A stretch of 64,000 nt of DNA from Massilia sp. Root418. Lineage in GTDB: Bacteria; Pseudomonadota; Gammaproteobacteria; Burkholderiales; Burkholderiaceae_D. Position 1 is the stretch's first letter; every line of letters starts with the position of its first letter. The notes under the pieces were generated by a model. That model was given only the letters and a program-made list of their open reading frames with translations. It made no database searches and had not been told where the DNA came from. Below, in pieces: positions 1 to 64,000 of the stretch. The position numbers and the translations under genes are program-made. The stretch lies in contig NZ_LMEC01000023.1 of NCBI RefSeq assembly GCF_001425265.1, forward strand, positions 1 to 64,000, given 5' to 3'.

Positions 1-1323
1 GTGGGCAGCGCCTTCAAGACCGTGTTCAAGCCCCTGTACCGGCAGCGCAAGCGCGCCAAGGGCGTCATCAATAGCGGCGTGGCGATGATCGAAACCATGT
101 TGGGCAAAAAAAAGGGCGGTGCCGTGCGCTGGGTGCGCGCGCTGGACTGGGCGGGCAACACGCAAGCGGCCATCATCAAGGCCAACATGGCGCTGGAAAG
201 CTGCATCGCCATGCTGGACTACCTGGGCCAGAAACACTGGTGGTGCCCCGACCGCATCGAACAGCTCGCGCGCGATGCCGCCCCCAGCCTGCGCGCCATG
301 CGCGGCAAGCTCGCCGCCCCGATCCGCGAGGCGGCAGCAGAGATCCGCAAATTCCTGGAAGGCCTGCTGGGCGAGCATGCGGCAGCGGTGGCGATGTCGG
401 TGGCAGGGAACGCTGCCATGTCGCGCGGCGGCGGTGCTCCCGCCAGCCGGGCAAACGGTGCGCGTAGTCCGAGACGGCACAACGAGGTGGCACAAACCCC
501 CGTCGTAAGAGGGAAGAAAGCGCGAGGCAAGACTGCTAACGCAACGCAGAATATGGCGTATTCCATCTACGCGCCGTTGAATTTTGCGTTGAAGGGGCTG
601 CTAGGTGAGCACATCGTTGACCATCACGTCATTGAGCAAAAAAACTGGGGGCTTCAGTGGAATCGGCATGACATGAGGTCTCCGGCGCGAGGCGGCAAGA
701 AAACCGGATGGCAAAGTGAATACAAGAAGATCAACGATCTGGAAACGCCGCTATATCTTTGTACGCCAAGCGCACACGTATTGACCAGTGGGATTGATTC
801 GTTGTGGTTCACTAATCGAGGTCTACCGCATCAGTTTGCTGTGGTTGAGGCAAAGGCGAGCATGAATCCTGCAGCCAAATTGTTGAACTTGTTGGGGGAA
901 GCAAATGCGGAAGATGCCCCCGGTGGTGGGAGTAGGCGCAAGGGAAACCGGCAGAGAGCCACCCGTGCAGTCGGAACAGCGACTCATCCAAAACAGCCAA
1001 AAGAAAAGGTTTTGCAGATGAGCCATCAGTGGATAGAAAAGCGGATAAGAAGGGATTTTCGTAGCCTGACCTCGAGGATAGATTCAAATTATTCCCGGCA
1101 TGTGTTTTTGGTCACGCCTGATGAAGCGGTGCAGCATGTGGCGGCTGCGTTGCGGATAATTGCGGATGGCATGGTTGGTGACCCAGTCAAAGCACAAGAG
1201 CACGCCGCTGATCATTCTACGCATAATGTCAAGACGGAGTTTGGCGAAGCTGAATTGGATGCGGCAAATAAAAGCTACATAGAAGATGGTAAGCCCAAGA
1301 AACCAGGAAGAAGAAAACCATGA
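1..1323 (+). CDS. PoNe-type DNase polymorphic toxin, C-terminal part (5' end cut by window)
   Basis: The frame is open from base 1, so the N-terminal delivery part very likely lies upstream. Residues about 1-150 are an Ala/Arg-rich, partly helical linker. From about residue 185 a toxin domain follows. Near its middle lie a GID motif (D266) and VVEAK (E283-x-K285), the spacing expected of a PD-(D/E)xK nuclease core. The genes that follow are DUF1910/DUF1911 proteins, the known immunity family (PoNi) of PoNe DNases delivered by type VI or related secretion systems. Toxin stop and immunity start overlap (ATGA at 1320-1323). Codon use becomes markedly more AT-rich from about base 480 onward, where the toxin tip begins, which fits exchange of toxin tips by transfer. 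The delivery route cannot be seen in this window. Confidence 0.8.
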   Translation: MGSAFKTVFKPLYRQRKRAKGVINSGVAMIETMLGKKKGGAVRWVRALDWAGNTQAAIIKANMALESCIAMLDYLGQKHWWCPDRIEQLARDAAPSLRAMRGKLAAPIREAAAEIRKFLEGLLGEHAAAVAMSVAGNAAMSRGGGAPASRANGARSPRRHNEVAQTPVVRGKKARGKTANATQNMAYSIYAPLNFALKGLLGEHIVDHHVIEQKNWGLQWNRHDMRSPARGGKKTGWQSEYKKINDLETPLYLCTPSAHVLTSGIDSLWFTNRGLPHQFAVVEAKASMNPAAKLLNLLGEANAEDAPGGGSRRKGNRQRATRAVGTATHPKQPKEKVLQMSHQWIEKRIRRDFRSLTSRIDSNYSRHVFLVTPDEAVQHVAAALRIIADGMVGDPVKAQEHAADHSTHNVKTEFGEAELDAANKSYIEDGKPKKPGRRKP

Positions 1324-2309
1324 GCGAAAATTTTTTTTCCCGCCGTAGACAGCCATACATAAATGAGGAAAGTTTTAATAATACTATTCTTCACTACGAG
1401 CGCGATGTGGTGATTTACAATGATAACTTAAAGCGGAACAAGGACTCCATTTACAAAACTAGCGTTACTCTTGAACACATGGCGGCGCAGATTTGGGCTG
1501 AGTTCCAATTGCGATACACTGCGGGCGAGGGACTAGGAACGCTTGCTGCGTTCATGGATAAGGTTGTGCAGGCATATGAAATTGCTGCAAAGTCGATGGA
1601 TGAGGTTCCTGATGACCAGTACCGCCCCGTCTTTACCTTAAATGATCCGTTGGATGAATATGTCGACTATTTGGGAATTCTCAGCGCGGCTGTTTTGCTC
1701 CATCGCGAAGACCTAATTCCGAAAATCCACGCGCTTCTGGCAGGTACTGATTACGATGGGTCAGATCTCTTGATAGAGGAGTTGCTGAACTTTTATCTGC
1801 CAGACCGACCTGTGATAGACGAGTGGCTGTGGGATAAGCCCTACGGTATGCTGGTTGAGGTGATCGACAGCGAGACACCCGCCGCCAGAGCCAAGGCCAT
1901 GAAGAAGTACGTGACGAAGTGGTATCCGTCCATGAAGGGCCTTGCGCATTTCTGGGGCAAGCACGAGAAGATCACGCCGGAGTATTCGGATTATGTAGGT
2001 TACTGGGCGTTCTGCGCCGCTGCCTTCACTTACCTCTACGATATCGACGACAGCGGATATAGGAATGAGACGGTGTATCCGAAGGACTTGGTGGACTATG
2101 CCCGCAGCAAGCCGCGCCAACCGGTTCGCCTCAAGGATGGCAATGAAATCCTGCGCGTTGCAGGAGGTCAGCCTTGCCCACGCGCAGGAAATTGGTTCAG
2201 CCCAGCCAAGGAGGGTAGCGCGCGGCATTTCAACGAAGGAGAACTCATGCCTTCATTCGATGCATCGGAATACGGCCAGACAATCTGGCAGTGGAGTTCC
2301 GCTACCTGA
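1320..2309 (+). CDS. DUF1910/DUF1911 (PoNi-like) immunity protein, copy 1
   Basis: This is a predicted cytoplasmic immunity protein that would neutralise the upstream nuclease toxin. The N-terminal half (DUF1910-like) begins with an RRRQPY motif shared by all four copies. The C-terminal half (DUF1911) carries KWYPSMKGLAHFWGKHEK followed by YVGYWAFCAAAFTYLYD and YPKDLVDYAR. The ATG overlaps the toxin stop by four bases, so translation is probably coupled. This copy is 329 aa, about 55-60 aa longer than copies 3 and 4. The extra tail after about residue 260 includes an internal Met (base 2247, preceded by AAGGAGAACTC) and looks like read-through into debris. It is AT-rich in its first half. As the copy next to the toxin it is the likeliest cognate immunity gene, which is an inference. 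Confidence 0.85.
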   Translation: MSENFFSRRRQPYINEESFNNTILHYERDVVIYNDNLKRNKDSIYKTSVTLEHMAAQIWAEFQLRYTAGEGLGTLAAFMDKVVQAYEIAAKSMDEVPDDQYRPVFTLNDPLDEYVDYLGILSAAVLLHREDLIPKIHALLAGTDYDGSDLLIEELLNFYLPDRPVIDEWLWDKPYGMLVEVIDSETPAARAKAMKKYVTKWYPSMKGLAHFWGKHEKITPEYSDYVGYWAFCAAAFTYLYDIDDSGYRNETVYPKDLVDYARSKPRQPVRLKDGNEILRVAGGQPCPRAGNWFSPAKEGSARHFNEGELMPSFDASEYGQTIWQWSSAT

Positions 2310-2327
2310 GCATAGGGCCTGGATGAA

Positions 2328-2864
2328 ATGACCACTCCTTTCGTAGCCCGCCGGCGTCAGCCTTACCTCGGCGAGCAGACCTTTCTCAGCACGATAGCCC
2401 ACTATCGCCGCGACAAAAATCAAGGCGAGCAAAAACTGATTGAGCACGGGCACGTGCCGCGTGAGCGAAGCGCGATTCTCGGATTCTTGGCAAGCTTCTT
2501 GTGGTGTGAGTTTCAGCTGCGGTACACAGCCGGCGATCCGCTTCCCGACTTGGCAGAATTGCTCACAAAAGTGGTCGCCGCCTATGAGCGAGAAGCAGAG
2601 TCATCCGCCCGCTTGGCCGATGACGAGTACATTCCAGTCTTCGCCATGGACGATCCTATCGATGAGTATGTCGACTTTATCGGCTTGATCAGTGCCTGCA
2701 TCCTGCTGCATCGCGAGGATCTGATACCGCGCGTTCACGCCTTGGTAGCAGGCGGCCCGTACGATGCAGCGGATGCTGTGGTGGAAGAACTATTGGGCTT
2801 TTATCTGCCAGACCGTCCCGAGCTAGATGAATGGTTCTGGAATAGAAGTGGTATCCGTCGATGA
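2328..2864 (+). CDS. PoNi-like immunity copy 2, N-terminal half (frameshifted)
   Basis: This is the DUF1910-type N-terminal half of an immunity protein closely resembling copy 3 (shared words LQLRYTAGDPLP-like, KVVAAYERE, DPIDEYVDFIGLISAC). It ends abruptly after DEWFWN, followed by four unrelated residues. Alignment with copy 3 shows why. Bases 3626-3705 of copy 3 (80 nt) correspond to a single G here, a net loss of 79 bp, which shifts the frame and removes about 26 residues. The remaining DUF1911 half continues in another frame from 2861. The gene is probably broken, though two half-proteins made by coupled translation (ATGA at 2861-2864) cannot be excluded. Confidence 0.75.
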   Translation: MTTPFVARRRQPYLGEQTFLSTIAHYRRDKNQGEQKLIEHGHVPRERSAILGFLASFLWCEFQLRYTAGDPLPDLAELLTKVVAAYEREAESSARLADDEYIPVFAMDDPIDEYVDFIGLISACILLHREDLIPRVHALVAGGPYDAADAVVEELLGFYLPDRPELDEWFWNRSGIRR

Positions 2865-3112
2865 AAGGGCTGGCGCATTTCTGGGGCAAGCACGAGAGAA
2901 TGAAGCCTGAGTATTCTTCATACGTCGGCTACTGGGCATTTTGCGCTGCCGCCTTTACCTATCTCTACGACCTCGATGACAGCACGTACCGTGATGAACT
3001 TGTCTACCCGAAGGACTTGGTCGACTACGCGCGCAGCGTGCCACGCCAGTTGGTCACACTGAACGACGGGGCCGAAGTGGTCCGTACCGCGAGTGACGGG
3101 GCAATATCATGA
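2861..3112 (+). CDS. PoNi-like immunity copy 2, detached DUF1911 C-terminal half
   Basis: An 83-residue frame starts at the conserved MKGLAHFWGKHE motif and contains YVGYWAFCAAAFTYLYD and YPKDLVDYAR, i.e. most of a DUF1911 domain. It overlaps the end of the preceding fragment by ATGA and itself overlaps the next copy by ATGA (3109-3112). It has a short extra tail (LVTLNDGAEV) resembling the tail of copy 1. It is the continuation of copy 2 after the 79-bp deletion. Whether it is translated on its own is unknown; no good ribosome-binding site is visible, so re-initiation would be needed. Confidence 0.6.
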   Translation: MKGLAHFWGKHERMKPEYSSYVGYWAFCAAAFTYLYDLDDSTYRDELVYPKDLVDYARSVPRQLVTLNDGAEVVRTASDGAIS

Positions 3113-3918
3113 GCGCGACGTTTTCCGATCGCCGGCGCCAGCCGTACATTGACGAGACAAGCTTTCTCAATACGATAGCGCACTATCGCGGCGAGGAAGA
3201 ACAGGGCGAGCGGGAATTGCCTGAGAATGCGCACCTGCCGCGAGAGCAAACCGAAATTCTCGGGTTCATGGCAGGCTTCCTGTGGCGCGAGTTCCAGTTG
3301 AGGTATACCGCTGGCGATCCGCTTCCCGAGCTCGCTGAGCTGCTGACGAAAGTGGTCGCTGCGTATGAGCGCGAAGCGATTGCTTCGGACCGCTTGCCTG
3401 ATGACGAGTACATTCCTGTGTTCGCGCTGGATGACCCAATCGACGAGTATGTGGACTTCATCGGCTTGATCAGTGCCTGCGCCTTGCTGCACCGCGAGGA
3501 TCTGATACCGCGCATCCACGCTTTGGTTGCCGGCGGCGCCTACGACGAAGTGGATTTGGTTGTCGAGGAGCTGTTGAGATTTTATCTCCCAGACCGTCCG
3601 GCACTGGATGAGTGGTTGTGGAATAAGCCTTACGGCTTGCTGGTTGAAGTCATCATCAGCGACAGCGCTGCAGCCAAATCCGGTGCGATGAAGAAGTATG
3701 TATCCAAGTGGTATCCGTCGATGAAAGGGCTGGCGCATTTCTGGGGCAAGCACGAGAAGAGCAAGCCTGCCTATTCTTCATACGTGGGATATTGGGCGTT
3801 CTGTGCCGCTGCTTTCACCTATCTCTACGATCTCGACGACAGCGCGTACCGCGACGAGCTGGTGTATCCAAAAGATCTTGTTGACTACGCGCGCAGCATG
3901 CCGCGCCGCCTTTCATGA
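3109..3918 (+). CDS. DUF1910/DUF1911 (PoNi-like) immunity protein, copy 3
   Basis: This is an intact 269-residue immunity paralogue with the RRRQPYIDE start motif, an acidic middle region (DDPIDEYVDFIGL) and the complete DUF1911 block (WYPSMKGLAHFWGKHEK, GYWAFCAAAFTYLYD, YPKDLVDYAR). The start overlaps the stop of the preceding fragment by four bases, and its stop overlaps the start of copy 4 by four bases. Fifty-two bases (3706-3757) are identical to 2846-2897 in copy 2, far above the general similarity of the copies and suggestive of recent recombination or gene conversion. Extra immunity paralogues are often kept against related toxins of competitors; that role is inferred here. Confidence 0.85.
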   Translation: MSATFSDRRRQPYIDETSFLNTIAHYRGEEEQGERELPENAHLPREQTEILGFMAGFLWREFQLRYTAGDPLPELAELLTKVVAAYEREAIASDRLPDDEYIPVFALDDPIDEYVDFIGLISACALLHREDLIPRIHALVAGGAYDEVDLVVEELLRFYLPDRPALDEWLWNKPYGLLVEVIISDSAAAKSGAMKKYVSKWYPSMKGLAHFWGKHEKSKPAYSSYVGYWAFCAAAFTYLYDLDDSAYRDELVYPKDLVDYARSMPRRLS

Positions 3919-4742
3919 ACGCGAATTTCCTTTCCCTGCGTCGCCAGCCCTATATTGACGAGCAAAGCTTTGCCAACATGCTGGCGGCGTACCGGCGCAA
4001 TGACGAGCTTGCTGAGGAAAAACTAACGGAACGCAAAGACAAGCCAGGCGGTCAGCACGTCCTCCTTGGCTACATCGCGGCCGGCCGCTGGCGTGAGTTC
4101 CAGCTCAGGTACACGGCCGGTGATCCGCTCCATGAACTCGCCGCTTTCCTGGCCAAGGTAGTGCAGGCATACGAGCGCGAAGCGGAAGCGAAAGACGAGC
4201 TACCCGAAGAGGAATACAGCGCGGTGTTCACGCTGGATGATCCAATCGATGAATACGTGGACTACATTGGCATCATCAGCGTAGCTGCGCTGCTGCATAG
4301 GGAGGATTTGATACCGCGAGTCTTCGCGCTCATGGCGGGGACTGACTATGACGAAACGGACTTGCTGATTGAGGAGTTACTCAACTTCTATTTGCCGGAC
4401 CGCCCTGTCGTCGATGGATGGTATTGGGAGAAGCCCTACGGCATGCTGGTGGACGTGATCGACAGCGAGGCCCCTGCCGCCAAGGCCGAGGCCATGAAGC
4501 GATACGTGGCAAGGTGGTATCCGTCGATGAGGGGCCGCGCTCATTTCTGGGGCAAGCATGAAAACGCGACGCCCAAATATTCCGATTATGTCGGTTACTG
4601 GGCATTTTGCGCGGCCGCCTTCACCTACCTCTACGATATCGACGACAGCGGGTACCGCGACGAGCTGGTGTATCCCAAGGACCTGGTTGACTACGCCCGC
4701 AAGTCGCCGCCCCCTAGCCCGAAATCGGCCGGGGGCGCTTAG
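3915..4742 (+). CDS. DUF1910/DUF1911 (PoNi-like) immunity protein, copy 4
   Basis: This is an intact 275-residue paralogue. Its middle part (LLIEELLNFYLPDRPV, PYGMLVDVIDSEAPAAKA) is closer to copy 1 than to copies 2 and 3, so the array seems to hold two subfamilies (1/4 and 2/3). The full DUF1911 signature is present. The start overlaps the copy 3 stop by ATGA. It is the last gene of the toxin/immunity operon and converges with map, with one base between the stops. The final codons lie in a GC-rich imperfect hairpin (about 4708-4737) that could serve as a weak shared terminator, though it lacks a T-tract. Confidence 0.85.
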   Translation: MNANFLSLRRQPYIDEQSFANMLAAYRRNDELAEEKLTERKDKPGGQHVLLGYIAAGRWREFQLRYTAGDPLHELAAFLAKVVQAYEREAEAKDELPEEEYSAVFTLDDPIDEYVDYIGIISVAALLHREDLIPRVFALMAGTDYDETDLLIEELLNFYLPDRPVVDGWYWEKPYGMLVDVIDSEAPAAKAEAMKRYVARWYPSMRGRAHFWGKHENATPKYSDYVGYWAFCAAAFTYLYDIDDSGYRDELVYPKDLVDYARKSPPPSPKSAGGA

Positions 4743-4743
4743 C

Positions 4744-5535
4744 CTATTGGGCCTGTTCGCCCGGCGCCAGCGTCAGCACCTCAAAGCCGGTCTCGGTCAC
4801 CGTCACCATGTGTTCCCACTGCGCCGACAGCGAGCGGTCGGCGGTGACGACGGTCCAGCCATCCGGCATCTGGCGCGATTGCGGCTTGCCGGCGTTGATC
4901 ATCGGTTCGATGGTAAACAGCATGCCCGGCTGCAGCGTCATGCCGGTGCCGGGCTTGCCGTAGTGGCGCACTTCCAGGTCTTCGTGATACACCAGGCCGA
5001 TGCCGTGGCCGCAGTAGTCGCGCACCACGCTGAAGCCGGCCGCTTCAGCCACGGTCTGGATGGCGTGGCCGACGTCCCCCAAGGTGGCGCCCGGCTTCAC
5101 CGCGCGGATGCCGGCCCACATCGACTTGTAGGTCACGTCCACCAAGCGCTCGGCCTGCTTGCTGGGCTGGCCCACGTAGTACATGCGGCTGGTGTCGCCG
5201 TGCCAGCCATCCTTGATCACGGCCACGTCGATGTTGATGATGTCGCCGTCGCGCAGCACGCGCTTGGGCGAGGGGATGCCGTGGCAGATCACTTCGTTCA
5301 CCGAGGTGCAGACGGTGGCCGGGAAGCCGCCGTAGCCCACGTTGGCGGGAATCACTTGCTGCACCTTGACGATGTAGTCGTTGCAGATCTTGTCCAGGTC
5401 TTCGGTGGTGACGCCGGCCTTGATGTGCGGACCGATCATGGTCAGCACGTCGGCCGCCAGCTGCGCCGCCACGCGTGCCTGGGCGATCTGCTCGGGGCTC
5501 TTGATGAGGATGTCGTTCTGTTTTTTCTTACGCAT
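4744..5535 (-). CDS. map: Type I methionine aminopeptidase
   Basis: The enzyme removes the N-terminal Met from nascent proteins. The protein is 263 aa, the usual length for the bacterial type I enzyme. Family motifs are visible: CHGIPS near residue 84, the metal-ligand Asp pair in INIDV and HGDTSRM, GHGIG with the ligand His, and FTIEPMI with a ligand Glu, followed by the C-terminal EHMVTVTE ligand region. The start codon overlaps the end of the upstream ParD-like gene by eight bases, so the two are translationally coupled. This pairing with a ParD-like gene, rather than with rpsB-tsf, suggests it may be a second, accessory map copy. Confidence 0.95.
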   Translation of the reverse strand: MRKKKQNDILIKSPEQIAQARVAAQLAADVLTMIGPHIKAGVTTEDLDKICNDYIVKVQQVIPANVGYGGFPATVCTSVNEVICHGIPSPKRVLRDGDIINIDVAVIKDGWHGDTSRMYYVGQPSKQAERLVDVTYKSMWAGIRAVKPGATLGDVGHAIQTVAEAAGFSVVRDYCGHGIGLVYHEDLEVRHYGKPGTGMTLQPGMLFTIEPMINAGKPQSRQMPDGWTVVTADRSLSAQWEHMVTVTETGFEVLTLAPGEQAQ

Positions 5536-5770
5536 GGTGCCGGCGCTCCTCGATGGGGGCGCCGATGGCGTCGGCCAAAGTGGGGCCGTCCTGCGCGGCG
5601 GAGCGCAGCAGCATCTGGCAGATGTCGCTGTAGCGCAGTTCGGGATTGGTTTCGGCCAGCATGCCGATGCGCAGCCAGTGTTCGGCCTGCGCGTTGATGG
5701 AGCGGCTCAGCGCGCCGCTCGCCACCCGCAGGTTTTCGTGCATCTGGTCGGAGATTTTTACTATGCCCAT
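5528..5770 (-). CDS. ParD-like antitoxin-family protein (ribbon-helix-helix)
   Basis: An 80-residue protein starting MGIVKISDQMHENL, followed by ASGALSRSINAQAEHWLRIG. This is a ribbon-helix-helix pattern of the ParD-like family: a short beta strand with alternating residues, then two helices. Members are small DNA-binding proteins classed with type II antitoxins, but no ParE-like toxin is next to it; its coupled neighbour is map. The start lies just downstream of three 11-bp-spaced TATATGAA-like repeats, suggesting autoregulation. Calling it an antitoxin rests on family membership only. Confidence 0.75.
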   Translation of the reverse strand: MGIVKISDQMHENLRVASGALSRSINAQAEHWLRIGMLAETNPELRYSDICQMLLRSAAQDGPTLADAIGAPIEERRHHA

Positions 5771-5784
5771 GGTTGTTCGTTTGA

Positions 5785-5811
5785 TATATGAAGTGTATAT
5801 GAAACGTATAT
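5785..5811 (-). promoter_or_regulatory. Candidate operator: tandem TATATGAA repeats, 11-bp period
   Basis: TATATGAA occurs at 5785-5792 and 5796-5803, and a truncated TATAT at 5807-5811, each shifted by exactly 11 bp. This is about one helical turn and fits side-by-side binding of ribbon-helix-helix dimers. The site lies 15 bp upstream of the ParD-like start codon and overlaps its expected promoter. Autorepression is an inference. Confidence 0.45.
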
Positions 5812-5841
5812 TACCATGGGTTGCCGTTTTGCGTACACCGA

Positions 5842-6207
5842 TCAGCGTACGTCCTCGGGCTTGAACAGCGGGTTGTAGATCAGTCCCAGCACGTTGCCGT
5901 ACGGGTCGTTCAGCTCGGCCACCTTGATGCCTTCGCCCACCTCCTGGATGGCCGAGAACACCGTGGCGCCCAGCGCGGTGATGCGCTCGACTTCGGCTTC
6001 GATGTTGTCCACGCCCCAGTAGACGCGGCTGCCCGACGGGCCGGGCGTGCCGTCCGGGAACAGGCCCAGCTCGAAGCCGCCGACGGCGAAGCCGATGTAG
6101 AACGGCTGGTCGAAGTAGGGGCCCACGCCGAACACGCTGGTGTACCAGGCTTTGCCTTGTTCCATGTCCGGCACGGGATACATGGCGGTGCGTAATCCTT
6201 TGATCAT
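5842..6207 (-). CDS. VOC-family (glyoxalase/bleomycin-resistance-like) protein
   Basis: A 121-residue protein with the two-module VOC fold pattern: MIKGLRTAMYPVPDMEQGKAWY at the start, then VYWGVDNIEAEV near residue 65 and a final NDPYGNVLGLIYNPLF. The NDPYGN-L motif is typical of the metal-binding end of these proteins. Substrate is unknown. It lies 70 bp downstream of, and co-directional with, an AraC regulator, so the two are likely co-transcribed. Confidence 0.85.
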   Translation of the reverse strand: MIKGLRTAMYPVPDMEQGKAWYTSVFGVGPYFDQPFYIGFAVGGFELGLFPDGTPGPSGSRVYWGVDNIEAEVERITALGATVFSAIQEVGEGIKVAELNDPYGNVLGLIYNPLFKPEDVR

Positions 6208-6277
6208 CTTGCTCTCCTGGTTGAAAAGATGGCTATCTTGCCACGCCGGGAGCGGCCCCGATTGGAAAAATGGAAAG

Positions 6278-7141
6278 TCAGCGCAGGAAATTTTCCGGGG
6301 CGCTGCCGGAGAATTCCTGGAAGTCGTGGATCAGGTGGGACTGGTCGAAGTAGCCGCAGTCCTGGGCCAGCCGGGCCCAGTCGGTTGTCCCGGCGTGGGG
6401 CTGCGCCTGCGCCAAGGCGCCGGTGGCGCGGCGGAAGCGGCAGATGCGGGCGTACATTTTCGGGGTCAGGCCGACCTTGGCGCGGAACTGGGCGGCCAGG
6501 TGCTGGCGCGACACGCCCAGGCCGTCCGCCAGCGTGTCGATGCGCAGGCCGCCGCCGCTGCGGCCGATGACGTCCAGCGCCGCGCCGACCAGCGCGCCTG
6601 CGGGTGCCGCGGCAGGCGGCAGTGCGCCCGGTTCCAGGACCGACGGCCGGCCCCTGCGCGCCATGCCGGCGGCGGCGTCTCCGCCGGCGGCGGCAGCCTG
6701 CAGCCGCGCCAGCAGGCTGCGCTCGATCAGCGCCAGGCGCTGGACGTCGCTCAGTTCGCGGCCCCACAGGCTGTCGGCCAGCCGGTCGGCGTCGCTGCGG
6801 CCCCATAGCTGGTCCAGGTCGCTGCGTTGGTCGGCCAGGTGGTGCAGGGGCAGGGCGGGGCCGTGCGGCGGCGACAGGAAAATGCCCGCCGCGCCCGGCT
6901 TGAAGCGCACCGCCACGGTGCGCACTACCTGCGAGGACGCCACGTGGATGGCGCGCGTCATCATGCCGACGGCGAAAGCCGCCGCGCCCGTATCCTGCCA
7001 CAGGATGTCGATGCAGTTGTCCGGCAGCACCCTGTGCGAGGCCGCGCGGCCGCCTGGCACCGGGCCGCCGGACGCGCTCGCCCACAGGCAGGCGACATAC
7101 GCGCGCAAGGCGGGGTGAGGCGGAAATTCCTTATAGTGCAT
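6278..7141 (-). CDS. AraC-family transcriptional regulator
   Basis: 287 aa. The N-terminal part (residues about 1-130; PHPALRAYVACLWAS, VLPDNCIDILW) matches the DUF6597-type sensor region seen in many AraC proteins. The C-terminal double helix-turn-helix includes LADGLGVSRQHLAAQFRAKVG and the second recognition part CGYFDQSHLIHDFQEFSG. The Ala/Gly-rich stretch around residue 180 is an interdomain linker. It is divergent from leuS, and the downstream VOC gene is its likely operon partner. The effector is unknown. Confidence 0.9.
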   Translation of the reverse strand: MHYKEFPPHPALRAYVACLWASASGGPVPGGRAASHRVLPDNCIDILWQDTGAAAFAVGMMTRAIHVASSQVVRTVAVRFKPGAAGIFLSPPHGPALPLHHLADQRSDLDQLWGRSDADRLADSLWGRELSDVQRLALIERSLLARLQAAAAGGDAAAGMARRGRPSVLEPGALPPAAAPAGALVGAALDVIGRSGGGLRIDTLADGLGVSRQHLAAQFRAKVGLTPKMYARICRFRRATGALAQAQPHAGTTDWARLAQDCGYFDQSHLIHDFQEFSGSAPENFLR

Positions 7142-7146
7142 GCTGT

Positions 7147-7152
7147 TATAAT
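7147..7152 (+). promoter_or_regulatory. Possible -10 element upstream of leuS
   Basis: A perfect TATAAT lies 45 bp before the leuS start in the divergent AraC/leuS gap. No convincing -35 hexamer is found at 16-18 bp upstream, so the assignment is tentative. Confidence 0.35.
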
Positions 7153-7154
7153 GA

Positions 7155-9848
<2,694 letters not shown>

Positions 9849-9850
9849 GC

Positions 9851-10435
9851 ATGAAGACCACCATTCACACCTTGAAACGCGGCGCCGGTGCGCTGCTGGT
9901 GGCGGCGGCCCTGGCGGGCTCGCTGTCGGCCTGCGGCTTCCACCTGCGCGGTTCGGGCGGCCACTACACGCTGCCGTTCCCGGCCATGTACGTCGGCTTG
10001 CCGGAATCGTCGCCGCTGGCGATCGATTTGAAGCGCAACATCCGCGTCAACGGCAACACGGTGGTGGTCTCCGATCCGGCCAAGGCCGACGGCGTGATCG
10101 AGGTGCTGAGCGATCCGGAGAAGACCCGCACCAAGAGCATCCTGTCGCTGAACAGCAATGGCCGCGTGCGTGAATACCTGCTGGCCTACACCATCGTGTT
10201 CCGCGTGCGCGACAAGCTCGGTAACGAGCTGCTGGCGCCTACCAGCATCAGCCTGAATCGTCCCATCACGTTCGACGAAACCCAGCTGCTGGCCAAGGAG
10301 CAGGAAGAGGCGCTGCTGTACAGGGACATGCAGACCGACCTGGTGCAGCAGATGATGCGCCGCATGGCCGCCATCAAGCCGGTGGCTGCGCTGTCGCTGG
10401 CGCCCGCCACGCCGGTCGCGGCACCGAAGGAATAG
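9851..10435 (+). CDS. lptE: LPS-assembly lipoprotein LptE
   Basis: This is the outer-membrane lipoprotein that forms the plug and chaperone of the LptD translocon for lipopolysaccharide. The start at 9851 gives a signal peptide with lipobox LSAC (Cys about residue 23), followed by the conserved GFHLRG. 194 aa. The later segment with DRMQ-type helix (LYRDMQTDLVQQMMRRM) is typical. The position between leuS and holA is conserved in many Gram-negative bacteria and supports the call. The frame is open further upstream, but only inside leuS. Confidence 0.95.
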   Translation: MKTTIHTLKRGAGALLVAAALAGSLSACGFHLRGSGGHYTLPFPAMYVGLPESSPLAIDLKRNIRVNGNTVVVSDPAKADGVIEVLSDPEKTRTKSILSLNSNGRVREYLLAYTIVFRVRDKLGNELLAPTSISLNRPITFDETQLLAKEQEEALLYRDMQTDLVQQMMRRMAAIKPVAALSLAPATPVAAPKE

Positions 10436-10454
10436 AGCATATGCGGGACAACGT

Positions 10455-11471
10455 ATGCAACTGAGGCTGGACGCGCTGGACGGGCATTTGAGCAAGCCGC
10501 TGGCGCAGCTGTACGTCATCACCAGCGACGAGCACTTGCTGGCGCTGGAAGCGGCGGACAAGATCCGCCGCAGCGCGCGCGCGCAAGGCTACTCCGAGCG
10601 CGACGTGCTGACCGTGGAGCGCAGCTTCAAGTGGGGCGAGCTGCTGGCGGCGAACCAGGCCTTGTCCCTGTTCGGCGACAAGAAGCTGATCGAGCTGCGC
10701 ATCCCGACCGGCAAGCCGGGCAAGGACGGCGGCGCGGCGCTGCAGAACTACGTGAAGGATCTGAGTCCGGACAACCTGACGCTGATCACCCTGCCCAAGC
10801 TGGACTGGCAGACGCAGAAGGCGGCCTGGGTGGCTGCCCTGCAGCAGGCGGCGGTGTACATCGACATCCCGAATGTCGAGCGCGCGCAGCTGCCCGGCTG
10901 GATCGGCAACCGCCTGGCCGCGCAAGGCCAGAGCGCGGACCGCCAGAGCATCGACTTCATCGCCGACCGCGTGGAGGGCAACCTGCTGGCGGCGCACCAG
11001 GAGATACAGAAACTGGGCCTGCTGCATGAAGCGGGCAAACTGACTTACGAACAGGTGCATGACGCGGTGCTGAACGTGGCGCGCTATGACGTGTTCAAAC
11101 TGAGTGAAGCGATGCTGTCCGGCGATCCCGCGCGACTGGTGCGGATGCTCGAAGGCCTAAAGGGCGAAGGCGAGGCGCTGCCGCTGGTGCTGTGGGCGGT
11201 GTCGGAGGAAATCCGCACGCTGCTCAAGCTCAAGGCCGGCACGGCGCAGGGACGGCCGCTTGGGGCGCTACTCAAGGAGTACCGCATCTGGGGCCCGAAA
11301 GAGCGCATGATGGAACCGGCGCTGCGGCGCGTGACGCTGCCGCTGCTGGAGGCTGCGCTGCAGGAAGCGGCGCAAATCGATAAGATGATCAAGGGCCTGC
11401 GCGCCAGGGCTTTCGCCGGCGATGCATGGGATGCAATGCTGCAGCTGGCGCTGAAGGTGGCGCGCGGCTGA
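10455..11471 (+). CDS. holA: DNA polymerase III subunit delta
   Basis: 338 aa, the normal length. HolA is the clamp-loader subunit that opens the beta clamp. It begins MQLRLDALDGHLSKPLAQLY, with the typical YVITSDEHLLALEAAD P-loop-like remnant and the middle region EGNLLAAHQEIQKL that is diagnostic of delta subunits. It is co-transcribed with leuS and lptE (19-bp gap after lptE). Confidence 0.96.
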   Translation: MQLRLDALDGHLSKPLAQLYVITSDEHLLALEAADKIRRSARAQGYSERDVLTVERSFKWGELLAANQALSLFGDKKLIELRIPTGKPGKDGGAALQNYVKDLSPDNLTLITLPKLDWQTQKAAWVAALQQAAVYIDIPNVERAQLPGWIGNRLAAQGQSADRQSIDFIADRVEGNLLAAHQEIQKLGLLHEAGKLTYEQVHDAVLNVARYDVFKLSEAMLSGDPARLVRMLEGLKGEGEALPLVLWAVSEEIRTLLKLKAGTAQGRPLGALLKEYRIWGPKERMMEPALRRVTLPLLEAALQEAAQIDKMIKGLRARAFAGDAWDAMLQLALKVARG

Positions 11472-11487
11472 TTTGGCGGCGGATATT

Positions 11488-11521
11488 GGCGGGTTACGCG
11501 CTGCGCGCTAACCCGCCCTAC
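11488..11521 (+). repeat. REP palindrome, copy a (left member of a spread pair)
   Basis: A GC-rich palindrome, GGCGGGTTACGCGCTGCGCG then CTAACCCGCCCTAC. Near-identical palindromes occur at 15451, 15503, 23152, 23203, 37262 and, inverted, at 11776. It lies 16 bp after the holA stop. Confidence 0.85.
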
Positions 11522-11775
11522 GGTGCCCCAAACGGCGTTACGGGCATCACGTAAATTACGGTGCCGCAAATGGTACGGGCATCACGTAAATTGCGGTGCC
11601 GCAAATGGCTTTACGGGCATCACGTAAATTACGGTGCCGCAAATGGCGTTACGGACATGACGTAAATTACGGTGCCGCAAATGGTGTTACGGGCATCACG
11701 TAAATTACGGTGCCGCGAACGGCTTTACGGGCATCACGTAAATTACGGCGTCGCAAATGGCTTCACGGGCTTTAT
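11520..11775 (+). repeat. 38-bp tandem repeat array (six units plus a partial)
   Basis: Unit starts, marked by ACGGTGCC or a variant, fall at 11520, 11558, 11593, 11631, 11669, 11707 and 11745. All full units are 38 bp except the second (35 bp, three bases missing). Consensus parts are ACGGTGCCGCAAATGG and GTTACGGGCATCACGTAAATT. The CGTAAATTACG at each junction is an 11-base near-palindrome. No plausible coding frame is preserved, as a 38-bp unit shifts frame each repeat. The array fills the holA-proA gap and is bracketed by inverted REP palindromes. Confidence 0.9.
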
Positions 11776-11811
11776 GTAGGGCGGGTTAGGCGCGCAGCGC
11801 CGTAACCCGCC
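11776..11811 (-). repeat. REP palindrome, copy b (right, inverted member)
   Basis: GTAGGGCGGGTTAGGCGCGC then AGCGCCGTAACCCGCC, inverted relative to 11488-11521. It ends 19 bp before proA. Confidence 0.85.
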
Positions 11812-11830
11812 GGAACTGAACGGGACAGAA

Positions 11831-13096
11831 ATGGACATCACGCAATACATGGAACAAGTAGGCCGCCAGGCGCGCGTTGCATCGCGCGCCATGGCCCGTG
11901 CCGACAGCGCGCAGCGCAACCGCGCACTGCTGCTGATCGCCGACGCGATCGAACGCGACGCGGCCGCCCTGCGCGCCGCCAACCAGCTCGACCTGGACGC
12001 GGCCTCCGCCGCCGGCATGGCGCCGGCGCTGCTGGACCGCCTGGCCCTGTCCGACAAAGCCATCGCCACCATGGTCGAAGGCTTGCGCCAGATCGTGGCG
12101 CTGCCGGACCCCATCGGCGAAATCAGCGGCCTGAAATTCCGCCCGAGCGGCATCCAGGTCGGCCAGATGCGCGTGCCGCTGGGCGTCATCGGCATCATCT
12201 ACGAAGCCCGTCCCAACGTCACGGTGGACGCGGCCGGCCTGTGCATCAAGAGCGGCAACGCCACCATCCTGCGCGGCGGCTCGGAAGCGATCAACTGCAA
12301 CCGCGCGCTGGCCAGGCTGGTCAAGGAAGGCCTGCAGGGCGCCGGCTTGCCGGAAGACGGCGTGCAGGTGGTGGACACCACCGACCGCGCCGCCGTGGGC
12401 GCGCTGATCACCATGCCGCAATACGTGGACGTGATCGTGCCGCGCGGCGGCAAGGGCCTGATCGCGCGCCTGATGAAGGAATCCACCGTGCCGATGATCA
12501 AGCACCTGGACGGCATCTGCCACGTCTACATCGACGCCAAGGCCGACATGAGGAAGGCGCTGGACGTGGCCTTCAACGCCAAGTGCCAGCGCTACAGCCC
12601 GTGCAACACCATGGAAACCTTGCTGGTGGCGCGCGCCATCGCGCCGCAGGTGCTGCCAGAGCTGGCCAAGCTGTACGCGGCCGAGCAGGTGGAACTGCGC
12701 TGCGACCCGGAGTCGTACAAGCTCCTGGAGGGCTACCCGCACCTGGTGCACGCCACCGAGGAAGACTGGGCCACCGAATACCTGGCGCCCATCCTCGCCG
12801 TGCGCGTCGTGGACGGCATCGACCAGGCCATGGACCATATCAGCACCTGGTCGTCCAAGCACACCGAGTCCATCATCACTGAAGACTACAGCGACGCCAT
12901 GCGCTTCCTGCGCGAAGTCGATTCCGCCTCCGTGATGGTGAACGCCTCCACCCGCTTCGCGGACGGCTTCGAGTACGGCCTGGGCGCGGAAATCGGCATC
13001 TCGAACGACAAGCTGCACGCGCGCGGACCGGTCGGCCTGGAAGGCCTGACCTCGCTCAAGTACGTGGTGTTCGGCCACGGCGAAGTTCGTAAATAA
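11831..13096 (+). CDS. proA: Glutamate-5-semialdehyde dehydrogenase (gamma-glutamyl phosphate reductase)
   Basis: The second enzyme of proline synthesis reduces gamma-glutamyl phosphate with NADPH. 421 aa. Family features include [17 protein letters not shown] (around residue 120), [14 protein letters not shown], and the catalytic Cys region [17 protein letters not shown] near residue 255. The C-terminal [20 protein letters not shown] is typical. proB is not adjacent. The gene is separated from holA by the repeat array and probably begins a short run with hemJ and the isomerase gene. Confidence 0.97.
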
Positions 13097-13118
13097 GACG
13101 CAAATAATAAGGAAGCCT

Positions 13119-13550
13119 ATGCTCTGGGTAAAAGCGTTCCACATCCTGTTCGTCGTGTCCTGGTTCTCCGGGCTGTTCTACCTGCCGCGCATTTTCGTCA
13201 ACCTGGCAATGGAGAAGGAAAGCGTGAGCAAGGAACGCCTGCTGCTGATGGCGCGCAAGCTGTACCGCTTCATGATGATGCTGTCGGTGCCGGCGGTGCT
13301 GCTGGGCGCCTGGCTCCTCTGGCTGCAGTACGGCGGCGAGGGCGGCTTCAAGATGCCCGGCGGCTGGATGCACGCCAAGCTGGCGCTGGTGGTGCTGGCC
13401 ATCGGCTATTCGCACGCCTGCGGCGCCATCCTGAAGAAGTTCGAGCGCGGCGTGAACACCCGCAGCCACACCTGGTATCGCTGGTTCAACGAGGTGCCCG
13501 TGCTGCTGCTGCTGGCCATCGTCATCCTGGTCGTCGTCAAACCTTTCTGA
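13119..13550 (+). CDS. hemJ: HemJ-like protoporphyrinogen IX oxidase (CopD-family membrane protein)
   Basis: A 143-residue protein with four predicted membrane helices. The opening MLWVKAFHILFVVSWFSGLF carries the conserved His (residue 8), and a further WMHAKL His lies near residue 87; these are the haem-ligand candidates of the HemJ family, which converts protoporphyrinogen to protoporphyrin in haem synthesis. It starts 22 bp after proA with an AAGGAAG-type ribosome-binding site. The older name is CopD-family protein. Confidence 0.85.
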   Translation: MLWVKAFHILFVVSWFSGLFYLPRIFVNLAMEKESVSKERLLLMARKLYRFMMMLSVPAVLLGAWLLWLQYGGEGGFKMPGGWMHAKLALVVLAIGYSHACGAILKKFERGVNTRSHTWYRWFNEVPVLLLLAIVILVVVKPF

Positions 13551-13561
13551 GGAAGCCACGC

Positions 13562-14164
13562 ATGAGTAAAACCTGCCAATACTACTTTGCCCCGCACTCG
13601 CCGTGGAGCTACCTGGGCCACGAGCGCTTTGTGGCGCTGGCCAGGGCGCACGGCGCGCAGATCGATATCCGCCCCTTCGACCTGGGCAAGGTGTTTGGCG
13701 TGTCCGGCGGCCTGCCGCTGGCCAAGCGCGCGCCGCAGCGCCAGGCTTACCGCCTGGTGGAACTGGCGCGCTGGTCGAAATTTCTAGGCGTGCCGATGAA
13801 TGTGCAGCCGAAATTCTTCCCGGTGTCGCCGGACGCGGCGGCCAAACTGATCATCGCCGCGCGCCTGACGCACGGCGTGGACACGGCGCTGCAGCTGTCC
13901 GGCGCCATCATGCGCGGCCTGTGGGCCGAAGAGCGCAACATCGGCGACGAAGAGACGCTGGTGCAGATCGCGAACAGCTGCGGCCTCGATGGCCGCGCGC
14001 TGGCCAAATCGTCGGAGACGGCCAGCGTACAGGCCGAGTACGACAAGAATACCGAGGACGCCACCGCCGCCAGTATCTTCGGCTCGCCGTGGTACATCCT
14101 CGATGGCGAAAGTTTCTGGGGCCAGGACAGGCTCGATTTCCTCGAACGCGCCCTGGCCTCCTGA
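13562..14164 (+). CDS. 2-hydroxychromene-2-carboxylate isomerase family protein (DsbA/kappa-GST-like)
   Basis: 200 aa with a thioredoxin-like fold pattern. It opens with YYFAPHSPWSYLGHERF, where Ser takes the place of the thiol, as in NahD-type isomerases and kappa glutathione transferases. The end FGSPWYILDGESFWGQDRLD is the diagnostic C-terminal motif. These enzymes use glutathione to isomerise aromatic intermediates. The natural substrate here is unknown, since no aromatic degradation genes are nearby. It follows hemJ by 11 bp. Confidence 0.87.
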   Translation: MSKTCQYYFAPHSPWSYLGHERFVALARAHGAQIDIRPFDLGKVFGVSGGLPLAKRAPQRQAYRLVELARWSKFLGVPMNVQPKFFPVSPDAAAKLIIAARLTHGVDTALQLSGAIMRGLWAEERNIGDEETLVQIANSCGLDGRALAKSSETASVQAEYDKNTEDATAASIFGSPWYILDGESFWGQDRLDFLERALAS

Positions 14165-14171
14165 AGTACAC

Positions 14172-14199
14172 CGTTCCGCGCAGGCGGAACGTTTTTTTT
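14172..14199 (+). terminator. Rho-independent terminator after the proA-hemJ-isomerase run
   Basis: Perfect 8-bp stem CGTTCCGC / GCGGAACG (14172-14179 and 14184-14191) with GCAG loop, followed by eight Ts. It lies seven bases after the isomerase stop and upstream of the methyltransferase gene. Confidence 0.9.
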
Positions 14200-14220
14200 A
14201 AACGGATAAAAGGTACCCCT

Positions 14221-15423
14221 ATGGCTTCCTATTTTTGCCCATGCCCGCGCGGCATGGAAGCGGCACTGGCCGAAGAACTGACTGAAATCACGCAGCTGCC
14301 CGGCAGCACCCTGAAGGTGCACAACCAGGTGCCCGGCGGCGTGCACTGCTCCGGCGCGCTGGAAGACGCCTACCGCGTCAACCTGCATTCGCGCATCGCC
14401 TCGCGCGTGCTGATGCGCATGGCCGCCGGCGGCTACAAGAACGAGAACGACATCTACGACCTGACCCTGGCGCAGCCGTGGGAAGAGTGGTTCGGCGTGG
14501 ACCATACCATCCGCGTCGACGTGACGGCCGTGAAGTCGCCCCTGAAAAGCCTGGAATTCACCACGCTCAAGATCAAGGATGCGATCTGCGACCGCTTCCG
14601 CGACATGTACGGTTCGCGCCCGTCAGTCAACACGCGCGAGCCGGACATGCGCATTGTCGGCTTCCTGGACGCGCACCAGTACATCGTCTACCTGGACACC
14701 TCGGGCGAGGCGCTGTTCAAGCGCGGCTGGCGCGATGAAACGGGCGACGCGCCGCTGCGCGAAAACCTGGCCGCCGGCCTGCTGCGCGTCTCCGGCTGGA
14801 AGCCGGGCACGCCGCTGTTCGATCCGATGTGCGGCTCCGGCACCATCCTGTGCGAAGCGGCGCAGATGGTGCAGGGCATTCCGCCCGGCGCGCGCCGCCG
14901 TTTCGCGTTCGAGAAATTCCACGACTTCAAGCCGTCCGCCTGGGCCGACATGAAGAACGCCATCAAGCCGAATCCACTGCCGTCCGAACCGACCATCTTC
15001 GGTTCCGATATTTCGGGCGACATGGTGGCCATGACGCGTCACAACCTGAAGTGCGCCGGCATCATGTTCGATATTCCGCTCAAGCAGATCGAAGCGCAGC
15101 AGGTGCAGGCGCCGACCGAGCAGCCGGGCATCCTGCTGACCAACCCGCCGTACGGCGAGCGTATCGGCGTGCGCGGCGACAGCACCCTGCCGGAAGACGA
15201 ACTGGCGTCCTCGTTCTATTCCGCCTTCGGCACCACGCTCAAGCAGCGCTTCGCCGGCTGGACCGCCTTCCTGTTTACGGCGGACCTGGGCCTGCCCAAG
15301 CTGCTGCGCCTGAAGGAAGCGCGCAAGACGCCGTTCTTCAACGGTGCGCTGGAATGCCGGCTGTTCCGCTTCGATATGGTGGCCGGCTACAACCGCCGCG
15401 AAGAAGCCAAGCCGAGATCTTGA
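14221..15423 (+). CDS. THUMP-domain class I RNA methyltransferase (RlmL N-terminal-domain-like)
   Basis: 400 aa from the ATG at 14221; the longer upstream frame crosses a terminator and another gene. N-terminal MASYFCPCPRGMEAALAEEL and the THUMP region (residues about 50-160), then a Rossmann methyltransferase with DPMCGSGTILCEAA (SAM site, near residue 202) and the catalytic NPPYGERIG (near residue 315). It resembles the guanine-N2 methyltransferase half of RlmL (23S rRNA G2445) without the second RlmK half, common in betaproteobacteria. It has its own leader after the terminator. Confidence 0.9.
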   Translation: MASYFCPCPRGMEAALAEELTEITQLPGSTLKVHNQVPGGVHCSGALEDAYRVNLHSRIASRVLMRMAAGGYKNENDIYDLTLAQPWEEWFGVDHTIRVDVTAVKSPLKSLEFTTLKIKDAICDRFRDMYGSRPSVNTREPDMRIVGFLDAHQYIVYLDTSGEALFKRGWRDETGDAPLRENLAAGLLRVSGWKPGTPLFDPMCGSGTILCEAAQMVQGIPPGARRRFAFEKFHDFKPSAWADMKNAIKPNPLPSEPTIFGSDISGDMVAMTRHNLKCAGIMFDIPLKQIEAQQVQAPTEQPGILLTNPPYGERIGVRGDSTLPEDELASSFYSAFGTTLKQRFAGWTAFLFTADLGLPKLLRLKEARKTPFFNGALECRLFRFDMVAGYNRREEAKPRS

Positions 15424-15450
15424 TATACGGTGCGGCCGCCGCCCCGCCAC

Positions 15451-15534
15451 GGCGGGTTACGGCGTGCCGCCTAACCCGCCCTACAACGGGGCAGCGATTC
15501 AAGTAGGGCGGGTTAGGCGCAGCCGTAACCCGCC
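15451..15534. repeat. Inverted pair of REP palindromes (REPIN)
   Basis: Two palindromes face each other: GGCGGGTTACGGCGTGCCGC... at 15451-15484 and GTAGGGCGGGTTAGGCGCAG... at 15503-15534, 18 bp apart. They fill the gap between the methyltransferase and the exporter gene, so the exporter's 5' leader lies within them. Confidence 0.85.
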
Positions 15535-15559
15535 GATGCACCGCCAGCGAGACCGCCCA

Positions 15560-16843
15560 ATGTTCCCCACCCCGCCCGCCAACCTCCCTCCCGACCCCGT
15601 CGCCGAGATCCCGCCGCCCGAACCCAGCCACGCCAGGCCGCTGAGCGCCTTCGCGCTGGCCATCGTGCTGGCCTCCCTGTCGATGCTGGGCCCGTTCTCC
15701 ATCGACGCCTATCTGCCGGCCTTCCCCAACATCCAGTCCTCGCTGCACGCCACCCCGCTGGAAGTACAGCAAAGCCTGACCGCCTACATGCTGGCCTTCG
15801 CCGGCATGGTGCTGTGGCACGGCGCGCTGGCGGACGCCTTCGGGCGCCGCAACGTGGTGCTGGTGTCGCTGGTGCTGTTCGCCATCGGCACCATGGGCTG
15901 CGCCGCCTCGCACTCGGTGCACTACCTGTGGTTCTTCCGCGTGCTGCAGGGCGTGTCGGCCGGCGCGGGCGTGGTGGTGGGGCGCGCCATCATCCGCGAC
16001 CTGTACGACGACGCGCCGGCCGCGCGCCTGCTGTCCATGGTCACCATGATCTTCTCGATCGCGCCGGCCATCGCGCCGGTACTGGGCGGCGTCATCGTCA
16101 AATACCTGGACTGGCGCGCCATCTTCCTGTTCCTGTTCGTCTACACCATCGGCCTGTTCGTGGTGTGTTACCGCCGCTTGCCGGAAACGCTGCCGCCCGC
16201 AAAGCGCCAGCCCTTCAATCCGCGCTACCTGGTGCGCAACTACCGCACCATCCTGACCTCGCCGCTGTTCCACATGAAGTCCGGCGTGGTGGCCTTCAAT
16301 TTCGCCGGCCTGTTCGTCTATATCACGGCCGCGCCGGTGATGCTGCCGCGCCACCTCGGCCTCGGACCGGACCAGTTCGCGTGGCTGTTCATCCCGGCCG
16401 TGAGCGGCATCTTCCTCGGCGCGCTGGCGGCCAACCGCATTGCCGGCAAGATGAGCTTCGCGCGCCAGATCGGCATCGGCTTCTGTTTCCTGATCACGGC
16501 CGCCTGCGTCAACGTCATCTACCATTGGTTCCAGCCGCCGTCGCTGCCGTGGAGCGTGGCGCCGCTGTTCTTCTACACCTTCGGCATGTCGGTGGTGGCG
16601 CCGGCCGCCACCTTGCTGGGGCTGGACCTGTTCCCGCACATCCGCGGCACGGTCGCTTCCTGCCAGTCCTTCGCCACGACGCTGCTGGGCGCGGTGGTGG
16701 CCGGCGCCATCGTGCCGGTGCTGTCGGACTCGGTGTTGTGGCTGGCCTACGGCCAGCTGGCCTTTACCGTGACGGCACTTGCTTTGTGGTTGACGGCGCG
16801 CTATTACCGGAGCATGCTACTAGCCCATCAGCGCGGCGGCTAG
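15560..16843 (+). CDS. Bcr/CflA-family multidrug efflux MFS transporter
   Basis: About 427 aa with twelve predicted membrane helices. The first helix ends SIDAYLPAFPNI, the family hallmark (D in TM1). The loop 2-3 motif GALADAFGRRNVV and the long FFRVLQGVSAGAGVVVGRAIIRDLY of helix 4 (antiporter motif) are present. It would export drugs or metabolites by proton antiport. The start at 15560 was chosen because the in-frame ATG at 15536 directly abuts the REP palindrome; neither has a strong ribosome-binding site. Confidence 0.9.
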   Translation: MFPTPPANLPPDPVAEIPPPEPSHARPLSAFALAIVLASLSMLGPFSIDAYLPAFPNIQSSLHATPLEVQQSLTAYMLAFAGMVLWHGALADAFGRRNVVLVSLVLFAIGTMGCAASHSVHYLWFFRVLQGVSAGAGVVVGRAIIRDLYDDAPAARLLSMVTMIFSIAPAIAPVLGGVIVKYLDWRAIFLFLFVYTIGLFVVCYRRLPETLPPAKRQPFNPRYLVRNYRTILTSPLFHMKSGVVAFNFAGLFVYITAAPVMLPRHLGLGPDQFAWLFIPAVSGIFLGALAANRIAGKMSFARQIGIGFCFLITAACVNVIYHWFQPPSLPWSVAPLFFYTFGMSVVAPAATLLGLDLFPHIRGTVASCQSFATTLLGAVVAGAIVPVLSDSVLWLAYGQLAFTVTALALWLTARYYRSMLLAHQRGG

Positions 16844-16895
16844 TTATCGGCAGGGAAGTGTGATAAGTTTAGGAGGAAATTTATCTTGCCGATAA
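16844..16895. other. Nested inverted repeat after the exporter gene
   Basis: Outer arms TTATCGGCA (16844-16852) and TGCCGATAA (16887-16895) are perfect. Inner arms GATAAGTTT (16862-16870) and AAATTTATC (16877-16885) have one mismatch. The loop is AGGAGG. There is no T-tract, so it is not a standard terminator. It lies in the 189-bp gap before the HDOD gene. Confidence 0.6.
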
Positions 16896-17032
16896 GTTAT
16901 CTAAGTTGTTTATGCTACTATCGCTTTCTGAGTGCCTGATTTTTCTACAGTTTCTACAGTTGGTTAAATATTAATGCAGTGGCGCCTTGCCGTTGAGCGC
17001 CCTTATTCCCTCGATGAAGTTCCTTGGCGGCA

Positions 17033-19204
17033 ATGCGTGATACGATGCATCAATCAGACCATGATATTCGCAATCGCTTGCTGATTGCCCGTCTGCCGGC
17101 CATGCCGCAGATACTCATCAAGTTGATCGAGCACTTGCAGGCCGACGACGCCGGCATGCCGGAGCTGGCCGCGCTGATCGCCAAGGACGCCGGCATGACC
17201 AGCAAGATCCTGTCGGTCGCCAACAGCTCCGCCTACCACCGCAACAACCGCGCGGTCGGCCTGGAACAGTCGCTGGTGTCGCTCGGCACGGACATGATCA
17301 AGACGCTGGTCATCAGCGAGTCCGTGTTCCAGACCTTTAACAGCTTCCCCCATTCCGGCAGCACCGACCTGCGCAGCTTCTGGAAAGGCTCGCTGACCAC
17401 CGCCGTCATCGCGCGCGACATCGCCAAGCAGCTCGACTACCCGCACGTGGAGGAGGCCTACCTGGCCGGCCTGCTGCACAACGTGGGCCGCCTGGCCTTG
17501 CTGGCCACCGCGCCCAAGGAATACGCGTTCAACTTCACCGCGCGCGACGACGAGGACCTGTGCGCGGTGGAGCAGCGCACCCTGCAGATCACGCACTCCG
17601 AAGCGGGCGCCTGGCTGATCGAGCGCTGGAACCTGGACTCCTTCCTGGCCGATTCCGTGCTGTACCACCACGAGCCGGTGGCGCGCCTGGAAGCGGCGCA
17701 CCCCCTGATCCGCATCGTGCGCCTGGCGCACCTGCTGTGCTCCCACGAGGACGAGGACGACGCCATCGAAGCGGCCGCCGGCCTGTGCGCCATCGACAGC
17801 GACGCGCTGCACGTGATCTGCCACGCGGCCGCGCGCCAGGTGGAGAAATCGGCCGCCTACCTCGGCATCGAGCTGGCCGGCGCGGACGACATCGTGGCCC
17901 CGGCCGCCTACGCGCCGCCGCCGCCGGTGGACCCGGTGCAGCAGCGCCTGTCCGAGGAAGTGCGCAACATGGTGCTGGTATCGGAAATGGGCCAGACCTT
18001 CGCGCGCCAGACCGGCGAGACCGGCATGCTGGAAGCGATGACGCGCTCGGCGCGCATCCTGTTCGACTTCGACAACACCGTGATCCTGCTGGAGAACCCC
18101 ACCGGCCACGCCCTGGTGGGCATGGCGGCCGGCGAGCAGCAACAGCGCCTGGCCGAATTCTCCATCCCGCTGGCCAAGGGCGGCACCGTGGCGGACGCCG
18201 CGCGCGAACGCCGCGTGGCCTACCTGAGCAAGGCCGGACAGGGCGCGGCGCCGGTCGGCATCTCGGAAGAGCAGCTGTTCCGCATGCTCGGCACCGAGAG
18301 CATGGTGTGCGTGCCCATGGTGGCCGGGCAGCGCTGCCTGGGCGTGCTGGTGGGCGGCGCGGCCGCCTGGCAGCTGCCCTCGTATCACAAGCGCGAGCGC
18401 TTCCTGCAGGCCTTCGGCAACCAGGCCGCCGCCGCGCTGGAAACCCAGCTCTCCGAACGCGGCCACGCGCGGCGCCAGATCGCCCACGTGGCCGAGGAAT
18501 ACCGCGAGGCCTCGCGGCGCGTGGTGCACGAGGTGAACAACCCGCTGTCCATCATCAAGAACTACCTGTCGGTGCTGGACTCCAAGCTGGCGCGGCGCGA
18601 GCCGGTGGTGGGCGAGATGTCCATCCTGAACGAAGAGATCGACCGCGTCGGCTCCCTGATCAACGGCCTGGCCGACCTGCAGCCGTCCGACGGCAACCGC
18701 GTCACCGACGTCGCGCGCGTGGTGGACGACGTGCTGCGCCTGTTCCGCGCCACCGACTTCGTGCCGGCCTCGGTGCAGATCCTGGTGCGCATGCAGGACG
18801 AGCCGGCCGAGATCGAGGGCGACGCCGACATCCTCAAGCAGATCCTGGTCAACCTGGTCAAGAACGCGGTCGAGGCGCTGCCGGACGGCGGCAAGATCGA
18901 GATCGCCAACCGCGGCCATGTGAACCGCGAGCGCCAGCTGTACCTGGAGCTGGTGATCGGCGACAATGGCCCCGGCCTGTCGGCCGAGGTGCTGGCCAAC
19001 CTGTTTACGCCGGTGCGCAGCAACAAGGAAGGCAAGCACCACGGACTGGGCTTGTCCATCGTCCACAGCCTGGTGAAGAAGCTGGACGGCATGATCACCT
19101 GCCGCAGCGGCAAAGCCGGCACCACTTTTGAAATTTTGCTGCCCGTACGGGCCGGCACCACCCTCACCGCCGGCGCGCAAACGCGGGCGATGGATTCTGT
19201 ATGA
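17033..19204 (+). CDS. HDOD-GAF sensor histidine kinase
   Basis: About 724 aa and cytoplasmic, with no membrane helix. Residues about 15-210 form an HDOD domain (LPAMPQILIKLIEHL, LIAKDAGMTSKILSVANS). Residues about 310-460 are GAF-like. The C-terminal third is a kinase with an intact H-box VVHEVNNPLSIIKNYL, N-box NLVKNAVEALPDGG, G1 GDNGPGLS and G2 GLGLSIVHSL. HDOD plus kinase in one chain links an HD-related signalling domain to phosphotransfer. The stop overlaps the next gene's start (ATGA at 19201), and that gene encodes a receiver-domain protein, its likely partner. The start could also be the ATG at 17045. Confidence 0.9.
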   Translation: MRDTMHQSDHDIRNRLLIARLPAMPQILIKLIEHLQADDAGMPELAALIAKDAGMTSKILSVANSSAYHRNNRAVGLEQSLVSLGTDMIKTLVISESVFQTFNSFPHSGSTDLRSFWKGSLTTAVIARDIAKQLDYPHVEEAYLAGLLHNVGRLALLATAPKEYAFNFTARDDEDLCAVEQRTLQITHSEAGAWLIERWNLDSFLADSVLYHHEPVARLEAAHPLIRIVRLAHLLCSHEDEDDAIEAAAGLCAIDSDALHVICHAAARQVEKSAAYLGIELAGADDIVAPAAYAPPPPVDPVQQRLSEEVRNMVLVSEMGQTFARQTGETGMLEAMTRSARILFDFDNTVILLENPTGHALVGMAAGEQQQRLAEFSIPLAKGGTVADAARERRVAYLSKAGQGAAPVGISEEQLFRMLGTESMVCVPMVAGQRCLGVLVGGAAAWQLPSYHKRERFLQAFGNQAAAALETQLSERGHARRQIAHVAEEYREASRRVVHEVNNPLSIIKNYLSVLDSKLARREPVVGEMSILNEEIDRVGSLINGLADLQPSDGNRVTDVARVVDDVLRLFRATDFVPASVQILVRMQDEPAEIEGDADILKQILVNLVKNAVEALPDGGKIEIANRGHVNRERQLYLELVIGDNGPGLSAEVLANLFTPVRSNKEGKHHGLGLSIVHSLVKKLDGMITCRSGKAGTTFEILLPVRAGTTLTAGAQTRAMDSV

Positions 19205-21489
19205 TAAACGCTGCCAACGCCCAAACCCCGCATCTGGCAACCGACGCAACAAGTGCAACCGCCGCCGTACCCCTGGCGGGCGATTTTTGTCCCCGCCTGC
19301 TCCTGGTGGACGACGAGCCGCGCCTGCTGTCCTCCCTGTATGAACTGCTGCGCGACCGCGACTACCAGCTGGTGACCGCCACCTGCGGCAGCGAAGCCCT
19401 GGCCCAGCTGACCAAGGTGAAATTCGACCTGGTGCTGCTGGACCTGCGCCTGCCCGACATGAGCGGCCATGAAATCATGGACTTCATGAACGGCAGGGGC
19501 ATCGACAGCGACGTGATCGTGATGAGCGGCGACGTCGGCATCGAGGCCGCGATCGGCGCCCTCAAGCGCGGCGCCTACGACTACCTGCGCAAGCCCTACA
19601 GCCGCGAAGAGCTGCTCAAGACCGTGGAGAACGCGCTGGCGCAGCGCCGCCTGGCGGTGGACAACGAGCGCATCGCCGAGCGCCTGGAAACCTCCGAGCG
19701 CATGTACCGCAACCTGGTGGACAGCTCGCCGGACATCATCTACACCCTGAACCAGGACGGCCAGTTTACCTTCGTAAACGACCGCGCCTACCAGCTGCTG
19801 GGCTTCACGCGCGAAGAGCTGCTGGGCCGGCACTACTCGGTGCTGATCCACGACGAGGACCTGGAGCGCGCGCGCTATGTATTCAACGAACGCCGCGTGG
19901 ATGAGCGCCGCGGCGAGAGCCGCCGGGTGGAGGAGCGCGCTTCGCGCAACGTCGAGCTGCGCCTGAAGTGCAAGGGCAACGGCATCGAGCGCACCTTCAG
20001 CAACACCCTGCTGACCATGCCCATGAACGCCATCGGCGTGCACGTGCAGGACCAGTCGCGCCAGGAGCATTACGGCATCTACGGCGTGGCGCGCGACATC
20101 ACGGACCGCAAGCGCGCCGAGGAAGTGATCTCCTACCAGGCCTACCACGACATCCTGACAGACCTGCCCAACCGCATGCTGTTCAAGGACCGTCTCGGCC
20201 TGGCCGTGATCCAGGCCAAGCGCAAGCTCACCGAGCTGGCCGTGATGTTCGTGGACCTGGACCGCTTCAAGCTGGTCAACGACACGCTGGGCCACGTCAA
20301 GGGCGACGAGCTGCTGCAGCAGGCCGCGCTGCGCCTGAAGGAATGCCTGCGCAAGGGCGACACGCTGGCGCGCCAGGGCGGCGACGAATTCACCATCGTG
20401 CTGCCGGAGCTGCGCGACCGCACCGACGCCAAGGTGATCGCGGAAAAATTCCTGGAAAGCCTGCAAAAGCCGTTCGACCTGGACGGCCACCAGGTGCACA
20501 TCTCGGCCTCGATCGGCATCGCGGTCTACCCGAGCGACGGCGAGAGCATCGACGAGCTGCTGCGCCACGCGGACATCGCCATGTACCAGGTGAAGGCGCT
20601 GGGGAAGAACGGCCACAGCTTCTATCACAACTCCATGCTGGACATGTCGCACCAGAAGATCGCGCTGGAGCAGGCGCTGCGCCGCGCGCTGGAGCAGAAC
20701 GAGCTGGAAATGTACTACCAGCCGCAGATCGACGTGGCCACCGGCCGCATCATCGGCGCCGAGGGGCTGATGCGCTGGAACCATCCGCAGCGCGGCCTGC
20801 TGTCGGCAGGCGAGTTCCTGCCCTTCGCCGAAGAGAACGGCCTGATGCTGCCGATCTCGGACTGGATGCTGGGCGCGCTGTGCCGCGACCTGCTGCAATG
20901 GAACGCGGCCGGCGGCGAGGCGATCCGCCTGTCGCTGAACCTGTCGCCGCAATACCTGGACCGGGGCGACTTCTTCGAGAAGATGCGCGGCGCGCTCACG
21001 CGCTACGGCATTTCGCCGGCGCAGATCGAGGTGGAAATCACCGAGAACATCTGCATCCGCAATCCGCTGTACGCAATCGAACAGCTCAACAAGCTGTGCC
21101 AGCTGGGCGTGTCGGTGGCGATCGACGACTTCGGCACCGGCTATTCGTCGCTGTCCTATCTGCACCGCTTCCCCATCCACACCATCAAGATCGACCAGAG
21201 CTTCGTCAAGGAGATCCACGACGAGCAGGGCCACTATCCGGTGATCCTGGCCATCATCTCGATCGCGCGCGGGCTGGGCCTGCACCTGGTGGCGGAAGGC
21301 GTGGAGACCGAGACCCAGGCGCGCTACCTGCAGGCCAACGGCTGCACCACCATGCAGGGCTATCTGTACCACCGGCCGATTTCGCTCACCAGCTTCATCG
21401 GCGTGCTGCAGCAGCAGTCGCCGGAGCAGGCGCGCGCCGACGCGCCGGCGCTGCACGCGGCGCCGGTCATCGCCGCCTTCCAGGCCTGA
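19201..21489 (+). CDS. Response regulator with PAS, GGDEF and EAL domains
   Basis: 762 aa. Receiver domain at residues about 35-150 (LLVDDEP, phospho-acceptor in LLLDLRLPDM, conserved Lys in RKPYS). PAS sensor at about 165-300. GGDEF at about 320-480 with intact RQGGDEFTIV. EAL at about 490-750, with EGL in the signature position (GAEGLMRWNHP) and an intact DDFGTGYSSL loop. It can in principle both make and break down cyclic di-GMP; which activity dominates is not visible. It is translationally coupled to the HDOD kinase, which probably phosphorylates it. Confidence 0.93.
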   Translation: MINAANAQTPHLATDATSATAAVPLAGDFCPRLLLVDDEPRLLSSLYELLRDRDYQLVTATCGSEALAQLTKVKFDLVLLDLRLPDMSGHEIMDFMNGRGIDSDVIVMSGDVGIEAAIGALKRGAYDYLRKPYSREELLKTVENALAQRRLAVDNERIAERLETSERMYRNLVDSSPDIIYTLNQDGQFTFVNDRAYQLLGFTREELLGRHYSVLIHDEDLERARYVFNERRVDERRGESRRVEERASRNVELRLKCKGNGIERTFSNTLLTMPMNAIGVHVQDQSRQEHYGIYGVARDITDRKRAEEVISYQAYHDILTDLPNRMLFKDRLGLAVIQAKRKLTELAVMFVDLDRFKLVNDTLGHVKGDELLQQAALRLKECLRKGDTLARQGGDEFTIVLPELRDRTDAKVIAEKFLESLQKPFDLDGHQVHISASIGIAVYPSDGESIDELLRHADIAMYQVKALGKNGHSFYHNSMLDMSHQKIALEQALRRALEQNELEMYYQPQIDVATGRIIGAEGLMRWNHPQRGLLSAGEFLPFAEENGLMLPISDWMLGALCRDLLQWNAAGGEAIRLSLNLSPQYLDRGDFFEKMRGALTRYGISPAQIEVEITENICIRNPLYAIEQLNKLCQLGVSVAIDDFGTGYSSLSYLHRFPIHTIKIDQSFVKEIHDEQGHYPVILAIISIARGLGLHLVAEGVETETQARYLQANGCTTMQGYLYHRPISLTSFIGVLQQQSPEQARADAPALHAAPVIAAFQA

Positions 21490-21505
21490 CGCGGCGGGAC
21501 CGGCC

Positions 21506-23122
21506 ATGCAGAAATTTTCGGCTTCGGAAGCGCACGCCCCGGGCGCCGGCAACGGGCCGGAAAACTACACCGCCGAATACCTGCGCGTGAAGGACCTGGC
21601 CGAGCGCGGCGTGGCCAACGCCCAGCACAGCCTGGGCTTCATGTACTTCAACGGCCAGGGCGTGGCGCAGAGCTACGAGCTGGCCGTGGCCTGGTATCGC
21701 CAAGCCGCCAACGCCGGCCTGGAACACGCGCAGTACAACCTGGGCGTGATGTGCCAGAAGGGCCAGGGCTTGAAGCAGGACCTGGCCGAGGCGGCGCGCT
21801 GGTATCAGCTGGCGGCCGAGCAGGGCTACGCGGCCGCGCAGTACAACCTGGGCTGGATGTATGCAAAGGGGCAGGGCGTGCAGCAGGACACGCAGCAGGC
21901 CATGCACTGGTTCAGCAAGGCCGCCGAGCAGGGCGACGCGGGCGCGCAGAACAACCTGGGCATGATGTACGACACCGGCAAGGGCGTGCCGCAGGACTTC
22001 AGGCAAGCCATCGCCTGGTACCGCAAGGCGGCCGAGCAGGGCTACGCGCGCGCCCAGTTCAACCTCGGCCTGCGCTACGACAACGGGCAGGGCGTGGCCA
22101 AGGATGTGCACCAGGCCATGTCCTGGTACCGCAAGGCCGCCAAACAGGGCTACGCCCCGGCGCAATTCAACCTGGCGCTGCGCTACGACAAGGGCGACGG
22201 CGTGCCGCAGGACAGCCAGCAGGCCATCCAGTGGTATCGCTGCGCGGCCGAGCAGGACCACGCCAGCTCGCAGTTCAACCTGGGCCTGATCTACGACAAC
22301 GGCGGCGGGCAGGTCCCGCGCGACGAGCAGAAGGCGCTGCACTGGTACCGCAAGGCGGCGGCGCTGGGTCACGCGGCCGCGCAGAACAATCTCGGCCTGC
22401 GCTACGACCATGGCCAAGGTGTGGCGCAGGATTACGAACAGGCGCAGCACTGGTACCGCACCGCCGCGGAGCAAGGCTACGCGGCCGCGCAATACCATCT
22501 GGGCCTGCTGTACGACAATGGCCACGGCGTGGCGCAGGACACGCAGGAAGCCGTGTTCTGGTACCGCAAGGCGGCCGACCAGGGCCACTTGCGCGCACAG
22601 TTCGACTTGGGCCTGCGCTATGAAACCGGACGCGGCGTGCCGCAGGACGGGCGCAAGGCCATCGCCTGGTACCGCAAGGCGGCCGAGCAGGAATACGCGG
22701 CCGCGCAGTACAGCCTGGGCCAGCTGCTCGACAGCGACGACAGCCCGGCGCCGGACAGCGTGCAGGCCGGCGCCTGGTATCGCAAGGCGGCCGAGCAGGG
22801 CCACGCACTGGCGCAGTTCGCGCTGGCGCTGCGCTACGACACTGGGCACGGCGTGCTGCGCGACTATGCCGAGGCGCTGGCCTGGTATCGCAAGGCAGCC
22901 GAACAGGGCCATGCGCGTGCGCAGTTCAATGTGGGCCTGATGTACTACAGCGGGCAGGGCACGGAGGCGGACATGGCGCAGGCCTGGCTATGGCTGTCGA
23001 TGGCCGAACGCGGCGGCGTCGATGCGGCCACGCGGTATCTGCAGAACGCCGCCGGCCGCATGGACCCGCCGCAGCTGGCGCAGCTGCGCGAACGCGTGGA
23101 GCTGCTGCCGGCGCCAGCTTAG
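21506..23122 (+). CDS. Sel1-repeat (SLR) protein, thirteen 36-residue repeats
   Basis: 538 aa made almost wholly of Sel1-like repeats of the form GxAxAQxNLGxxYxxGxGVxxDxxxAxxWYRKAAEQ. Thirteen full copies can be counted from about residue 38, plus a degenerate last one. There is no signal peptide, so it is presumably a cytoplasmic scaffold. It starts 16 bp after the GGDEF-EAL gene and is surely in the same operon, so it may tie the kinase/regulator pair to a protein complex. Repeat 7 has one extra residue and repeat 11 has a degenerate loop. Confidence 0.93.
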   Translation: MQKFSASEAHAPGAGNGPENYTAEYLRVKDLAERGVANAQHSLGFMYFNGQGVAQSYELAVAWYRQAANAGLEHAQYNLGVMCQKGQGLKQDLAEAARWYQLAAEQGYAAAQYNLGWMYAKGQGVQQDTQQAMHWFSKAAEQGDAGAQNNLGMMYDTGKGVPQDFRQAIAWYRKAAEQGYARAQFNLGLRYDNGQGVAKDVHQAMSWYRKAAKQGYAPAQFNLALRYDKGDGVPQDSQQAIQWYRCAAEQDHASSQFNLGLIYDNGGGQVPRDEQKALHWYRKAAALGHAAAQNNLGLRYDHGQGVAQDYEQAQHWYRTAAEQGYAAAQYHLGLLYDNGHGVAQDTQEAVFWYRKAADQGHLRAQFDLGLRYETGRGVPQDGRKAIAWYRKAAEQEYAAAQYSLGQLLDSDDSPAPDSVQAGAWYRKAAEQGHALAQFALALRYDTGHGVLRDYAEALAWYRKAAEQGHARAQFNVGLMYYSGQGTEADMAQAWLWLSMAERGGVDAATRYLQNAAGRMDPPQLAQLRERVELLPAPA

Positions 23123-23151
23123 GCTGCGGCTGCCGGGGCTCTTGCGGCTCC

Positions 23152-23236
23152 GGCGGGTTACGCGCTACGCGCTAACCCGCCCTACGGGCCAGGATGCCTC
23201 TCGTAGGGCGGGTTAGCGCGCAGCGCGTAACCCGCC
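23152..23236. repeat. Inverted pair of REP palindromes (REPIN)
   Basis: Palindromes at 23152-23184 and 23203-23236, 18 bp apart and in opposite orientation. The right one overlaps the last codons of the convergent hydrolase gene, whose stop is at 23213. Confidence 0.85.
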
Positions 23237-24394
23237 GAACTGCCGCTCCAGCCAGTCAAACGCCGCATCCTGCTCCTGCTGCGGAAACACATGCCCGCCC
23301 GGCAGCATGCGCGCCTCAAAACGGTCCTGCGCACCCCAGGCGCGCCACACCTTCTCCATCTTGCCGAACGCCGTGCGCACCGACGCCGCCGGGAACAGCC
23401 TGTCGGCCTCGCCCGCGAAAAACAGCGCCGGCTTGGGCGCCGCCAAGCTGGCCACGTCCGGGAAATCCATGTAGCGCAGCAGCCCCGGATGCAGCATATT
23501 CCACGCCGAACTGCCGCGCAGCTGGTTATTCCCCGGCACCATCAAGCCCTCGGTGGTGGCCATCCAGTTTGCCGCCACCACGGCCGTCACCGCGTCCGAC
23601 AGCGCCGCCACCTGCCAGGCGCGGAACGCCCCCATCGAAAAACCGATTGCCGCCACCCTGCGTTTGTCCACCTGCGGCTGCGCAGCCAGGAAAGCGGCCG
23701 CGCGCGCATCCTCCGCCGCCATGATGCCGGCCAGCGAGCTGCCCAGGTTGAAGGCATTGGCCGCCAGCGCCTGCTGCGCGTCGCCCGTCAGCGGCCCGCG
23801 GTCGCCCCAGCCCAGCGCGTCCACCGCCAGCACCGCGTAGCCGCGCCGGGCCAGCGCATCGCCCGGATAGCGGCCCGAGAAATGCTTGTCCGCCCACGCT
23901 TGCGAAGACGCCAGCCGCGCCGCGTCCTGCGGCGTATCGCCCCAGGGCTGGATGGCTTTTTCCTTGCCGATGTCGAATTTGCCGCCATGGTCGTGCAGTA
24001 TCAGCGCGGCGGGGAAGGGGCCAGCGCCTTTCGGCACCAGCATCAGCGCGCGCACGCGGCTCTCCGCGCTCAGGTTGAACACCACTTGGCGCGCCACATA
24101 GCTGCCCCGGTCCGTTTCGGCGATCACTTGCGGCTGGAAGGGCGTGTTGTCCGGTGCCTGCAGGGTGAGTTCCCACAGCTTGTCGCGCCCGGCGCTGCGC
24201 CAGGCCGGCAAGTCCTTTACCTGCGGCGACCAGGCCATGGGGAAGGTCAGCCTGGCCTTCAGCGCCTGCTGGAACACCGGCATGTTGTCGGCCACGCCGG
24301 TGCGCTGGTAATCAGGCTGGTCCTGCGCGGCGGCGGGCAGCGCTATCGCGGCGGCCAGCAGGGCCGCGCTCAGGCCGGGGAACGGTCTAGGCAT
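23213..24394 (-). CDS. Secreted alpha/beta hydrolase (dienelactone-hydrolase-like)
   Basis: 393 aa. From the ATG at 24394 a signal peptide is seen (LSAALLAAAIALPAAAQ). The core has LILHDHGGKFDIGKE, the nucleophile elbow GFSMGAFRAW and late Asp/His candidates (FAGEADRLF, GGHVFPQQEQ), giving a Ser-Asp-His triad. The large insert after the first Gly-rich strand resembles AB-hydrolase/acetyl-xylan-esterase-type families. Substrate is unknown. The final eight or so codons (GGLRAAR) are encoded by a REP palindrome, so the natural end may have been altered by REP insertion. An upstream in-frame extension exists but lacks a better start. Confidence 0.85.
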   Translation of the reverse strand: MPRPFPGLSAALLAAAIALPAAAQDQPDYQRTGVADNMPVFQQALKARLTFPMAWSPQVKDLPAWRSAGRDKLWELTLQAPDNTPFQPQVIAETDRGSYVARQVVFNLSAESRVRALMLVPKGAGPFPAALILHDHGGKFDIGKEKAIQPWGDTPQDAARLASSQAWADKHFSGRYPGDALARRGYAVLAVDALGWGDRGPLTGDAQQALAANAFNLGSSLAGIMAAEDARAAAFLAAQPQVDKRRVAAIGFSMGAFRAWQVAALSDAVTAVVAANWMATTEGLMVPGNNQLRGSSAWNMLHPGLLRYMDFPDVASLAAPKPALFFAGEADRLFPAASVRTAFGKMEKVWRAWGAQDRFEARMLPGGHVFPQQEQDAAFDWLERQFGGLRAAR

Positions 24395-24474
24395 ATTTGT
24401 AACATCCTGAAAAATTGCCACTGCACAAATAGAAGAATAGTAACCTTGGACCTCTTTTATTGAAAGGACGTGCC

Positions 24475-25506
24475 ATGCTGAAACAAGTTCTGCCGGTGCT
24501 GTGTCTGCTCGTTCCCGTGGCGTCCGCCTGGGCGCAAACCGAGGCGCCTGCGCCTGCGTCTGCACCGGCCGCCGAAGCCGTTGCGGCCGAGAGTGTGGCT
24601 GTCCCGGAAAAGATCCTGGTGGTGGGGCAGAAGCCGGGACCGGGCCTGTGGAAGGTCAGCAAGGACGGCCACGTGCTGTGGGTGTTCGGCTCCTACTCGC
24701 CGTTGCCGCAAAAGATGGAATGGCGTTCGCAGCAGGTGGAAAACGTCCTGGCCCAGTCGCAGGAATACCTGGCGCCGCCGGGCGCGCTGGCGAGCGTGGG
24801 CTTCTTCCGCGGCCTGACGCTGCTGCCCAAGCTGATCGGCGTGAAGAAGAACCCGGACGGCGCCACGCTGAAAGACGTGCTGCCCGCCGACGTGTACGCA
24901 CGCTGGCTGCCGCTGAAGGCCAAATACCTGGGCGATGACGACGGCGTCGAGCGCGAGCGTCCCATCTTTGCCGCCGAAACGCTGTACCGCGCCGGCCTGC
25001 AGCAGGCCGGCCTGGCCCAGGGCCACCAGGTGGAGAGCCAGATCCACGGCATGGTCAAGCGGCACAACATCAAGGTCGTCAGGACCGGCATCGCGCTGCC
25101 GACCGACGACGCGTCCGCCATGCTGAAGGAGTTTAAAAAATCGCCGCTGGCCGACACGGCCTGTTTTGCGAAAACGCTGGAGCGCCTGGAAAGCGACATC
25201 GACGCCATGCGTGTGCGCGCCAATGCGTGGGCCAAGGGCGACCTGGAAGCGATCCAGAAGCTGACCTACCCGGACCATGATACCGAGTGCCGCGACGCCG
25301 TGATGACGGCCGAATTCACCAGGAACCGTCCCGGCTACCAGGACGTGAAAGAGCGCATCCAGGCCGCCTGGCTGGACTCTGCCGAGAAAGCGCTGGCCGC
25401 CAACACCACCACCTTCGCCACCCTGCGCCTGGCCGACATCCTCAAGCCGGACGGCTACCTGGCCGCGCTGAAAGCCAAGGGCTACACGGTCGAGAGCCCG
25501 GACTAA
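24475..25506 (+). CDS. TraB/GumN family protein
   Basis: 343 aa from the ATG at 24475 (AAAGGA ribosome-binding site). A signal peptide ends near ASAWAQ, then a Pro/Ala-rich spacer. The GumN-like domain begins PGPGLWKVSKDGHVLWVFGS and resembles the erythromycin-esterase/TIKI fold family with its metal-dependent protease-like active site (GxxH/E motifs are not fully conserved here: GSYSPLPQ replaces the usual GTxHxxP). Periplasmic or outer-membrane location is expected. It is divergent from the hydrolase gene and overlaps the convergent chemoreceptor gene by four bases. Confidence 0.8.
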   Translation: MLKQVLPVLCLLVPVASAWAQTEAPAPASAPAAEAVAAESVAVPEKILVVGQKPGPGLWKVSKDGHVLWVFGSYSPLPQKMEWRSQQVENVLAQSQEYLAPPGALASVGFFRGLTLLPKLIGVKKNPDGATLKDVLPADVYARWLPLKAKYLGDDDGVERERPIFAAETLYRAGLQQAGLAQGHQVESQIHGMVKRHNIKVVRTGIALPTDDASAMLKEFKKSPLADTACFAKTLERLESDIDAMRVRANAWAKGDLEAIQKLTYPDHDTECRDAVMTAEFTRNRPGYQDVKERIQAAWLDSAEKALAANTTTFATLRLADILKPDGYLAALKAKGYTVESPD

Positions 25507-27140
25507 GCGGCGCGGCGCAGGCCCGCCTGGGCGGGCCGCTGCAGCATCTGCTGATGCTGATGCTGCTTGCGTTCCTGCGCCTGAGGCGGCAGCTTGAACA
25601 CCTCCAGCGCCTTGGCCACTGCCTGCGTCTGGGTGTCCAGCACGGCCGTCGCGGCCGATGCTTCCTCCACCATCTGCGCGTTCTGGTGCGTCACCTCGTC
25701 CAGCTGCACGATGGCGTCCTTGATCTGGCCAATGCCGGTGCTCTGCTCGCGCGTGGCGTGGCTGATGTCGCCCATGATGCCGGCCACGCGGCCGATGGCG
25801 GCGATCACCGCATCCATGTCCTTGCCGGCGTTGCCGGCCATGTCCGCGCCGGTGGCGATCTTGCCGGCCGAGGCGTCGATCAACGCCTTGATGTCCTTGG
25901 CCGCCGCCGCGCTGCGCTGGGCCAGGCTGCGCACTTCGCCCGCCACCACCGCGAAGCCGCGCCCGCTCTCGCCGGCGCGCGCCGCTTCCACCGCCGCGTT
26001 GAGCGACAGGATATTGGTCTGGAAGGCGATGCCGTCGATCAGGCTGATGATGTCCACGATCTGGCGCGAAGAGGCGCTGATGTCGTTCATGGCCGCCACC
26101 ACCTGCGCCACGGCCACGCCTGTGCGTTCGGCCAGCGCGGTTGCTTCGCTTGCCACGCCGCTGGCGGCGTTCACGTTGTCGGCGGTCTGGCCCACGGTGC
26201 CGGTGATATGGCCCATATTGGCCGAGGTCTGCTCCAGGTTGGCGGCCTGCGCCTCGGTGCGCGCCGACAGGTCGGCATTGGCAGCACGCACCTGGGTGGT
26301 GGTGCTGCGCGTGAGCGCGAAGTTGCCACGGATGTCCACGAGGATGGAAGCCAGGTTCAGGTTCAGCTGGCGGATGAAGGCTTGCAGCTGGCCCAGTTCG
26401 TCGTGGCGGTCCACCGCCATGCGGGTGGTCAGGTCGCCGCCGGCCAGGATGCGGGTAGCGCTGATGCTGGCCTTGATCGGCGCCACCACCGCCTGGTGCA
26501 GATTGCGCCAGCCATACAGTGCCAGTAGCGCCAGCAGCAGCGCCTGCGCGTGCAAGACGCCCGCGCCGTAGGGCAGCACGGCATGCGCCGCCATTGCCAG
26601 CGCCAGCAGCGTCATGCTGCCGAAGCACAGCGCCAGGCGCTGCGCCAGCGTGATGTCGCGCAGGGCGTTGCGCACTTTTTTCCAGCCGCGCGCCGCGGCC
26701 GCGCCACGCACGATGCGCACGCCATCCGGGTTGCCGCCACGGACGCTGCGGTACAGCTGCTCCGCCTGCGCGATCTGTTCGCGTTTGGGCTTGGTGCACA
26801 CCGACATGAAGCCGGTGGTCTTGCCTTTTTCGATCACCGGCGTCACGTTCGCGATGCACCAGAAATAGCCGCCGTCCCGGCGGGCATACTTCACCAGGCC
26901 GCGCCACGGCTCGCCGGACAGCACGGTGCGCCACATGTCCTCGTCCACCTCGCCCGGCATGTCAGGGTGGTAGAGCGTATTTTGCACCCGTCCCGCCAGG
27001 GCCTCGTCCGCGTAGCCGCTGGCGTCGGTAAAGGTGGAGTTGGCGTAGGTCAGGCGGCCCTTCAGGTCCGTGGTGGTGACGATGGGCTTGCCGTCTTCAA
27101 GGACGGTCTCGTGGCCGGCCGCTTGCGGTGTACTGCGCAT
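25503..27140 (-). CDS. PAS-containing methyl-accepting chemotaxis protein (Aer-like)
   Basis: 545 aa. The N-terminal PAS domain (residues about 20-125; TDLKGRLTYANSTFTDASGY, RRDGGYFWCIANVTPV) is of the Aer type that may bind FAD and sense redox or oxygen. Two close membrane helices (about 170-215) follow, then HAMP (PIKASISATRILAGGDLT) and a signalling domain with the hairpin tip IDGIAFQTNILSLNAAVEAARAGE. The ATG at 27140 has an AGGA six bases upstream and is preferred to the TTG at 27146. There are no che genes nearby, so it is an orphan receptor. Confidence 0.93.
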   Translation of the reverse strand: MRSTPQAAGHETVLEDGKPIVTTTDLKGRLTYANSTFTDASGYADEALAGRVQNTLYHPDMPGEVDEDMWRTVLSGEPWRGLVKYARRDGGYFWCIANVTPVIEKGKTTGFMSVCTKPKREQIAQAEQLYRSVRGGNPDGVRIVRGAAAARGWKKVRNALRDITLAQRLALCFGSMTLLALAMAAHAVLPYGAGVLHAQALLLALLALYGWRNLHQAVVAPIKASISATRILAGGDLTTRMAVDRHDELGQLQAFIRQLNLNLASILVDIRGNFALTRSTTTQVRAANADLSARTEAQAANLEQTSANMGHITGTVGQTADNVNAASGVASEATALAERTGVAVAQVVAAMNDISASSRQIVDIISLIDGIAFQTNILSLNAAVEAARAGESGRGFAVVAGEVRSLAQRSAAAAKDIKALIDASAGKIATGADMAGNAGKDMDAVIAAIGRVAGIMGDISHATREQSTGIGQIKDAIVQLDEVTHQNAQMVEEASAATAVLDTQTQAVAKALEVFKLPPQAQERKQHQHQQMLQRPAQAGLRRAA

Positions 27141-27253
27141 GTGCAATCCTGTGGATGGGGGTTGACTGGGTGGCCTGCATACTAGCAGATTTAAGTGTCA
27201 ACATTTTCCAAATGGCATGATTGCAACAGCGTGATTCCGGACCCGCTTTTTCT

Positions 27254-28525
27254 TCACTTTTTCTTGACACGCGCACCAGCCAGTTGCGCCACGCCGGCCA
27301 GCGTGGTCTGCGCCGCGTTCAGGCCCAGCAGGAAATCCTGGTCCGAATAATTGGCGTACAAATCGGTGGGCTGGTGCCAGTGCGGATTCCACCCGGCGCC
27401 GATTTGTTGCCCGCGTTCGTTTTCGCGCAGGGAGATGGACGGCACCAGGTCCATGAACGGCGTGGAGTCGGTATTGGTCATGTGGAAGCCCACGGCGGCA
27501 GGGTAGTGCGTGGCGTACTTGTCGTTCGCGGCGCGGAAAGCCCAGGCCAGCCTGGCCGAACCGTCGGCCTGTTTCGACTGCGCCTGGTACTCAATGTTCA
27601 CGTCCGCCTCGGCGCGCTGCTCCCTGGGCGCCGTGTACACCGGCTGGCCCTTGGCGTCCAGCACCGGCTTGCCTGCCGCATCGAGCTTGGGCACCGGCAT
27701 GCCGTGATCGAACAGCATCATGTCGTGCTGGATCATGCCCAGCCACTTCGGCTCGGGGTACCTGCCCGATCCCGGCGGCGACTCGATGCACTGCAAGTGC
27801 TGGCGCTGCGCCACGTAGGCGCTGGCGCCGTTCAGGCCCGTCTCCTCGTTGTTCCACAGGACGAAGCGGATGGATCGCTCCGTCTCCACGCCGGGCGCGC
27901 TGAAGATGCGCGCCAGCTCCATCACCAGCGCGGTGCCCGAGCCGTCGTCATTGGCCGCTTCGCCGAAGCCGATGCCGTCCATGTGCGCGCTGACGATATA
28001 CATCTCCTCCGGATGCGTGGCGCCTATCTTGGTGCAATATACGTTCTCGCGCAGCGACGTGCCCTGCGGAGTCTGTTCCGCGTTGAGCGCGCGCAGGCGC
28101 TCGTCCGGCTGCAGCATGGGATCGGTGTTCACCCCGATGGGGGCGCGCCTGCCGAACAGCGTGCTGCCGCCTTGCCCCGGCGGCCCGCCCGCGCCGCCGC
28201 CCGCCTGCACGGCAGGCTTGCCGCGCACGGCCGGTTCCGTGAACTGGTACTGCAGGCGCTCGGTGTTGCTGCAGCCGTAGGACTTGAGCTGCGCCTCGAT
28301 CCAGTCCAGCGCCTGGCGGTTGCGTTCCGTGCCCTGGCGGCGGTCGCCGAAGCGGGTCAGGCTCTTGATGGTGGCCTTGTACTTTTCCAGGTCCAGCTGG
28401 CCCACCAGGTGGGCCACGGGGTCGGCCCCTGCCCCCGCCTCCGCCTTCTGCTGCGCACCCGCATGCTGTGCGGCGAAAGCGAAAGACACGGCCAGTGCGA
28501 TAGTGCCGGCGCTGCGAAGTGACAT
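27254..28525 (-). CDS. Secreted M28-family zinc metallopeptidase
   Basis: 423 aa with a signal peptide (ALAVSFAFAAQHAGAQ). The catalytic domain has zinc-ligand motifs IVSAHMDGIGFGEAANDDGSG (His and bridging Asp), LWNNEETGLNG (Glu base plus ligand) and a later DHGMPVP/ NTDST segment, with a final His in HWHQPTD. Aminopeptidase or carboxypeptidase action on peptides in the periplasm or outside is expected. A Gly/Pro-rich insert occurs near residue 110-125. Confidence 0.88.
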   Translation of the reverse strand: MSLRSAGTIALAVSFAFAAQHAGAQQKAEAGAGADPVAHLVGQLDLEKYKATIKSLTRFGDRRQGTERNRQALDWIEAQLKSYGCSNTERLQYQFTEPAVRGKPAVQAGGGAGGPPGQGGSTLFGRRAPIGVNTDPMLQPDERLRALNAEQTPQGTSLRENVYCTKIGATHPEEMYIVSAHMDGIGFGEAANDDGSGTALVMELARIFSAPGVETERSIRFVLWNNEETGLNGASAYVAQRQHLQCIESPPGSGRYPEPKWLGMIQHDMMLFDHGMPVPKLDAAGKPVLDAKGQPVYTAPREQRAEADVNIEYQAQSKQADGSARLAWAFRAANDKYATHYPAAVGFHMTNTDSTPFMDLVPSISLRENERGQQIGAGWNPHWHQPTDLYANYSDQDFLLGLNAAQTTLAGVAQLAGARVKKK

Positions 28526-28669
28526 GATGGAATCCTCGGCTCGTTAGCAATACCGGCCATCATGGCAGATCGCGCAATGGCAGGCAAACCGCGATTGTGG
28601 TTGAACCTGCGGGGGTTCTCGCCTACTCTGGAATCTTGCATCCGGCCGCCAGACAGATCGGAGTGGGAC

Positions 28670-29827
28670 ATGCTGAAAAAGTACGCTGACAGTGTGAACG
28701 AGTGGCGCGGCTGGAGCGCGCTGGCCAGGCAGCAGACCGGCAAAAGCATCCTGGCGCAGCTGCGCGAAATCCGCGCCCTGCGCGGCATGGGCGGCCAGTG
28801 CGGCATGTCGGACTATTACTGCTACAAGCTGTACGACGACAGCTACCAGCTGGGGCGCGGCGCGCGCGACTTCCTCGGCTGGCGCCTCGAATCCAGCTTG
28901 GGGATGGCGCTCAATCCCCGCCACGCCGTCCTGCCCGCGTGGGACAAGCTCGCCTTCACGGCGCTGGCCGGCGCCGCCGGCCTGCCCATCGTGCCGCTGC
29001 GCGCCTACTACCACCGCGCGGAAGTGGTCCCCGCCGCGCATGGCGAACACCTGAAGACACCGGAGGCAGTAGGCGCCTTCCTGCGCGAGCCCGCCAATTT
29101 TCCCCTGTTCGCCAAGCCCGCCTTCTCGCAGCAGGGCAAGGGCGCGGAGTACCTGTCCGGATACGACCGCGCCAGCGACACCCTGCGCATCCTCGGCGGC
29201 GCCACCATGCGGGTGGACGCCTTCCTGCAGCGCCTGACGGTGAGCATCGACCCGCGCTACCACCGGCCCGAATGCGGCTTCGTGTTCCAGTCCCCGCTGG
29301 CGCCGGCGCCGGAAATCCACGCGCTGACCAATTGGGCCGCCATCTGCGGCGTGCGCGTGATCTGCCTGAATGGCCCCGAAGGCGCCAAGCCCATTGCCGC
29401 GCTTTGGAAGATCGCCGTGCCGCCCAATCACGTGGACAACTTCAGCAAAGGAAAGTACGGCAACCTGCTGGCCAGCATTAACCTCGAAGACGGCAGCGTT
29501 ACCCGCACCCTGACCGCGTTCTGGCCCCACACGGCCATCCACCTGACCCATCCGCTGACGGGCGCACGGCTGGAGGGCTTCCAGGTGCCGGGCTGGGACA
29601 AGGTGCTGGAAGCCTGCCGCCAGGGCGGCGCGACCTTCCCGCTGATGCGCATCCACCACTGGGACTTTGCGCTCACCGACCAGGGGCCGCTGATCCTGGA
29701 GCTGAACGACCTGGGCATGACGATAGGCCCGCAAATCCACGGCCGGGGCCTGCTGACCGAGGAAATGCGCGCTTTCCTGCGGCGCCACGCCAACCCGGCG
29801 GCACATCCATGGGTGGCCGCGCTGTAG
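28670..29827 (+). CDS. Sugar-transfer-associated ATP-grasp domain protein
   Basis: 385 aa from the ATG at 28670 (GGAG seven bases upstream). The ATP-grasp core shows LFAKPAFSQQGKGAEYL (ATP-binding Lys and Gly-rich loop) and the late metal-binding LILELNDLG-type end. The opening LREIRALRGMGGQCGMSDYY resembles the ATPgrasp_ST family found beside polysaccharide and sugar-transfer genes. Here it stands alone, with no such genes nearby, so its acceptor is unknown. Confidence 0.75.
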   Translation: MLKKYADSVNEWRGWSALARQQTGKSILAQLREIRALRGMGGQCGMSDYYCYKLYDDSYQLGRGARDFLGWRLESSLGMALNPRHAVLPAWDKLAFTALAGAAGLPIVPLRAYYHRAEVVPAAHGEHLKTPEAVGAFLREPANFPLFAKPAFSQQGKGAEYLSGYDRASDTLRILGGATMRVDAFLQRLTVSIDPRYHRPECGFVFQSPLAPAPEIHALTNWAAICGVRVICLNGPEGAKPIAALWKIAVPPNHVDNFSKGKYGNLLASINLEDGSVTRTLTAFWPHTAIHLTHPLTGARLEGFQVPGWDKVLEACRQGGATFPLMRIHHWDFALTDQGPLILELNDLGMTIGPQIHGRGLLTEEMRAFLRRHANPAAHPWVAAL

Positions 29828-29974
29828 CGCTGCCACTGCCGGCCTGTTATTCGTTTCCGAAATAATAGTTAGTCAAAGAATAAATTTAAAAAATATGATG
29901 CACCGCAGTATATTGAAGCCGCAGCGAGTGATTTTCATTTACTCAACCGTGCTCTTTGACCATTCGGAGGAATC

Positions 29975-30328
29975 ATGTCGACCAATGTACGTGCAAGCGC
30001 TGTGGCAGCGTCCCTATTATTGTCCATGTTTGCGGGCCACGCGTCCGCCGCCGATCTCCAGACCCGGTTCGACAAAGCAGCGTGCGCCGTCCCGAACTAC
30101 GCGGCTGTGTGGCGCAGCGAGGAACAGCAGGGGGACGTCAAGGTCAAGGTGCTGGTGGCGCCGGACGGCAGCGTGAAGGACGCGAAAGTGGTGCAGTCCA
30201 GCGGCTACTCTGCGCTGGACAAGGCATCGCTCCGGGCCAGCGCCAAATGCAAATTCAAGCCGGCGGCCAAGGACAGCGATCTGGCCCAGGGCTGGGTGGA
30301 CGTGCGCTATAGCTGGGTCATCAACTGA
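29975..30328 (+). CDS. Small periplasmic TonB C-terminal-domain protein
   Basis: 117 aa. Signal peptide ASLLLSMFAGHASA, then a TonB C-terminal-like domain (VKVKVLVAPDGSVKDAKVVQSSGYSALD, KCKFKPA). It lacks the N-terminal membrane anchor and Pro-rich span of true TonB, so it is a free periplasmic TonB-fold protein. Two Cys, at about residues 37 and 92, may form a disulfide. A good GGAGGAA ribosome-binding site and an AT-rich leader (29831-29974) precede it. No ExbBD are nearby; role unknown. Confidence 0.8.
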   Translation: MSTNVRASAVAASLLLSMFAGHASAADLQTRFDKAACAVPNYAAVWRSEEQQGDVKVKVLVAPDGSVKDAKVVQSSGYSALDKASLRASAKCKFKPAAKDSDLAQGWVDVRYSWVIN

Positions 30329-30369
30329 CCGGTGGCCCGTCCGCCATGCACGCTGTCCGGCTTGCGGGT

Positions 30370-30399
30370 TTGCCAACAGCGTGCAAACCCGCGTAGAAT
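30370..30399 (+). promoter_or_regulatory. Promoter of tRNA-Gly
   Basis: TTGCCA (30370-30375), an 18-bp spacer and TAGAAT (30394-30399), nine bases before the tRNA. A perfect 10-bp inverted repeat GCGGGTTTGC / GCAAACCCGC (30364-30373, 30383-30392) overlaps it and may end the upstream TonB-like transcript. Confidence 0.65.
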
Positions 30400-30408
30400 G
30401 CAGCCAAC

Positions 30409-30482
30409 GCGGGTGTAGCTCAATGGTAGAGCAGAAGCTTCCCAAGCTTACGACGAGGGTTCGATCCCCTTCACCCGCTCCA
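30409..30482 (+). tRNA. tRNA-Gly (anticodon CCC)
   Basis: 74 nt with encoded CCA. Acceptor stem GCGGGTG/CACCCGC; D arm GCTC-AATGGTA-GAGC; anticodon loop TTCCCAA giving CCC, which reads GGG codons; T arm AGGG-TTCGATC-CCCT. The first anticodon-stem pair is a G-A mismatch. It is convergent with the DUF4214 gene, whose stop codon lies 13 bp downstream. Confidence 0.97.
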
Positions 30483-30495
30483 GGCATATTTTCGC

Positions 30496-31977
30496 TCAGG
30501 CGAACGGCGTATAGGCGTAGCCATTGGCGATCAGTCCCGCGTTCAAACCCTGGCTTTCGGGGCTTTCTGAAAATCCCAACATCACTTGCGGTACCGTCAC
30601 GCCGCGTTCCAGCACACTTAGCCAGAAATCCACCGCGCCAGGTTCCGGCTCGCGCTCCAGCGCGTTCTGATACAGCTTGGTGATCAGTGTTGCCCGGTCG
30701 GTGTTGGCGGCAGAGCCGTACAGGGCCACGAATTCCGGCGCCTGGGTGAAGCCGGCGGCGATCTGCTCCAGTGTGGCGCCGTTGTCCATGGCTTTTAGCC
30801 AAAAGCCCGCGCCCAGCATATCGGGCGCGCGGTTGAAGGCGCTCTGGTACAAGCGGAACAGCTGGCCTGCGCTCCCGGTCACGTCCAGCGCCAGGCTGCT
30901 GTCGGCGAACTGGATGCGCTCCATGTTCGACAGCGTGTTGACGGCGCCTCCCGCTGCCGCGCCCACCGTGTAGCCGCCCGCCACCGCAGCTACCGCGTAG
31001 CTGGCGCGGGCGCCGGCGAAGACCGCCGTGTCCACCCCTTCGCCGCCGTTGATGGCGTGGCCGTAGTCGTTCAGCACCACGGTATCGCGCCCGCTGCCGC
31101 CGTTCACCGCCAGGTGTGCGCCGCCGCCGGTGATGCTGATGCGGTCATTGCCGGCGCCGGAAGCGATCAGCCAGTCGTTGCCGACGTTGGCGGGCAGGGT
31201 GATGCCGATGACGTCGTCGCCGCCGAAGTTCGCGGCATTGGCCAGCAGCTGCTGTTCGTTGGCCACGGTGCTGCCGCTGACAGCCATGGCCGCGCCGCTG
31301 ATCAGGGCGGAGCTGCCGTCGGTATAGTACTGGGCGTAGGAGGTGAGGGTGCCGCTCACGGTGGCGCTGGCCGCGTTCTGGCTGATGGCGGTGGCGTCGC
31401 CGGTGAGATTGAAGCTGCCGGTGATGCGGCCGCCCTGTTCGAACAGCTCCGTGGTGCGGCTCAGGGTGTCGATCACGCCGGAGAAGTTGTTGCCGTCGCT
31501 GACGATGGCGCCGTGCGCCTTGAGCACCGTGTTGCCGATGGTGCTGTCGTAGCCTGCGCTGCCACTGGTGATCAGCTGCTGCAGCGTGAGCGTGCTGAAG
31601 GTGCCGCCCTTGGCCGTGATCAGATATTTGCCGGCGGACGCGGTGTAGCCGAAGTTCAGCTGGCCGTCGTAGACCTGGCGGTAGCTGCCCGATACGTGTT
31701 CTTCCAGCGAGCCGGCCGAGAATGTGCCGCTGCTGGCGCCGGGCGCGGTGTTGACCAGGCCCGCGAAGGTCTGGAAGGTGCCGTCCGGGTAATCCAGGTA
31801 GCCTTCCGGTCCCGCCAGCGATCCGCTGGCGTACACGCTGTGGGTGGCCGTGAAGTTGTAGCCGGCCTTGATGAACTTCTCGACCTCCCCGGCCAGGGTG
31901 GCGGTGGGATGCGCGGCGCGGTGGGCTTCCAGCGTGGTCAGCGCGGCCTGGCTGAAATTAACGGTAACGGTAGTCAT
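30496..31977 (-). CDS. DUF4214-containing secreted (RTX-like) protein
   Basis: 493 aa with no N-terminal signal peptide. The middle (residues about 255-320) has RTX/calcium-repeat-like words (GAGNDRISITGGG, NGGSGRDTVVLNDYG, INGGEGVDTAVF). The C-terminal part holds two DUF4214 modules (LFRLYQSAFNRAPDMLGAGFWL and ITKLYQNALEREPEPGAVDFWL). Such proteins are typically exported by type I secretion using a C-terminal signal and act in adhesion or at the cell surface. No exporter is adjacent. The N-terminal half is a Ser/Gly/Thr-rich region of unknown fold. Confidence 0.8.
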   Translation of the reverse strand: MTTVTVNFSQAALTTLEAHRAAHPTATLAGEVEKFIKAGYNFTATHSVYASGSLAGPEGYLDYPDGTFQTFAGLVNTAPGASSGTFSAGSLEEHVSGSYRQVYDGQLNFGYTASAGKYLITAKGGTFSTLTLQQLITSGSAGYDSTIGNTVLKAHGAIVSDGNNFSGVIDTLSRTTELFEQGGRITGSFNLTGDATAISQNAASATVSGTLTSYAQYYTDGSSALISGAAMAVSGSTVANEQQLLANAANFGGDDVIGITLPANVGNDWLIASGAGNDRISITGGGAHLAVNGGSGRDTVVLNDYGHAINGGEGVDTAVFAGARASYAVAAVAGGYTVGAAAGGAVNTLSNMERIQFADSSLALDVTGSAGQLFRLYQSAFNRAPDMLGAGFWLKAMDNGATLEQIAAGFTQAPEFVALYGSAANTDRATLITKLYQNALEREPEPGAVDFWLSVLERGVTVPQVMLGFSESPESQGLNAGLIANGYAYTPFA

Positions 31978-32004
31978 GGCGTATCTCTTTGATAAGGACA
32001 GCGG

Positions 32005-32511
32005 TCATCGGGACAGTTCTATGTCCAGCCACACAGCATACGCCAAGTGCTTGCCATTCCATAGCGCGCCGCCGCGCACGGCCGCGTCGCAGGATACGGA
32101 CTGGCCTTCGATCTCCTCGCGCCGCTGGCGGTCGCGGAAGGCCTGCCCGTCTTTCTGCGACAGGTAGCCCACCATGCGGCCCGCCACGAACACCGCCACC
32201 GGCTTGTCGTCGTAGGGATTGCGCGGATCCACCGCCAGCACCGCCTGCAGGCGCGTGTCGGCGCCCTTGTCGCCGTGCTGTCCCGCCAGTTCGCGCACGG
32301 CGGCGCTGTAGCGCGATTCGGCCACCACTTCGGTCAGCATGCGGCCGCCGTCGGACCAGTGCTTGGCCGGCGCTGCCGGTTGCGCTGGCTCATAGGCGGC
32401 GCCGGGCGCCTTGCCTGCGGGCGGCGGCGGGGTCCGGAAGCCTTTTTTCAGCAGCAGGTACATGGCGGCCAGGGACAGTGCCATGATGGCAAGAAGGAGT
32501 GCGTCGGTCAT
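32005..32511 (-). CDS. Membrane-anchored protein of unknown function, possible HIRAN-like C-terminus
   Basis: 168 aa. One N-terminal membrane helix ([18 protein letters not shown]), a Pro/Ala-rich linker (about 25-50) and a soluble domain. The part [24 protein letters not shown] resembles the HIRAN-type pattern (NP-D-NA-V-V-VGYLS), a nucleic-acid-associated fold; this is a weak resemblance only. It is divergent from trmB and shares its upstream region. Confidence 0.7.
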
Positions 32512-32578
32512 CGTCGTAAAGGGGCGGGTCGGTCAAAGCCGTATTATCGCAGGCCGCGCCCGCGGCGGTTGGCTCACG

Positions 32579-32584
32579 TATAAT
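32579..32584 (+). promoter_or_regulatory. Possible -10 element of trmB
   Basis: A perfect TATAAT in CACGTATAATGG, 30 bp before the trmB start. No clear -35 box. Confidence 0.4.
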
Positions 32585-32614
32585 GGCGGATCGTCCTTTG
32601 AATTTGTCCATCCC

Positions 32615-33343
32615 ATGTCTTCCGATACTCCAAACGATAACCCGACCAATCCAGCACGCGCCATGCTGTATGACCCGACCGAACACCGCATCCGCAGCTT
32701 CGTCACGCGTGCCGGCCGCCTGTCCACCGCGCAGGCGCGCGCGCTGGAAGAGCTGGGTCCGAAGTTCCTGATCGAGTACCGCAAAGCGCCGCTGGACTAT
32801 CCGCAGGTCTTCGGCCGCAAGGCGCCGGTGGTGCTGGAGATCGGCTTCGGCATGGGCGGCACCACGGCGCACATTGCCGGCGTGATGCCGGACAAGGATT
32901 TTATCGGCGTGGAAGTCCATACGCCGGGCGTAGGCAGCTTGCTCAAACTGATCGGCGAGCAGCAGCTGAGCAACCTGAAGGCGATCCAGCACGACGCGGT
33001 GGAAGTGCTGAACCACATGATCCCGGACGGCTCGCTGCACGGCGTGCATATCTACTTCCCGGATCCATGGCACAAGGCGCGCCACAACAAGCGCCGCCTG
33101 ATCCAGGGCCCGTTCGTCAAGCTGCTTACCGAGAAGCTGGCGCCGGGCGGCTACCTGCACTGCGCCACCGACTGGCAGGAATACGCGGAACAGATGCTGG
33201 AAGTGCTGGGCGCCGAGCCGGGCCTGCAGAACACGGCCGAGGGCTATGCGCCGCAGCCGGCTTACCGTCCGCTCACCAAGTTCGAGAACCGCGGCCTGAA
33301 GCTGGGCCACGGCGTGTGGGACCTGGTGTTCACCAAGAAGTAG
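32615..33343 (+). CDS. trmB: tRNA (guanine-N7-)-methyltransferase
   Basis: 242 aa from the ATG at 32615. The enzyme makes m7G46 in the tRNA variable loop. Motifs: [16 protein letters not shown] (SAM site), the catalytic [17 protein letters not shown], and [10 protein letters not shown] near the end. Length and motif order match TrmB. It converges with the amidohydrolase gene, leaving three bases between stops. Confidence 0.96.
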
Positions 33344-33346
33344 CCC

Positions 33347-35131
33347 TTACAAGGCGCCCGCGTCGTACACCACCTTCCCGCCCACCACGGTCTGCAAGAC
33401 CCTGGTGTTGGCGATGTCCTCGGCCGGTACTTCCATGAAGTTCCGGTCCAGCACAATCAGGTCGGCCAGCTTGCCGGCCTCCAGCGATCCCGTCTCCTTC
33501 TCCTGCCTCAATGTGTACGCCGCGTTCAGCGTGGCGGCGCGCAGCACGGCCGCGCGCGGCATGCCGGGCGCATCGCCCAGGCGGCCTGCGTACTCGGGCC
33601 CTGCGGCCGGCGATGCGGTGCGCGTCACGCCCACCTTCAAGGCGAACCACATGTCCAGCGGATCCACCGGCCAGTCGCTGCCGTAGGCGATGCGCGCGCC
33701 CGCGTCCAGCAGCAGGGACTGCGGCTCCACGATGGCGTAGCGTTCCTTGCCCATGTACTCCTTGAGCGCGCCCACCGTGTCCGGCGCGGGCTTGGCCCAT
33801 TGGAAGGACAGCACGGGGGTCGCGTCCAGCTGCTTGAAGCGCGGGAAGTCGGCCGGGTCCACGATTTCGTCGTGGGCCAGGGCGGGACGCACGTCCTTGC
33901 CCTCCGGCGTGGCGCGCAGCGCTTGCACCGCGTCCAGGGCGTCGCGCACGGCGCCGTCGCCGTCCACGTGAATATGCGGGTCGATGCGGGCCTTGGCCAG
34001 CCTGGATAGCGTGGACTTGAGCACTGCCGGCGCGAAGTAGCTGGCCGGTCCCTTGCTGGTGCCGGGCGCCCAGTGCGGCTGCTGCGGCGTGCCCTGGTTG
34101 GTGTAGTAGGGCGCCAGCATGGTGCCGGTGAGGGCGGGCGCGGCGATCACGCCGTCCATGAACAGCTTCGCGTGGCGCACCTGCATGGATGGTTCCACGC
34201 GCGTGGCGCCCTGGTCGAACTGCCTGGCGAGCTGGCGGATTTCCTTGAAGGCCTTGCCGGATATGGCGTCCTTCGGATCGACCAGCACCGCGAAGTGCGC
34301 GCGCGCGGTCAGCTTGCCCTGCTTTTGCAGCTGCGAGAACGCGGTCAGGGTTTCAGGGTCGGTGTAGGCGTCGAGGAAGCTGGTGATGCCCTGCTGGCGC
34401 ATGGCCTCCAGCGCTTTGGTGGAGGCGGCCAGGTTTTCCTTGGGCGTGAGCACGGGCATGAACTTGCTCACCATGTCCTGCGCCGCGTCTTCCAGGATGC
34501 CGGTGGCGTTGCCGGCGGCGTCGCGCGCGATCTTGCCGCCCTCCGGGTCGGGCGTGCGGCGGGTGACGCCGGCCAGCTTTAAGGCGCGGGAATTGAGCAG
34601 CGCGGAGTGGCCGAAGGACGAGCGCACCACCACCGGGCGGCTGGTCTTCAGGCTGTCCAGCACTGCGCTGGTGACGTCCACGCCGTCCGGCAGCATGCCT
34701 TGCTGGAACCAGTTCACCACGCGCAGCCAGCGCTTGGGGCTCACGTTCTTGGCCTGGTCCTGGTCCAGGCAGGCCTGGATGCGGGCCTGGAACTGCGGCA
34801 CCGTCAGCGGCTGGTAATCCAGGCTGCAGTTGAGCAGGCGCGTGCCGCCCGACTGCGGGTGCATGTGGCCGTCCACCAGGCCGGGCATCAGCATGCGGCC
34901 CTGCAGGTCGATCACGCGGGTCTGGGCGCCGGTGTACTCGTCCGCGCCGGCATTGCCGCCCACGTAGACGATGCGGCCGCCGCGCACGGCCAGCGCCTGC
35001 TGCACGCTGTCCTGCGCGTCCACGGTGTAGACATAGCCGTTGCGGTAGACCGTGTCCGCCGGCGCGGCGGGGGCAGCGTGTGCCGCTGCGGACAGCAGGA
35101 GGGTCGAAAGGGCGTATCCGGTGCGGCGCAT
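33347..35131 (-). CDS. Exported amidohydrolase (YtcJ-like, amidohydrolase_3)
   Basis: 594 aa with a signal peptide (STLLLSAAAHAAP). Metal-binding start DGHMHPQSGG (HxH), an Asp/His-rich later part (HIHVDGDGAVRDALD) and the C-terminal YGSDWPVDPLDMW with the catalytic Asp. N- and C-terminal strands form the usual composite beta-sandwich (VIDLQGRMLMPGLVDGH). These enzymes hydrolyse amides such as formamides; substrate unknown. It starts 18 bp after the EamA gene on the same strand, so the two are probably co-transcribed. Confidence 0.88.
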   Translation of the reverse strand: MRRTGYALSTLLLSAAAHAAPAAPADTVYRNGYVYTVDAQDSVQQALAVRGGRIVYVGGNAGADEYTGAQTRVIDLQGRMLMPGLVDGHMHPQSGGTRLLNCSLDYQPLTVPQFQARIQACLDQDQAKNVSPKRWLRVVNWFQQGMLPDGVDVTSAVLDSLKTSRPVVVRSSFGHSALLNSRALKLAGVTRRTPDPEGGKIARDAAGNATGILEDAAQDMVSKFMPVLTPKENLAASTKALEAMRQQGITSFLDAYTDPETLTAFSQLQKQGKLTARAHFAVLVDPKDAISGKAFKEIRQLARQFDQGATRVEPSMQVRHAKLFMDGVIAAPALTGTMLAPYYTNQGTPQQPHWAPGTSKGPASYFAPAVLKSTLSRLAKARIDPHIHVDGDGAVRDALDAVQALRATPEGKDVRPALAHDEIVDPADFPRFKQLDATPVLSFQWAKPAPDTVGALKEYMGKERYAIVEPQSLLLDAGARIAYGSDWPVDPLDMWFALKVGVTRTASPAAGPEYAGRLGDAPGMPRAAVLRAATLNAAYTLRQEKETGSLEAGKLADLIVLDRNFMEVPAEDIANTRVLQTVVGGKVVYDAGAL

Positions 35132-35149
35132 GCATGCTCCTCAAAAAAG

Positions 35150-36052
35150 TTATCTTGCGCGGACCTCCGCGCGGCCCAGGGCCGGCCAGGACGGCATGAA
35201 GGCCAGCAGGTTGCCCGCCAGGACCAGCGCCAGGCCGCAAAACGCCAGCGCGGTCCAGTGGTAGCCCTCGAACAGGGTGGACGCGCTCAGCGCCACGATG
35301 GGGAATAATACTGTGGAATAGGCCGCGCGGTCCGGGCCGATGCGGCCCACCAGCATCAGGTAGGCGGTGAAGGCGACCACCGAACCGGGGATGGCGAGGT
35401 AGAGCAGCGAACCCACGTAGCGCGTGCCCGGCTCCCAGGTGAAGGGCATGCCCAGCACCAGCGCGCCGGCGGTGAGGATGGAGGCGCCTATCATCATGGC
35501 CCAGACATTGGTCAGCCACGGCGCCAGGCCGAGCGACTGCATGCGGCTCGACAGCAGGTTGCCGGTCGAGAAGCACAGTGTGCCCAGCAAGGCCAGGCCC
35601 AGGCCGGCCAGCATGCCGCCGTCGCCCCAGTGGCCCTGCATCTGCGGCAGGAACAGCAGCGCGATGCCGCACAGGCCGAGCAGGGCGCCGCCCACCACCT
35701 GCGGGCGCAGCGCGCGGCCCAGGAACAGCCGGCCGTTCAGCGCGTTCCAGATCGGTGCGGTGGAAAACACCACGGCTACCAGGCCGCTGGGCACCCACTG
35801 GCTGGCGTAGTAAAAGCACAGGAAGTTACAGCAGAACAGCGCCAGGCCCTGCGCCGCCAGATAAGGCCAGGCCGCGCGCGGCGGCCACACCTTCTTGCGC
35901 ATGGCGAACAGCACCAGCAGCAGCACCGCCGCCGCGATCCAGAAGCGGTAGGCGATGGACACGGGCGCGGGCACCACGCCGAGCTGGAACTTGATGGCGA
36001 TCCAGGTGGTACCCCAGATCAGGACGGTAATCAGATAGAGAAAAGCGTTCAT
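35150..36052 (-). CDS. EamA/DMT-family transporter
   Basis: 300 aa from the ATG at 36052 (an in-frame ATG at 36085 would add 11 polar residues). Ten predicted membrane helices in two EamA repeats; the start NAFLYLITVLIWGTTWIAIKF with the WG-TW motif is typical of drug/metabolite exporters. It is divergent from an AraC regulator gene, which may control it, and followed by the amidohydrolase gene. Confidence 0.88.
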   Translation of the reverse strand: MNAFLYLITVLIWGTTWIAIKFQLGVVPAPVSIAYRFWIAAAVLLLVLFAMRKKVWPPRAAWPYLAAQGLALFCCNFLCFYYASQWVPSGLVAVVFSTAPIWNALNGRLFLGRALRPQVVGGALLGLCGIALLFLPQMQGHWGDGGMLAGLGLALLGTLCFSTGNLLSSRMQSLGLAPWLTNVWAMMIGASILTAGALVLGMPFTWEPGTRYVGSLLYLAIPGSVVAFTAYLMLVGRIGPDRAAYSTVLFPIVALSASTLFEGYHWTALAFCGLALVLAGNLLAFMPSWPALGRAEVRAR

Positions 36053-36147
36053 GGCGTAGTCCGGTGACATTCGAGCTTGCATCATGCTGCCCCCGCGCCG
36101 CCGCCGCTTGTCTGCGCTTGCGCATTTGTCCTCCCCGCTCTGCCGAG

Positions 36148-36207
36148 CTGAGCCGCATTTTCACCCACTTCGGGGTCAGACCCCGAATTCGAGAAAATGC
36201 GGCTCAG
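36148..36207. repeat. Nested palindrome element
   Basis: Outer perfect 15-bp arms CTGAGCCGCATTTTC (36148-36162) and GAAAATGCGGCTCAG (36193-36207). Centred inside is TTCGGGGTC-A-GACCCCGAA (36169-36187), a 19-bp palindrome. It is located in the EamA/AraC divergent gap of 255 bp; the rest of that gap shows no gene. Confidence 0.8.
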
Positions 36208-36307
36208 GCTGCTTGTGGGAGATGTCTGAATGGTGAGGGATTGTCTGATCTTGCGCAAAAGTGGGCGGGGACCGGCGGGGAAAGGGCGGGCGTGCTAGAC
36301 TTTTTGC

Positions 36308-37240
36308 ATGGCTACCATTTCCCCTTCGGTCTTCGATACCGCTGCGCCGGCCGGCGCGGAGGCGATCTCGCATGCGGTGTTCAAGACCATGTCGAATACC
36401 GATGCGACGCTGGAGCGCTTCGCCTGGCTGGGCGACGGCCTGGCCGCCGCGATCTGGGAACGGGAGACGGATGAGGAAGTGACCACTTACTCTCAGCCGG
36501 GGCACCATACGTTTTCCTGCTACCTGGGCGGCGGTTACCGCACCGAGCGCAATGGCGCGGGCGTGGTGCCTGGGCAGTATGGGGCACCAAAGCGCTTGTG
36601 CACCTTGCCGGACTGGCATGAGTCGCACTGGCTGGTGCGCGACAAGCTGCGCCTGCTGCACGTGTATTTCATGCCGGAGCACTTCACCCGGCGCGCCGTG
36701 GTGGAGCTGGACCGCGAGCCGCGCGAGCTGACCCTGGCAGACCGCACCTATTTCGAGGATCCGCGCCTTGTGCAGCTGTGCGAGGAACTGGTGGCCACGC
36801 CGTGGCAAGGGGCGGATGCGCTGCTGCGCGTGAACGAGATCACGCATGCCACCCTGAGCGAGCTGCTGAAATCGCAGTCGATGATAGACCCGGGCGCGCG
36901 GCTGCGCGGCGGGCTGGCGCCGGTGGTGCGGCGCAGGCTGGCGGAGTATATCGAGGCGCACTTGGCCGAGGCCATTACCTTGGGCATGCTGGCGCAGGTG
37001 GCGTGCATGTCGGAGTTCCACCTGGCGCGCATGTTCCGCGTGTCGTTCGGGATGCCGCCGTCGGCGTGGGTGGCGCAGCGCCGGCTGGACCGGGCGCGCG
37101 GCTTGCTCAAGGGGACCGCTCTGCCGCTGCAGCAGGTGGCCGATGCTTGCGGCTATGCGGATTTGAGCCACTTCAGCCACCGCTTCCGCGCTGCTGTCGG
37201 CGCGCCGCCGGGGCGTTACCGGCAACTGGTGGCTGCGTAG
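36308..37240 (+). CDS. AraC-family transcriptional regulator
   Basis: 310 aa. The N-terminal cupin-like sensor region includes YSQPGHHTFSCYLGGGYRTE. The C-terminal double helix-turn-helix spans residues about 210-305 (ITLGMLAQVACMSEFHLARMFRVSFGMPPSAWV and DACGYADLSHFSHRFRAAVG). Full-length family member. It is divergent from the EamA exporter gene and may regulate it. Confidence 0.92.
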   Translation: MATISPSVFDTAAPAGAEAISHAVFKTMSNTDATLERFAWLGDGLAAAIWERETDEEVTTYSQPGHHTFSCYLGGGYRTERNGAGVVPGQYGAPKRLCTLPDWHESHWLVRDKLRLLHVYFMPEHFTRRAVVELDREPRELTLADRTYFEDPRLVQLCEELVATPWQGADALLRVNEITHATLSELLKSQSMIDPGARLRGGLAPVVRRRLAEYIEAHLAEAITLGMLAQVACMSEFHLARMFRVSFGMPPSAWVAQRRLDRARGLLKGTALPLQQVADACGYADLSHFSHRFRAAVGAPPGRYRQLVAA

Positions 37241-37261
37241 GCCGGGCATCGCGGCGGCGCC

Positions 37262-37291
37262 GGCGGGTTACGCTGCGCTAACCCGCCCTAC
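37262..37291 (+). repeat. REP palindrome (single)
   Basis: GGCGGGTTACGCTGCGCTAA then CCCGCCCTAC. A shorter version of the other REPs. It sits between the convergent AraC and recQ stops, five bases from recQ. Confidence 0.8.
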
Positions 37292-37296
37292 GGTTG

Positions 37297-39123
<1,827 letters not shown>

Positions 39124-39131
39124 TTATTAAC

Positions 39132-39965
39132 TTAGTCGGCCCACACTACGAGGCCGGAATAGGCGGTGGCAAGCACCACCAGTCCGAATATGATGCGGTA
39201 CCACGCAAAAATTGTGAAGTCGTGCGAGCTGATATAGCGCAACAACCAGCGCACGCACAGGAAGGCCGACACAAACGCGGCCACCAGGCCGATGCCGAAC
39301 ATCGGCAAGTCGGCCGCCGACAGCAGCGCGCGTTCCTTGTACAGCGAGTATACCGTGGCCGACAGCAGCAGGGGAATGGCGAGGAAGAAGGAAAATTCCG
39401 TGGCCGCCTTGCGCGACAGGCCGAACATCATGCCGCCGATGATGGTGGCGCCGGAGCGGCTGGTGCCGGGGATCAGCGCGAAGGCCTGGGCGCAGCCCAC
39501 CTTGAACGCGTCCAGCGCGCTCATGTCGTCCACGGATTCCACCCGCACGGCGGCCGGATTGGCCTTGGCGCGCTTTTCCACCCACAGGATGACGAAGCCG
39601 CCGATGATGAAGGCCGACGCCACCGGCACGGGCGAGAACAGGTGGGCCTTGATGGCCTTGTTGAACAGGAAGCCGAGGATGGCGGCCGGCAGGAAGCCGA
39701 TGATCAGGTTGACGATGAAGCGCTGCGCCCTGGCGTCGCTGAACATGCCGCCCAGCACCGAGGCCAGCCGGGCGCGGTACTCCCACATGACCGCCACGAT
39801 GGCGCCGGTCTGGATCACAATCTCGAACACTTTCACCTTCTCGCCGACGAAGTTGAGCAGGCTGCCAGCCAGGATCAGGTGGCCGGTGGAGGAAATGGGC
39901 AGGAATTCGGTGAAGCCTTCTACCAGGCCCATGATGAGGGCCTGCAACGCGAGTGTAATGTCCAT
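39132..39965 (-). CDS. uppP: Undecaprenyl-diphosphatase
   Basis: 277 aa from the MDITLAL start. An integral membrane enzyme that recycles the lipid carrier undecaprenyl diphosphate for cell-wall synthesis; its overexpression gives bacitracin resistance. The two catalytic motifs are plain: [13 protein letters not shown] (residues about 21-33) and [13 protein letters not shown] (about 170-182). It sits eight bases upstream of recQ on the same strand, and the two may be co-transcribed. Confidence 0.95.
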
Positions 39966-40070
39966 GTTTTGTCGTAATAGCAAGTGATGGGGAAAGGGCG
40001 TCGAAGCTTACCATGACCTGCCGCGTTCGCCACGGCCCCAATCGGGCGCGGCCAGCATTGTACCTTGCCG

Positions 40071-40091
40071 GTGATAAGTGCCGCTTATCAC
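40071..40091. promoter_or_regulatory. Candidate operator, 8-bp palindrome upstream of MFS gene
   Basis: GTGATAAG-TGCCG-CTTATCAC, perfect arms with five-base spacer, in the uppP/MFS divergent gap, 78 bp before the MFS start. A typical dimeric-repressor site shape; the protein that binds is unknown. Confidence 0.45.
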
Positions 40092-40168
40092 AGGGCGGCG
40101 AAACTCGAATTGGATGTAATCCGGCGGCAATTCCATACTTCGGCCATCCACTGAAGCCGGAGGCCGTC

Positions 40169-41377
40169 ATGAAAACACACGAAACAAACAAGGTACCGAA
40201 AGGATTGATCACGCTGCTGGCGCTGGTGTGCGGCGTGTCCATCGCCAGCGGCTATTACGCGCAGCCGCTGCTGGGCGATATCGGCCGCGCACTGGGCGTG
40301 TCGGAAGCCTACGCCGGCGCGCTGCCCATGTTTACGCAGATCGGCATCGCCATCGGCGCGCTGCTGTTCCTGCCGCTGGGCGACATTGTCAATGACCGCA
40401 AGCTGATACTCGCTATGGCCGCCGCGCACGTGGGCGCGCTGGTGCTGGTGGCGCTGGCGCCGTCCGCGCCTTCGCTCACCTGGGCCAGCGCGCTGATGGG
40501 CGTCACCACCATCACGCCCTATCTGCTGCCGGCCTACGCCGCCAAGATCGTCGGCCCCGCGCAGCGCGGCCACGTCACCGGCCTGCTGGCGCGCGGCATC
40601 TTCGCCGGCATCCTGCTGGCGCGCACGGCCAGCGGCACCATCGGCCACTACACGGACTGGCGCACGGTGTACTGGGCCGCCGCCGCGCTGATGCTGGTGA
40701 TGACGGCGCTGCTGGCCTGGCGCCTGCCGCCCACCGCGCCGCGCAGCGACTTGAGTTATCCGCGCCTGCTGGCCTCCATCTGGACCGTGTTTCGCCAGCA
40801 GCCCGTGGTGCGCTACGCGGCCGCGCGCCAGGGCCTGGTGTTCGGCGCCTTCAACGCCTTCTGGATCAGCCTGGTGTTCTACCTGGAGACGCCGCGCTTC
40901 CACATGGGCAGCGAGGTGGCCGGCCTGTTCGGTGTGATCGGCGCGGCCGGCGCCTTCGCCGCGCCCTTGTTCGGCAAGGTGGCGGACAAGCGCGGCCCGG
41001 TGTACGCGGTGCGTCTCGGTACCGGCTCGGCGCTGCTGGCCTGGCTGGTGATGGCGCTGTTCGGCCAGCACCTGGCCGGGCTGGTGGTGGGCGTGCTGCT
41101 GCTGGACCTGGGCGTGACCGCGTCCCACGTGTCCAACCAGACCATGATCTACCACCTGGGGCAGGACATACGCGGCCGCGTCAGCACCATCTACATCCTT
41201 GGCATCTTCATCGGCGCGGCCGTCATGTCCGGCCTCACGGCCTGGGTGTGGAGCGCGTGGGCCTGGCACGGCGTGAGCGCGCTGGGCATCGCCGCAACCG
41301 GCCTGGCGGTGGCGGTCAGCTTCTGGCAGCAAGATCAAGCTGGGCGCGGCGCGCTTCGGCCGCAACCAGTTCGATAA
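40169..41377 (+). CDS. MFS transporter
   Basis: 402 aa with about twelve membrane helices. ASGYYAQPLLGDIGRALGVS near the start and FLPLGDIVNDRKLI (loop 2-3 motif) fit the major facilitator superfamily, set-type/AraJ-like exporters. There is an AGCCGGAGG ribosome-binding site. The last 62 bp overlap the 3' end of the convergent LysR gene (41316), so the final 20 residues are encoded antisense to that gene's C-terminus. Confidence 0.88.
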   Translation: MKTHETNKVPKGLITLLALVCGVSIASGYYAQPLLGDIGRALGVSEAYAGALPMFTQIGIAIGALLFLPLGDIVNDRKLILAMAAAHVGALVLVALAPSAPSLTWASALMGVTTITPYLLPAYAAKIVGPAQRGHVTGLLARGIFAGILLARTASGTIGHYTDWRTVYWAAAALMLVMTALLAWRLPPTAPRSDLSYPRLLASIWTVFRQQPVVRYAAARQGLVFGAFNAFWISLVFYLETPRFHMGSEVAGLFGVIGAAGAFAAPLFGKVADKRGPVYAVRLGTGSALLAWLVMALFGQHLAGLVVGVLLLDLGVTASHVSNQTMIYHLGQDIRGRVSTIYILGIFIGAAVMSGLTAWVWSAWAWHGVSALGIAATGLAVAVSFWQQDQAGRGALRPQPVR

Positions 41378-42242
41378 ACTCCAGTATCAGCTGGCGGTCC
41401 TCGCCGCTGCGGGAAAACACCTGCACCTGCAGCGGCGCCATGTCCGCCACCGGCCTGACCGCCAGCCCGGCCGGCGGCGAGGAGAACACATAGGTGGTGC
41501 CCACCATCACGCCCATGGCCTGTCCCACCAGCGACATGCCCATCTGCGCCTGCGCAGTCTGGTAGACGAAGTTGGGCGTAAAGCCGCGCGCGCGGCACGC
41601 GTCCACCATGCGGTCGTAGAGCACCGGGTTCACGCCGCGCTCGAACATGATGAGGCGCTCGCCGCGCAGGTCGTCCACCGTCACGGCGGGGCGCGCGGCC
41701 AGGGGGCTGTCCTCGCGCACCAGCACGGCCCAGCCGGAATCGAAGATCGGCTGCGCCAGCAGGCTGCCGTCCTCCGGCAGCGGCGCCACCTGCACGCCGA
41801 AGCCCACGTCGATGGTGTGCTTCTGCAGCGCGTCGGCCTGCAGCACGGAGCTCATCTCGTGGCGCTGCACGCGCATAGTGGGATACAGCGCCTGCAGGCG
41901 GATCAGCGCCGGCGGAATGAAGGCCAGGTTGGTGTATTCCACCAGGCCGATGGACAAGGTGCAGCTGCGGTACTGGCCGGCCTCGCGCGTGAGGCGCAGG
42001 GCGCGCTCCATCTGGCCGAACATGGCGTCGAGTTCATCGCGCAGCACCACGCCGGCCGGGGTCAGTTCCACGCCGCGCCGGTCGCGCCGCAGCAGCGCCA
42101 CGCCAACGGTCTGCTCCAGCTTGGCGATCTGCTGGCTCAGCGCCGGCTGCGTGACGAACGCCAGTTCCGCCGCGCGCCGGAAATGCAGTTCCTTCGCCAC
42201 GATGGCAAAATAGCGCAGCTGCCGAAGTTCGATTCCTCTCAT
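41316..42242 (-). CDS. LysR-family transcriptional regulator
   Basis: 308 aa. N-terminal winged helix RQLRYFAIVAKELHFRRAAELAFVTQPALSQQIAKLE and a periplasmic-binding-like effector domain (about 90-300). Divergent from the aldo/keto reductase, 106 bp apart, the classic layout for LysR autoregulation and target control. The inducer is unknown. Confidence 0.95.
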   Translation of the reverse strand: MRGIELRQLRYFAIVAKELHFRRAAELAFVTQPALSQQIAKLEQTVGVALLRRDRRGVELTPAGVVLRDELDAMFGQMERALRLTREAGQYRSCTLSIGLVEYTNLAFIPPALIRLQALYPTMRVQRHEMSSVLQADALQKHTIDVGFGVQVAPLPEDGSLLAQPIFDSGWAVLVREDSPLAARPAVTVDDLRGERLIMFERGVNPVLYDRMVDACRARGFTPNFVYQTAQAQMGMSLVGQAMGVMVGTTYVFSSPPAGLAVRPVADMAPLQVQVFSRSGEDRQLILEFIELVAAEARRAQLDLAARS

Positions 42243-42348
42243 ACATCCTCACTTGCAACCTGTAGTGGTTTCTGTTTTACCATGCATGATATAGATACAA
42301 CGCCGCCGGCGCGCTATAGTAGCCTGCCGGACCACAAGGAGAGCTTGC

Positions 42349-43329
<981 letters not shown>

Positions 43330-43425
43330 CACGGCGGGCAGTCTCGGCGGCTCTGTTCGCCAGCGCACAGTGTGCCTGGCGGCAGGGGCGTAAGGTGGTT
43401 GTTCCAGCCATCAGAGGAGATTGCC

Positions 43426-43599
43426 ATGAGTAAGCACAGCAACGATCCGCGCGACCAGCAGCAGCGCGAGGCGCAGCAGGCGCAGCAGGAAGCGGCGAAA
43501 AACCAGCAGCGCGCCGAGGAAGCCGAAGTGGCGGGCCGCCACAAGAACGACGGCCAGAAGGACCACAAGGGCGCCGACAAGGGCCCGCGCGGCCAGTAA
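43426..43599 (+). CDS. Small hydrophilic Gln-rich protein, unknown function
   Basis: 57 aa from the ATG at 43426, preceded by a strong GAGGAGA. It is composed mostly of Gln, Glu, Ala, Lys and Asp (RDQQQREAQQAQQEA, KNDGQKDHKG), with no hydrophobic core, and is likely unstructured or coiled coil. Unrecognised. The clear ribosome-binding site and charged composition argue it is real; a stress-related role is only a guess. Confidence 0.65.
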   Translation: MSKHSNDPRDQQQREAQQAQQEAAKNQQRAEEAEVAGRHKNDGQKDHKGADKGPRGQ

Positions 43600-43664
43600 G
43601 CGCCGGCCTGCGGCTGGCCCGTGGCTGGGCGCGGGCGCGCCTGTGCCGTGCTGTCTATCGCCGG

Positions 43665-44753
43665 TTAGTCCTTGGCCAGGGGGCGCACGTATTCCAGCAG
43701 GCTCACAAGTGTTTTGCCCGGCTCTTCGAACTGCACCAGGTGCGAGGAGTTTTCAAACCACACCGCCCGCTTGTACGGCGCCTTGACTTTCGATAGCCAC
43801 GCGGCCGTCGGTTCCGACGGCGTGGTGTAGTCGTGCCGGCCCATGAACATCACGACCGGCACCGGAAACTTGGCCACCGGCTTGAAATCGACTTCCAGCC
43901 ATTCCTTCAGAACGCGTTCCAGCGTCAGCATGCTGCCCTGGTCGATGGCTTGCACCGCCTTGTCGTCATACTCGGGCGACAGCAGCGGCGAGTTGAAGTA
44001 GTACGAGAAATCGCCGCGGTAGGCGGCCAGCCCGCCGTAGTGCTGCGCCCAGGTGCGCTCGGTCACGATGCGCTCGCGGGTGATCGGCGTCTCGCCCGGA
44101 TACGGGGCGATCGATTCCAGCTCGCGTATCGCCTGCTGGTTGTTTTCCTTGCGCGCCTGCGCCATGGCGAAGTCGAAGCTGACCTTTTCGTTGTCCAGCA
44201 TGCTGATCACCTGGCCTATGCCCACGTAAGCGTGGAACAGCTCCGGATGCGCCAGCACCGCGCGCATGCCCACCACCGTGCCCCAGCTGTGGCCGACCAG
44301 GATGATTTTGCGTTTGCCGTAGCGCTTCGAGACAGCCTGGGCGATCTCCACTGCGTCGTCGACGAACTGCCCGATGCGCAGGGTGGGGCGCACGGCCTCG
44401 GCGTCGTTCTCCAGATAAGTCCGGCCGGCGCCGCGCTGGTCGTAGTTCACCACCGTGAAGTATTCCTCCAGCGGCCGCTGGTACATCCACATGGTCGGCG
44501 CGCTGGGCGAGGCCGGGCCGCCATGGAGGAACAGCAGCACGGGATTCTTGCGGTCCTGCCCGCGCGTGTAGATCCACTGGTCGATGCCGCCGATGCGCAG
44601 TTTGAAGTTCTCCTGCACGCCATTGGGCGCAACGATGCGGCTGACATCGCCGATGATGCCGCGCGGCGTTGGCGGCGCGGCTAGCGCGCCCGACATCGCC
44701 GCAGTCAGCGCGGCACACAATAGCAACCTGCTCCCTTGTTTGAGAATGTGCAT
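43665..44753 (-). CDS. Secreted alpha/beta hydrolase, proline-iminopeptidase-like (S33)
   Basis: 362 aa with a signal peptide (LLLCAALTAAMSGALA). LLFLHGGPASPSAPTMW (oxyanion loop HGGP), the nucleophile GHSWGTVVG near residue 154, acid in GRHDYTTP and His in SSHLVQFEEP complete the triad. The W-x-x-YDQRGAG segment is typical of the S33 family. Peptide or ester substrate unknown. It may form an operon with the upstream YkgJ-like and adaptor genes (gaps of about 50 bp). Confidence 0.88.
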   Translation of the reverse strand: MHILKQGSRLLLCAALTAAMSGALAAPPTPRGIIGDVSRIVAPNGVQENFKLRIGGIDQWIYTRGQDRKNPVLLFLHGGPASPSAPTMWMYQRPLEEYFTVVNYDQRGAGRTYLENDAEAVRPTLRIGQFVDDAVEIAQAVSKRYGKRKIILVGHSWGTVVGMRAVLAHPELFHAYVGIGQVISMLDNEKVSFDFAMAQARKENNQQAIRELESIAPYPGETPITRERIVTERTWAQHYGGLAAYRGDFSYYFNSPLLSPEYDDKAVQAIDQGSMLTLERVLKEWLEVDFKPVAKFPVPVVMFMGRHDYTTPSEPTAAWLSKVKAPYKRAVWFENSSHLVQFEEPGKTLVSLLEYVRPLAKD

Positions 44754-44801
44754 TATCTAGTCCTTATTGTCGGCTACCGGTCAATGCAGCGCATGGCCGT
44801 G

Positions 44802-45077
44802 TCATGGTCTGGTTTCACGCTCCAAGGCCGCAAGCCAGGTCATGGCCTGCTCCCGGCTCTCGCCGCACATGTCGGCCGCTGGCTGCAGTGTTCCGCAAAC
44901 GGCCGGGCGTTCCGGCTTGCCGAACAGCGCACAGCGGTCGTCCGGGAGCAGCTGCACGCACCGCACGCCCGCGGGCTTGCCGCCGGCCATTCCGGGAATG
45001 GGGCTTGAAATGGACGGGGCAATACAGCACGCCGCGCAACGGGCGCGGCACTGCACTGCGGTGTTTGCAGTTGTCAT
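44802..45077 (-). CDS. YkgJ-family cysteine-cluster protein
   Basis: 91 aa. The Cys pattern CRARCAACC at residues about 10-18, then VRCVQL, DRCALFG, RPAVCGTL and DMCG matches the zinc/iron-chelating YkgJ family. Cytoplasmic. Eight Cys are likely metal ligands. Biochemical role not established for the family. Confidence 0.85.
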   Translation of the reverse strand: MTTANTAVQCRARCAACCIAPSISSPIPGMAGGKPAGVRCVQLLPDDRCALFGKPERPAVCGTLQPAADMCGESREQAMTWLAALERETRP

Positions 45078-45129
45078 GATGGCGTTTCGAATTGGAGGCC
45101 CACAGTATACCCGGTCCGGCCGCCAAAAC

Positions 45130-45807
45130 TCAGGGCCGCAGCGAGGGCCAGCTGCTTAGCGCGAAGGTGGCGCGCGCCTGCTGGCCGGGCTGCAGTCCGG
45201 CCACTTCGCCCAGCTCCAAGTACAGCTTGGCCATCTGCATCGGCTTGTCGCCTTGCGAGATCACGATCACCTTCTGCGCCTTGACGCGTTGCTTGAGCGC
45301 GGCGATTTCCACCTGCACCGGTTCGTCCAGGTTCAGTTCGCGCAGGCGCGAGCGCGGCACCGACGCCACCACCCGCATGCGGCTGGGGTCGAACACGGTG
45401 ATGACGTGCCGGCCCGGCATGGCCACGTCGCCCACCTTGGCCATCACGGCGGAGACGATGGCGTCGTAGGGCGCGCTGATCTCGCTGCCTCCGATGCGCG
45501 CCAGCACCTGGCCGGCTTTCACGCGGTCGCCGGCTTTTACCGTCAGCTCGGTGATCTCGCCGGCCACGCTGGCGCGCAGCGTGCATTGGCGCAGCGCTTC
45601 GGCGTAAGCGTCGCTGATGCGGGTTTCATTGGTTTCCTGCGCCGCGGCCGCGCTGGCGGTTGCGGTGGCGGTTGCGCTGGCCGCGTGGGCGGCCTGCAGC
45701 GGCAGCAGTGATAGCAGCGGCAGCAGCGGCGACGATAGCGCGGCGAGCGCGCACAAGGTGATACCGGCCAGCGATTGTGAGGCTGGCCCCTGCAAGGTTC
45801 GAGGCAT
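45130..45807 (-). CDS. Orphan periplasmic-adaptor (HlyD/RND-type) protein
   Basis: 225 aa, shorter than full membrane-fusion proteins (350-400). After an N-terminal hydrophobic segment and an Ala/Thr-rich stretch, it shows the lipoyl half-motif LRASVAGEITELTVKAGDRVKAGQVLARI and the second half ISAPYDAIVSAVMAKVGD, then a beta-barrel part. The coiled-coil hairpin between the lipoyl halves is almost absent. No efflux pump gene is adjacent. Role inferred only from fold. Confidence 0.75.
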   Translation of the reverse strand: MPRTLQGPASQSLAGITLCALAALSSPLLPLLSLLPLQAAHAASATATATASAAAAQETNETRISDAYAEALRQCTLRASVAGEITELTVKAGDRVKAGQVLARIGGSEISAPYDAIVSAVMAKVGDVAMPGRHVITVFDPSRMRVVASVPRSRLRELNLDEPVQVEIAALKQRVKAQKVIVISQGDKPMQMAKLYLELGEVAGLQPGQQARATFALSSWPSLRP

Positions 45808-45959
45808 GATTGATGCGTCCCAAGAGTGTTATATTTTTTATCATGCCGACGCATTGCGGGGGTGGGGCACGCGCAGGCAAGTTGCCGAGTATATAAAACA
45901 CTTGCGCAGAAAGCATGCAAATTCTGGCGACTGTTGTTTCCGTGCTTAAGTTTCCCTGC

Positions 45960-46943
45960 TCAAGCCGGCGCGCGCGCGGCCGTCACGCTGCGCCACAGTT
46001 TGCGCAGCTTGCGCCGCCCGCCGCGCGGGGCGGAAGCCAGGTAGCCGCGCGTGAAGGCGGCGCTGCCGTCCAGCCGCGCTTCGCCGTGCTGCAGCTTTTT
46101 CAGCAGGCGGTCGGCCACGGCGGTGTCGTTCAGCCAGCCCAGTTCATCCTGCAGCGTGGCCAGCCGTTCGATATAGGAACGCACCAGGCGCCGCGGATAA
46201 AGCGACTGGAAAAACTCGGCCGCGTAGCGCGCGCGCTTGGCGGCAATGCGCACGCGGTGGCGCGTTTGTGCGCCCGGCTTGGCGCCGGCCGTGCGCAGCT
46301 TGCGGCCGCGCTTGAGCAGGCGCTTGCGGCTCCGTTTCAGGGCCTCGGCCGCAAAGCGCAGCGTGGGCTTGTCCAGCGCGCTGCGCTGGCTCTCGCTGCA
46401 GTGGCAGCGCCAGGCCGCGTCGTGCAGCCATTCGCCCAGGCAGCGCATCAGCTCCGCATAACGCTCGGTGCTGACGGCGTCCGCCGCGGCGGCGCGCAGC
46501 TCGTTGGCGCGCGTCTCGGCCGCCAGCCGCACCAGCACCAGCTCCATGTCGTCCGGCAGGTCTTCGGCCACGCGCGGCAAGGTGGACGAGGCCAGCACGT
46601 CCCAGTCGCGCGCCGCGCCTAGCTGCTCGCCCAGCCAGCGCAGGTCCGCCTGCAGCGGCTCGGGCAGTTCCAGCAGCGGCGCGTACAGGTGCAGCGCCGA
46701 GCGCAGCCGGCGCAGGCCCACCCGCATCTGGTGTAGCGCCTCGGGCGCGTTGCCGCGCGCGACGGCGGCGTGGTTGGCGGTGATCTGCTCGCGGCAATTG
46801 GCGGCGATGCGGCGGAAAGCCTGCTCCGCCGTGAGCCGCCTGGTCAGCCTGAGCGGGGCGGCGCGCACGGCGGCGGTGTCGGGTTCCGCGCGCTGCGCTT
46901 CGGCGGCGGCGGGCTGTTGCGCCACTTCGAGATCGGCGTTCAT
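45960..46943 (-). CDS. CHAD-domain protein
   Basis: 327 aa from the ATG at 46943 (AGGAGG six bases upstream). CHAD domains are histidine-rich helical bundles, often bound to polyphosphate. Here EALHQMRVGLRRLRSAL near residue 75 and KPGAQTRHRVRIAAKRARYAAEFF near residue 255 are the paired conserved helices with His and Arg/Lys. There is no CYTH domain. Very basic, consistent with binding a polyanion. Confidence 0.9.
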   Translation of the reverse strand: MNADLEVAQQPAAAEAQRAEPDTAAVRAAPLRLTRRLTAEQAFRRIAANCREQITANHAAVARGNAPEALHQMRVGLRRLRSALHLYAPLLELPEPLQADLRWLGEQLGAARDWDVLASSTLPRVAEDLPDDMELVLVRLAAETRANELRAAAADAVSTERYAELMRCLGEWLHDAAWRCHCSESQRSALDKPTLRFAAEALKRSRKRLLKRGRKLRTAGAKPGAQTRHRVRIAAKRARYAAEFFQSLYPRRLVRSYIERLATLQDELGWLNDTAVADRLLKKLQHGEARLDGSAAFTRGYLASAPRGGRRKLRKLWRSVTAARAPA

Positions 46944-47096
46944 GGCGTTCCTCCTGATGCTGAAGCCCCAGCTTAGCATCGCGGGCCCTTCAGCCGCGCT
47001 AGCTTGCCGACAACCAACGTTGCTCTGGTGGTCATACTGATGTAACAAAGGCATGGCAAGATTCCGCCTGTTCATCTCTCTCCCAATGGATGTTTT

Positions 47097-47131
47097 GGCC
47101 CGCACACTTCCCGGTGCGGGCCGCTTTTTTT
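47097..47131 (+). terminator. Strong terminator-like hairpin upstream of the sia operon
   Basis: Perfect 9-bp stem GGCCCGCAC / GTGCGGGCC (47097-47105, 47114-47122), then GC and seven Ts. It faces the plus strand, but the nearest upstream gene (CHAD) runs the other way, so it must end a short transcript or act as a leader attenuator for the sia genes beginning 23 bp later. Confidence 0.85.
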
Positions 47132-47153
47132 CCACTTTCTAAAGGAACCGGCT

Positions 47154-48392
47154 GTGGAGTTCAACGCATCGCGCCTGGATCTGCCGCGCTTCCGCCTGTC
47201 GACGGCGGCCGATCTGTGCATCGAGACCGTGTCCGTGCAGTCGGACATGAGCAACTTCGGTGTGCTGGAACTGTTCACCGAACGGCGCGATTTGATGAGC
47301 CTTCCTGTCATTGAAAACGAGCGCCCGATAGGTCTCATCAGCCGCAACATCTTCATGTCGCAAATGTCCAAGCCCTTCTACCACGAGGTGTACGGCAAAA
47401 AGAGCTGCATCGCCTTCATGGACAAGGAGCCGCTGATCGTGGACGCGGCCATGAGCATCGAGGCGCTCACCTTCCGCGCCGTGGAGTCGGGCGAGAAGGC
47501 GCTGGCGGACGGTTTCATCATCACGCGCGGCGGTACGCTGGGCGGGGTGGGCTTTGGCCTGCAGCTGATGAACGTGGTGGCCAATATGCAGGCCGAGAAG
47601 AACCGCCAGATCATGCACAGCATCGACTACGCCAGCGTGATCCAGCGCGCCATGCTGCGCACCTCGCGCGCCGCGCTGGCCGAGACGCTGCCGGACGCGC
47701 ACCTGGAGTGGCAGCCGCGCGACGTGGTGGGCGGCGATTTCTACTACTTCGCCAAATACGGGGACGGCTGGTTCGCCGCCATCGCCGACTGCACCGGCCA
47801 CGGCGTGCCGGGTGCCTTCATGACCCTGATTTCGTCGTCCATCCTGACCCAGGCCCTGCAGACGCAGGGTCCGCGCGATCCGGCCGCACTGCTGGCCGAA
47901 GTGAGCCGCGGCGTGAAGTCCATGCTGGGGCAGATGGAAGGCCAGGGCGGCGCGGCCGAGTCGGACGACGGCATGGACGCCGCCTTCCTGTGGTTCGAGC
48001 CGGCCAGCCGCAAGCTCAGTTTCGCCGGCGCCCGCCTGGCGCTGCAGATCGTGCCGCCGCCGCAGGACGGCCAGGAGCCGCTGGTGCAGAACATCGACAG
48101 CGACCGCATGGGCGTGGGCTACGTGGACACGCCGTTCGGCTTTGCCTGAACTGCGCGCACGGTGGAGGTGGCGCCGGGCAGCCTGCTGTTCGTCACCACC
48201 GACGGCCTGGTCGACCAGATCGGCGGACCGCGCGAGATCGCCTACGGCAAGCGCCGCATCCGCGACGTGCTGCTGGCGCAGCGCGCGGCGCAGTCGGCCC
48301 AGCTGAGCCAGGCCCTGCTGGACGACTTCCAGGCCTGGCAAGGCGCGCAGCCGCGCCGCGACGACCTCACCTTTTTCTGCTGCCGTCCCTAA
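47154..48392 (+). pseudogene. siaA: SiaA-like PP2C/SpoIIE phosphatase interrupted by in-frame TGA
   Basis: A GTG start (AAAGGA seven bases upstream) opens a 331-codon frame ended by TGA at 48147-48149. The same frame then continues open for 81 codons to 48392. N-terminal residues about 10-150 look like a CBS pair. The phosphatase part has GGDFYYF, IADCTGHGVPGAFM and DAAFLW before the stop. The last metal-binding motifs, TTDGLVDQ and RRDDLTFF, lie after it. GFA-stop-TARTVEV suggests a Trp TGG changed to TGA. In Pseudomonas SiaA dephosphorylates SiaC. Without read-through the truncated enzyme should be inactive. Confidence 0.85.
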
Positions 48393-48405
48393 GGAAGGAA
48401 CGATT

Positions 48406-48963
48406 TTGCTCTACGAAGAATTCAACGAATTTTGGGACGTGGCGCGCAAGCGCAACATCATCTTTTTCTACGCCGGCTACTTCTCGCAGCACGTGGTGGC
48501 GGCCATCGCCGAAACCATCAAGGCGCGCCTGGACACGGCCGGCGCAGCGGGGCCCACGCGGCGGCGCATTTTCTCGTCCTTTGTCGAAATGTCGCAGAAC
48601 ATCATGCACTACTCGTCGGACACGCTGACGCCGGACCATGCGCTGGCCAACCAGATGCGGCGCGGCTCGTTCTGCATCGGCATGCGCGAGGACAGCTTCT
48701 TCCTGCTGTGCGCCAACCCGGTATCGACCGAGAGCGTGGAAAACATCCGCGCGCGCCTGGAACCGCTGCACAGCATGACCATGGAAGAGATCAAGTCGGC
48801 CTACAAGAAGGCGCTGCGCGACGAAACCCCTGCCGACAGCAAGGGCGCAGGCCTCGGCTTCCTCACCATGGCGCGCGACGCCAGCGCGCCGCTGGAGTTT
48901 GAGTTCGTCAAGGAGACGCACGACCCGGCTACCACGGTGTTCTGCATCAAGGCCATTATCTGA
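48406..48963 (+). CDS. siaB: SiaB-like protein kinase (DUF6272)
   Basis: 185 aa with a TTG start after AAGGAAGGA. A GHKL-like kinase fold of the SiaB family: FSSFVEMSQNIMHYSSD holds an N-box-like helix, and DSKGAGLGFLTMARDA is a Gly-rich ATP-lid motif. In Pseudomonas SiaB phosphorylates the switch protein SiaC. Gene order phosphatase-kinase-switch-cyclase is the same here. It lies 13 bp after the siaA frame. Confidence 0.85.
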   Translation: MLYEEFNEFWDVARKRNIIFFYAGYFSQHVVAAIAETIKARLDTAGAAGPTRRRIFSSFVEMSQNIMHYSSDTLTPDHALANQMRRGSFCIGMREDSFFLLCANPVSTESVENIRARLEPLHSMTMEEIKSAYKKALRDETPADSKGAGLGFLTMARDASAPLEFEFVKETHDPATTVFCIKAII

Positions 48964-48980
48964 AAAAGAAGATCAACGTC

Positions 48981-49370
48981 ATGGAACCCTACTACATCTC
49001 CGCTTCCCCCACTTCGCCCGAGATCGATTTCCGTTTCGACCAGCACACGCTGTCGATCAAGGGTGAATCGTATCCGGAAAACGCCGCGCAGTTCTACGGC
49101 CCGGTGATCGAGCAAGTGCGCGCCTACCTGGCCGCCTGCGGCCAGGCCGACATCACCGTCAACGTGTCGCTGGCCTACTTCAACAGCTCCAGCACCAAGA
49201 TGCTGTTTACGCTGTTCGAGGCGCTCAACCAGGCTGCCATGGACGGCTGCACGGTGCGCCTGAACTGGTACTACGACGAGGACGACGACACCATCCTGGA
49301 GTTCGGCCAGGAGCTGCAGGACGACTTCGGCGCTCTGGAGTTCAGCAACCATCCCGTGGTCCATGGCTGA
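48981..49370 (+). CDS. siaC: SiaC-like regulatory phosphoprotein (DUF1987)
   Basis: 129 aa. The conserved core YFNSSSTKMLFTLFE contains the likely phospho-acceptor Thr72, equivalent to the site used in Pseudomonas SiaC. Unphosphorylated SiaC there binds and activates the diguanylate cyclase SiaD. The N-terminal SPTSPEIDF and the FRGESYPEN-like segment match DUF1987. The end overlaps the siaD start by eight bases. Confidence 0.88.
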   Translation: MEPYYISASPTSPEIDFRFDQHTLSIKGESYPENAAQFYGPVIEQVRAYLAACGQADITVNVSLAYFNSSSTKMLFTLFEALNQAAMDGCTVRLNWYYDEDDDTILEFGQELQDDFGALEFSNHPVVHG

Positions 49371-50085
49371 ACCGGACCTGTTCGCCGCCGAAAGCGCGGT
49401 GCTGGCCGCCGCGCGCGCGGCGCACGAGGACGACGGCGCCGGCGCCGCCGAGTACCGCCGCGTGCTGGGCGAAATGATGGTGCACTACGAACGCCTGATG
49501 CGCGAGACGCGGCGCCTGATCCGCCGCAGCGACCGCGCCGAGCGCGACATGAACCAGTTGAACCGCCAGCTGCACGAGCTGGCCGGCCAGCTGGAATACC
49601 GCGCCACGCACGACCCGCTGACCGGCGCCCTGAACCGCGCCGCGCTGATCGAACGCGCCAGCGGCCTGCTGGAGCAGGACGACGTGGCCCTGATCGTGCT
49701 CGATATCGACCACTTCAAGCAGGTCAACGACGACTTCGGCCACCCGGCCGGCGACGCCGTGATCCAGGCCGTGGTGCGCTGCCTGACCGCCTTGCTGGGC
49801 GAGCAGGTCGACGTGGGACGGGTGGGCGGCGAAGAGTTCTCGGTGGTGTGGCCGACCCGCCACATGGCGGAAGCGGCCGTGCTGGGCGAGCGCATTTGCC
49901 ACGCCATCGCGCGCGAAGTGTTCGCCGCGCCGATCGACCGGCCGGTGACGGCCAGTGTGGGCATCAGCTGGAACCGGCGCGGTACGCCCTTCGACGCGGC
50001 CTACCTGCGCGCCGACGAGGCGCTGTACGACGCCAAGCGCGCCGGCCGCAACTGCGTGCGCCTGGCGCCGCCGGCGGGCCGGTGA
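49363..50085 (+). CDS. siaD: SiaD-like GGDEF diguanylate cyclase
   Basis: 240 aa. N-terminal about 75 residues form a coiled-coil stalk (ERLMRETRRLIRRSDRAERDMNQL) like that of SiaD, by which SiaC clamps the dimer. The GGDEF domain follows: THDPLTGALNRAAL, DIDHFKQVNDDFGHPAGD, and the active-site loop GRVGGEEFSV (GGEEF). No RxxD inhibitory site is seen at the usual place before it. Cytoplasmic. Expected product cyclic di-GMP, promoting aggregation or biofilm. Confidence 0.9.
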   Translation: MAEPDLFAAESAVLAAARAAHEDDGAGAAEYRRVLGEMMVHYERLMRETRRLIRRSDRAERDMNQLNRQLHELAGQLEYRATHDPLTGALNRAALIERASGLLEQDDVALIVLDIDHFKQVNDDFGHPAGDAVIQAVVRCLTALLGEQVDVGRVGGEEFSVVWPTRHMAEAAVLGERICHAIAREVFAAPIDRPVTASVGISWNRRGTPFDAAYLRADEALYDAKRAGRNCVRLAPPAGR

Positions 50086-50100
50086 ACGGGAATTGAACCG

Positions 50101-50188
50101 GTCTCCACGGAGACAGTGCTCGCTTCAACGTTGAAACTGCGTTAATCTCTACGGCGCTCCTGACCCATCCGCGCCGCCCGATTAACGC
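50101..50188 (+). promoter_or_regulatory. Leader of the ECF sigma gene with three inverted repeats
   Basis: GTCTCC-AC-GGAGAC (50101-50114), TTCAACGTTGAA (50124-50135) and distant arms GCGTTAATC / GATTAACGC (50139-50147, 50180-50188). All perfect, crowded into the gap before the sigma factor gene. Probably control sites. Confidence 0.5.
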
Positions 50189-50208
50189 AAGCTTCACCGA
50201 GGCATACC

Positions 50209-50796
50209 TTGGCATCAGCGTCCCAACCCGATCCCCAGCAACTGCGCACCTGGCTGGCCGCCGCCGCCGCCCGCGATGCCAAGGCCTTCCGCTCCCTGTA
50301 CGACGCAACTTCCCCGAAACTGTTTGGCTACGCGCTGCGTATATTGCATAAGCGCGAGCTGGCCGAGGAAGTGCTGCAGGAGAGTTTCGTCTCTATCTGG
50401 AACAGCGCCCGCAGCTACCAGAGCCAGTTGGCCGCGCCCATGACGTGGATGGCAGCCATCGTGCGCAACAAGGCGCTCGATGCGCTGCGCCGCACGGACG
50501 GAACCCTGGAGATCAATGTGGAAACTTTCGACAGCAGCATCCTGAACGCCTTGCACGATCCAGGCGCCACGCCCATCGAGGCGCTGCAGATCAGCAGCGA
50601 CGCCAGGGCCCTGGCCTACTGCATGTCGATGCTGGAAGGGCTGCACCGGCAGGTGATCGGCATGGCCTTTTACCATGACCTGTCGCATAGCGAGGTGGCG
50701 CAGCAGATGGCCATCCCGATCGGCACGGTAAAGACCTGGATACGCCGCAGCCTGGAGCGCCTGAAGACCTGCCTGGCGAAGGAGGAAAGCAAATGA
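50209..50796 (+). CDS. ECF-type RNA polymerase sigma factor (SigK-like)
   Basis: 195 aa with a TTG start; CGAGG lies six bases upstream and no earlier ATG fits. Region 2 ([54 protein letters not shown]) and region 4 ([49 protein letters not shown]) are complete. Its stop overlaps the anti-sigma gene by four bases. It may drive the convergent DUF4331/HupE operon; that link rests on position only. Confidence 0.93.
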
Positions 50797-51506
50797 ACCT
50801 CCGCGACAAGCCGGGCCTGCGCGAAAAGCTGGCCGCCGAATATGTGCTGGGCACCCTGAAAGGCGGCGCGCGGCGCCGCTTCGAGGGCCATATGCATAAC
50901 GATGCGGCACTGCGCCGCACCGTGGGCGAATGGCAGGAGCGCCTGCTGCCGCTGTCCGAATTCGCCGGCGAGCAAAAGCCGCGCGCGGAGGTCTGGCGCG
51001 GCATCGAGCGGCGCCTGAACCTGAAGGGGCCGGCGCCGGCCTGGCAGTTCTGGCGCCAGGAATCGGTGGGCTTCTGGCGCGGTTTGAGCCTGGCATCCGG
51101 CGCGGTGGCGGCACTCGCCGTGGTGGTGGCGGTGACGCTGACGCAGGCGCCCGTGGAAGCGCCTGCTATCAACTACGCCGCCACGCTGACGGACGAGCAA
51201 TCGCAAACCGCCATCCTGCTGACCGGCGACAGCCGGCGCCAGGTGCTGGAGGTGCGCGTGGTGAACAGCGTGGCCGTGGCGGACGACAAGACGCTGCAGC
51301 TGTGGGCGATACCGAAGCAGGGCAACCCGCGCTCGCTGGGCATCCTGCCGGACAACCGCAGCGCGAAGCTGGCGCTGTCCGAGCGCGCCATCGGCAGCGA
51401 CGTGCAGCTCCTGGCGATCAGCCTGGAGCCGAAAGGCGGCTCGCCTAATCCAAACGGCCCCACCGGGCCGGTGCTATACAAGGGTAACTGGGTGAGGTTG
51501 CTGTAA
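50793..51506 (+). CDS. RskA-type anti-sigma factor
   Basis: 237 aa. N-terminal cytoplasmic anti-sigma part ([25 protein letters not shown], with [16 protein letters not shown]), one membrane helix (about residues 93-113, [17 protein letters not shown]) and a periplasmic RskA domain ([39 protein letters not shown]). It holds the partner sigma factor at the membrane until a signal arrives. Confidence 0.92.
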
Positions 51507-51515
51507 AGCGCCGGG

Positions 51516-54500
51516 TCAGAACTTGTGCGTCAGCGTGAGCCTGACGGCGCGCGGCTCGACGGGGTGAAAATGGCGGTCCGCCACCCCTTCGGCCGCTTCG
51601 CCCGGCAGGCGCGAGGCGTAGAAGTAGTCGATGTCGCTGGCACGCTTGTCGAACAGATTGAAGACGTCCAGCGCGAGGCTGGTTTTACCGCTGATCCTGT
51701 AGCCCAGCCGCGCGTAGGCCAGGGTGGTGGCGGCCGAGCGCACGCTGTTGTCCTCCACCAGCGGCCGCGCGCCGAAGTAGCGCAGCTGCAGCGCGCCGGA
51801 CCAGCGCTGCAAGTCCGTCACCGTCACGCCGAAGGAAGCCGCTTTTTCCAGCGCGCCGGGAATGTGTTTGCCCGCCGGATCGTCGTCGCGGTAGCGCGCG
51901 CGGGAGACGGCCAGGTCCAGGTCGAACAGCAGCCATGGCCGCGCGACATAGTGGTTGTTCCATTCGATGCCGCTGCGGCGGCTGGCGCGGCTGGCTTCCG
52001 TTTCGCCCGCGTCGCCGACAAACACCAGTTCCGAATCCAGATCCAGCCGCCACAGGGCCAGTGAGCTTTGCAGGCCGGGCAGCAGTTCGCTGCGCACGCC
52101 GGCTTCATAACCGCGCGTGGCGGCCAGCGGCGTGGCCGGCTGCGACGGCGTGCCGTCGGCCAGGCGGGTTTGCGTTACGCCGCGCGCATCGTTGCTGTGG
52201 AAGCCCTTGCCGAAGTTGAGGAAGTATTCGGTGCGCGCCCAGGGGCCGAAGATCAGCGACAGCTTGGGCGACACGATGCCGGCGGAGGCTTTGCCGCCGC
52301 TGCCGGCGTCGGCCGTGGCGCCGGCGACCGAGAAGCGGTATGCGTCGTAGCGCATCCCGGCCACGGAGCGGAACCGCGGCAGCCACTGGGCCACGTGCTC
52401 GGCGTACAGCGCGGCGCTGCTTTCGGCGACGCGGTCTTCGCGGATGGTGCCGGTGCGCTGGCGCGCGCGTGTGGTGTACAGGCCCACCGGTGACAGCCTG
52501 TCGTAGCGGCCCTGTGCACCGATCCTGCTGCGCATCTCGATGCCGTTTACCGCATGCAGCCAGGTATGGCTGGCGTCGAAGCCTGCCAGGTTGCGGCGTT
52601 CGCTCTGCTTGAACTGGTCGCCCTGTTCGGGATCGGCCAGCAGATAGGTGAAGTTGCTGTACAGGTCCAGCCTTGAATGGATTGCGTAGGCGCTCAGTTC
52701 GGAGCGGGTGTTGGTGCTGCGCCGGTGCAGCTGGTAGGACAGGCTGTAGCGCGTGCTGTCGCCGCCGTCGCTGGCGTCGAGCGTGCCATAGCGGCCAAGC
52801 TGTCCGGATGCCACCGCCCGCAGCGGCACCTGGTCGGTGGCGTTCCAGCGGTTGCGGTAGGCCATGGCGGTGACGCTGTAGCCCTTGTCCGCCGCGCCGT
52901 CGCTGTAGCGCAGCACTGCGCTGTATTTGCGCACGCGTTCGGGTGTGTCCCAGGGGCCGTCGTTGTGGTTCGCTTCCAGCGCATACAGCAGCCTGCCGCC
53001 GGCGGCAGTCATGCCGGCGCTGCCTGCCACCACGGCCCGCATGAAGCCGTTGCCGCCCATGGTGGCGCTGGCCACGGGCGGCAGCTCGTCCGCCAGGCGG
53101 ATGCGGGCCGCGCCGGCGGAGGAGAAGTCGCCGTCTTCGGCGAAGTAGGGGCCTTTGCGGTAGTCGATGCGCTGCACCAGCTCCGGGATCAGGAAGTTCA
53201 TGTCCGCGTAGCCCTGGCCATGTGCGTGGCTGCGCATGTTGACCGGCATGCCGTCGATATAGGTGGCGAAGTCGGTGCCATGGTCCAGATTGAAGCCGCG
53301 CAGGAAGTACTGGTTGGCTTTGCCGTCGCCGCTGTGCTGGGTGACGATCATGCCGGGCACGAACTCCAGCAGTTCGCCGGTGCGCAGCGCGGGCCGGCTG
53401 GCGATCAGGCTGGACGTGATGCGGCCCTGGCTGGATGCGTCGGAGGTGCCGACGGCGTTGTCGTAGTGGCCCACCACGGCCACCACCAGCGGCGGTTCGG
53501 CCGCGAAGGCCCGCTCGCCGAACCACATGCTGGCCGCCACGATGATCATCGTCGAGCCGCCCATCACCACCACGCGGCGGTAGAACCAGGTGGCGCGCAG
53601 CAGGAAGGCCAGCGGCAGGAATGCCGCCACGATGGCCAGCTGCCCGAGTTCAACGCCGGCGTTGAAGCCCAGCAGGGCCAGTAGCAGCGATCCCTCCGGC
53701 AGTCCCAGGTCGCCCAGCACGCCGGCGAAACCGAAGCCGTGGATCAGGCCGAAGGCGAAAGCACCCACCCAGCGCCGCGTGTGCACGAAGGGCCTCAGGT
53801 TGTTCAGCGCAGCGGCGACCACCGAGGCGGCGATCACGGATTCGACCAGCTGAGACGGCAGCGCCACCACGCCGAGTGCCGCCAGGCTGAGGGTGATGGA
53901 GTGCGCCAGCGTGAAGGCGCTGACGGTCTTCAGCACGTCGATGGCGGCCACGCGGAAGTCGGGCGCTTCGCGCCAGGCGCGGTCGCGCCAGACCAGTACG
54001 GACGGCAGCAGCAGCGAGAGCAGGAACAGGATATGGTCGTAGCCGATCCAGATGTGCCACACGCCGTGCTTCAGGTAGGCGCTGAACTGCGCCAGGCGGG
54101 ACGACTGCGCCAGCTGCAGCACTTGCTCCGGCTGGTCGCTGCCGAAGATGGCGCTGCTGCTGTGCGGCGAGCCGCCGGCCGCGTGCTCCAGGCGCAGCAG
54201 GCCTTTGTGCTGCGGGTCGGTGTCGGCGAACAGGCGGTAGCCGATGCGCAGGGCTTCGGGGACGGCAGGGCAGTGGGCGCGGAAGCGCAGCACGGAGTAT
54301 GCGCCGTCGGTGTGGTTGTCGATCAGTTGCGCGCCGGCGGCGATGGTGCAGGGGGCGGAAGCGGCGCCGCCGGTGGCCAGGCTGAGGCGGGACAATGCGT
54401 AGGCGGCTATTTGCGGGTGCCGCTCGCGCACTTCGTCCCAGGTGAGCTGGCCGTCGCCGTCGCTGTCCAGGCCCAGCGCGTAGTCCAGGTCGCGCAGGGC

Positions 54501-54656
54501 GATGTCCCATTGGCCGTCGATCTGCTGGCCGGCGGCGCGCAGGGTGAGGTAGCTGTCGCTGGGCTTGTGGGCGTGCGCGGTGCCAGTCGCCAGCACAGTC
54601 GCCAGCACGGCTGCCGGCAGGGCTTGGATGGTCGATGCGAGCAGGCTGCCCATCAT
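51516..54656 (-). CDS. HupE/UreJ-like membrane domain fused to TonB-dependent receptor
   Basis: 1046 aa in one open frame. Residues 1-30: signal peptide (ending AHA). Residues 64-75: an EF-hand-like loop DSDGDGQLTWDE. Residues about 196-380: HupE/UreJ-2 membrane domain (HGVWHIWIGYDHILFLLSLL, FGLIHGFGFAGVL), a putative metal (Ni/Co-type) permease. Directly after its last helix comes AFAAEPP, then a TonB plug (about 395-525; ELLEFVPGMIVTQHSG, YFLRGFNLDHG) and a beta barrel ending in Phe. HupE belongs to the inner and the barrel to the outer membrane, so cleavage at AFA-A would be needed. The start overlaps the TPR gene stop (ATGA). Confidence 0.88.
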   Translation of the reverse strand: MMGSLLASTIQALPAAVLATVLATGTAHAHKPSDSYLTLRAAGQQIDGQWDIALRDLDYALGLDSDGDGQLTWDEVRERHPQIAAYALSRLSLATGGAASAPCTIAAGAQLIDNHTDGAYSVLRFRAHCPAVPEALRIGYRLFADTDPQHKGLLRLEHAAGGSPHSSSAIFGSDQPEQVLQLAQSSRLAQFSAYLKHGVWHIWIGYDHILFLLSLLLPSVLVWRDRAWREAPDFRVAAIDVLKTVSAFTLAHSITLSLAALGVVALPSQLVESVIAASVVAAALNNLRPFVHTRRWVGAFAFGLIHGFGFAGVLGDLGLPEGSLLLALLGFNAGVELGQLAIVAAFLPLAFLLRATWFYRRVVVMGGSTMIIVAASMWFGERAFAAEPPLVVAVVGHYDNAVGTSDASSQGRITSSLIASRPALRTGELLEFVPGMIVTQHSGDGKANQYFLRGFNLDHGTDFATYIDGMPVNMRSHAHGQGYADMNFLIPELVQRIDYRKGPYFAEDGDFSSAGAARIRLADELPPVASATMGGNGFMRAVVAGSAGMTAAGGRLLYALEANHNDGPWDTPERVRKYSAVLRYSDGAADKGYSVTAMAYRNRWNATDQVPLRAVASGQLGRYGTLDASDGGDSTRYSLSYQLHRRSTNTRSELSAYAIHSRLDLYSNFTYLLADPEQGDQFKQSERRNLAGFDASHTWLHAVNGIEMRSRIGAQGRYDRLSPVGLYTTRARQRTGTIREDRVAESSAALYAEHVAQWLPRFRSVAGMRYDAYRFSVAGATADAGSGGKASAGIVSPKLSLIFGPWARTEYFLNFGKGFHSNDARGVTQTRLADGTPSQPATPLAATRGYEAGVRSELLPGLQSSLALWRLDLDSELVFVGDAGETEASRASRRSGIEWNNHYVARPWLLFDLDLAVSRARYRDDDPAGKHIPGALEKAASFGVTVTDLQRWSGALQLRYFGARPLVEDNSVRSAATTLAYARLGYRISGKTSLALDVFNLFDKRASDIDYFYASRLPGEAAEGVADRHFHPVEPRAVRLTLTHKF

Positions 54657-55957
54657 GGCAGGCTCCGCGCGGCAACGGTGATGGCGGCCCGCGGCAGGGG
54701 AGACTGCGTGGCCAGCTGCGCGGCGAGCGGCTGGATGCTGCCGTCTTCCAGGCCGCTTTGCGCCAGCCAGGCCAATGCGGGCGCTGCGGCGGCGCGGTCG
54801 TTCGCCTGCCGGGCCGCTTCGAGCAGGATGCGCAGGTCGGCCGGCTCCTTTTGCACCGCCCAGTTTTGCAGCGCCAGCGCCAGTGCAGCCTTGGCGTTGC
54901 CGCGCAAATGCAGTTCGTAGCGGGCCTGCTCGCGCTGGTGCACGCTGTCGCCACGCAGTGCGGCCGCGTCGAAGCGCGCCTGCAGTTCACGCACGTCTTC
55001 GGCCAGCGCCGCTTGCCCCGCTGCGGAGGGCTGCAAGTCCTGGCTTTGCTTCAGGGCCAGCGCGTGGCGCAGCAGCAGGCCGTCGATGCGGCGCTGTTCT
55101 TTCAGCAGGCCGGCCGCTTCGCCGGGCCGCTGCCGGTCCAGCAGGAAGTCGGCGTAGGCGCCCAGCAGGTAGCTGTCGCGCGGGGCCAGCTTGAGCGCGG
55201 CCAGATAGCGCGCTTCGGCGGCGCGGGCGTCGCCGCGCCGGGTGGCCATTTCAGCCAGCTGCGTCAGTGTCCAGGATTGCATGGCGGGGTCGGCGCCGCC
55301 GCTGCGCTGCAGGGTGGTGGCCAACAGCAGCTCGCTCCTGCGCAGCTGCCCTGTGAGGCCGGCGACGTTGGTCAGGCAGGTGATGCTGGCCAGTTCGCCC
55401 GCCAGCGCGGACAGGCGCGCGCAACTGGCCGTGGCGGCGCGGTACTGTCCCAGCACCGTCTGCACGGTGGCGCGCGTAAGCCAGGCTTGCGCATTGGCCG
55501 GATCGGCCGCCGTTACGGCGTCCAGGTCCGCCATGGCTTCAGCGAAATGGTGCGTGCCCTGCAGCAGGGTGGCGCGCAGCAGGCGCACGGGGACGGGGGG
55601 CGCCGCCTGGCTCCACCAGGGCGCCAGCGCGGCCTGCGCATAGCCGAAGTAGCGCGGGTCGGCTTCGCTGCGGCCGGCGGCAATGTAGCGCTGGGCCAGC
55701 GTGGCGGCCAGTTGCACGTCCTTCGGCGCGGCCGCCAGCTGCAGCCGCATGCGGCGCAGTTCCTGCTGCTGCGGGTCGGCGCGGCGCGGCAGGGTTTCCA
55801 GCACCTCGGCGCCGCTGCGGGGCAGATAGGGCGCTGCCTGCGCGGCCGGGGCCTGCAGCGCGACGATGGCGGCGAAGGCGGCCGCGATCAGCAAGGGGGC
55901 CATGACCGCCGCGTTGGCGGATGGGGGAACGGATACGGGATTGCAGACGCTGTTCAT
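54653..55957 (-). CDS. Exported tetratricopeptide-repeat protein
   Basis: 434 aa from the ATG at 55957 (a TTG 15 bases earlier is possible). N-terminal membrane/signal segment (APLLIAAAFAAIVALQAPAAQAAP), then helical TPR-like pairs through the protein (ATLAQRYIAAGR, WLTRATVQTVLGQYRAATAS, RYLAALKLAPRDSYLLGAYADFLLDRQRPGEAAGLL). Periplasmic. Second-last gene of the DUF4331 operon and coupled to the HupE-receptor gene, so it probably assists that system. Confidence 0.82.
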   Translation of the reverse strand: MNSVCNPVSVPPSANAAVMAPLLIAAAFAAIVALQAPAAQAAPYLPRSGAEVLETLPRRADPQQQELRRMRLQLAAAPKDVQLAATLAQRYIAAGRSEADPRYFGYAQAALAPWWSQAAPPVPVRLLRATLLQGTHHFAEAMADLDAVTAADPANAQAWLTRATVQTVLGQYRAATASCARLSALAGELASITCLTNVAGLTGQLRRSELLLATTLQRSGGADPAMQSWTLTQLAEMATRRGDARAAEARYLAALKLAPRDSYLLGAYADFLLDRQRPGEAAGLLKEQRRIDGLLLRHALALKQSQDLQPSAAGQAALAEDVRELQARFDAAALRGDSVHQREQARYELHLRGNAKAALALALQNWAVQKEPADLRILLEAARQANDRAAAAPALAWLAQSGLEDGSIQPLAAQLATQSPLPRAAITVAARSLP

Positions 55958-56022
55958 GGTAGTGCCATCCAAAGGAAAACCCTGCGCCGCGCGGGGTTGG
56001 GCGCGGCGCAGGGCGTTGCCGG

Positions 56023-56283
56023 CTACTCCGCCGGTTCGGTGTTTTCCGGCGCAGTAAGGGCTACACCGTCGATCGCTACCGGTTCCTTGTCCTCCGGGCT
56101 GGCGCCGATGAGGCTCAGCACCGAGGAATAGAAGGCGTCGGCCATGGTCACCGGCGGTGGCACGACCACCGGCGGCGTTGCGCCGCCGCCGGAGCCGCCG
56201 GAGCCGCCGCAGGCGGACAGCAGCAGGGCCAGGGCAAACGCTGCCAGCGGCGCGCGTGTTGTGATGCGGATGGGCGTTTTCAT
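56023..56283 (-). CDS. Small lipoprotein
   Basis: 86 aa. Signal sequence ends in lipobox LLSAC-GGSGGSGGG, followed by a Gly/Pro linker (PPVVVPPPV) and a short acidic tail. Anchored in the periplasm by lipid at Cys25. No further family recognised. It lies ten bases after the DUF4331 gene, with 65 bp to the TPR gene. Confidence 0.8.
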   Translation of the reverse strand: MKTPIRITTRAPLAAFALALLLSACGGSGGSGGGATPPVVVPPPVTMADAFYSSVLSLIGASPEDKEPVAIDGVALTAPENTEPAE

Positions 56284-56293
56284 GGCGCCCTCC

Positions 56294-57799
56294 TTATTTC
56301 TGCGGCGAGCCGGCCAGCGGCGTCTTCAGGTAGGGGAAGCCGGCCGTGACGAAGGTCTCGTCCAGGTAGGCGCCGTCGGTGAAGCGCAGCGCGCCGGCAG
56401 GAGCGTCGGCCGGCGTGCAGCCCAGGTTCAGGGTGCACAGCTTGCCCATCATGACGCGCAGCGCGATATCGACCACGTCGTCGCCCGGGCGGCGGCCATT
56501 GGGGAAGCCCGCGTTGTCGCCGTCGATCACGCCCAGGCGTTTTTGCGCGCCGGGGGCGGTGGGAGCGATCGAGGTGTTCAGGCGCAGCATCTCGGATGCG
56601 GTCACCGTGGCGGGCTGGTTCAGGCCTTTCACGCCGGTGAGGAAGGCTGCCACCAGGTCGTTGCGCGGGAAGTTGGTGGGCGCCTTGGCGCCGGCGCTGC
56701 CGTACAGGATCTCCACCAGCGCGGGCAGGGTGGGGTTGGTCACGTAGTCGGCGAACTGGCCGTCGGCCGACGGTTTGCTGTGGTTGAAGCGGTCCTTGTC
56801 CTTCAGGCCGATCACCACCTCATTGACCAGCGGCGCGCCCAGGCGCGACACCTGGGTCCAGGCGCCGCCTTCTTTCGAGGCGCCCACGGCGCTGCCTGGC
56901 GTGGCGTTGAGGATGCGGCCCTGGCGCAGGCTGGCCGTGGTCCAGCCGCCGATCACGGGATCGCCGCCGGCGGCTGCCGCGGTCAGGCAGTCGGCCGCCA
57001 CTTCCAGCTCGATCGCGGTGACGTTCTTGAGCGCCAGGTCGTCGCGCGCGTTTTTCTCGGCGGTGGCCAGGAACTCCACTGCCGGGGCCTTGATGTTGAT
57101 CAGGTCGAAGGTTTCGCCCAGGTTGACCACGAAGGGATCCTTGCGCTGGCCGACAAACATGCGCGCCGGGGTGGCGCAACCGGGAATGTTCACCGCGTAC
57201 ACGTGCTTGGCGGCGTAGGCTGCGTAATCCGGGATGGTCTTGTTGCCGATGTTGTCCACCGGCTTGTCGAAGGTGCCGCCGCCGCCGGCCGCGTTGGTGA
57301 CTGCCGTGCGCGTGCCGCCGCGCCGGTCGCCGCGGACCACGGCCACGCTGTAGGTCTCACGCACATTCAGGCCGGCGGGGTTGAGGTCGTTGACCGCGCC
57401 GCCGTTGATCACCAGCGGGATCGATACCTTCTTGCCACCCACGGTGAGCTGGGTGTCCTTGTTGGTGCTGGAAAAGCGGAACTGGAAGGTGAGGTCTTCC
57501 TTGGCGTCGCCGTTGTTGTCGATGTGGATCTCGTACAACGCGTCCGGGTCCATGGCGAAGTAGTTCGGACCGCCGTACGCGTCCTGCAGCGGTACGTAGT
57601 TGGCAATCAGGGTGACGAATTTCTCGCGCCCGGGCTCATAGCTGCGGAACATATAAAAGTCGGTGGCGTCGACTTTGGGCTGTTTAGTGATGAAAGGTGC
57701 TTCCCGGTGGCTCGATGCGAACGCTTGCGGTGCCAGTGCCAGGGCGATCAGGTTGCCGATCAACCAGGTCCGCAACGGGTACGGTCTGAAATGTGCCAT
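56294..57799 (-). CDS. DUF4331 domain exported protein
   Basis: 501 aa from the ATG at 57799 (AGGGGAA ribosome-binding site). Signal peptide (LIGNLIALALAPQAFA), then ASSHREAPFITKQPKVDATDFYMF, the hallmark opening of DUF4331, and DNNGDAKEDLTFQFRF, a calcium-type Asp-rich loop. Ends with NGRRPGDDVVDIALRVMMG. Function of the family is unknown. First gene of the lipoprotein-TPR-HupE/receptor operon. Confidence 0.9.
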   Translation of the reverse strand: MAHFRPYPLRTWLIGNLIALALAPQAFASSHREAPFITKQPKVDATDFYMFRSYEPGREKFVTLIANYVPLQDAYGGPNYFAMDPDALYEIHIDNNGDAKEDLTFQFRFSSTNKDTQLTVGGKKVSIPLVINGGAVNDLNPAGLNVRETYSVAVVRGDRRGGTRTAVTNAAGGGGTFDKPVDNIGNKTIPDYAAYAAKHVYAVNIPGCATPARMFVGQRKDPFVVNLGETFDLINIKAPAVEFLATAEKNARDDLALKNVTAIELEVAADCLTAAAAGGDPVIGGWTTASLRQGRILNATPGSAVGASKEGGAWTQVSRLGAPLVNEVVIGLKDKDRFNHSKPSADGQFADYVTNPTLPALVEILYGSAGAKAPTNFPRNDLVAAFLTGVKGLNQPATVTASEMLRLNTSIAPTAPGAQKRLGVIDGDNAGFPNGRRPGDDVVDIALRVMMGKLCTLNLGCTPADAPAGALRFTDGAYLDETFVTAGFPYLKTPLAGSPQK

Positions 57800-57871
57800 G
57801 CTAATTCCCCTTTTGTAGTGTGGTGTGGAGGTGCTGCACACGCATATACGGGACGGGGAAGGAATCGGATT

Positions 57872-57917
57872 CAGAAAAATATAAATTTGGCCAGGGCGTC
57901 CGGCACCGGACCCTGGC
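57872..57917 (-). terminator. Terminator of chrA
   Basis: On the minus strand GCCAGGGTCCGG-TG-CCGGACGCCCTGGC (57890-57917, one two-base bulge) is followed by a T/A-rich run containing TTTATATTTTT. It lies 51 bp after the chrA stop and separates it from the DUF4331 operon. Confidence 0.7.
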
Positions 57918-57968
57918 TATCCGCCGCTAGGGCCGGGGCGGCGCATGGCGCCATGGCGGCATGGCGGC

Positions 57969-59324
57969 CTACGCGGCGCCGGCCAGCCGCAGCGCCAGCC
58001 CGGCCAGCGCGCAGGCGGCGATGACGTGCATCACATTGGCCTTGTAGCGCAGCAGCGCCACGGCCGCGCCCAGCGCAATCAGCGCGGACAGCCAGTCGAA
58101 GCGGAGGGCAAAGCCCTGCGGCCACAGCACGTGGTAGGCGAAAAACAGCGCCAGGTTGACGATCACGCCCACCACGGCGGCCGTGATGGCGGTGAGCGGC
58201 GCGGTGAACTTCAGGTCGCCGTGCGTGGACTCGACCAGCGGGCCGCCGGCCAGGATGAACAGGAAGGAGGGCAGGAAGGTGAACCAGGTCACCAGCGCGG
58301 CTGCCGTGGCGCCGGCCAGGAACAGCGCGTCCGGCCCCAGCGCGGCCTTGGCGTAGCCGCCCACGAAGGCCACGAAGGCCACCACCATGATCAGCGGGCC
58401 GGGCGTGGTTTCGCCCAGCGCCAGGCCGTCCATCATCTGCGCGGCGCTGAGCCAGCCGTAATGGTCCACCGCGCCCTGGTAGACGTAGGGCAGCACCGCG
58501 TAAGCGCCGCCGAAGGTGAGCAGGGCGGCCTTGGTGAAGAACCAGCCCATTTGCGTCAGCGTGTGCTGCCAGCCGAAGAGGGCCGCCAGCGCCGCCATGG
58601 GCACGGCCCACAGCGCGGCGCCGGCGGCGGCGATGCCGGCCAGCTTGCGCCAGCTGAAGCGCGCGTGCGCGGGCGTGGGCGTGTCGTCGTCGATCAGCGC
58701 GGCGCCAAAGGACCGCGCCGCCGCGCCGTGGCCGCCGCCAAGCTGGAATTTGTCCGGCATGAAGCGCCCGCCCGCATAGCCGGCCAGCCCGGCGGCCAGC
58801 ACGATGGCGGGGAAGGGCACGCCGCCGGCGAAGATGGCGACGAAGGACGCCGCGGCGATGGCCCACAGCCAGCCGTTCTTCAGCGTGCGTCCGCCGATGC
58901 GGTGCGCCGCCTGCAGCACGATGGCTGTCACGGCGGGCTTGATGCCGTAGAACAGGCCGGCCACCAGCGGCAAATCGCCAAAGGCAATATAGACCCAGGA
59001 CAGGCCGGTGAGCAGCAGCAGCGATGGCAGCACGAACAGCCCGCCAGCCACCAGGCCGCCACGCGTGCGGTGCATCAGCCAGCCGATATAGGTAGCCAGC
59101 TGCTGGGCCTCCGGGCCGGGCAGCAGCATGCAGTAATTGAGCGCGTGCAGGAAGCGCCGCTCCGAAATCCAGCGGCGGCGCTCCACCAGCTCCTGGTGCA
59201 TGATGGCGATCTGCCCGGCCGGGCCGCCGAAGCTGATGCAGCCCAGCTTGAGCCAGAAACGGAAGGCATCGCCGAAGCGGACGGGGGCAGGTGAGGCTTG
59301 GTCTGGCGGGGCTGGTGTGCGCAT
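57969..59324 (-). CDS. chrA: Chromate transporter (CHR family)
   Basis: 451 aa, the length of the two-domain CHR proteins. Each half begins with a family motif: KLGCISFGGPAGQIAIMHQE (about residue 27) and FTKAALLTFGGAYAVLPYV (about 263), with PGPEAQQLATYIGW in the first half and ETTPGPLIM in the second. About ten membrane helices. Exports chromate, sulfate as likely competitor. No chrB regulator is adjacent. Confidence 0.93.
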   Translation of the reverse strand: MRTPAPPDQASPAPVRFGDAFRFWLKLGCISFGGPAGQIAIMHQELVERRRWISERRFLHALNYCMLLPGPEAQQLATYIGWLMHRTRGGLVAGGLFVLPSLLLLTGLSWVYIAFGDLPLVAGLFYGIKPAVTAIVLQAAHRIGGRTLKNGWLWAIAAASFVAIFAGGVPFPAIVLAAGLAGYAGGRFMPDKFQLGGGHGAAARSFGAALIDDDTPTPAHARFSWRKLAGIAAAGAALWAVPMAALAALFGWQHTLTQMGWFFTKAALLTFGGAYAVLPYVYQGAVDHYGWLSAAQMMDGLALGETTPGPLIMVVAFVAFVGGYAKAALGPDALFLAGATAAALVTWFTFLPSFLFILAGGPLVESTHGDLKFTAPLTAITAAVVGVIVNLALFFAYHVLWPQGFALRFDWLSALIALGAAVALLRYKANVMHVIAACALAGLALRLAGAA

Positions 59325-59431
59325 GCGGCTGGGCTGGTCGTGGCAATGACGGCCATTCTAGCAAGATGCCGCCTTCAAGCCATGATGCGGCGCCGTCCGG
59401 CAGGAGCCGGGCAGGCTCGGCTGCGCAGGCG

Positions 59432-60562
59432 TCAGGTGGACACTTTGTGCCGGGGCAGGCTGATGGTAAAAATGCAGCCTGTTCCGGGCACGTCGCGCAA
59501 CAGCAGTTCGCCGCCGTTGGCCAGGACACTCTGCCGTGCGATTGTCAGTCCCAGCCCCAGCCCGGTCCTGTCGGCGCCGGGCTGCGAGAAGGGCTGGAAC
59601 ATGCTCTCTCCCACACCTGGGCCGAGCCCGCCGCAGTGGTCTGCCACGTCGATCAGTATGCGGTTTCCTGCGGCGTAGGCGGTGAGCCTGACCTCGGTCC
59701 CGGGCTGGCTGAATTTGAATGCGTTCTGCAGCAGGTTGGCCGCCGCCGTGATGAGCAGGTCGCGGTTGCCGCTCAGCGCCAGCTCTTGGTCGACGGCTGC
59801 CACGCACAGGGTACAGCCGTAGGCCATGGCAGACAGCGCCGCAGGCGCTGTTATCTCGTCAATATAGTGCGCGAGGGAGAAAGCGCTGAGAATCTGGCTG
59901 GCGGCATCGGCCACCCTGACGTCCTCCAGCGAGTTGGCGATCAGCTTGTCCAGATTATGCAGGCTGCGTTCGAGGATGGCCCCGGTGGCGCCATTGAGGC
60001 TGAGGCTGCCGGCCTTGGCAGCCGAGAAGGCCAGCGACGCCGTGCCGAGATGGTTGCGCAATTCTTGCGCGAAAAACCCCATCCGTTTATTCGATTCATT
60101 GGCACAGGCGTCGGCCAGCAATATATCGCGCTGATAGCTGAATTCCGTCACGGCGTCGGAAATGGCGTTGTCCAGGCAACGGTTCAGGGTGCGGAACTCG
60201 TCAACCTCGAATGGCGCGTCGCGCTCCACGGCGAGGTCGGTGATGGCCTGGCAGAGATCGCCGCAGGCGTGGACCACCTGGTCGACCGTCAACCCCAGGC
60301 TCAGCAGCGCTTTTCCATGCTGGGCCGACGCCGCGCCGATGTCCGACATCGCCGCGCTCCCGCCGGCCGGGCCCGACACGCGGCGGCTGGCCTGGGGATT
60401 TTTCGTCTGTTCGATCTCAAGGGTGCGGATCAGCTGGTCGAGAAACAGGGGGATGCCGTGTCTCAGCTGGCGGTTGGAGTCCGACTTGCCTGCGCGGCTT
60501 TCGACTTTCATTCTGCATCGGCGGGCCAGTTCCTCCCGGTTGTTGGCTAGAAAAACATGCAT
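59432..60562 (-). CDS. Histidine-kinase-like ATPase, paralogue A, H-box His replaced
   Basis: 376 aa. N-terminal helical region (residues about 30-150; IPLFLDQLIRTLEIEQ, HGKALLSLGLTVDQVV) resembles RsbRD-type stressosome helices. The dimerisation segment reads FFAQELRNHLGTASLAF, with Gln166 where the phospho-acceptor His is expected; a His follows at 171. The ATPase is otherwise intact: NLLQNAFKFSQPG, DVADHCGGLG, GLGLGLTIA. Cytoplasmic. GGAG lies ahead of either of two adjacent ATGs (60565, 60562). Close paralogue of the kinase at 61530. Confidence 0.85.
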   Translation of the reverse strand: MHVFLANNREELARRCRMKVESRAGKSDSNRQLRHGIPLFLDQLIRTLEIEQTKNPQASRRVSGPAGGSAAMSDIGAASAQHGKALLSLGLTVDQVVHACGDLCQAITDLAVERDAPFEVDEFRTLNRCLDNAISDAVTEFSYQRDILLADACANESNKRMGFFAQELRNHLGTASLAFSAAKAGSLSLNGATGAILERSLHNLDKLIANSLEDVRVADAASQILSAFSLAHYIDEITAPAALSAMAYGCTLCVAAVDQELALSGNRDLLITAAANLLQNAFKFSQPGTEVRLTAYAAGNRILIDVADHCGGLGPGVGESMFQPFSQPGADRTGLGLGLTIARQSVLANGGELLLRDVPGTGCIFTISLPRHKVST

Positions 60563-60806
60563 CATGACGATCTCCGTACGCAAGCACCACATCCGCCTGG
60601 CCGCAGGGCGCTGCGCAATCCAGGCGGCGTTCAATAGTAGCACCGTGCCTGCGCATCTTGCGCCGCGTTGCGGCGCGCCTGGCGCGCCGTTCCAGCCCCG
60701 TCTGCTGTGTTCGGCGGCCGGCTGCGCCGAGCGCGGCTGCGCCGAAGCTGACGGAAAGTGGGGGACGGCTGCGCGGTCCGCTAGTGGGGTGTGCCGCCGG
60801 ACAGGC

Positions 60807-61043
60807 TCAAGCCATGAATGCGGCTCCGCCCGGCGGCACGGCAGTAGTGGCGGCGCTGCGGCGACGCGGCAGCGTCAGCAGCACCCGCAGCGCCGTTTCT
60901 GCTGCGACCTGGTGGTATTGCAGGTAGCAGGCGGCGACGCCGGTTCCCCGGACGCGTTGCAGCAGCAAGGACTCGTCAATCCGCTGCGCCTGTTCGTGGT
61001 CGCAACGGATGTCGGCCAGGCCGATCTTCCAGGGGCGGCTCAT
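60807..61043 (-). CDS. Small protein of unknown function (78 aa)
   Basis: The first 45 residues (PWKIGLADIRCDHEQAQRID, VAACYLQYHQVAAETALRVL) have a normal amphipathic composition; the tail is Ala/Arg/Pro-rich. Its ATG overlaps the stop of the 40-aa frame upstream (ATGA), which supports translation. Not recognised. Lies between the two kinase paralogues, same strand. Confidence 0.5.
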   Translation of the reverse strand: MSRPWKIGLADIRCDHEQAQRIDESLLLQRVRGTGVAACYLQYHQVAAETALRVLLTLPRRRSAATTAVPPGGAAFMA

Positions 61044-61162
61044 GGCAGCGCGTCCGCGGGCCGTTCCGGAACCCGCGCAGCGTGCCGGTTGCCGTGGGCT
61101 GTTCGGCTGGCACCCAGTATGCGTGCCGGCTGCAAGGCCCGTAGTTGGCTGATGTTGTCCAT
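61040..61162 (-). CDS. Very small ORF (40 aa)
   Basis: Begins MDNISQLRALQPARILG and ends exactly at the start of the next gene with an ATGA overlap. It starts 18 bp after the 63-aa gene. Ribosome-binding site weak. Could be a real peptide or merely a leader coupling the neighbours. Confidence 0.35.
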   Translation of the reverse strand: MDNISQLRALQPARILGASRTAHGNRHAARVPERPADALP

Positions 61163-61180
61163 GTGGGCCCCGGCTGCGCT

Positions 61181-61372
61181 TTAGCCCGGACGCTGGTTGG
61201 GCAAGCGCGTGATGTCGTTATTGATGACATTGCGCACAGTCTGATGGTTGCCGTGCCACTTGTGCCATTTGGTCCTGGCCGGCTGGTACGTCTTGTCCAG
61301 CAGAGGCCCGCCGGGTTGCTGCGGTGCAATGGGAATAACTGCTTCGGTGTCGCCAACTTTTTCGGGGCTCAT
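61181..61372 (-). CDS. Small protein of unknown function (63 aa)
   Basis: From the ATG at 61372, with GAGGAG seven bases upstream. Begins MSPEKVGDTEAVIPIAPQQP and contains a basic, Trp/His-rich centre (TKWHKWHGNHQTV). No signal or membrane segment. Unrecognised. Downstream of kinase paralogue B, same strand, possibly in one transcript. Confidence 0.5.
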   Translation of the reverse strand: MSPEKVGDTEAVIPIAPQQPGGPLLDKTYQPARTKWHKWHGNHQTVRNVINNDITRLPNQRPG

Positions 61373-61529
61373 CCTTGTTCTCCTCGCGGCACATGCACAG
61401 GACGAGGCCGTCCTTGACTGGCTGCCCATGTAGCATGCGCCCATAAGGTGCCACCGCCTAGTCCGGAGTGGCCGCAACGGCGTAGGCGTAGTCCTGCAAG
61501 GGAGGCGCTACAGCAATGGCACACCGCTA

Positions 61530-62666
61530 TCATGTCGGCATTTTATTTCTGGGAAGGCTGATCGTGAATATGCAGCCGGTGCCTGGAACGTCCCGCACAC
61601 CCAGGTCACCACCGTTGGCCAGCACGCTCTGGCGTGCGATCGTCAGCCCCAGCCCCAGCCCCAGCCCGGTCCGGTCGGAAGCGTGCCGGCAGAAAGGCTG
61701 GAACATGGTCTCGGCCACGCCCTTGGCGAGTCCGCCGCAGTGGTCCGCCACGTCGATCAGGATGAGGTTCCCTGCCGCGTAGGCGGTCAGCCTGACCTCG
61801 CTTCCGGGTTGGGTGAACCTGAACGCGTTCTGCAGCAGATTGGCCACCGCTGCGATGAGCAGAGCGCGATTGCCTGTCAGCGCGAGTTCGTTGTCGACGC
61901 GTGGCGCGCACAGCGTGCAGCCATGCATGCCGGCCGACAGCGCCGCAGCGGCCGCTATCTCGTCAATAAAATGCGAGAGTGAAAAAGCGCGGAGGATTTG
62001 CGTGGCGGCGCGCGCCACCCTCACATCGTCCAGCGAACTGGAAATCAGCCGCTCCAGGTTGAGCAGGCTGCGTTCGAGGATCGCCCCCGTGGCGCCGCTC
62101 AGGCTGAGGCTTCCGGCCTTGGCCGCGGTGAAGGCCAGGGCCGCCGTCCCCAGATGGTCGCGCAGTTCGTATGCGAAAAATCCCATCCGCTTGTTCGACT
62201 CGTCGGCGGAGGCGTCAGCCAGCAAGATGTCGCGCTGGTAACTGAATTCGGTCACGGCGTCGGAGATGGCGTTGTCCAGGCAGCGGTTCAGGGTGCGGAA
62301 TTCGTCAACCCGGAACGGCGCGTCGCGCTCCATCGCGAGATCGGTGATGGCCTGGCACAGGTCGCCGTAGTCGTGGACGACCTGATCGACCGACAGGCCC
62401 AGGCCCAGCAGCGCCTTGCCGTGCAGGGCCGACGCCGCGCCGATGTCCGACAGCGCCGCGCCGCCGCCGGCCGGGCCGGAAATGCGTCGGCTGTCCTGGG
62501 GACGGTTCGATTGCTCGATCTCAAGGGTATGGATCAACTGTTCCAGGAACAGTGGAATGCCGTCCTGCAACTGACGCTCAGTGGCGGACCTGCCGGGACG
62601 GCAGCCGACTTTGATTCTGCAACGGCGGGCCAGTTCCTCCCGATTGTTGGCCAGGAAAACATGCAT
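61530..62666 (-). CDS. Histidine-kinase-like ATPase, paralogue B, H-box His replaced
   Basis: 378 aa, colinear with paralogue A without gaps until the ATP lid. The H-box position is Tyr166 (FFAYELRDHLGTAAL); His171 is again kept. N-box NLLQNAFRFTQPG and DVADHCGGLA are present. The G2 loop is lengthened by one Gly-Leu (GLGLGLGLTIA), encoded in a hexanucleotide repeat at about 61645-61667. Same helical N-terminal region as A. An in-frame longer start at 62690 is possible; the MHV start is shared with A and has GGAGG eight bases upstream. Confidence 0.85.
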   Translation of the reverse strand: MHVFLANNREELARRCRIKVGCRPGRSATERQLQDGIPLFLEQLIHTLEIEQSNRPQDSRRISGPAGGGAALSDIGAASALHGKALLGLGLSVDQVVHDYGDLCQAITDLAMERDAPFRVDEFRTLNRCLDNAISDAVTEFSYQRDILLADASADESNKRMGFFAYELRDHLGTAALAFTAAKAGSLSLSGATGAILERSLLNLERLISSSLDDVRVARAATQILRAFSLSHFIDEIAAAAALSAGMHGCTLCAPRVDNELALTGNRALLIAAVANLLQNAFRFTQPGSEVRLTAYAAGNLILIDVADHCGGLAKGVAETMFQPFCRHASDRTGLGLGLGLTIARQSVLANGGDLGVRDVPGTGCIFTISLPRNKMPT

Positions 62667-62891
62667 CACGACAACCTCCATGCTCGGCACAAGGTGCGAG
62701 AGGCCGCAGATGTGCGAGGCAATCTTGGCGGTCCACCATCATAGCACTGTTCCAGGCTGCGCTTCGCTGGCTGGCTTTGCCGCCCCGTGCCTGGCCTGCA
62801 GGAACGCCTGCCGCGTGCACCGGCCCGGCCGAGCAGCGAATAGTTGGCAGCCGCGAGGGGGCACGCGGCCGGCGCGGGTACAATCGGGATC

Positions 62892-63017
62892 ATGTTTGTG
62901 AGCGGCATGCTGCGCTCCTGCCGCTTGGCGGAGACGGGGCGATGTACAGTCCGGCCGCAGGTAATTTCAGGTGTGATCGCGCGCGCCTTGGAAGAGACCC
63001 GCCGCATGGTTCGGTGA
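62892..63017 (+). CDS. Possible very small ORF (41 aa) ahead of the cation transporter
   Basis: Begins MFVSGMLRSCRLAETGRC and ends VIARALEETRRMVR, 26 bp before the transporter start. The last part looks like a normal amphipathic helix. A TACAAT sits just upstream (about 62880), but no good ribosome-binding site. May be a remnant of a longer gene. Confidence 0.3.
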   Translation: MFVSGMLRSCRLAETGRCTVRPQVISGVIARALEETRRMVR

Positions 63018-63043
63018 ACCTTTGAGCTTGTCGGGAGACGAAG

Positions 63044-63754
63044 ATGTCCAACTGTTGTGGGGACGCCTGCGCGTCCAGCAAACCGCCGGTCGATCCCCGC
63101 TACCGGCGCATCCTATGGCTGGCCCTGTTCATCAACGCCGCCATGTTCGTTGTCGAACTGTCTGGAGGGCTGCGGGCGGACTCGGTCTCGCTGTTGGCGG
63201 ACGCCGTCGACTTCTTCGGCGATGCTGCGAACTACGCGCTCTCCTTGTTTGTGCTCGGCATGGCGGCGGCGTGGCGCTCCCGTGCCGCGCTGGGCAAAGG
63301 GGTAATGATGGGCATTTACGGCGTGTTCGTGCTGGGCAAAGCCGGGTGGAGCGTTGCGGCGGGCACGGCGCCTGAGGCCGCAACCATGGGCCTGATCGGC
63401 TTCATCGCGCTGCTGGCCAACGGCACTGTCGCGCTGCTGCTGTACGCCTTCCGCGACGGCGACGCCAATATGCGCTCGGTATGGCTGTGTTCGCGCAACG
63501 ATGCGATCGGGAATGTCGCCGTCATGCTGGCCGCGCTGGGGGTGTTCGGCACCGGCACCCACTGGCCCGACCTGGCCGTTGCGGCCGTCATGGCGGTGCT
63601 AGGCCTGACGGCGGCGCGCACGGTCATCGCGCAAGGACGCCGGGAACTGGGCGGCAGCGCGCCAGGCGGCGCCCTGGAGCACATCGCGCCCACGCCAGCC
63701 GAAGCGCCTCGTGCCACCGGGGAAACGCGGGTAACCGAAATGAAACGCCGCTAA
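63044..63754 (+). CDS. Cation diffusion facilitator (CDF) family transporter
   Basis: 236 aa. Cys-rich N-terminus MSNCCGDACASSK, a probable metal-binding tip. Membrane helices follow, with ELSGGLRADSVSLLADAVDFFGDAANY (helix 2 metal site: D..DFFGD in place of HxxxD) and CSRNDAIGNVAVMLAALG in helix 5 (second metal pair N/D). The C-terminal cytoplasmic domain is short and replaced by a polar tail. Export of a divalent or monovalent heavy metal is likely; specificity not visible. Confidence 0.85.
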   Translation: MSNCCGDACASSKPPVDPRYRRILWLALFINAAMFVVELSGGLRADSVSLLADAVDFFGDAANYALSLFVLGMAAAWRSRAALGKGVMMGIYGVFVLGKAGWSVAAGTAPEAATMGLIGFIALLANGTVALLLYAFRDGDANMRSVWLCSRNDAIGNVAVMLAALGVFGTGTHWPDLAVAAVMAVLGLTAARTVIAQGRRELGGSAPGGALEHIAPTPAEAPRATGETRVTEMKRR

Positions 63755-63957
63755 CGGAGCCGCCGGGACCAGGGCCGATCCCGCGCAAGCCGGCTGCGCA
63801 GCGCAAAGGGGCCAGCGGACAGGGGCAGGTGGCGAAAACGAACAGCCCGTTTCCAGTTGCCGTGCCGGCTAGACACATGCCAACTTGACGCTCCCTTGCC
63901 CGGAGTCTAATATAAATGACTCAAAAGTAAGTAAGATGGCAAGACATCCCTATCCTC

Positions 63958-64000
63958 ATGCAAGCTCCAACTGATACCAAACCGCGCTGGGAACGGCGCA
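63958..64000 (+). CDS. Start of a gene cut by the window edge, possibly a TetR-family regulator
   Basis: ATG CAA GCT opens MQAPTDTKPRWERR, a basic N-terminus like that preceding the helix-turn-helix of TetR/AcrR proteins. Upstream, TGACTCAAAAGTAAGTAAG with a nearby TAATATAAAT is the kind of promoter/operator often found before such regulators. Only 14 codons are visible, so this is a guess. The rest of the gap from 63755 shows no gene. Confidence 0.4.
   Translation, partial: MQAPTDTKPRWERR

Follow-up and report, generated by a model that had tools for sequence, protein, structure and literature searches.

Outer-membrane receptors are normally made from genes of their own. Signal peptidase reportedly cleaves the cytochrome b/cytochrome c1 polyprotein FbcH of Bradyrhizobium japonicum at an internal signal, separating its two parts. 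In the NTB-VPg protein of tomato ringspot virus, the host signal peptidase cuts behind a hydrophobic stretch, according to the available portion of PMC5010249. For the permeases of the HupE/UreJ-2 type, the available portion of PMC12537917 describes RbAng-1a as binding a transition metal through its His1.

Here, a gene of Massilia sp. Root418 is described that joins a HupE/UreJ-2 permease to a TonB-dependent receptor. It lies in a window of 64,000 nucleotides, the whole stretch of DNA that was analysed. An earlier note, made from the letters of this DNA, had drawn attention to the gene.

Results

A permease and an outer-membrane receptor in one open frame

The gene is a single open frame that runs for 1046 codons from its ATG to the stop (Table 1). 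The earlier note had described a HupE part followed by a complete receptor in an unbroken frame, and Pfam analysis confirmed this description. HupE_UreJ_2 (PF13795) matched residues 194 to 355 (E = 4e-48; 163 bits, curated cut-off 24.5), and both the plug (PF07715; residues 412 to 516, E = 1e-14) and the TonB-dependent barrel (PF00593; residues 589 to 1001, E = 2e-24) matched above cut-off. The receptor ends in Phe, and Foldseek comparison of its model returned PqqU/YncD, FecA, BtuB, and OprC. Open frame, Pfam matches, and model agree on a polytopic membrane domain followed by an exported domain.

As the earlier note had proposed, the last hydrophobic helix runs into the AFA joint: in the model, helix 6 spans residues 357 to 384 and AFA occupies residues 383 to 385 (codon 385 ends at base 53502). 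Two Arg residues (360 and 361) precede helix 6 on the predicted cytoplasmic side, and the periplasmic domain and six helices together place the C-terminal end of helix 6, and with it the joint, in the periplasm according to the predicted topology. The mean pLDDT falls across the joint from 87 (residues 371 to 380) to 47 (381 to 390) and 26 (391 to 400). Residues 385 to 454, which include part of the plug, have pLDDT values below 50, which could be due to a flexible linker or equally to poor modelling.

Synteny around the fused gene is intact compared to relatives. None of the known RNA families was found near the genes at gathering thresholds (positions 49000 to 60000), and DUF4331 was not found in the titles and abstract openings of the mostly open-access literature searched.

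Table 1 Features of the fused gene and its neighbors in the window
Feature	Position	Strand	Basis
Fused gene, 1046 aa: signal peptide, Ang-1-like domain, HupE/UreJ-2 permease, TonB-dependent receptor	51516..54656	-	Open frame, Pfam, Root351 match
N-terminal signal peptide of HupE, residues 1-29, ending AHA	54570..54656	-	Sequence; His next
His30, predicted N-terminal His (His1) after signal-peptide removal	54567..54569	-	Comparison of N-termini; His1 role from available portion of PMC12537917
Periplasmic beta-sandwich domain, Ang-1-like, residues 30-186	54099..54569	-	Structure model and Foldseek
HupE/UreJ-2 membrane domain, residues 187-384, six helical segments, the first one broken	53505..54098	-	PF13795, models, HX5DH
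Last helix, residues 357-384, proposed receptor signal sequence	53505..53588	-	Model helix, hydropathy
AFA, residues 383-385, proposed signal peptidase I cut 385/386	53502..53510	-	N-termini of relatives, HupE tails, site profile (weak)
Mature TonB-dependent receptor, residues 386-1046	51519..53501	-	Pfam, Foldseek
Receptor plug	53109-53423	-	Pfam
Receptor barrel	51654-52892	-	Pfam
TPR-repeat protein gene	54653..55972	-	4-base overlap (ATGA) with start of fused gene; same order in relatives
DUF4331 protein gene, upstream member of conserved cluster	56294..57841	-	Pfam, synteny
Anti-sigma factor (RskA_C), convergent with fused gene	50793..51506	+	Pfam, synteny
Sigma-70 family factor, regions 2 and 4 only, ECF-like	50209..50796	+	Pfam, synteny

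The permease half resembles Ang-1 proteins

Modelled without its signal peptide, the HupE half (mean pLDDT 87.9) contains a beta-sandwich in which three helices separate strands 2 and 3. In Foldseek, the best PDB match of this model was the Ang-1 domain from a HupE/UreJ-2 protein (9gce; identity 16%, E = 4.5e-6), with a TM of 0.59 when normalized by target length and an rmsd of 5.7. This relative came from fold comparison only: sequence searches gave no solved relative of the permease half, and 9gce was absent from the matches of a 35-row sequence profile at E values up to 10. Comparison of 97 different N-termini, including those of the window and Root351, revealed a His directly after the signal peptide in every case (92 found by pattern, 5 by eye), and in the 92 found by pattern a small-x-small site always precedes this His. 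The window N-terminus, AHA/HKPSDSYL, accordingly carries His at position 1 at the sequence level. The HX5DH motif of HupE/UreJ-2 proteins is present in the first membrane helix as HIWIGYDH, and its H, D, and H are invariant in 35 aligned rows. In its model and its predicted N-terminal His, the permease half thus resembles the metal-fishing permeases of the Ang-1 type. Because this His follows a signal peptide, a precursor also cut at the joint would be cut twice.

The fusion occurs in a second genome and is derived

The earlier note had suggested searching related genomes for the same fusion. Massilia sp. Root351 carries the same unbroken in-frame fusion, with 86% protein identity overall (HupE, 91%; receptor, 83%). 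A junction query (residues 290 to 520) was used to search for frames without a stop across the joint. Among 74 genomes of the genus, 57 had a match (E up to 1e-60, every candidate scored) and 2 had the fusion. The window's own genome was the only one with such a frame in a sample of the order (1 of 399; E up to 1e-25, 89 genomes with a match) and in a sample of the phylum (1 of 398; E up to 1e-20, 39 genomes with a match), at most seven candidates being scored per genome in both. A widespread architecture was therefore not found in the genus, order, and phylum samples, and no HupE-receptor fusion was reported in the titles and abstract openings of the mostly open-access literature searched.

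In a whole-protein search of 392 family genomes (at most two candidates scored per genome), three long frames among the matches listed (L004, L008, and L020) gave no HupE match. Four genomes with matches that pass the joint contained no HupE in frame with a receptor: in G329 (no stop within the match) and G386, the receptor has its own start and the stretch contains no HupE, G539 has HupE alone, and G1142 has the receptor alone, the matches in G386, G539, and G1142 containing stops. G410 has both genes in different frames. The HupE frame of G219 (L037) continues into what seems to be a receptor remnant, comprising only the 186 C-terminal residues.

In the phylogenetic tree, the fused pair forms a clade (100/99), whose sister is the unfused Pseudoduganella aquatica (100/100). 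Inspection by eye of 11 different unfused adjacent pairs revealed HupE with its own stop and a receptor with its own start and a signal-peptide-like N-terminus. Compared to these pairs, the fusion lacks the HupE tail and stop as well as the receptor start and signal peptide. The earlier note had regarded relatives of this kind as an argument against its reading; they do exist, and they indicate from sequence comparison that the fusion is the derived state, not that it is absent here. Three stand-alone receptors of the same cluster (L064, L065, and L114) are 65 to 79% identical, lie in the same gene order, and, unlike the window receptor, have their own start and signal peptide. In the window and Root351, the cleavable N-terminal signal peptide of the receptor is absent. 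The earlier note had stated that the receptor has no start codon of its own, and this is probably so: of the ATG codons in helix 6, those of M365 and M370 correspond to Ala and Ile in Root351, and M377, although conserved, lies too close to the joint to head a signal peptide.

The length from the expected cut to the receptor proper, determined by eye and ungapped, equals that of the window in 5 of the 11 relatives (L041, L043, L044, L045, and L046). For example, L044 reads ARA/DETPLVVQVVGHY compared to AFA/AEPPLVVAVVGHY in the window; L045, whose receptor matches only over the first 64 residues in the locus, was counted for its N-terminus alone. Also by eye, the expected mature leader is approximately 3 to 9 residues longer in P. 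aquatica, L065, L114, L038, and L040 (L086 was not judged), with 9 more residues in the sister species, and the joint therefore need not be the exact ancestral cut. The window joint reads A-F-A/A, whereas unfused HupE tails have Asp (71 of 89), Asn (13), or Glu (4) at the position of Ala385, 88 in all.

Putative cleavage site at the joint

Signal peptidase sites follow the -3/-1 rule, and both residues at the joint are Ala. A small, overfitted cleavage-site profile, built from 30 receptors of this genome, gave the window site 3.3 bits; this was the top site of the window and exceeded only 4 of 30 held-out receptors, and at least 6 of 88 unfused HupE tails scored above it. With the same small profile, the Root351 site AFA/AG scored -3.1, below the background 99th percentile (-1.4), and another place scored higher. 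A rule-based procedure assigned cleavage sites to 27 of the 30 receptors, but several assignments were clearly wrong and it was not used further. Modelled helix 6 extends to residue 384, into the proposed cut site. The predicted mature receptor N-terminus after a cut at 385/386 is AEPPLVVAVVGHYDNA in the window and AGPPLVV in Root351.

Both halves are under purifying selection

Comparison of the window gene with that of Root351 revealed dN/dS values of 0.17 for HupE, 0.14 for helix 6 and the joint, 0.08 for the plug, and 0.32 for the faster-evolving barrel; the whole receptor gave 0.26 at a dS of 0.31. By these values, both halves evolve under purifying selection. In the first 450 codons of the receptor, dN/dS was 0.27 in the fused pair, 0.14, 0.14, 0.16, 0.27, and 0.53 in unfused pairs, and 0.38 to 0.42 in mixed pairs. 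Constraint on the fused receptor thus lies inside the unfused range, yet is laxer than in three of the five unfused pairs. The dS around helix 6 was 0.49 compared to 0.31 over the receptor, and silent sites there are unconserved. The hydropathy of helix 6 is 1.46 to 1.48 in the fused pair compared to a median of 2.07 in 91 rows, two of which (L090 and L135) were mislocated by the motif search and are to be ignored. A value of 1.64 in P. aquatica indicates that the low hydropathy is partly common to the unfused sister.

Discussion

The gene may well encode a natural bacterial polyprotein with products in two membranes (probability roughly 0.6), in which helix 6 would be both permease helix and cleavable signal, signal peptidase I would cut at 29/30 and 385/386, and a single translation event would supply both steps of metal uptake in fixed ratio. 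Its central element, that helix 6 doubles as the receptor signal sequence and that signal peptidase I cuts after Ala385 to give two proteins, is quite likely. The earlier note had proposed this dual role, and it fits the comparative evidence, the predicted periplasmic joint, the selection data, and Ala385 best; the site profile speaks for it weakly in the window protein, but not in Root351.

Alternatively, the fusion might remain uncut, so that the receptor is tied to the inner membrane and kept from the outer membrane as a tolerated relic while HupE works as before. The poor profile scores, the occurrence in only 2 of 74 genomes, the run-on into receptor DNA in G219, which shows that such read-through is tolerated, and a separate paralogous receptor of the host genome (C11:379013), which could cover for the loss, are in line with this explanation. 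However, the receptor is complete, free of stops and frameshifts, and has stayed constrained since the two fused species split, most strongly in the plug, which makes a relic rather doubtful. The joining of two genes by a sequencing or assembly error, for which rarity alone would speak, is practically ruled out by the independently sequenced Root351 fusion: it has the same joint, flanked on both sides by sequence that has diverged codon by codon, and the frame is unbroken in both genes.

Separate products could also arise by other routes. GTG codons at V362 to V364 (and at V343) are common to both fused genes, and initiation at 362 to 364 would give a hydrophobic N-terminus, so that the receptor might also be translated alone from a start inside hupE with helix 6 as an ordinary N-terminal signal peptide. 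Such an internal start is very unlikely, given the loss of M365 and M370 in Root351, the unconserved silent sites of helix 6, and, for the starts at 362 to 364, at most three of six Shine-Dalgarno matches and no positive n-region. Possible starts within 45 codons before the joint have at most four of six matches to AGGAGG, although the start of HupE itself also has only four. Separation by a periplasmic protease other than signal peptidase I could make use of the low-confidence region 385 to 454, if this is a linker and not a poorly modelled part; the Ala residues at -3 and -1 and the position of the joint, on or within about 9 residues of the expected signal peptidase cut in unfused receptors, leave little room for it.

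According to the polyprotein reading, a deletion in the common ancestor of the window organism and Root351 would have removed the hupE tail, the gap, and the receptor start and signal peptide, and joined hupE and the receptor in frame, so that one precursor is translated. The export machinery would insert the HupE part, and the N-terminal signal peptide would be removed after residue 29, exposing His30 as the start of the Ang-1-like metal-capturing domain. Because helix 6 is predicted to cross from the cytoplasm to the periplasm, the receptor would be exported behind it. Helix 6 and its flank GERAFA would substitute for the lost signal peptide, with a signal peptidase I cut after Ala385; the freed receptor would then enter the outer-membrane assembly pathway, and the permease would stay in the inner membrane with its short C-terminal tail replaced by one Ala. 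The gene arrangement, which links an Ang-1-type permease with one particular outer-membrane receptor, supports the idea of a common substrate for both, presumably a metal to be transported.

The receptor has a signal peptide of its own in some close relatives and lacks it in others, a natural before-and-after experiment. The system is suited to asking whether a structural membrane helix can act as a cleavable signal, whether a barrel passes from a membrane-protein precursor to the outer membrane, and whether a cell can work with an outer receptor and an inner permease made in a fixed 1:1 ratio.

As in the window gene, a multi-helix inner-membrane protein is followed by an exported protein in FbcH. 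Both FbcH products are said to reside in one inner-membrane complex and cytochrome c1 to have its own signal sequence, whereas the second product of the window gene is a predicted outer-membrane barrel and the last helix of the permease would serve as the signal. The available portion of PMC5010249 describes in NTB-VPg a hydrophobic membrane stretch followed by a signal peptidase site within a longer protein, as proposed for the window protein, but in a plant virus, at the endoplasmic reticulum, and with no outer membrane involved. Although no receptor fusion is described for the Ang-1 "anglerases" in the available portion of PMC12537917 (9GCE), and the HupE end is altered in the window protein, both have in common a signal peptide before a conserved His, a periplasmic beta-sandwich, and a PF13795 permease.

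A single open frame joins HupE to a receptor

Analysis of the minus strand revealed a single open frame of 1046 codons encoding a HupE/UreJ-2 permease half and a TonB-dependent receptor half, with the joint between residues 385 and 386. The unbroken frame described in the earlier note was confirmed by its length, by its Pfam domains, and by the same fusion in Massilia sp. Root351 (L063). The end of the TPR-protein gene and the start of the fused gene share four bases (ATGA), and a sigma/anti-sigma pair is convergent with the fused gene. Across the window's 7.27-Mb genome, the plug domain is matched 92 times and PF13795 twice, with one HupE of this subfamily. A separate paralogous receptor in the same genome (G000:C11:379013-379372) is 65% identical across most of the plug region.

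Features of the fused gene and its surroundings
Feature	Nucleotides	Strand	Residues	Basis
Fused gene	51516-54656	minus	1-1046	Single open frame
HupE_UreJ_2			194-355	Pfam, above cut-off
Receptor plug			412-516	Pfam, above cut-off
TonB-dependent barrel			589-1001	Pfam, above cut-off
DSDGDGQLTWDE in Ang-1-like domain	54432-54467	minus	64-75	
Conserved cluster, several Oxalobacteraceae	50209-57841			Synteny

Occurrence and origin of the fusion

A joint-spanning query (residues 290 to 520) was run on 74 genomes of the genus. HupE matches were present in 58 of them, and 57 gave some match to this query (E values up to 1e-60). Two genomes matched over the full query, that of the window itself and that taken for Root351 (G401). 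Root351 was also the top locus among the best 80 of the 149 relatives found in genome_contigs, and in the other 79 loci HupE has its own stop shortly past the last helix. With at most seven candidates scored per genome, the fusion was found only in the window's own genome in both the order sample (399 genomes) and the phylum sample (398 genomes). Matches in G329, G386, G539, and G1142 extend beyond the joint, yet inspection showed no fusion.

In a tree of 46 HupE sequences, the window and Root351 formed a clade (100/99), and the sister of this clade was Pseudoduganella aquatica (100/100), which is unfused. The fusion is therefore derived and, on this evidence, of a single origin. In genome G219 (L037), the HupE frame also continues without a break (junction ERAF/GWQVLPQN), but what follows is no more than the last 186 residues of a receptor (48% identical). 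This second run-on is a separate, independent event, and its receptor seems to have decayed to a remnant.

Position of the joint

In P. aquatica, HupE ends with ERAFDIKLAAL and a stop; the receptor comes directly after it and carries both a start and a signal peptide of its own. The same arrangement was found in eleven different unfused adjacent pairs (13 rows, L035/L064 and L036/L065 being identical contigs), in which the first possible ATG falls anywhere from 23 bases ahead of the HupE stop to 73 bases past it. The fused species lack the HupE tail past ERAF, the stop, the start codon, and the signal peptide, a stretch that measures approximately 100 to 180 bases, according to which relative is compared. 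Compared by eye, the distance between the expected cut and the conserved, GHYDN-like start of the receptor proper equals that of the window in 5 of the 11 pairs (L041, L043, L044, L045, and L046; for example, ...GAARA/DETPLVVQVVGHYNQS in L044 and ...ERAFA/AEPPLVVAVVGHYDNA in the window) and is about 3 to 9 residues longer in L038, L040, L065, L114, and P. aquatica (9 residues), with L086 left out. Judged by eye, these leader lengths place the joint on the old cleavage site or a few residues inside it, ahead of the conserved receptor start.

The position of Ala385 is occupied by Asp (71), Asn (13), Glu (4), or Gly (1) in 89 different unfused tails. Ala385 creates A-F-A/A at the joint, which conforms to the -3/-1 rule of signal peptidase. 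The unfused HupE of Duganella aceris (L096) has the tail WAFAAK, a signal-peptidase-like site at the extreme C terminus, whether or not by chance.

Topology and processing

AlphaFold2 was run on the whole protein (47 rows, mean pLDDT 75.4) and on the mature HupE half (35 rows, 87.9). Both models show a beta-sandwich domain and, after it, six membrane segments, of which the first is broken and the last (helix 6) spans residues 357 to 384. Given a periplasmic N-terminal domain and an even segment count, the joint is predicted to be periplasmic as well. Presumed cytoplasmic loops contain arginines, including RR at 360-361 ahead of helix 6. Mean pLDDT was 87 at residues 371 to 380 and dropped to 47 and then 26 over the next two blocks; the plug region was likewise modelled poorly. 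The hydropathy of helix 6 was 1.46 to 1.48 in the fused pair versus a median of 2.07 (91 rows), and part of this lowering is older than the fusion because unfused P. aquatica is also low (1.64).

The earlier note had proposed that helix 6 acts as the receptor's signal sequence and is cut at the joint. This mechanism stands as the best supported, with a probability of about 0.7; cleavage, localization, and substrate remain inferred. The main rival, a receptor that is left uncut and idle, is considered unlikely. A small cleavage-site profile, built from 30 receptors in the window's own genome, placed the best site from residue 370 onward at 385/386, with a score (3.3 bits) exceeding only 4 of the 30 held-out receptors. 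The equivalent site scored -3.1 in Root351, where a different place was preferred, and at least 6 of 88 unfused HupE tails outscored the window site. Applied to the well-conserved HupE signal peptide, the same profile gave only 2.8 in the window and placed the site elsewhere in Root351.

Constraint was measured by dN/dS (Nei-Gojobori, window versus Root351, dS of about 0.3). Values were 0.17 for HupE (0.52 for its signal peptide alone), 0.14 for helix 6 with the joint, 0.08 for the plug, and 0.32 for the barrel. Over receptor codons 1 to 450, the fused pair gave 0.27 and five unfused pairs gave 0.14, 0.14, 0.16, 0.27, and 0.53. The receptor has thus remained under selection since the fusion, at a level within the unfused range, if not at its tight end.

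As for internal starts, M365 and M370 of the window are not kept in Root351, and M377 is conserved but too close to the joint for a signal peptide. The GTG codons 362 to 364, common to both fused genes, have at most three of six Shine-Dalgarno matches and no positive n-region. Silent changes are also common in this stretch around helix 6.

Permease half, receptor half, and gene cluster

A Foldseek search with the permease-half model revealed 9gce, the Ang-1 domain of a HupE/UreJ-2 protein, as the top PDB match (E value 4.5e-6, 16% identity). As modelled, this half matches the Ang-1 type, which was described recently. In the fused protein, the signal peptide ends with AHA, followed by His30, and His occupies this position in all 97 different N termini (92 by pattern, 5 by eye). 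PMC12537917 describes Ang-1 as a periplasmic domain with a conserved N-terminal His that is uncovered by signal-peptide removal and bound to Cu in the crystal, and proposes that Ang-1 feeds the permease.

The first Asp and the last Glu of DSDGDGQLTWDE are unchanged in 35 rows, and a sequence search gave insignificant matches to calcium-binding chains. The segment conforms to the EF-hand loop pattern.

Fold matches of the receptor include PqqU/YncD, FecA, BtuB, and OprC and do not point to one substrate. Root351, P. aquatica, P. namucuonensis, and P. ginsengisoli all share the order DUF4331, TPR, HupE, and receptor with convergent anti-sigma/sigma genes, and this conservation speaks for a common function. 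No mention of DUF4331 was found in the partly covered literature. Crenothrix (L079) and Methylovulum (L086) carry the cluster in partial form. In Janthinobacterium (L109, L116, L118, and L122), the receptor is encoded on the other strand and converges on HupE; the pair has thus undergone rearrangement.

Comparison with known systems

Among the titles and abstract beginnings covered in part of the literature, no two-membrane polyprotein with a permease helix as the signal was found. FbcH of Bradyrhizobium is an example of a membrane polyprotein separated by signal peptidase. By analogy, the fused protein would belong to this kind, but in contrast to FbcH it unites products of two membranes, and the putative signal is the permease's own helix.
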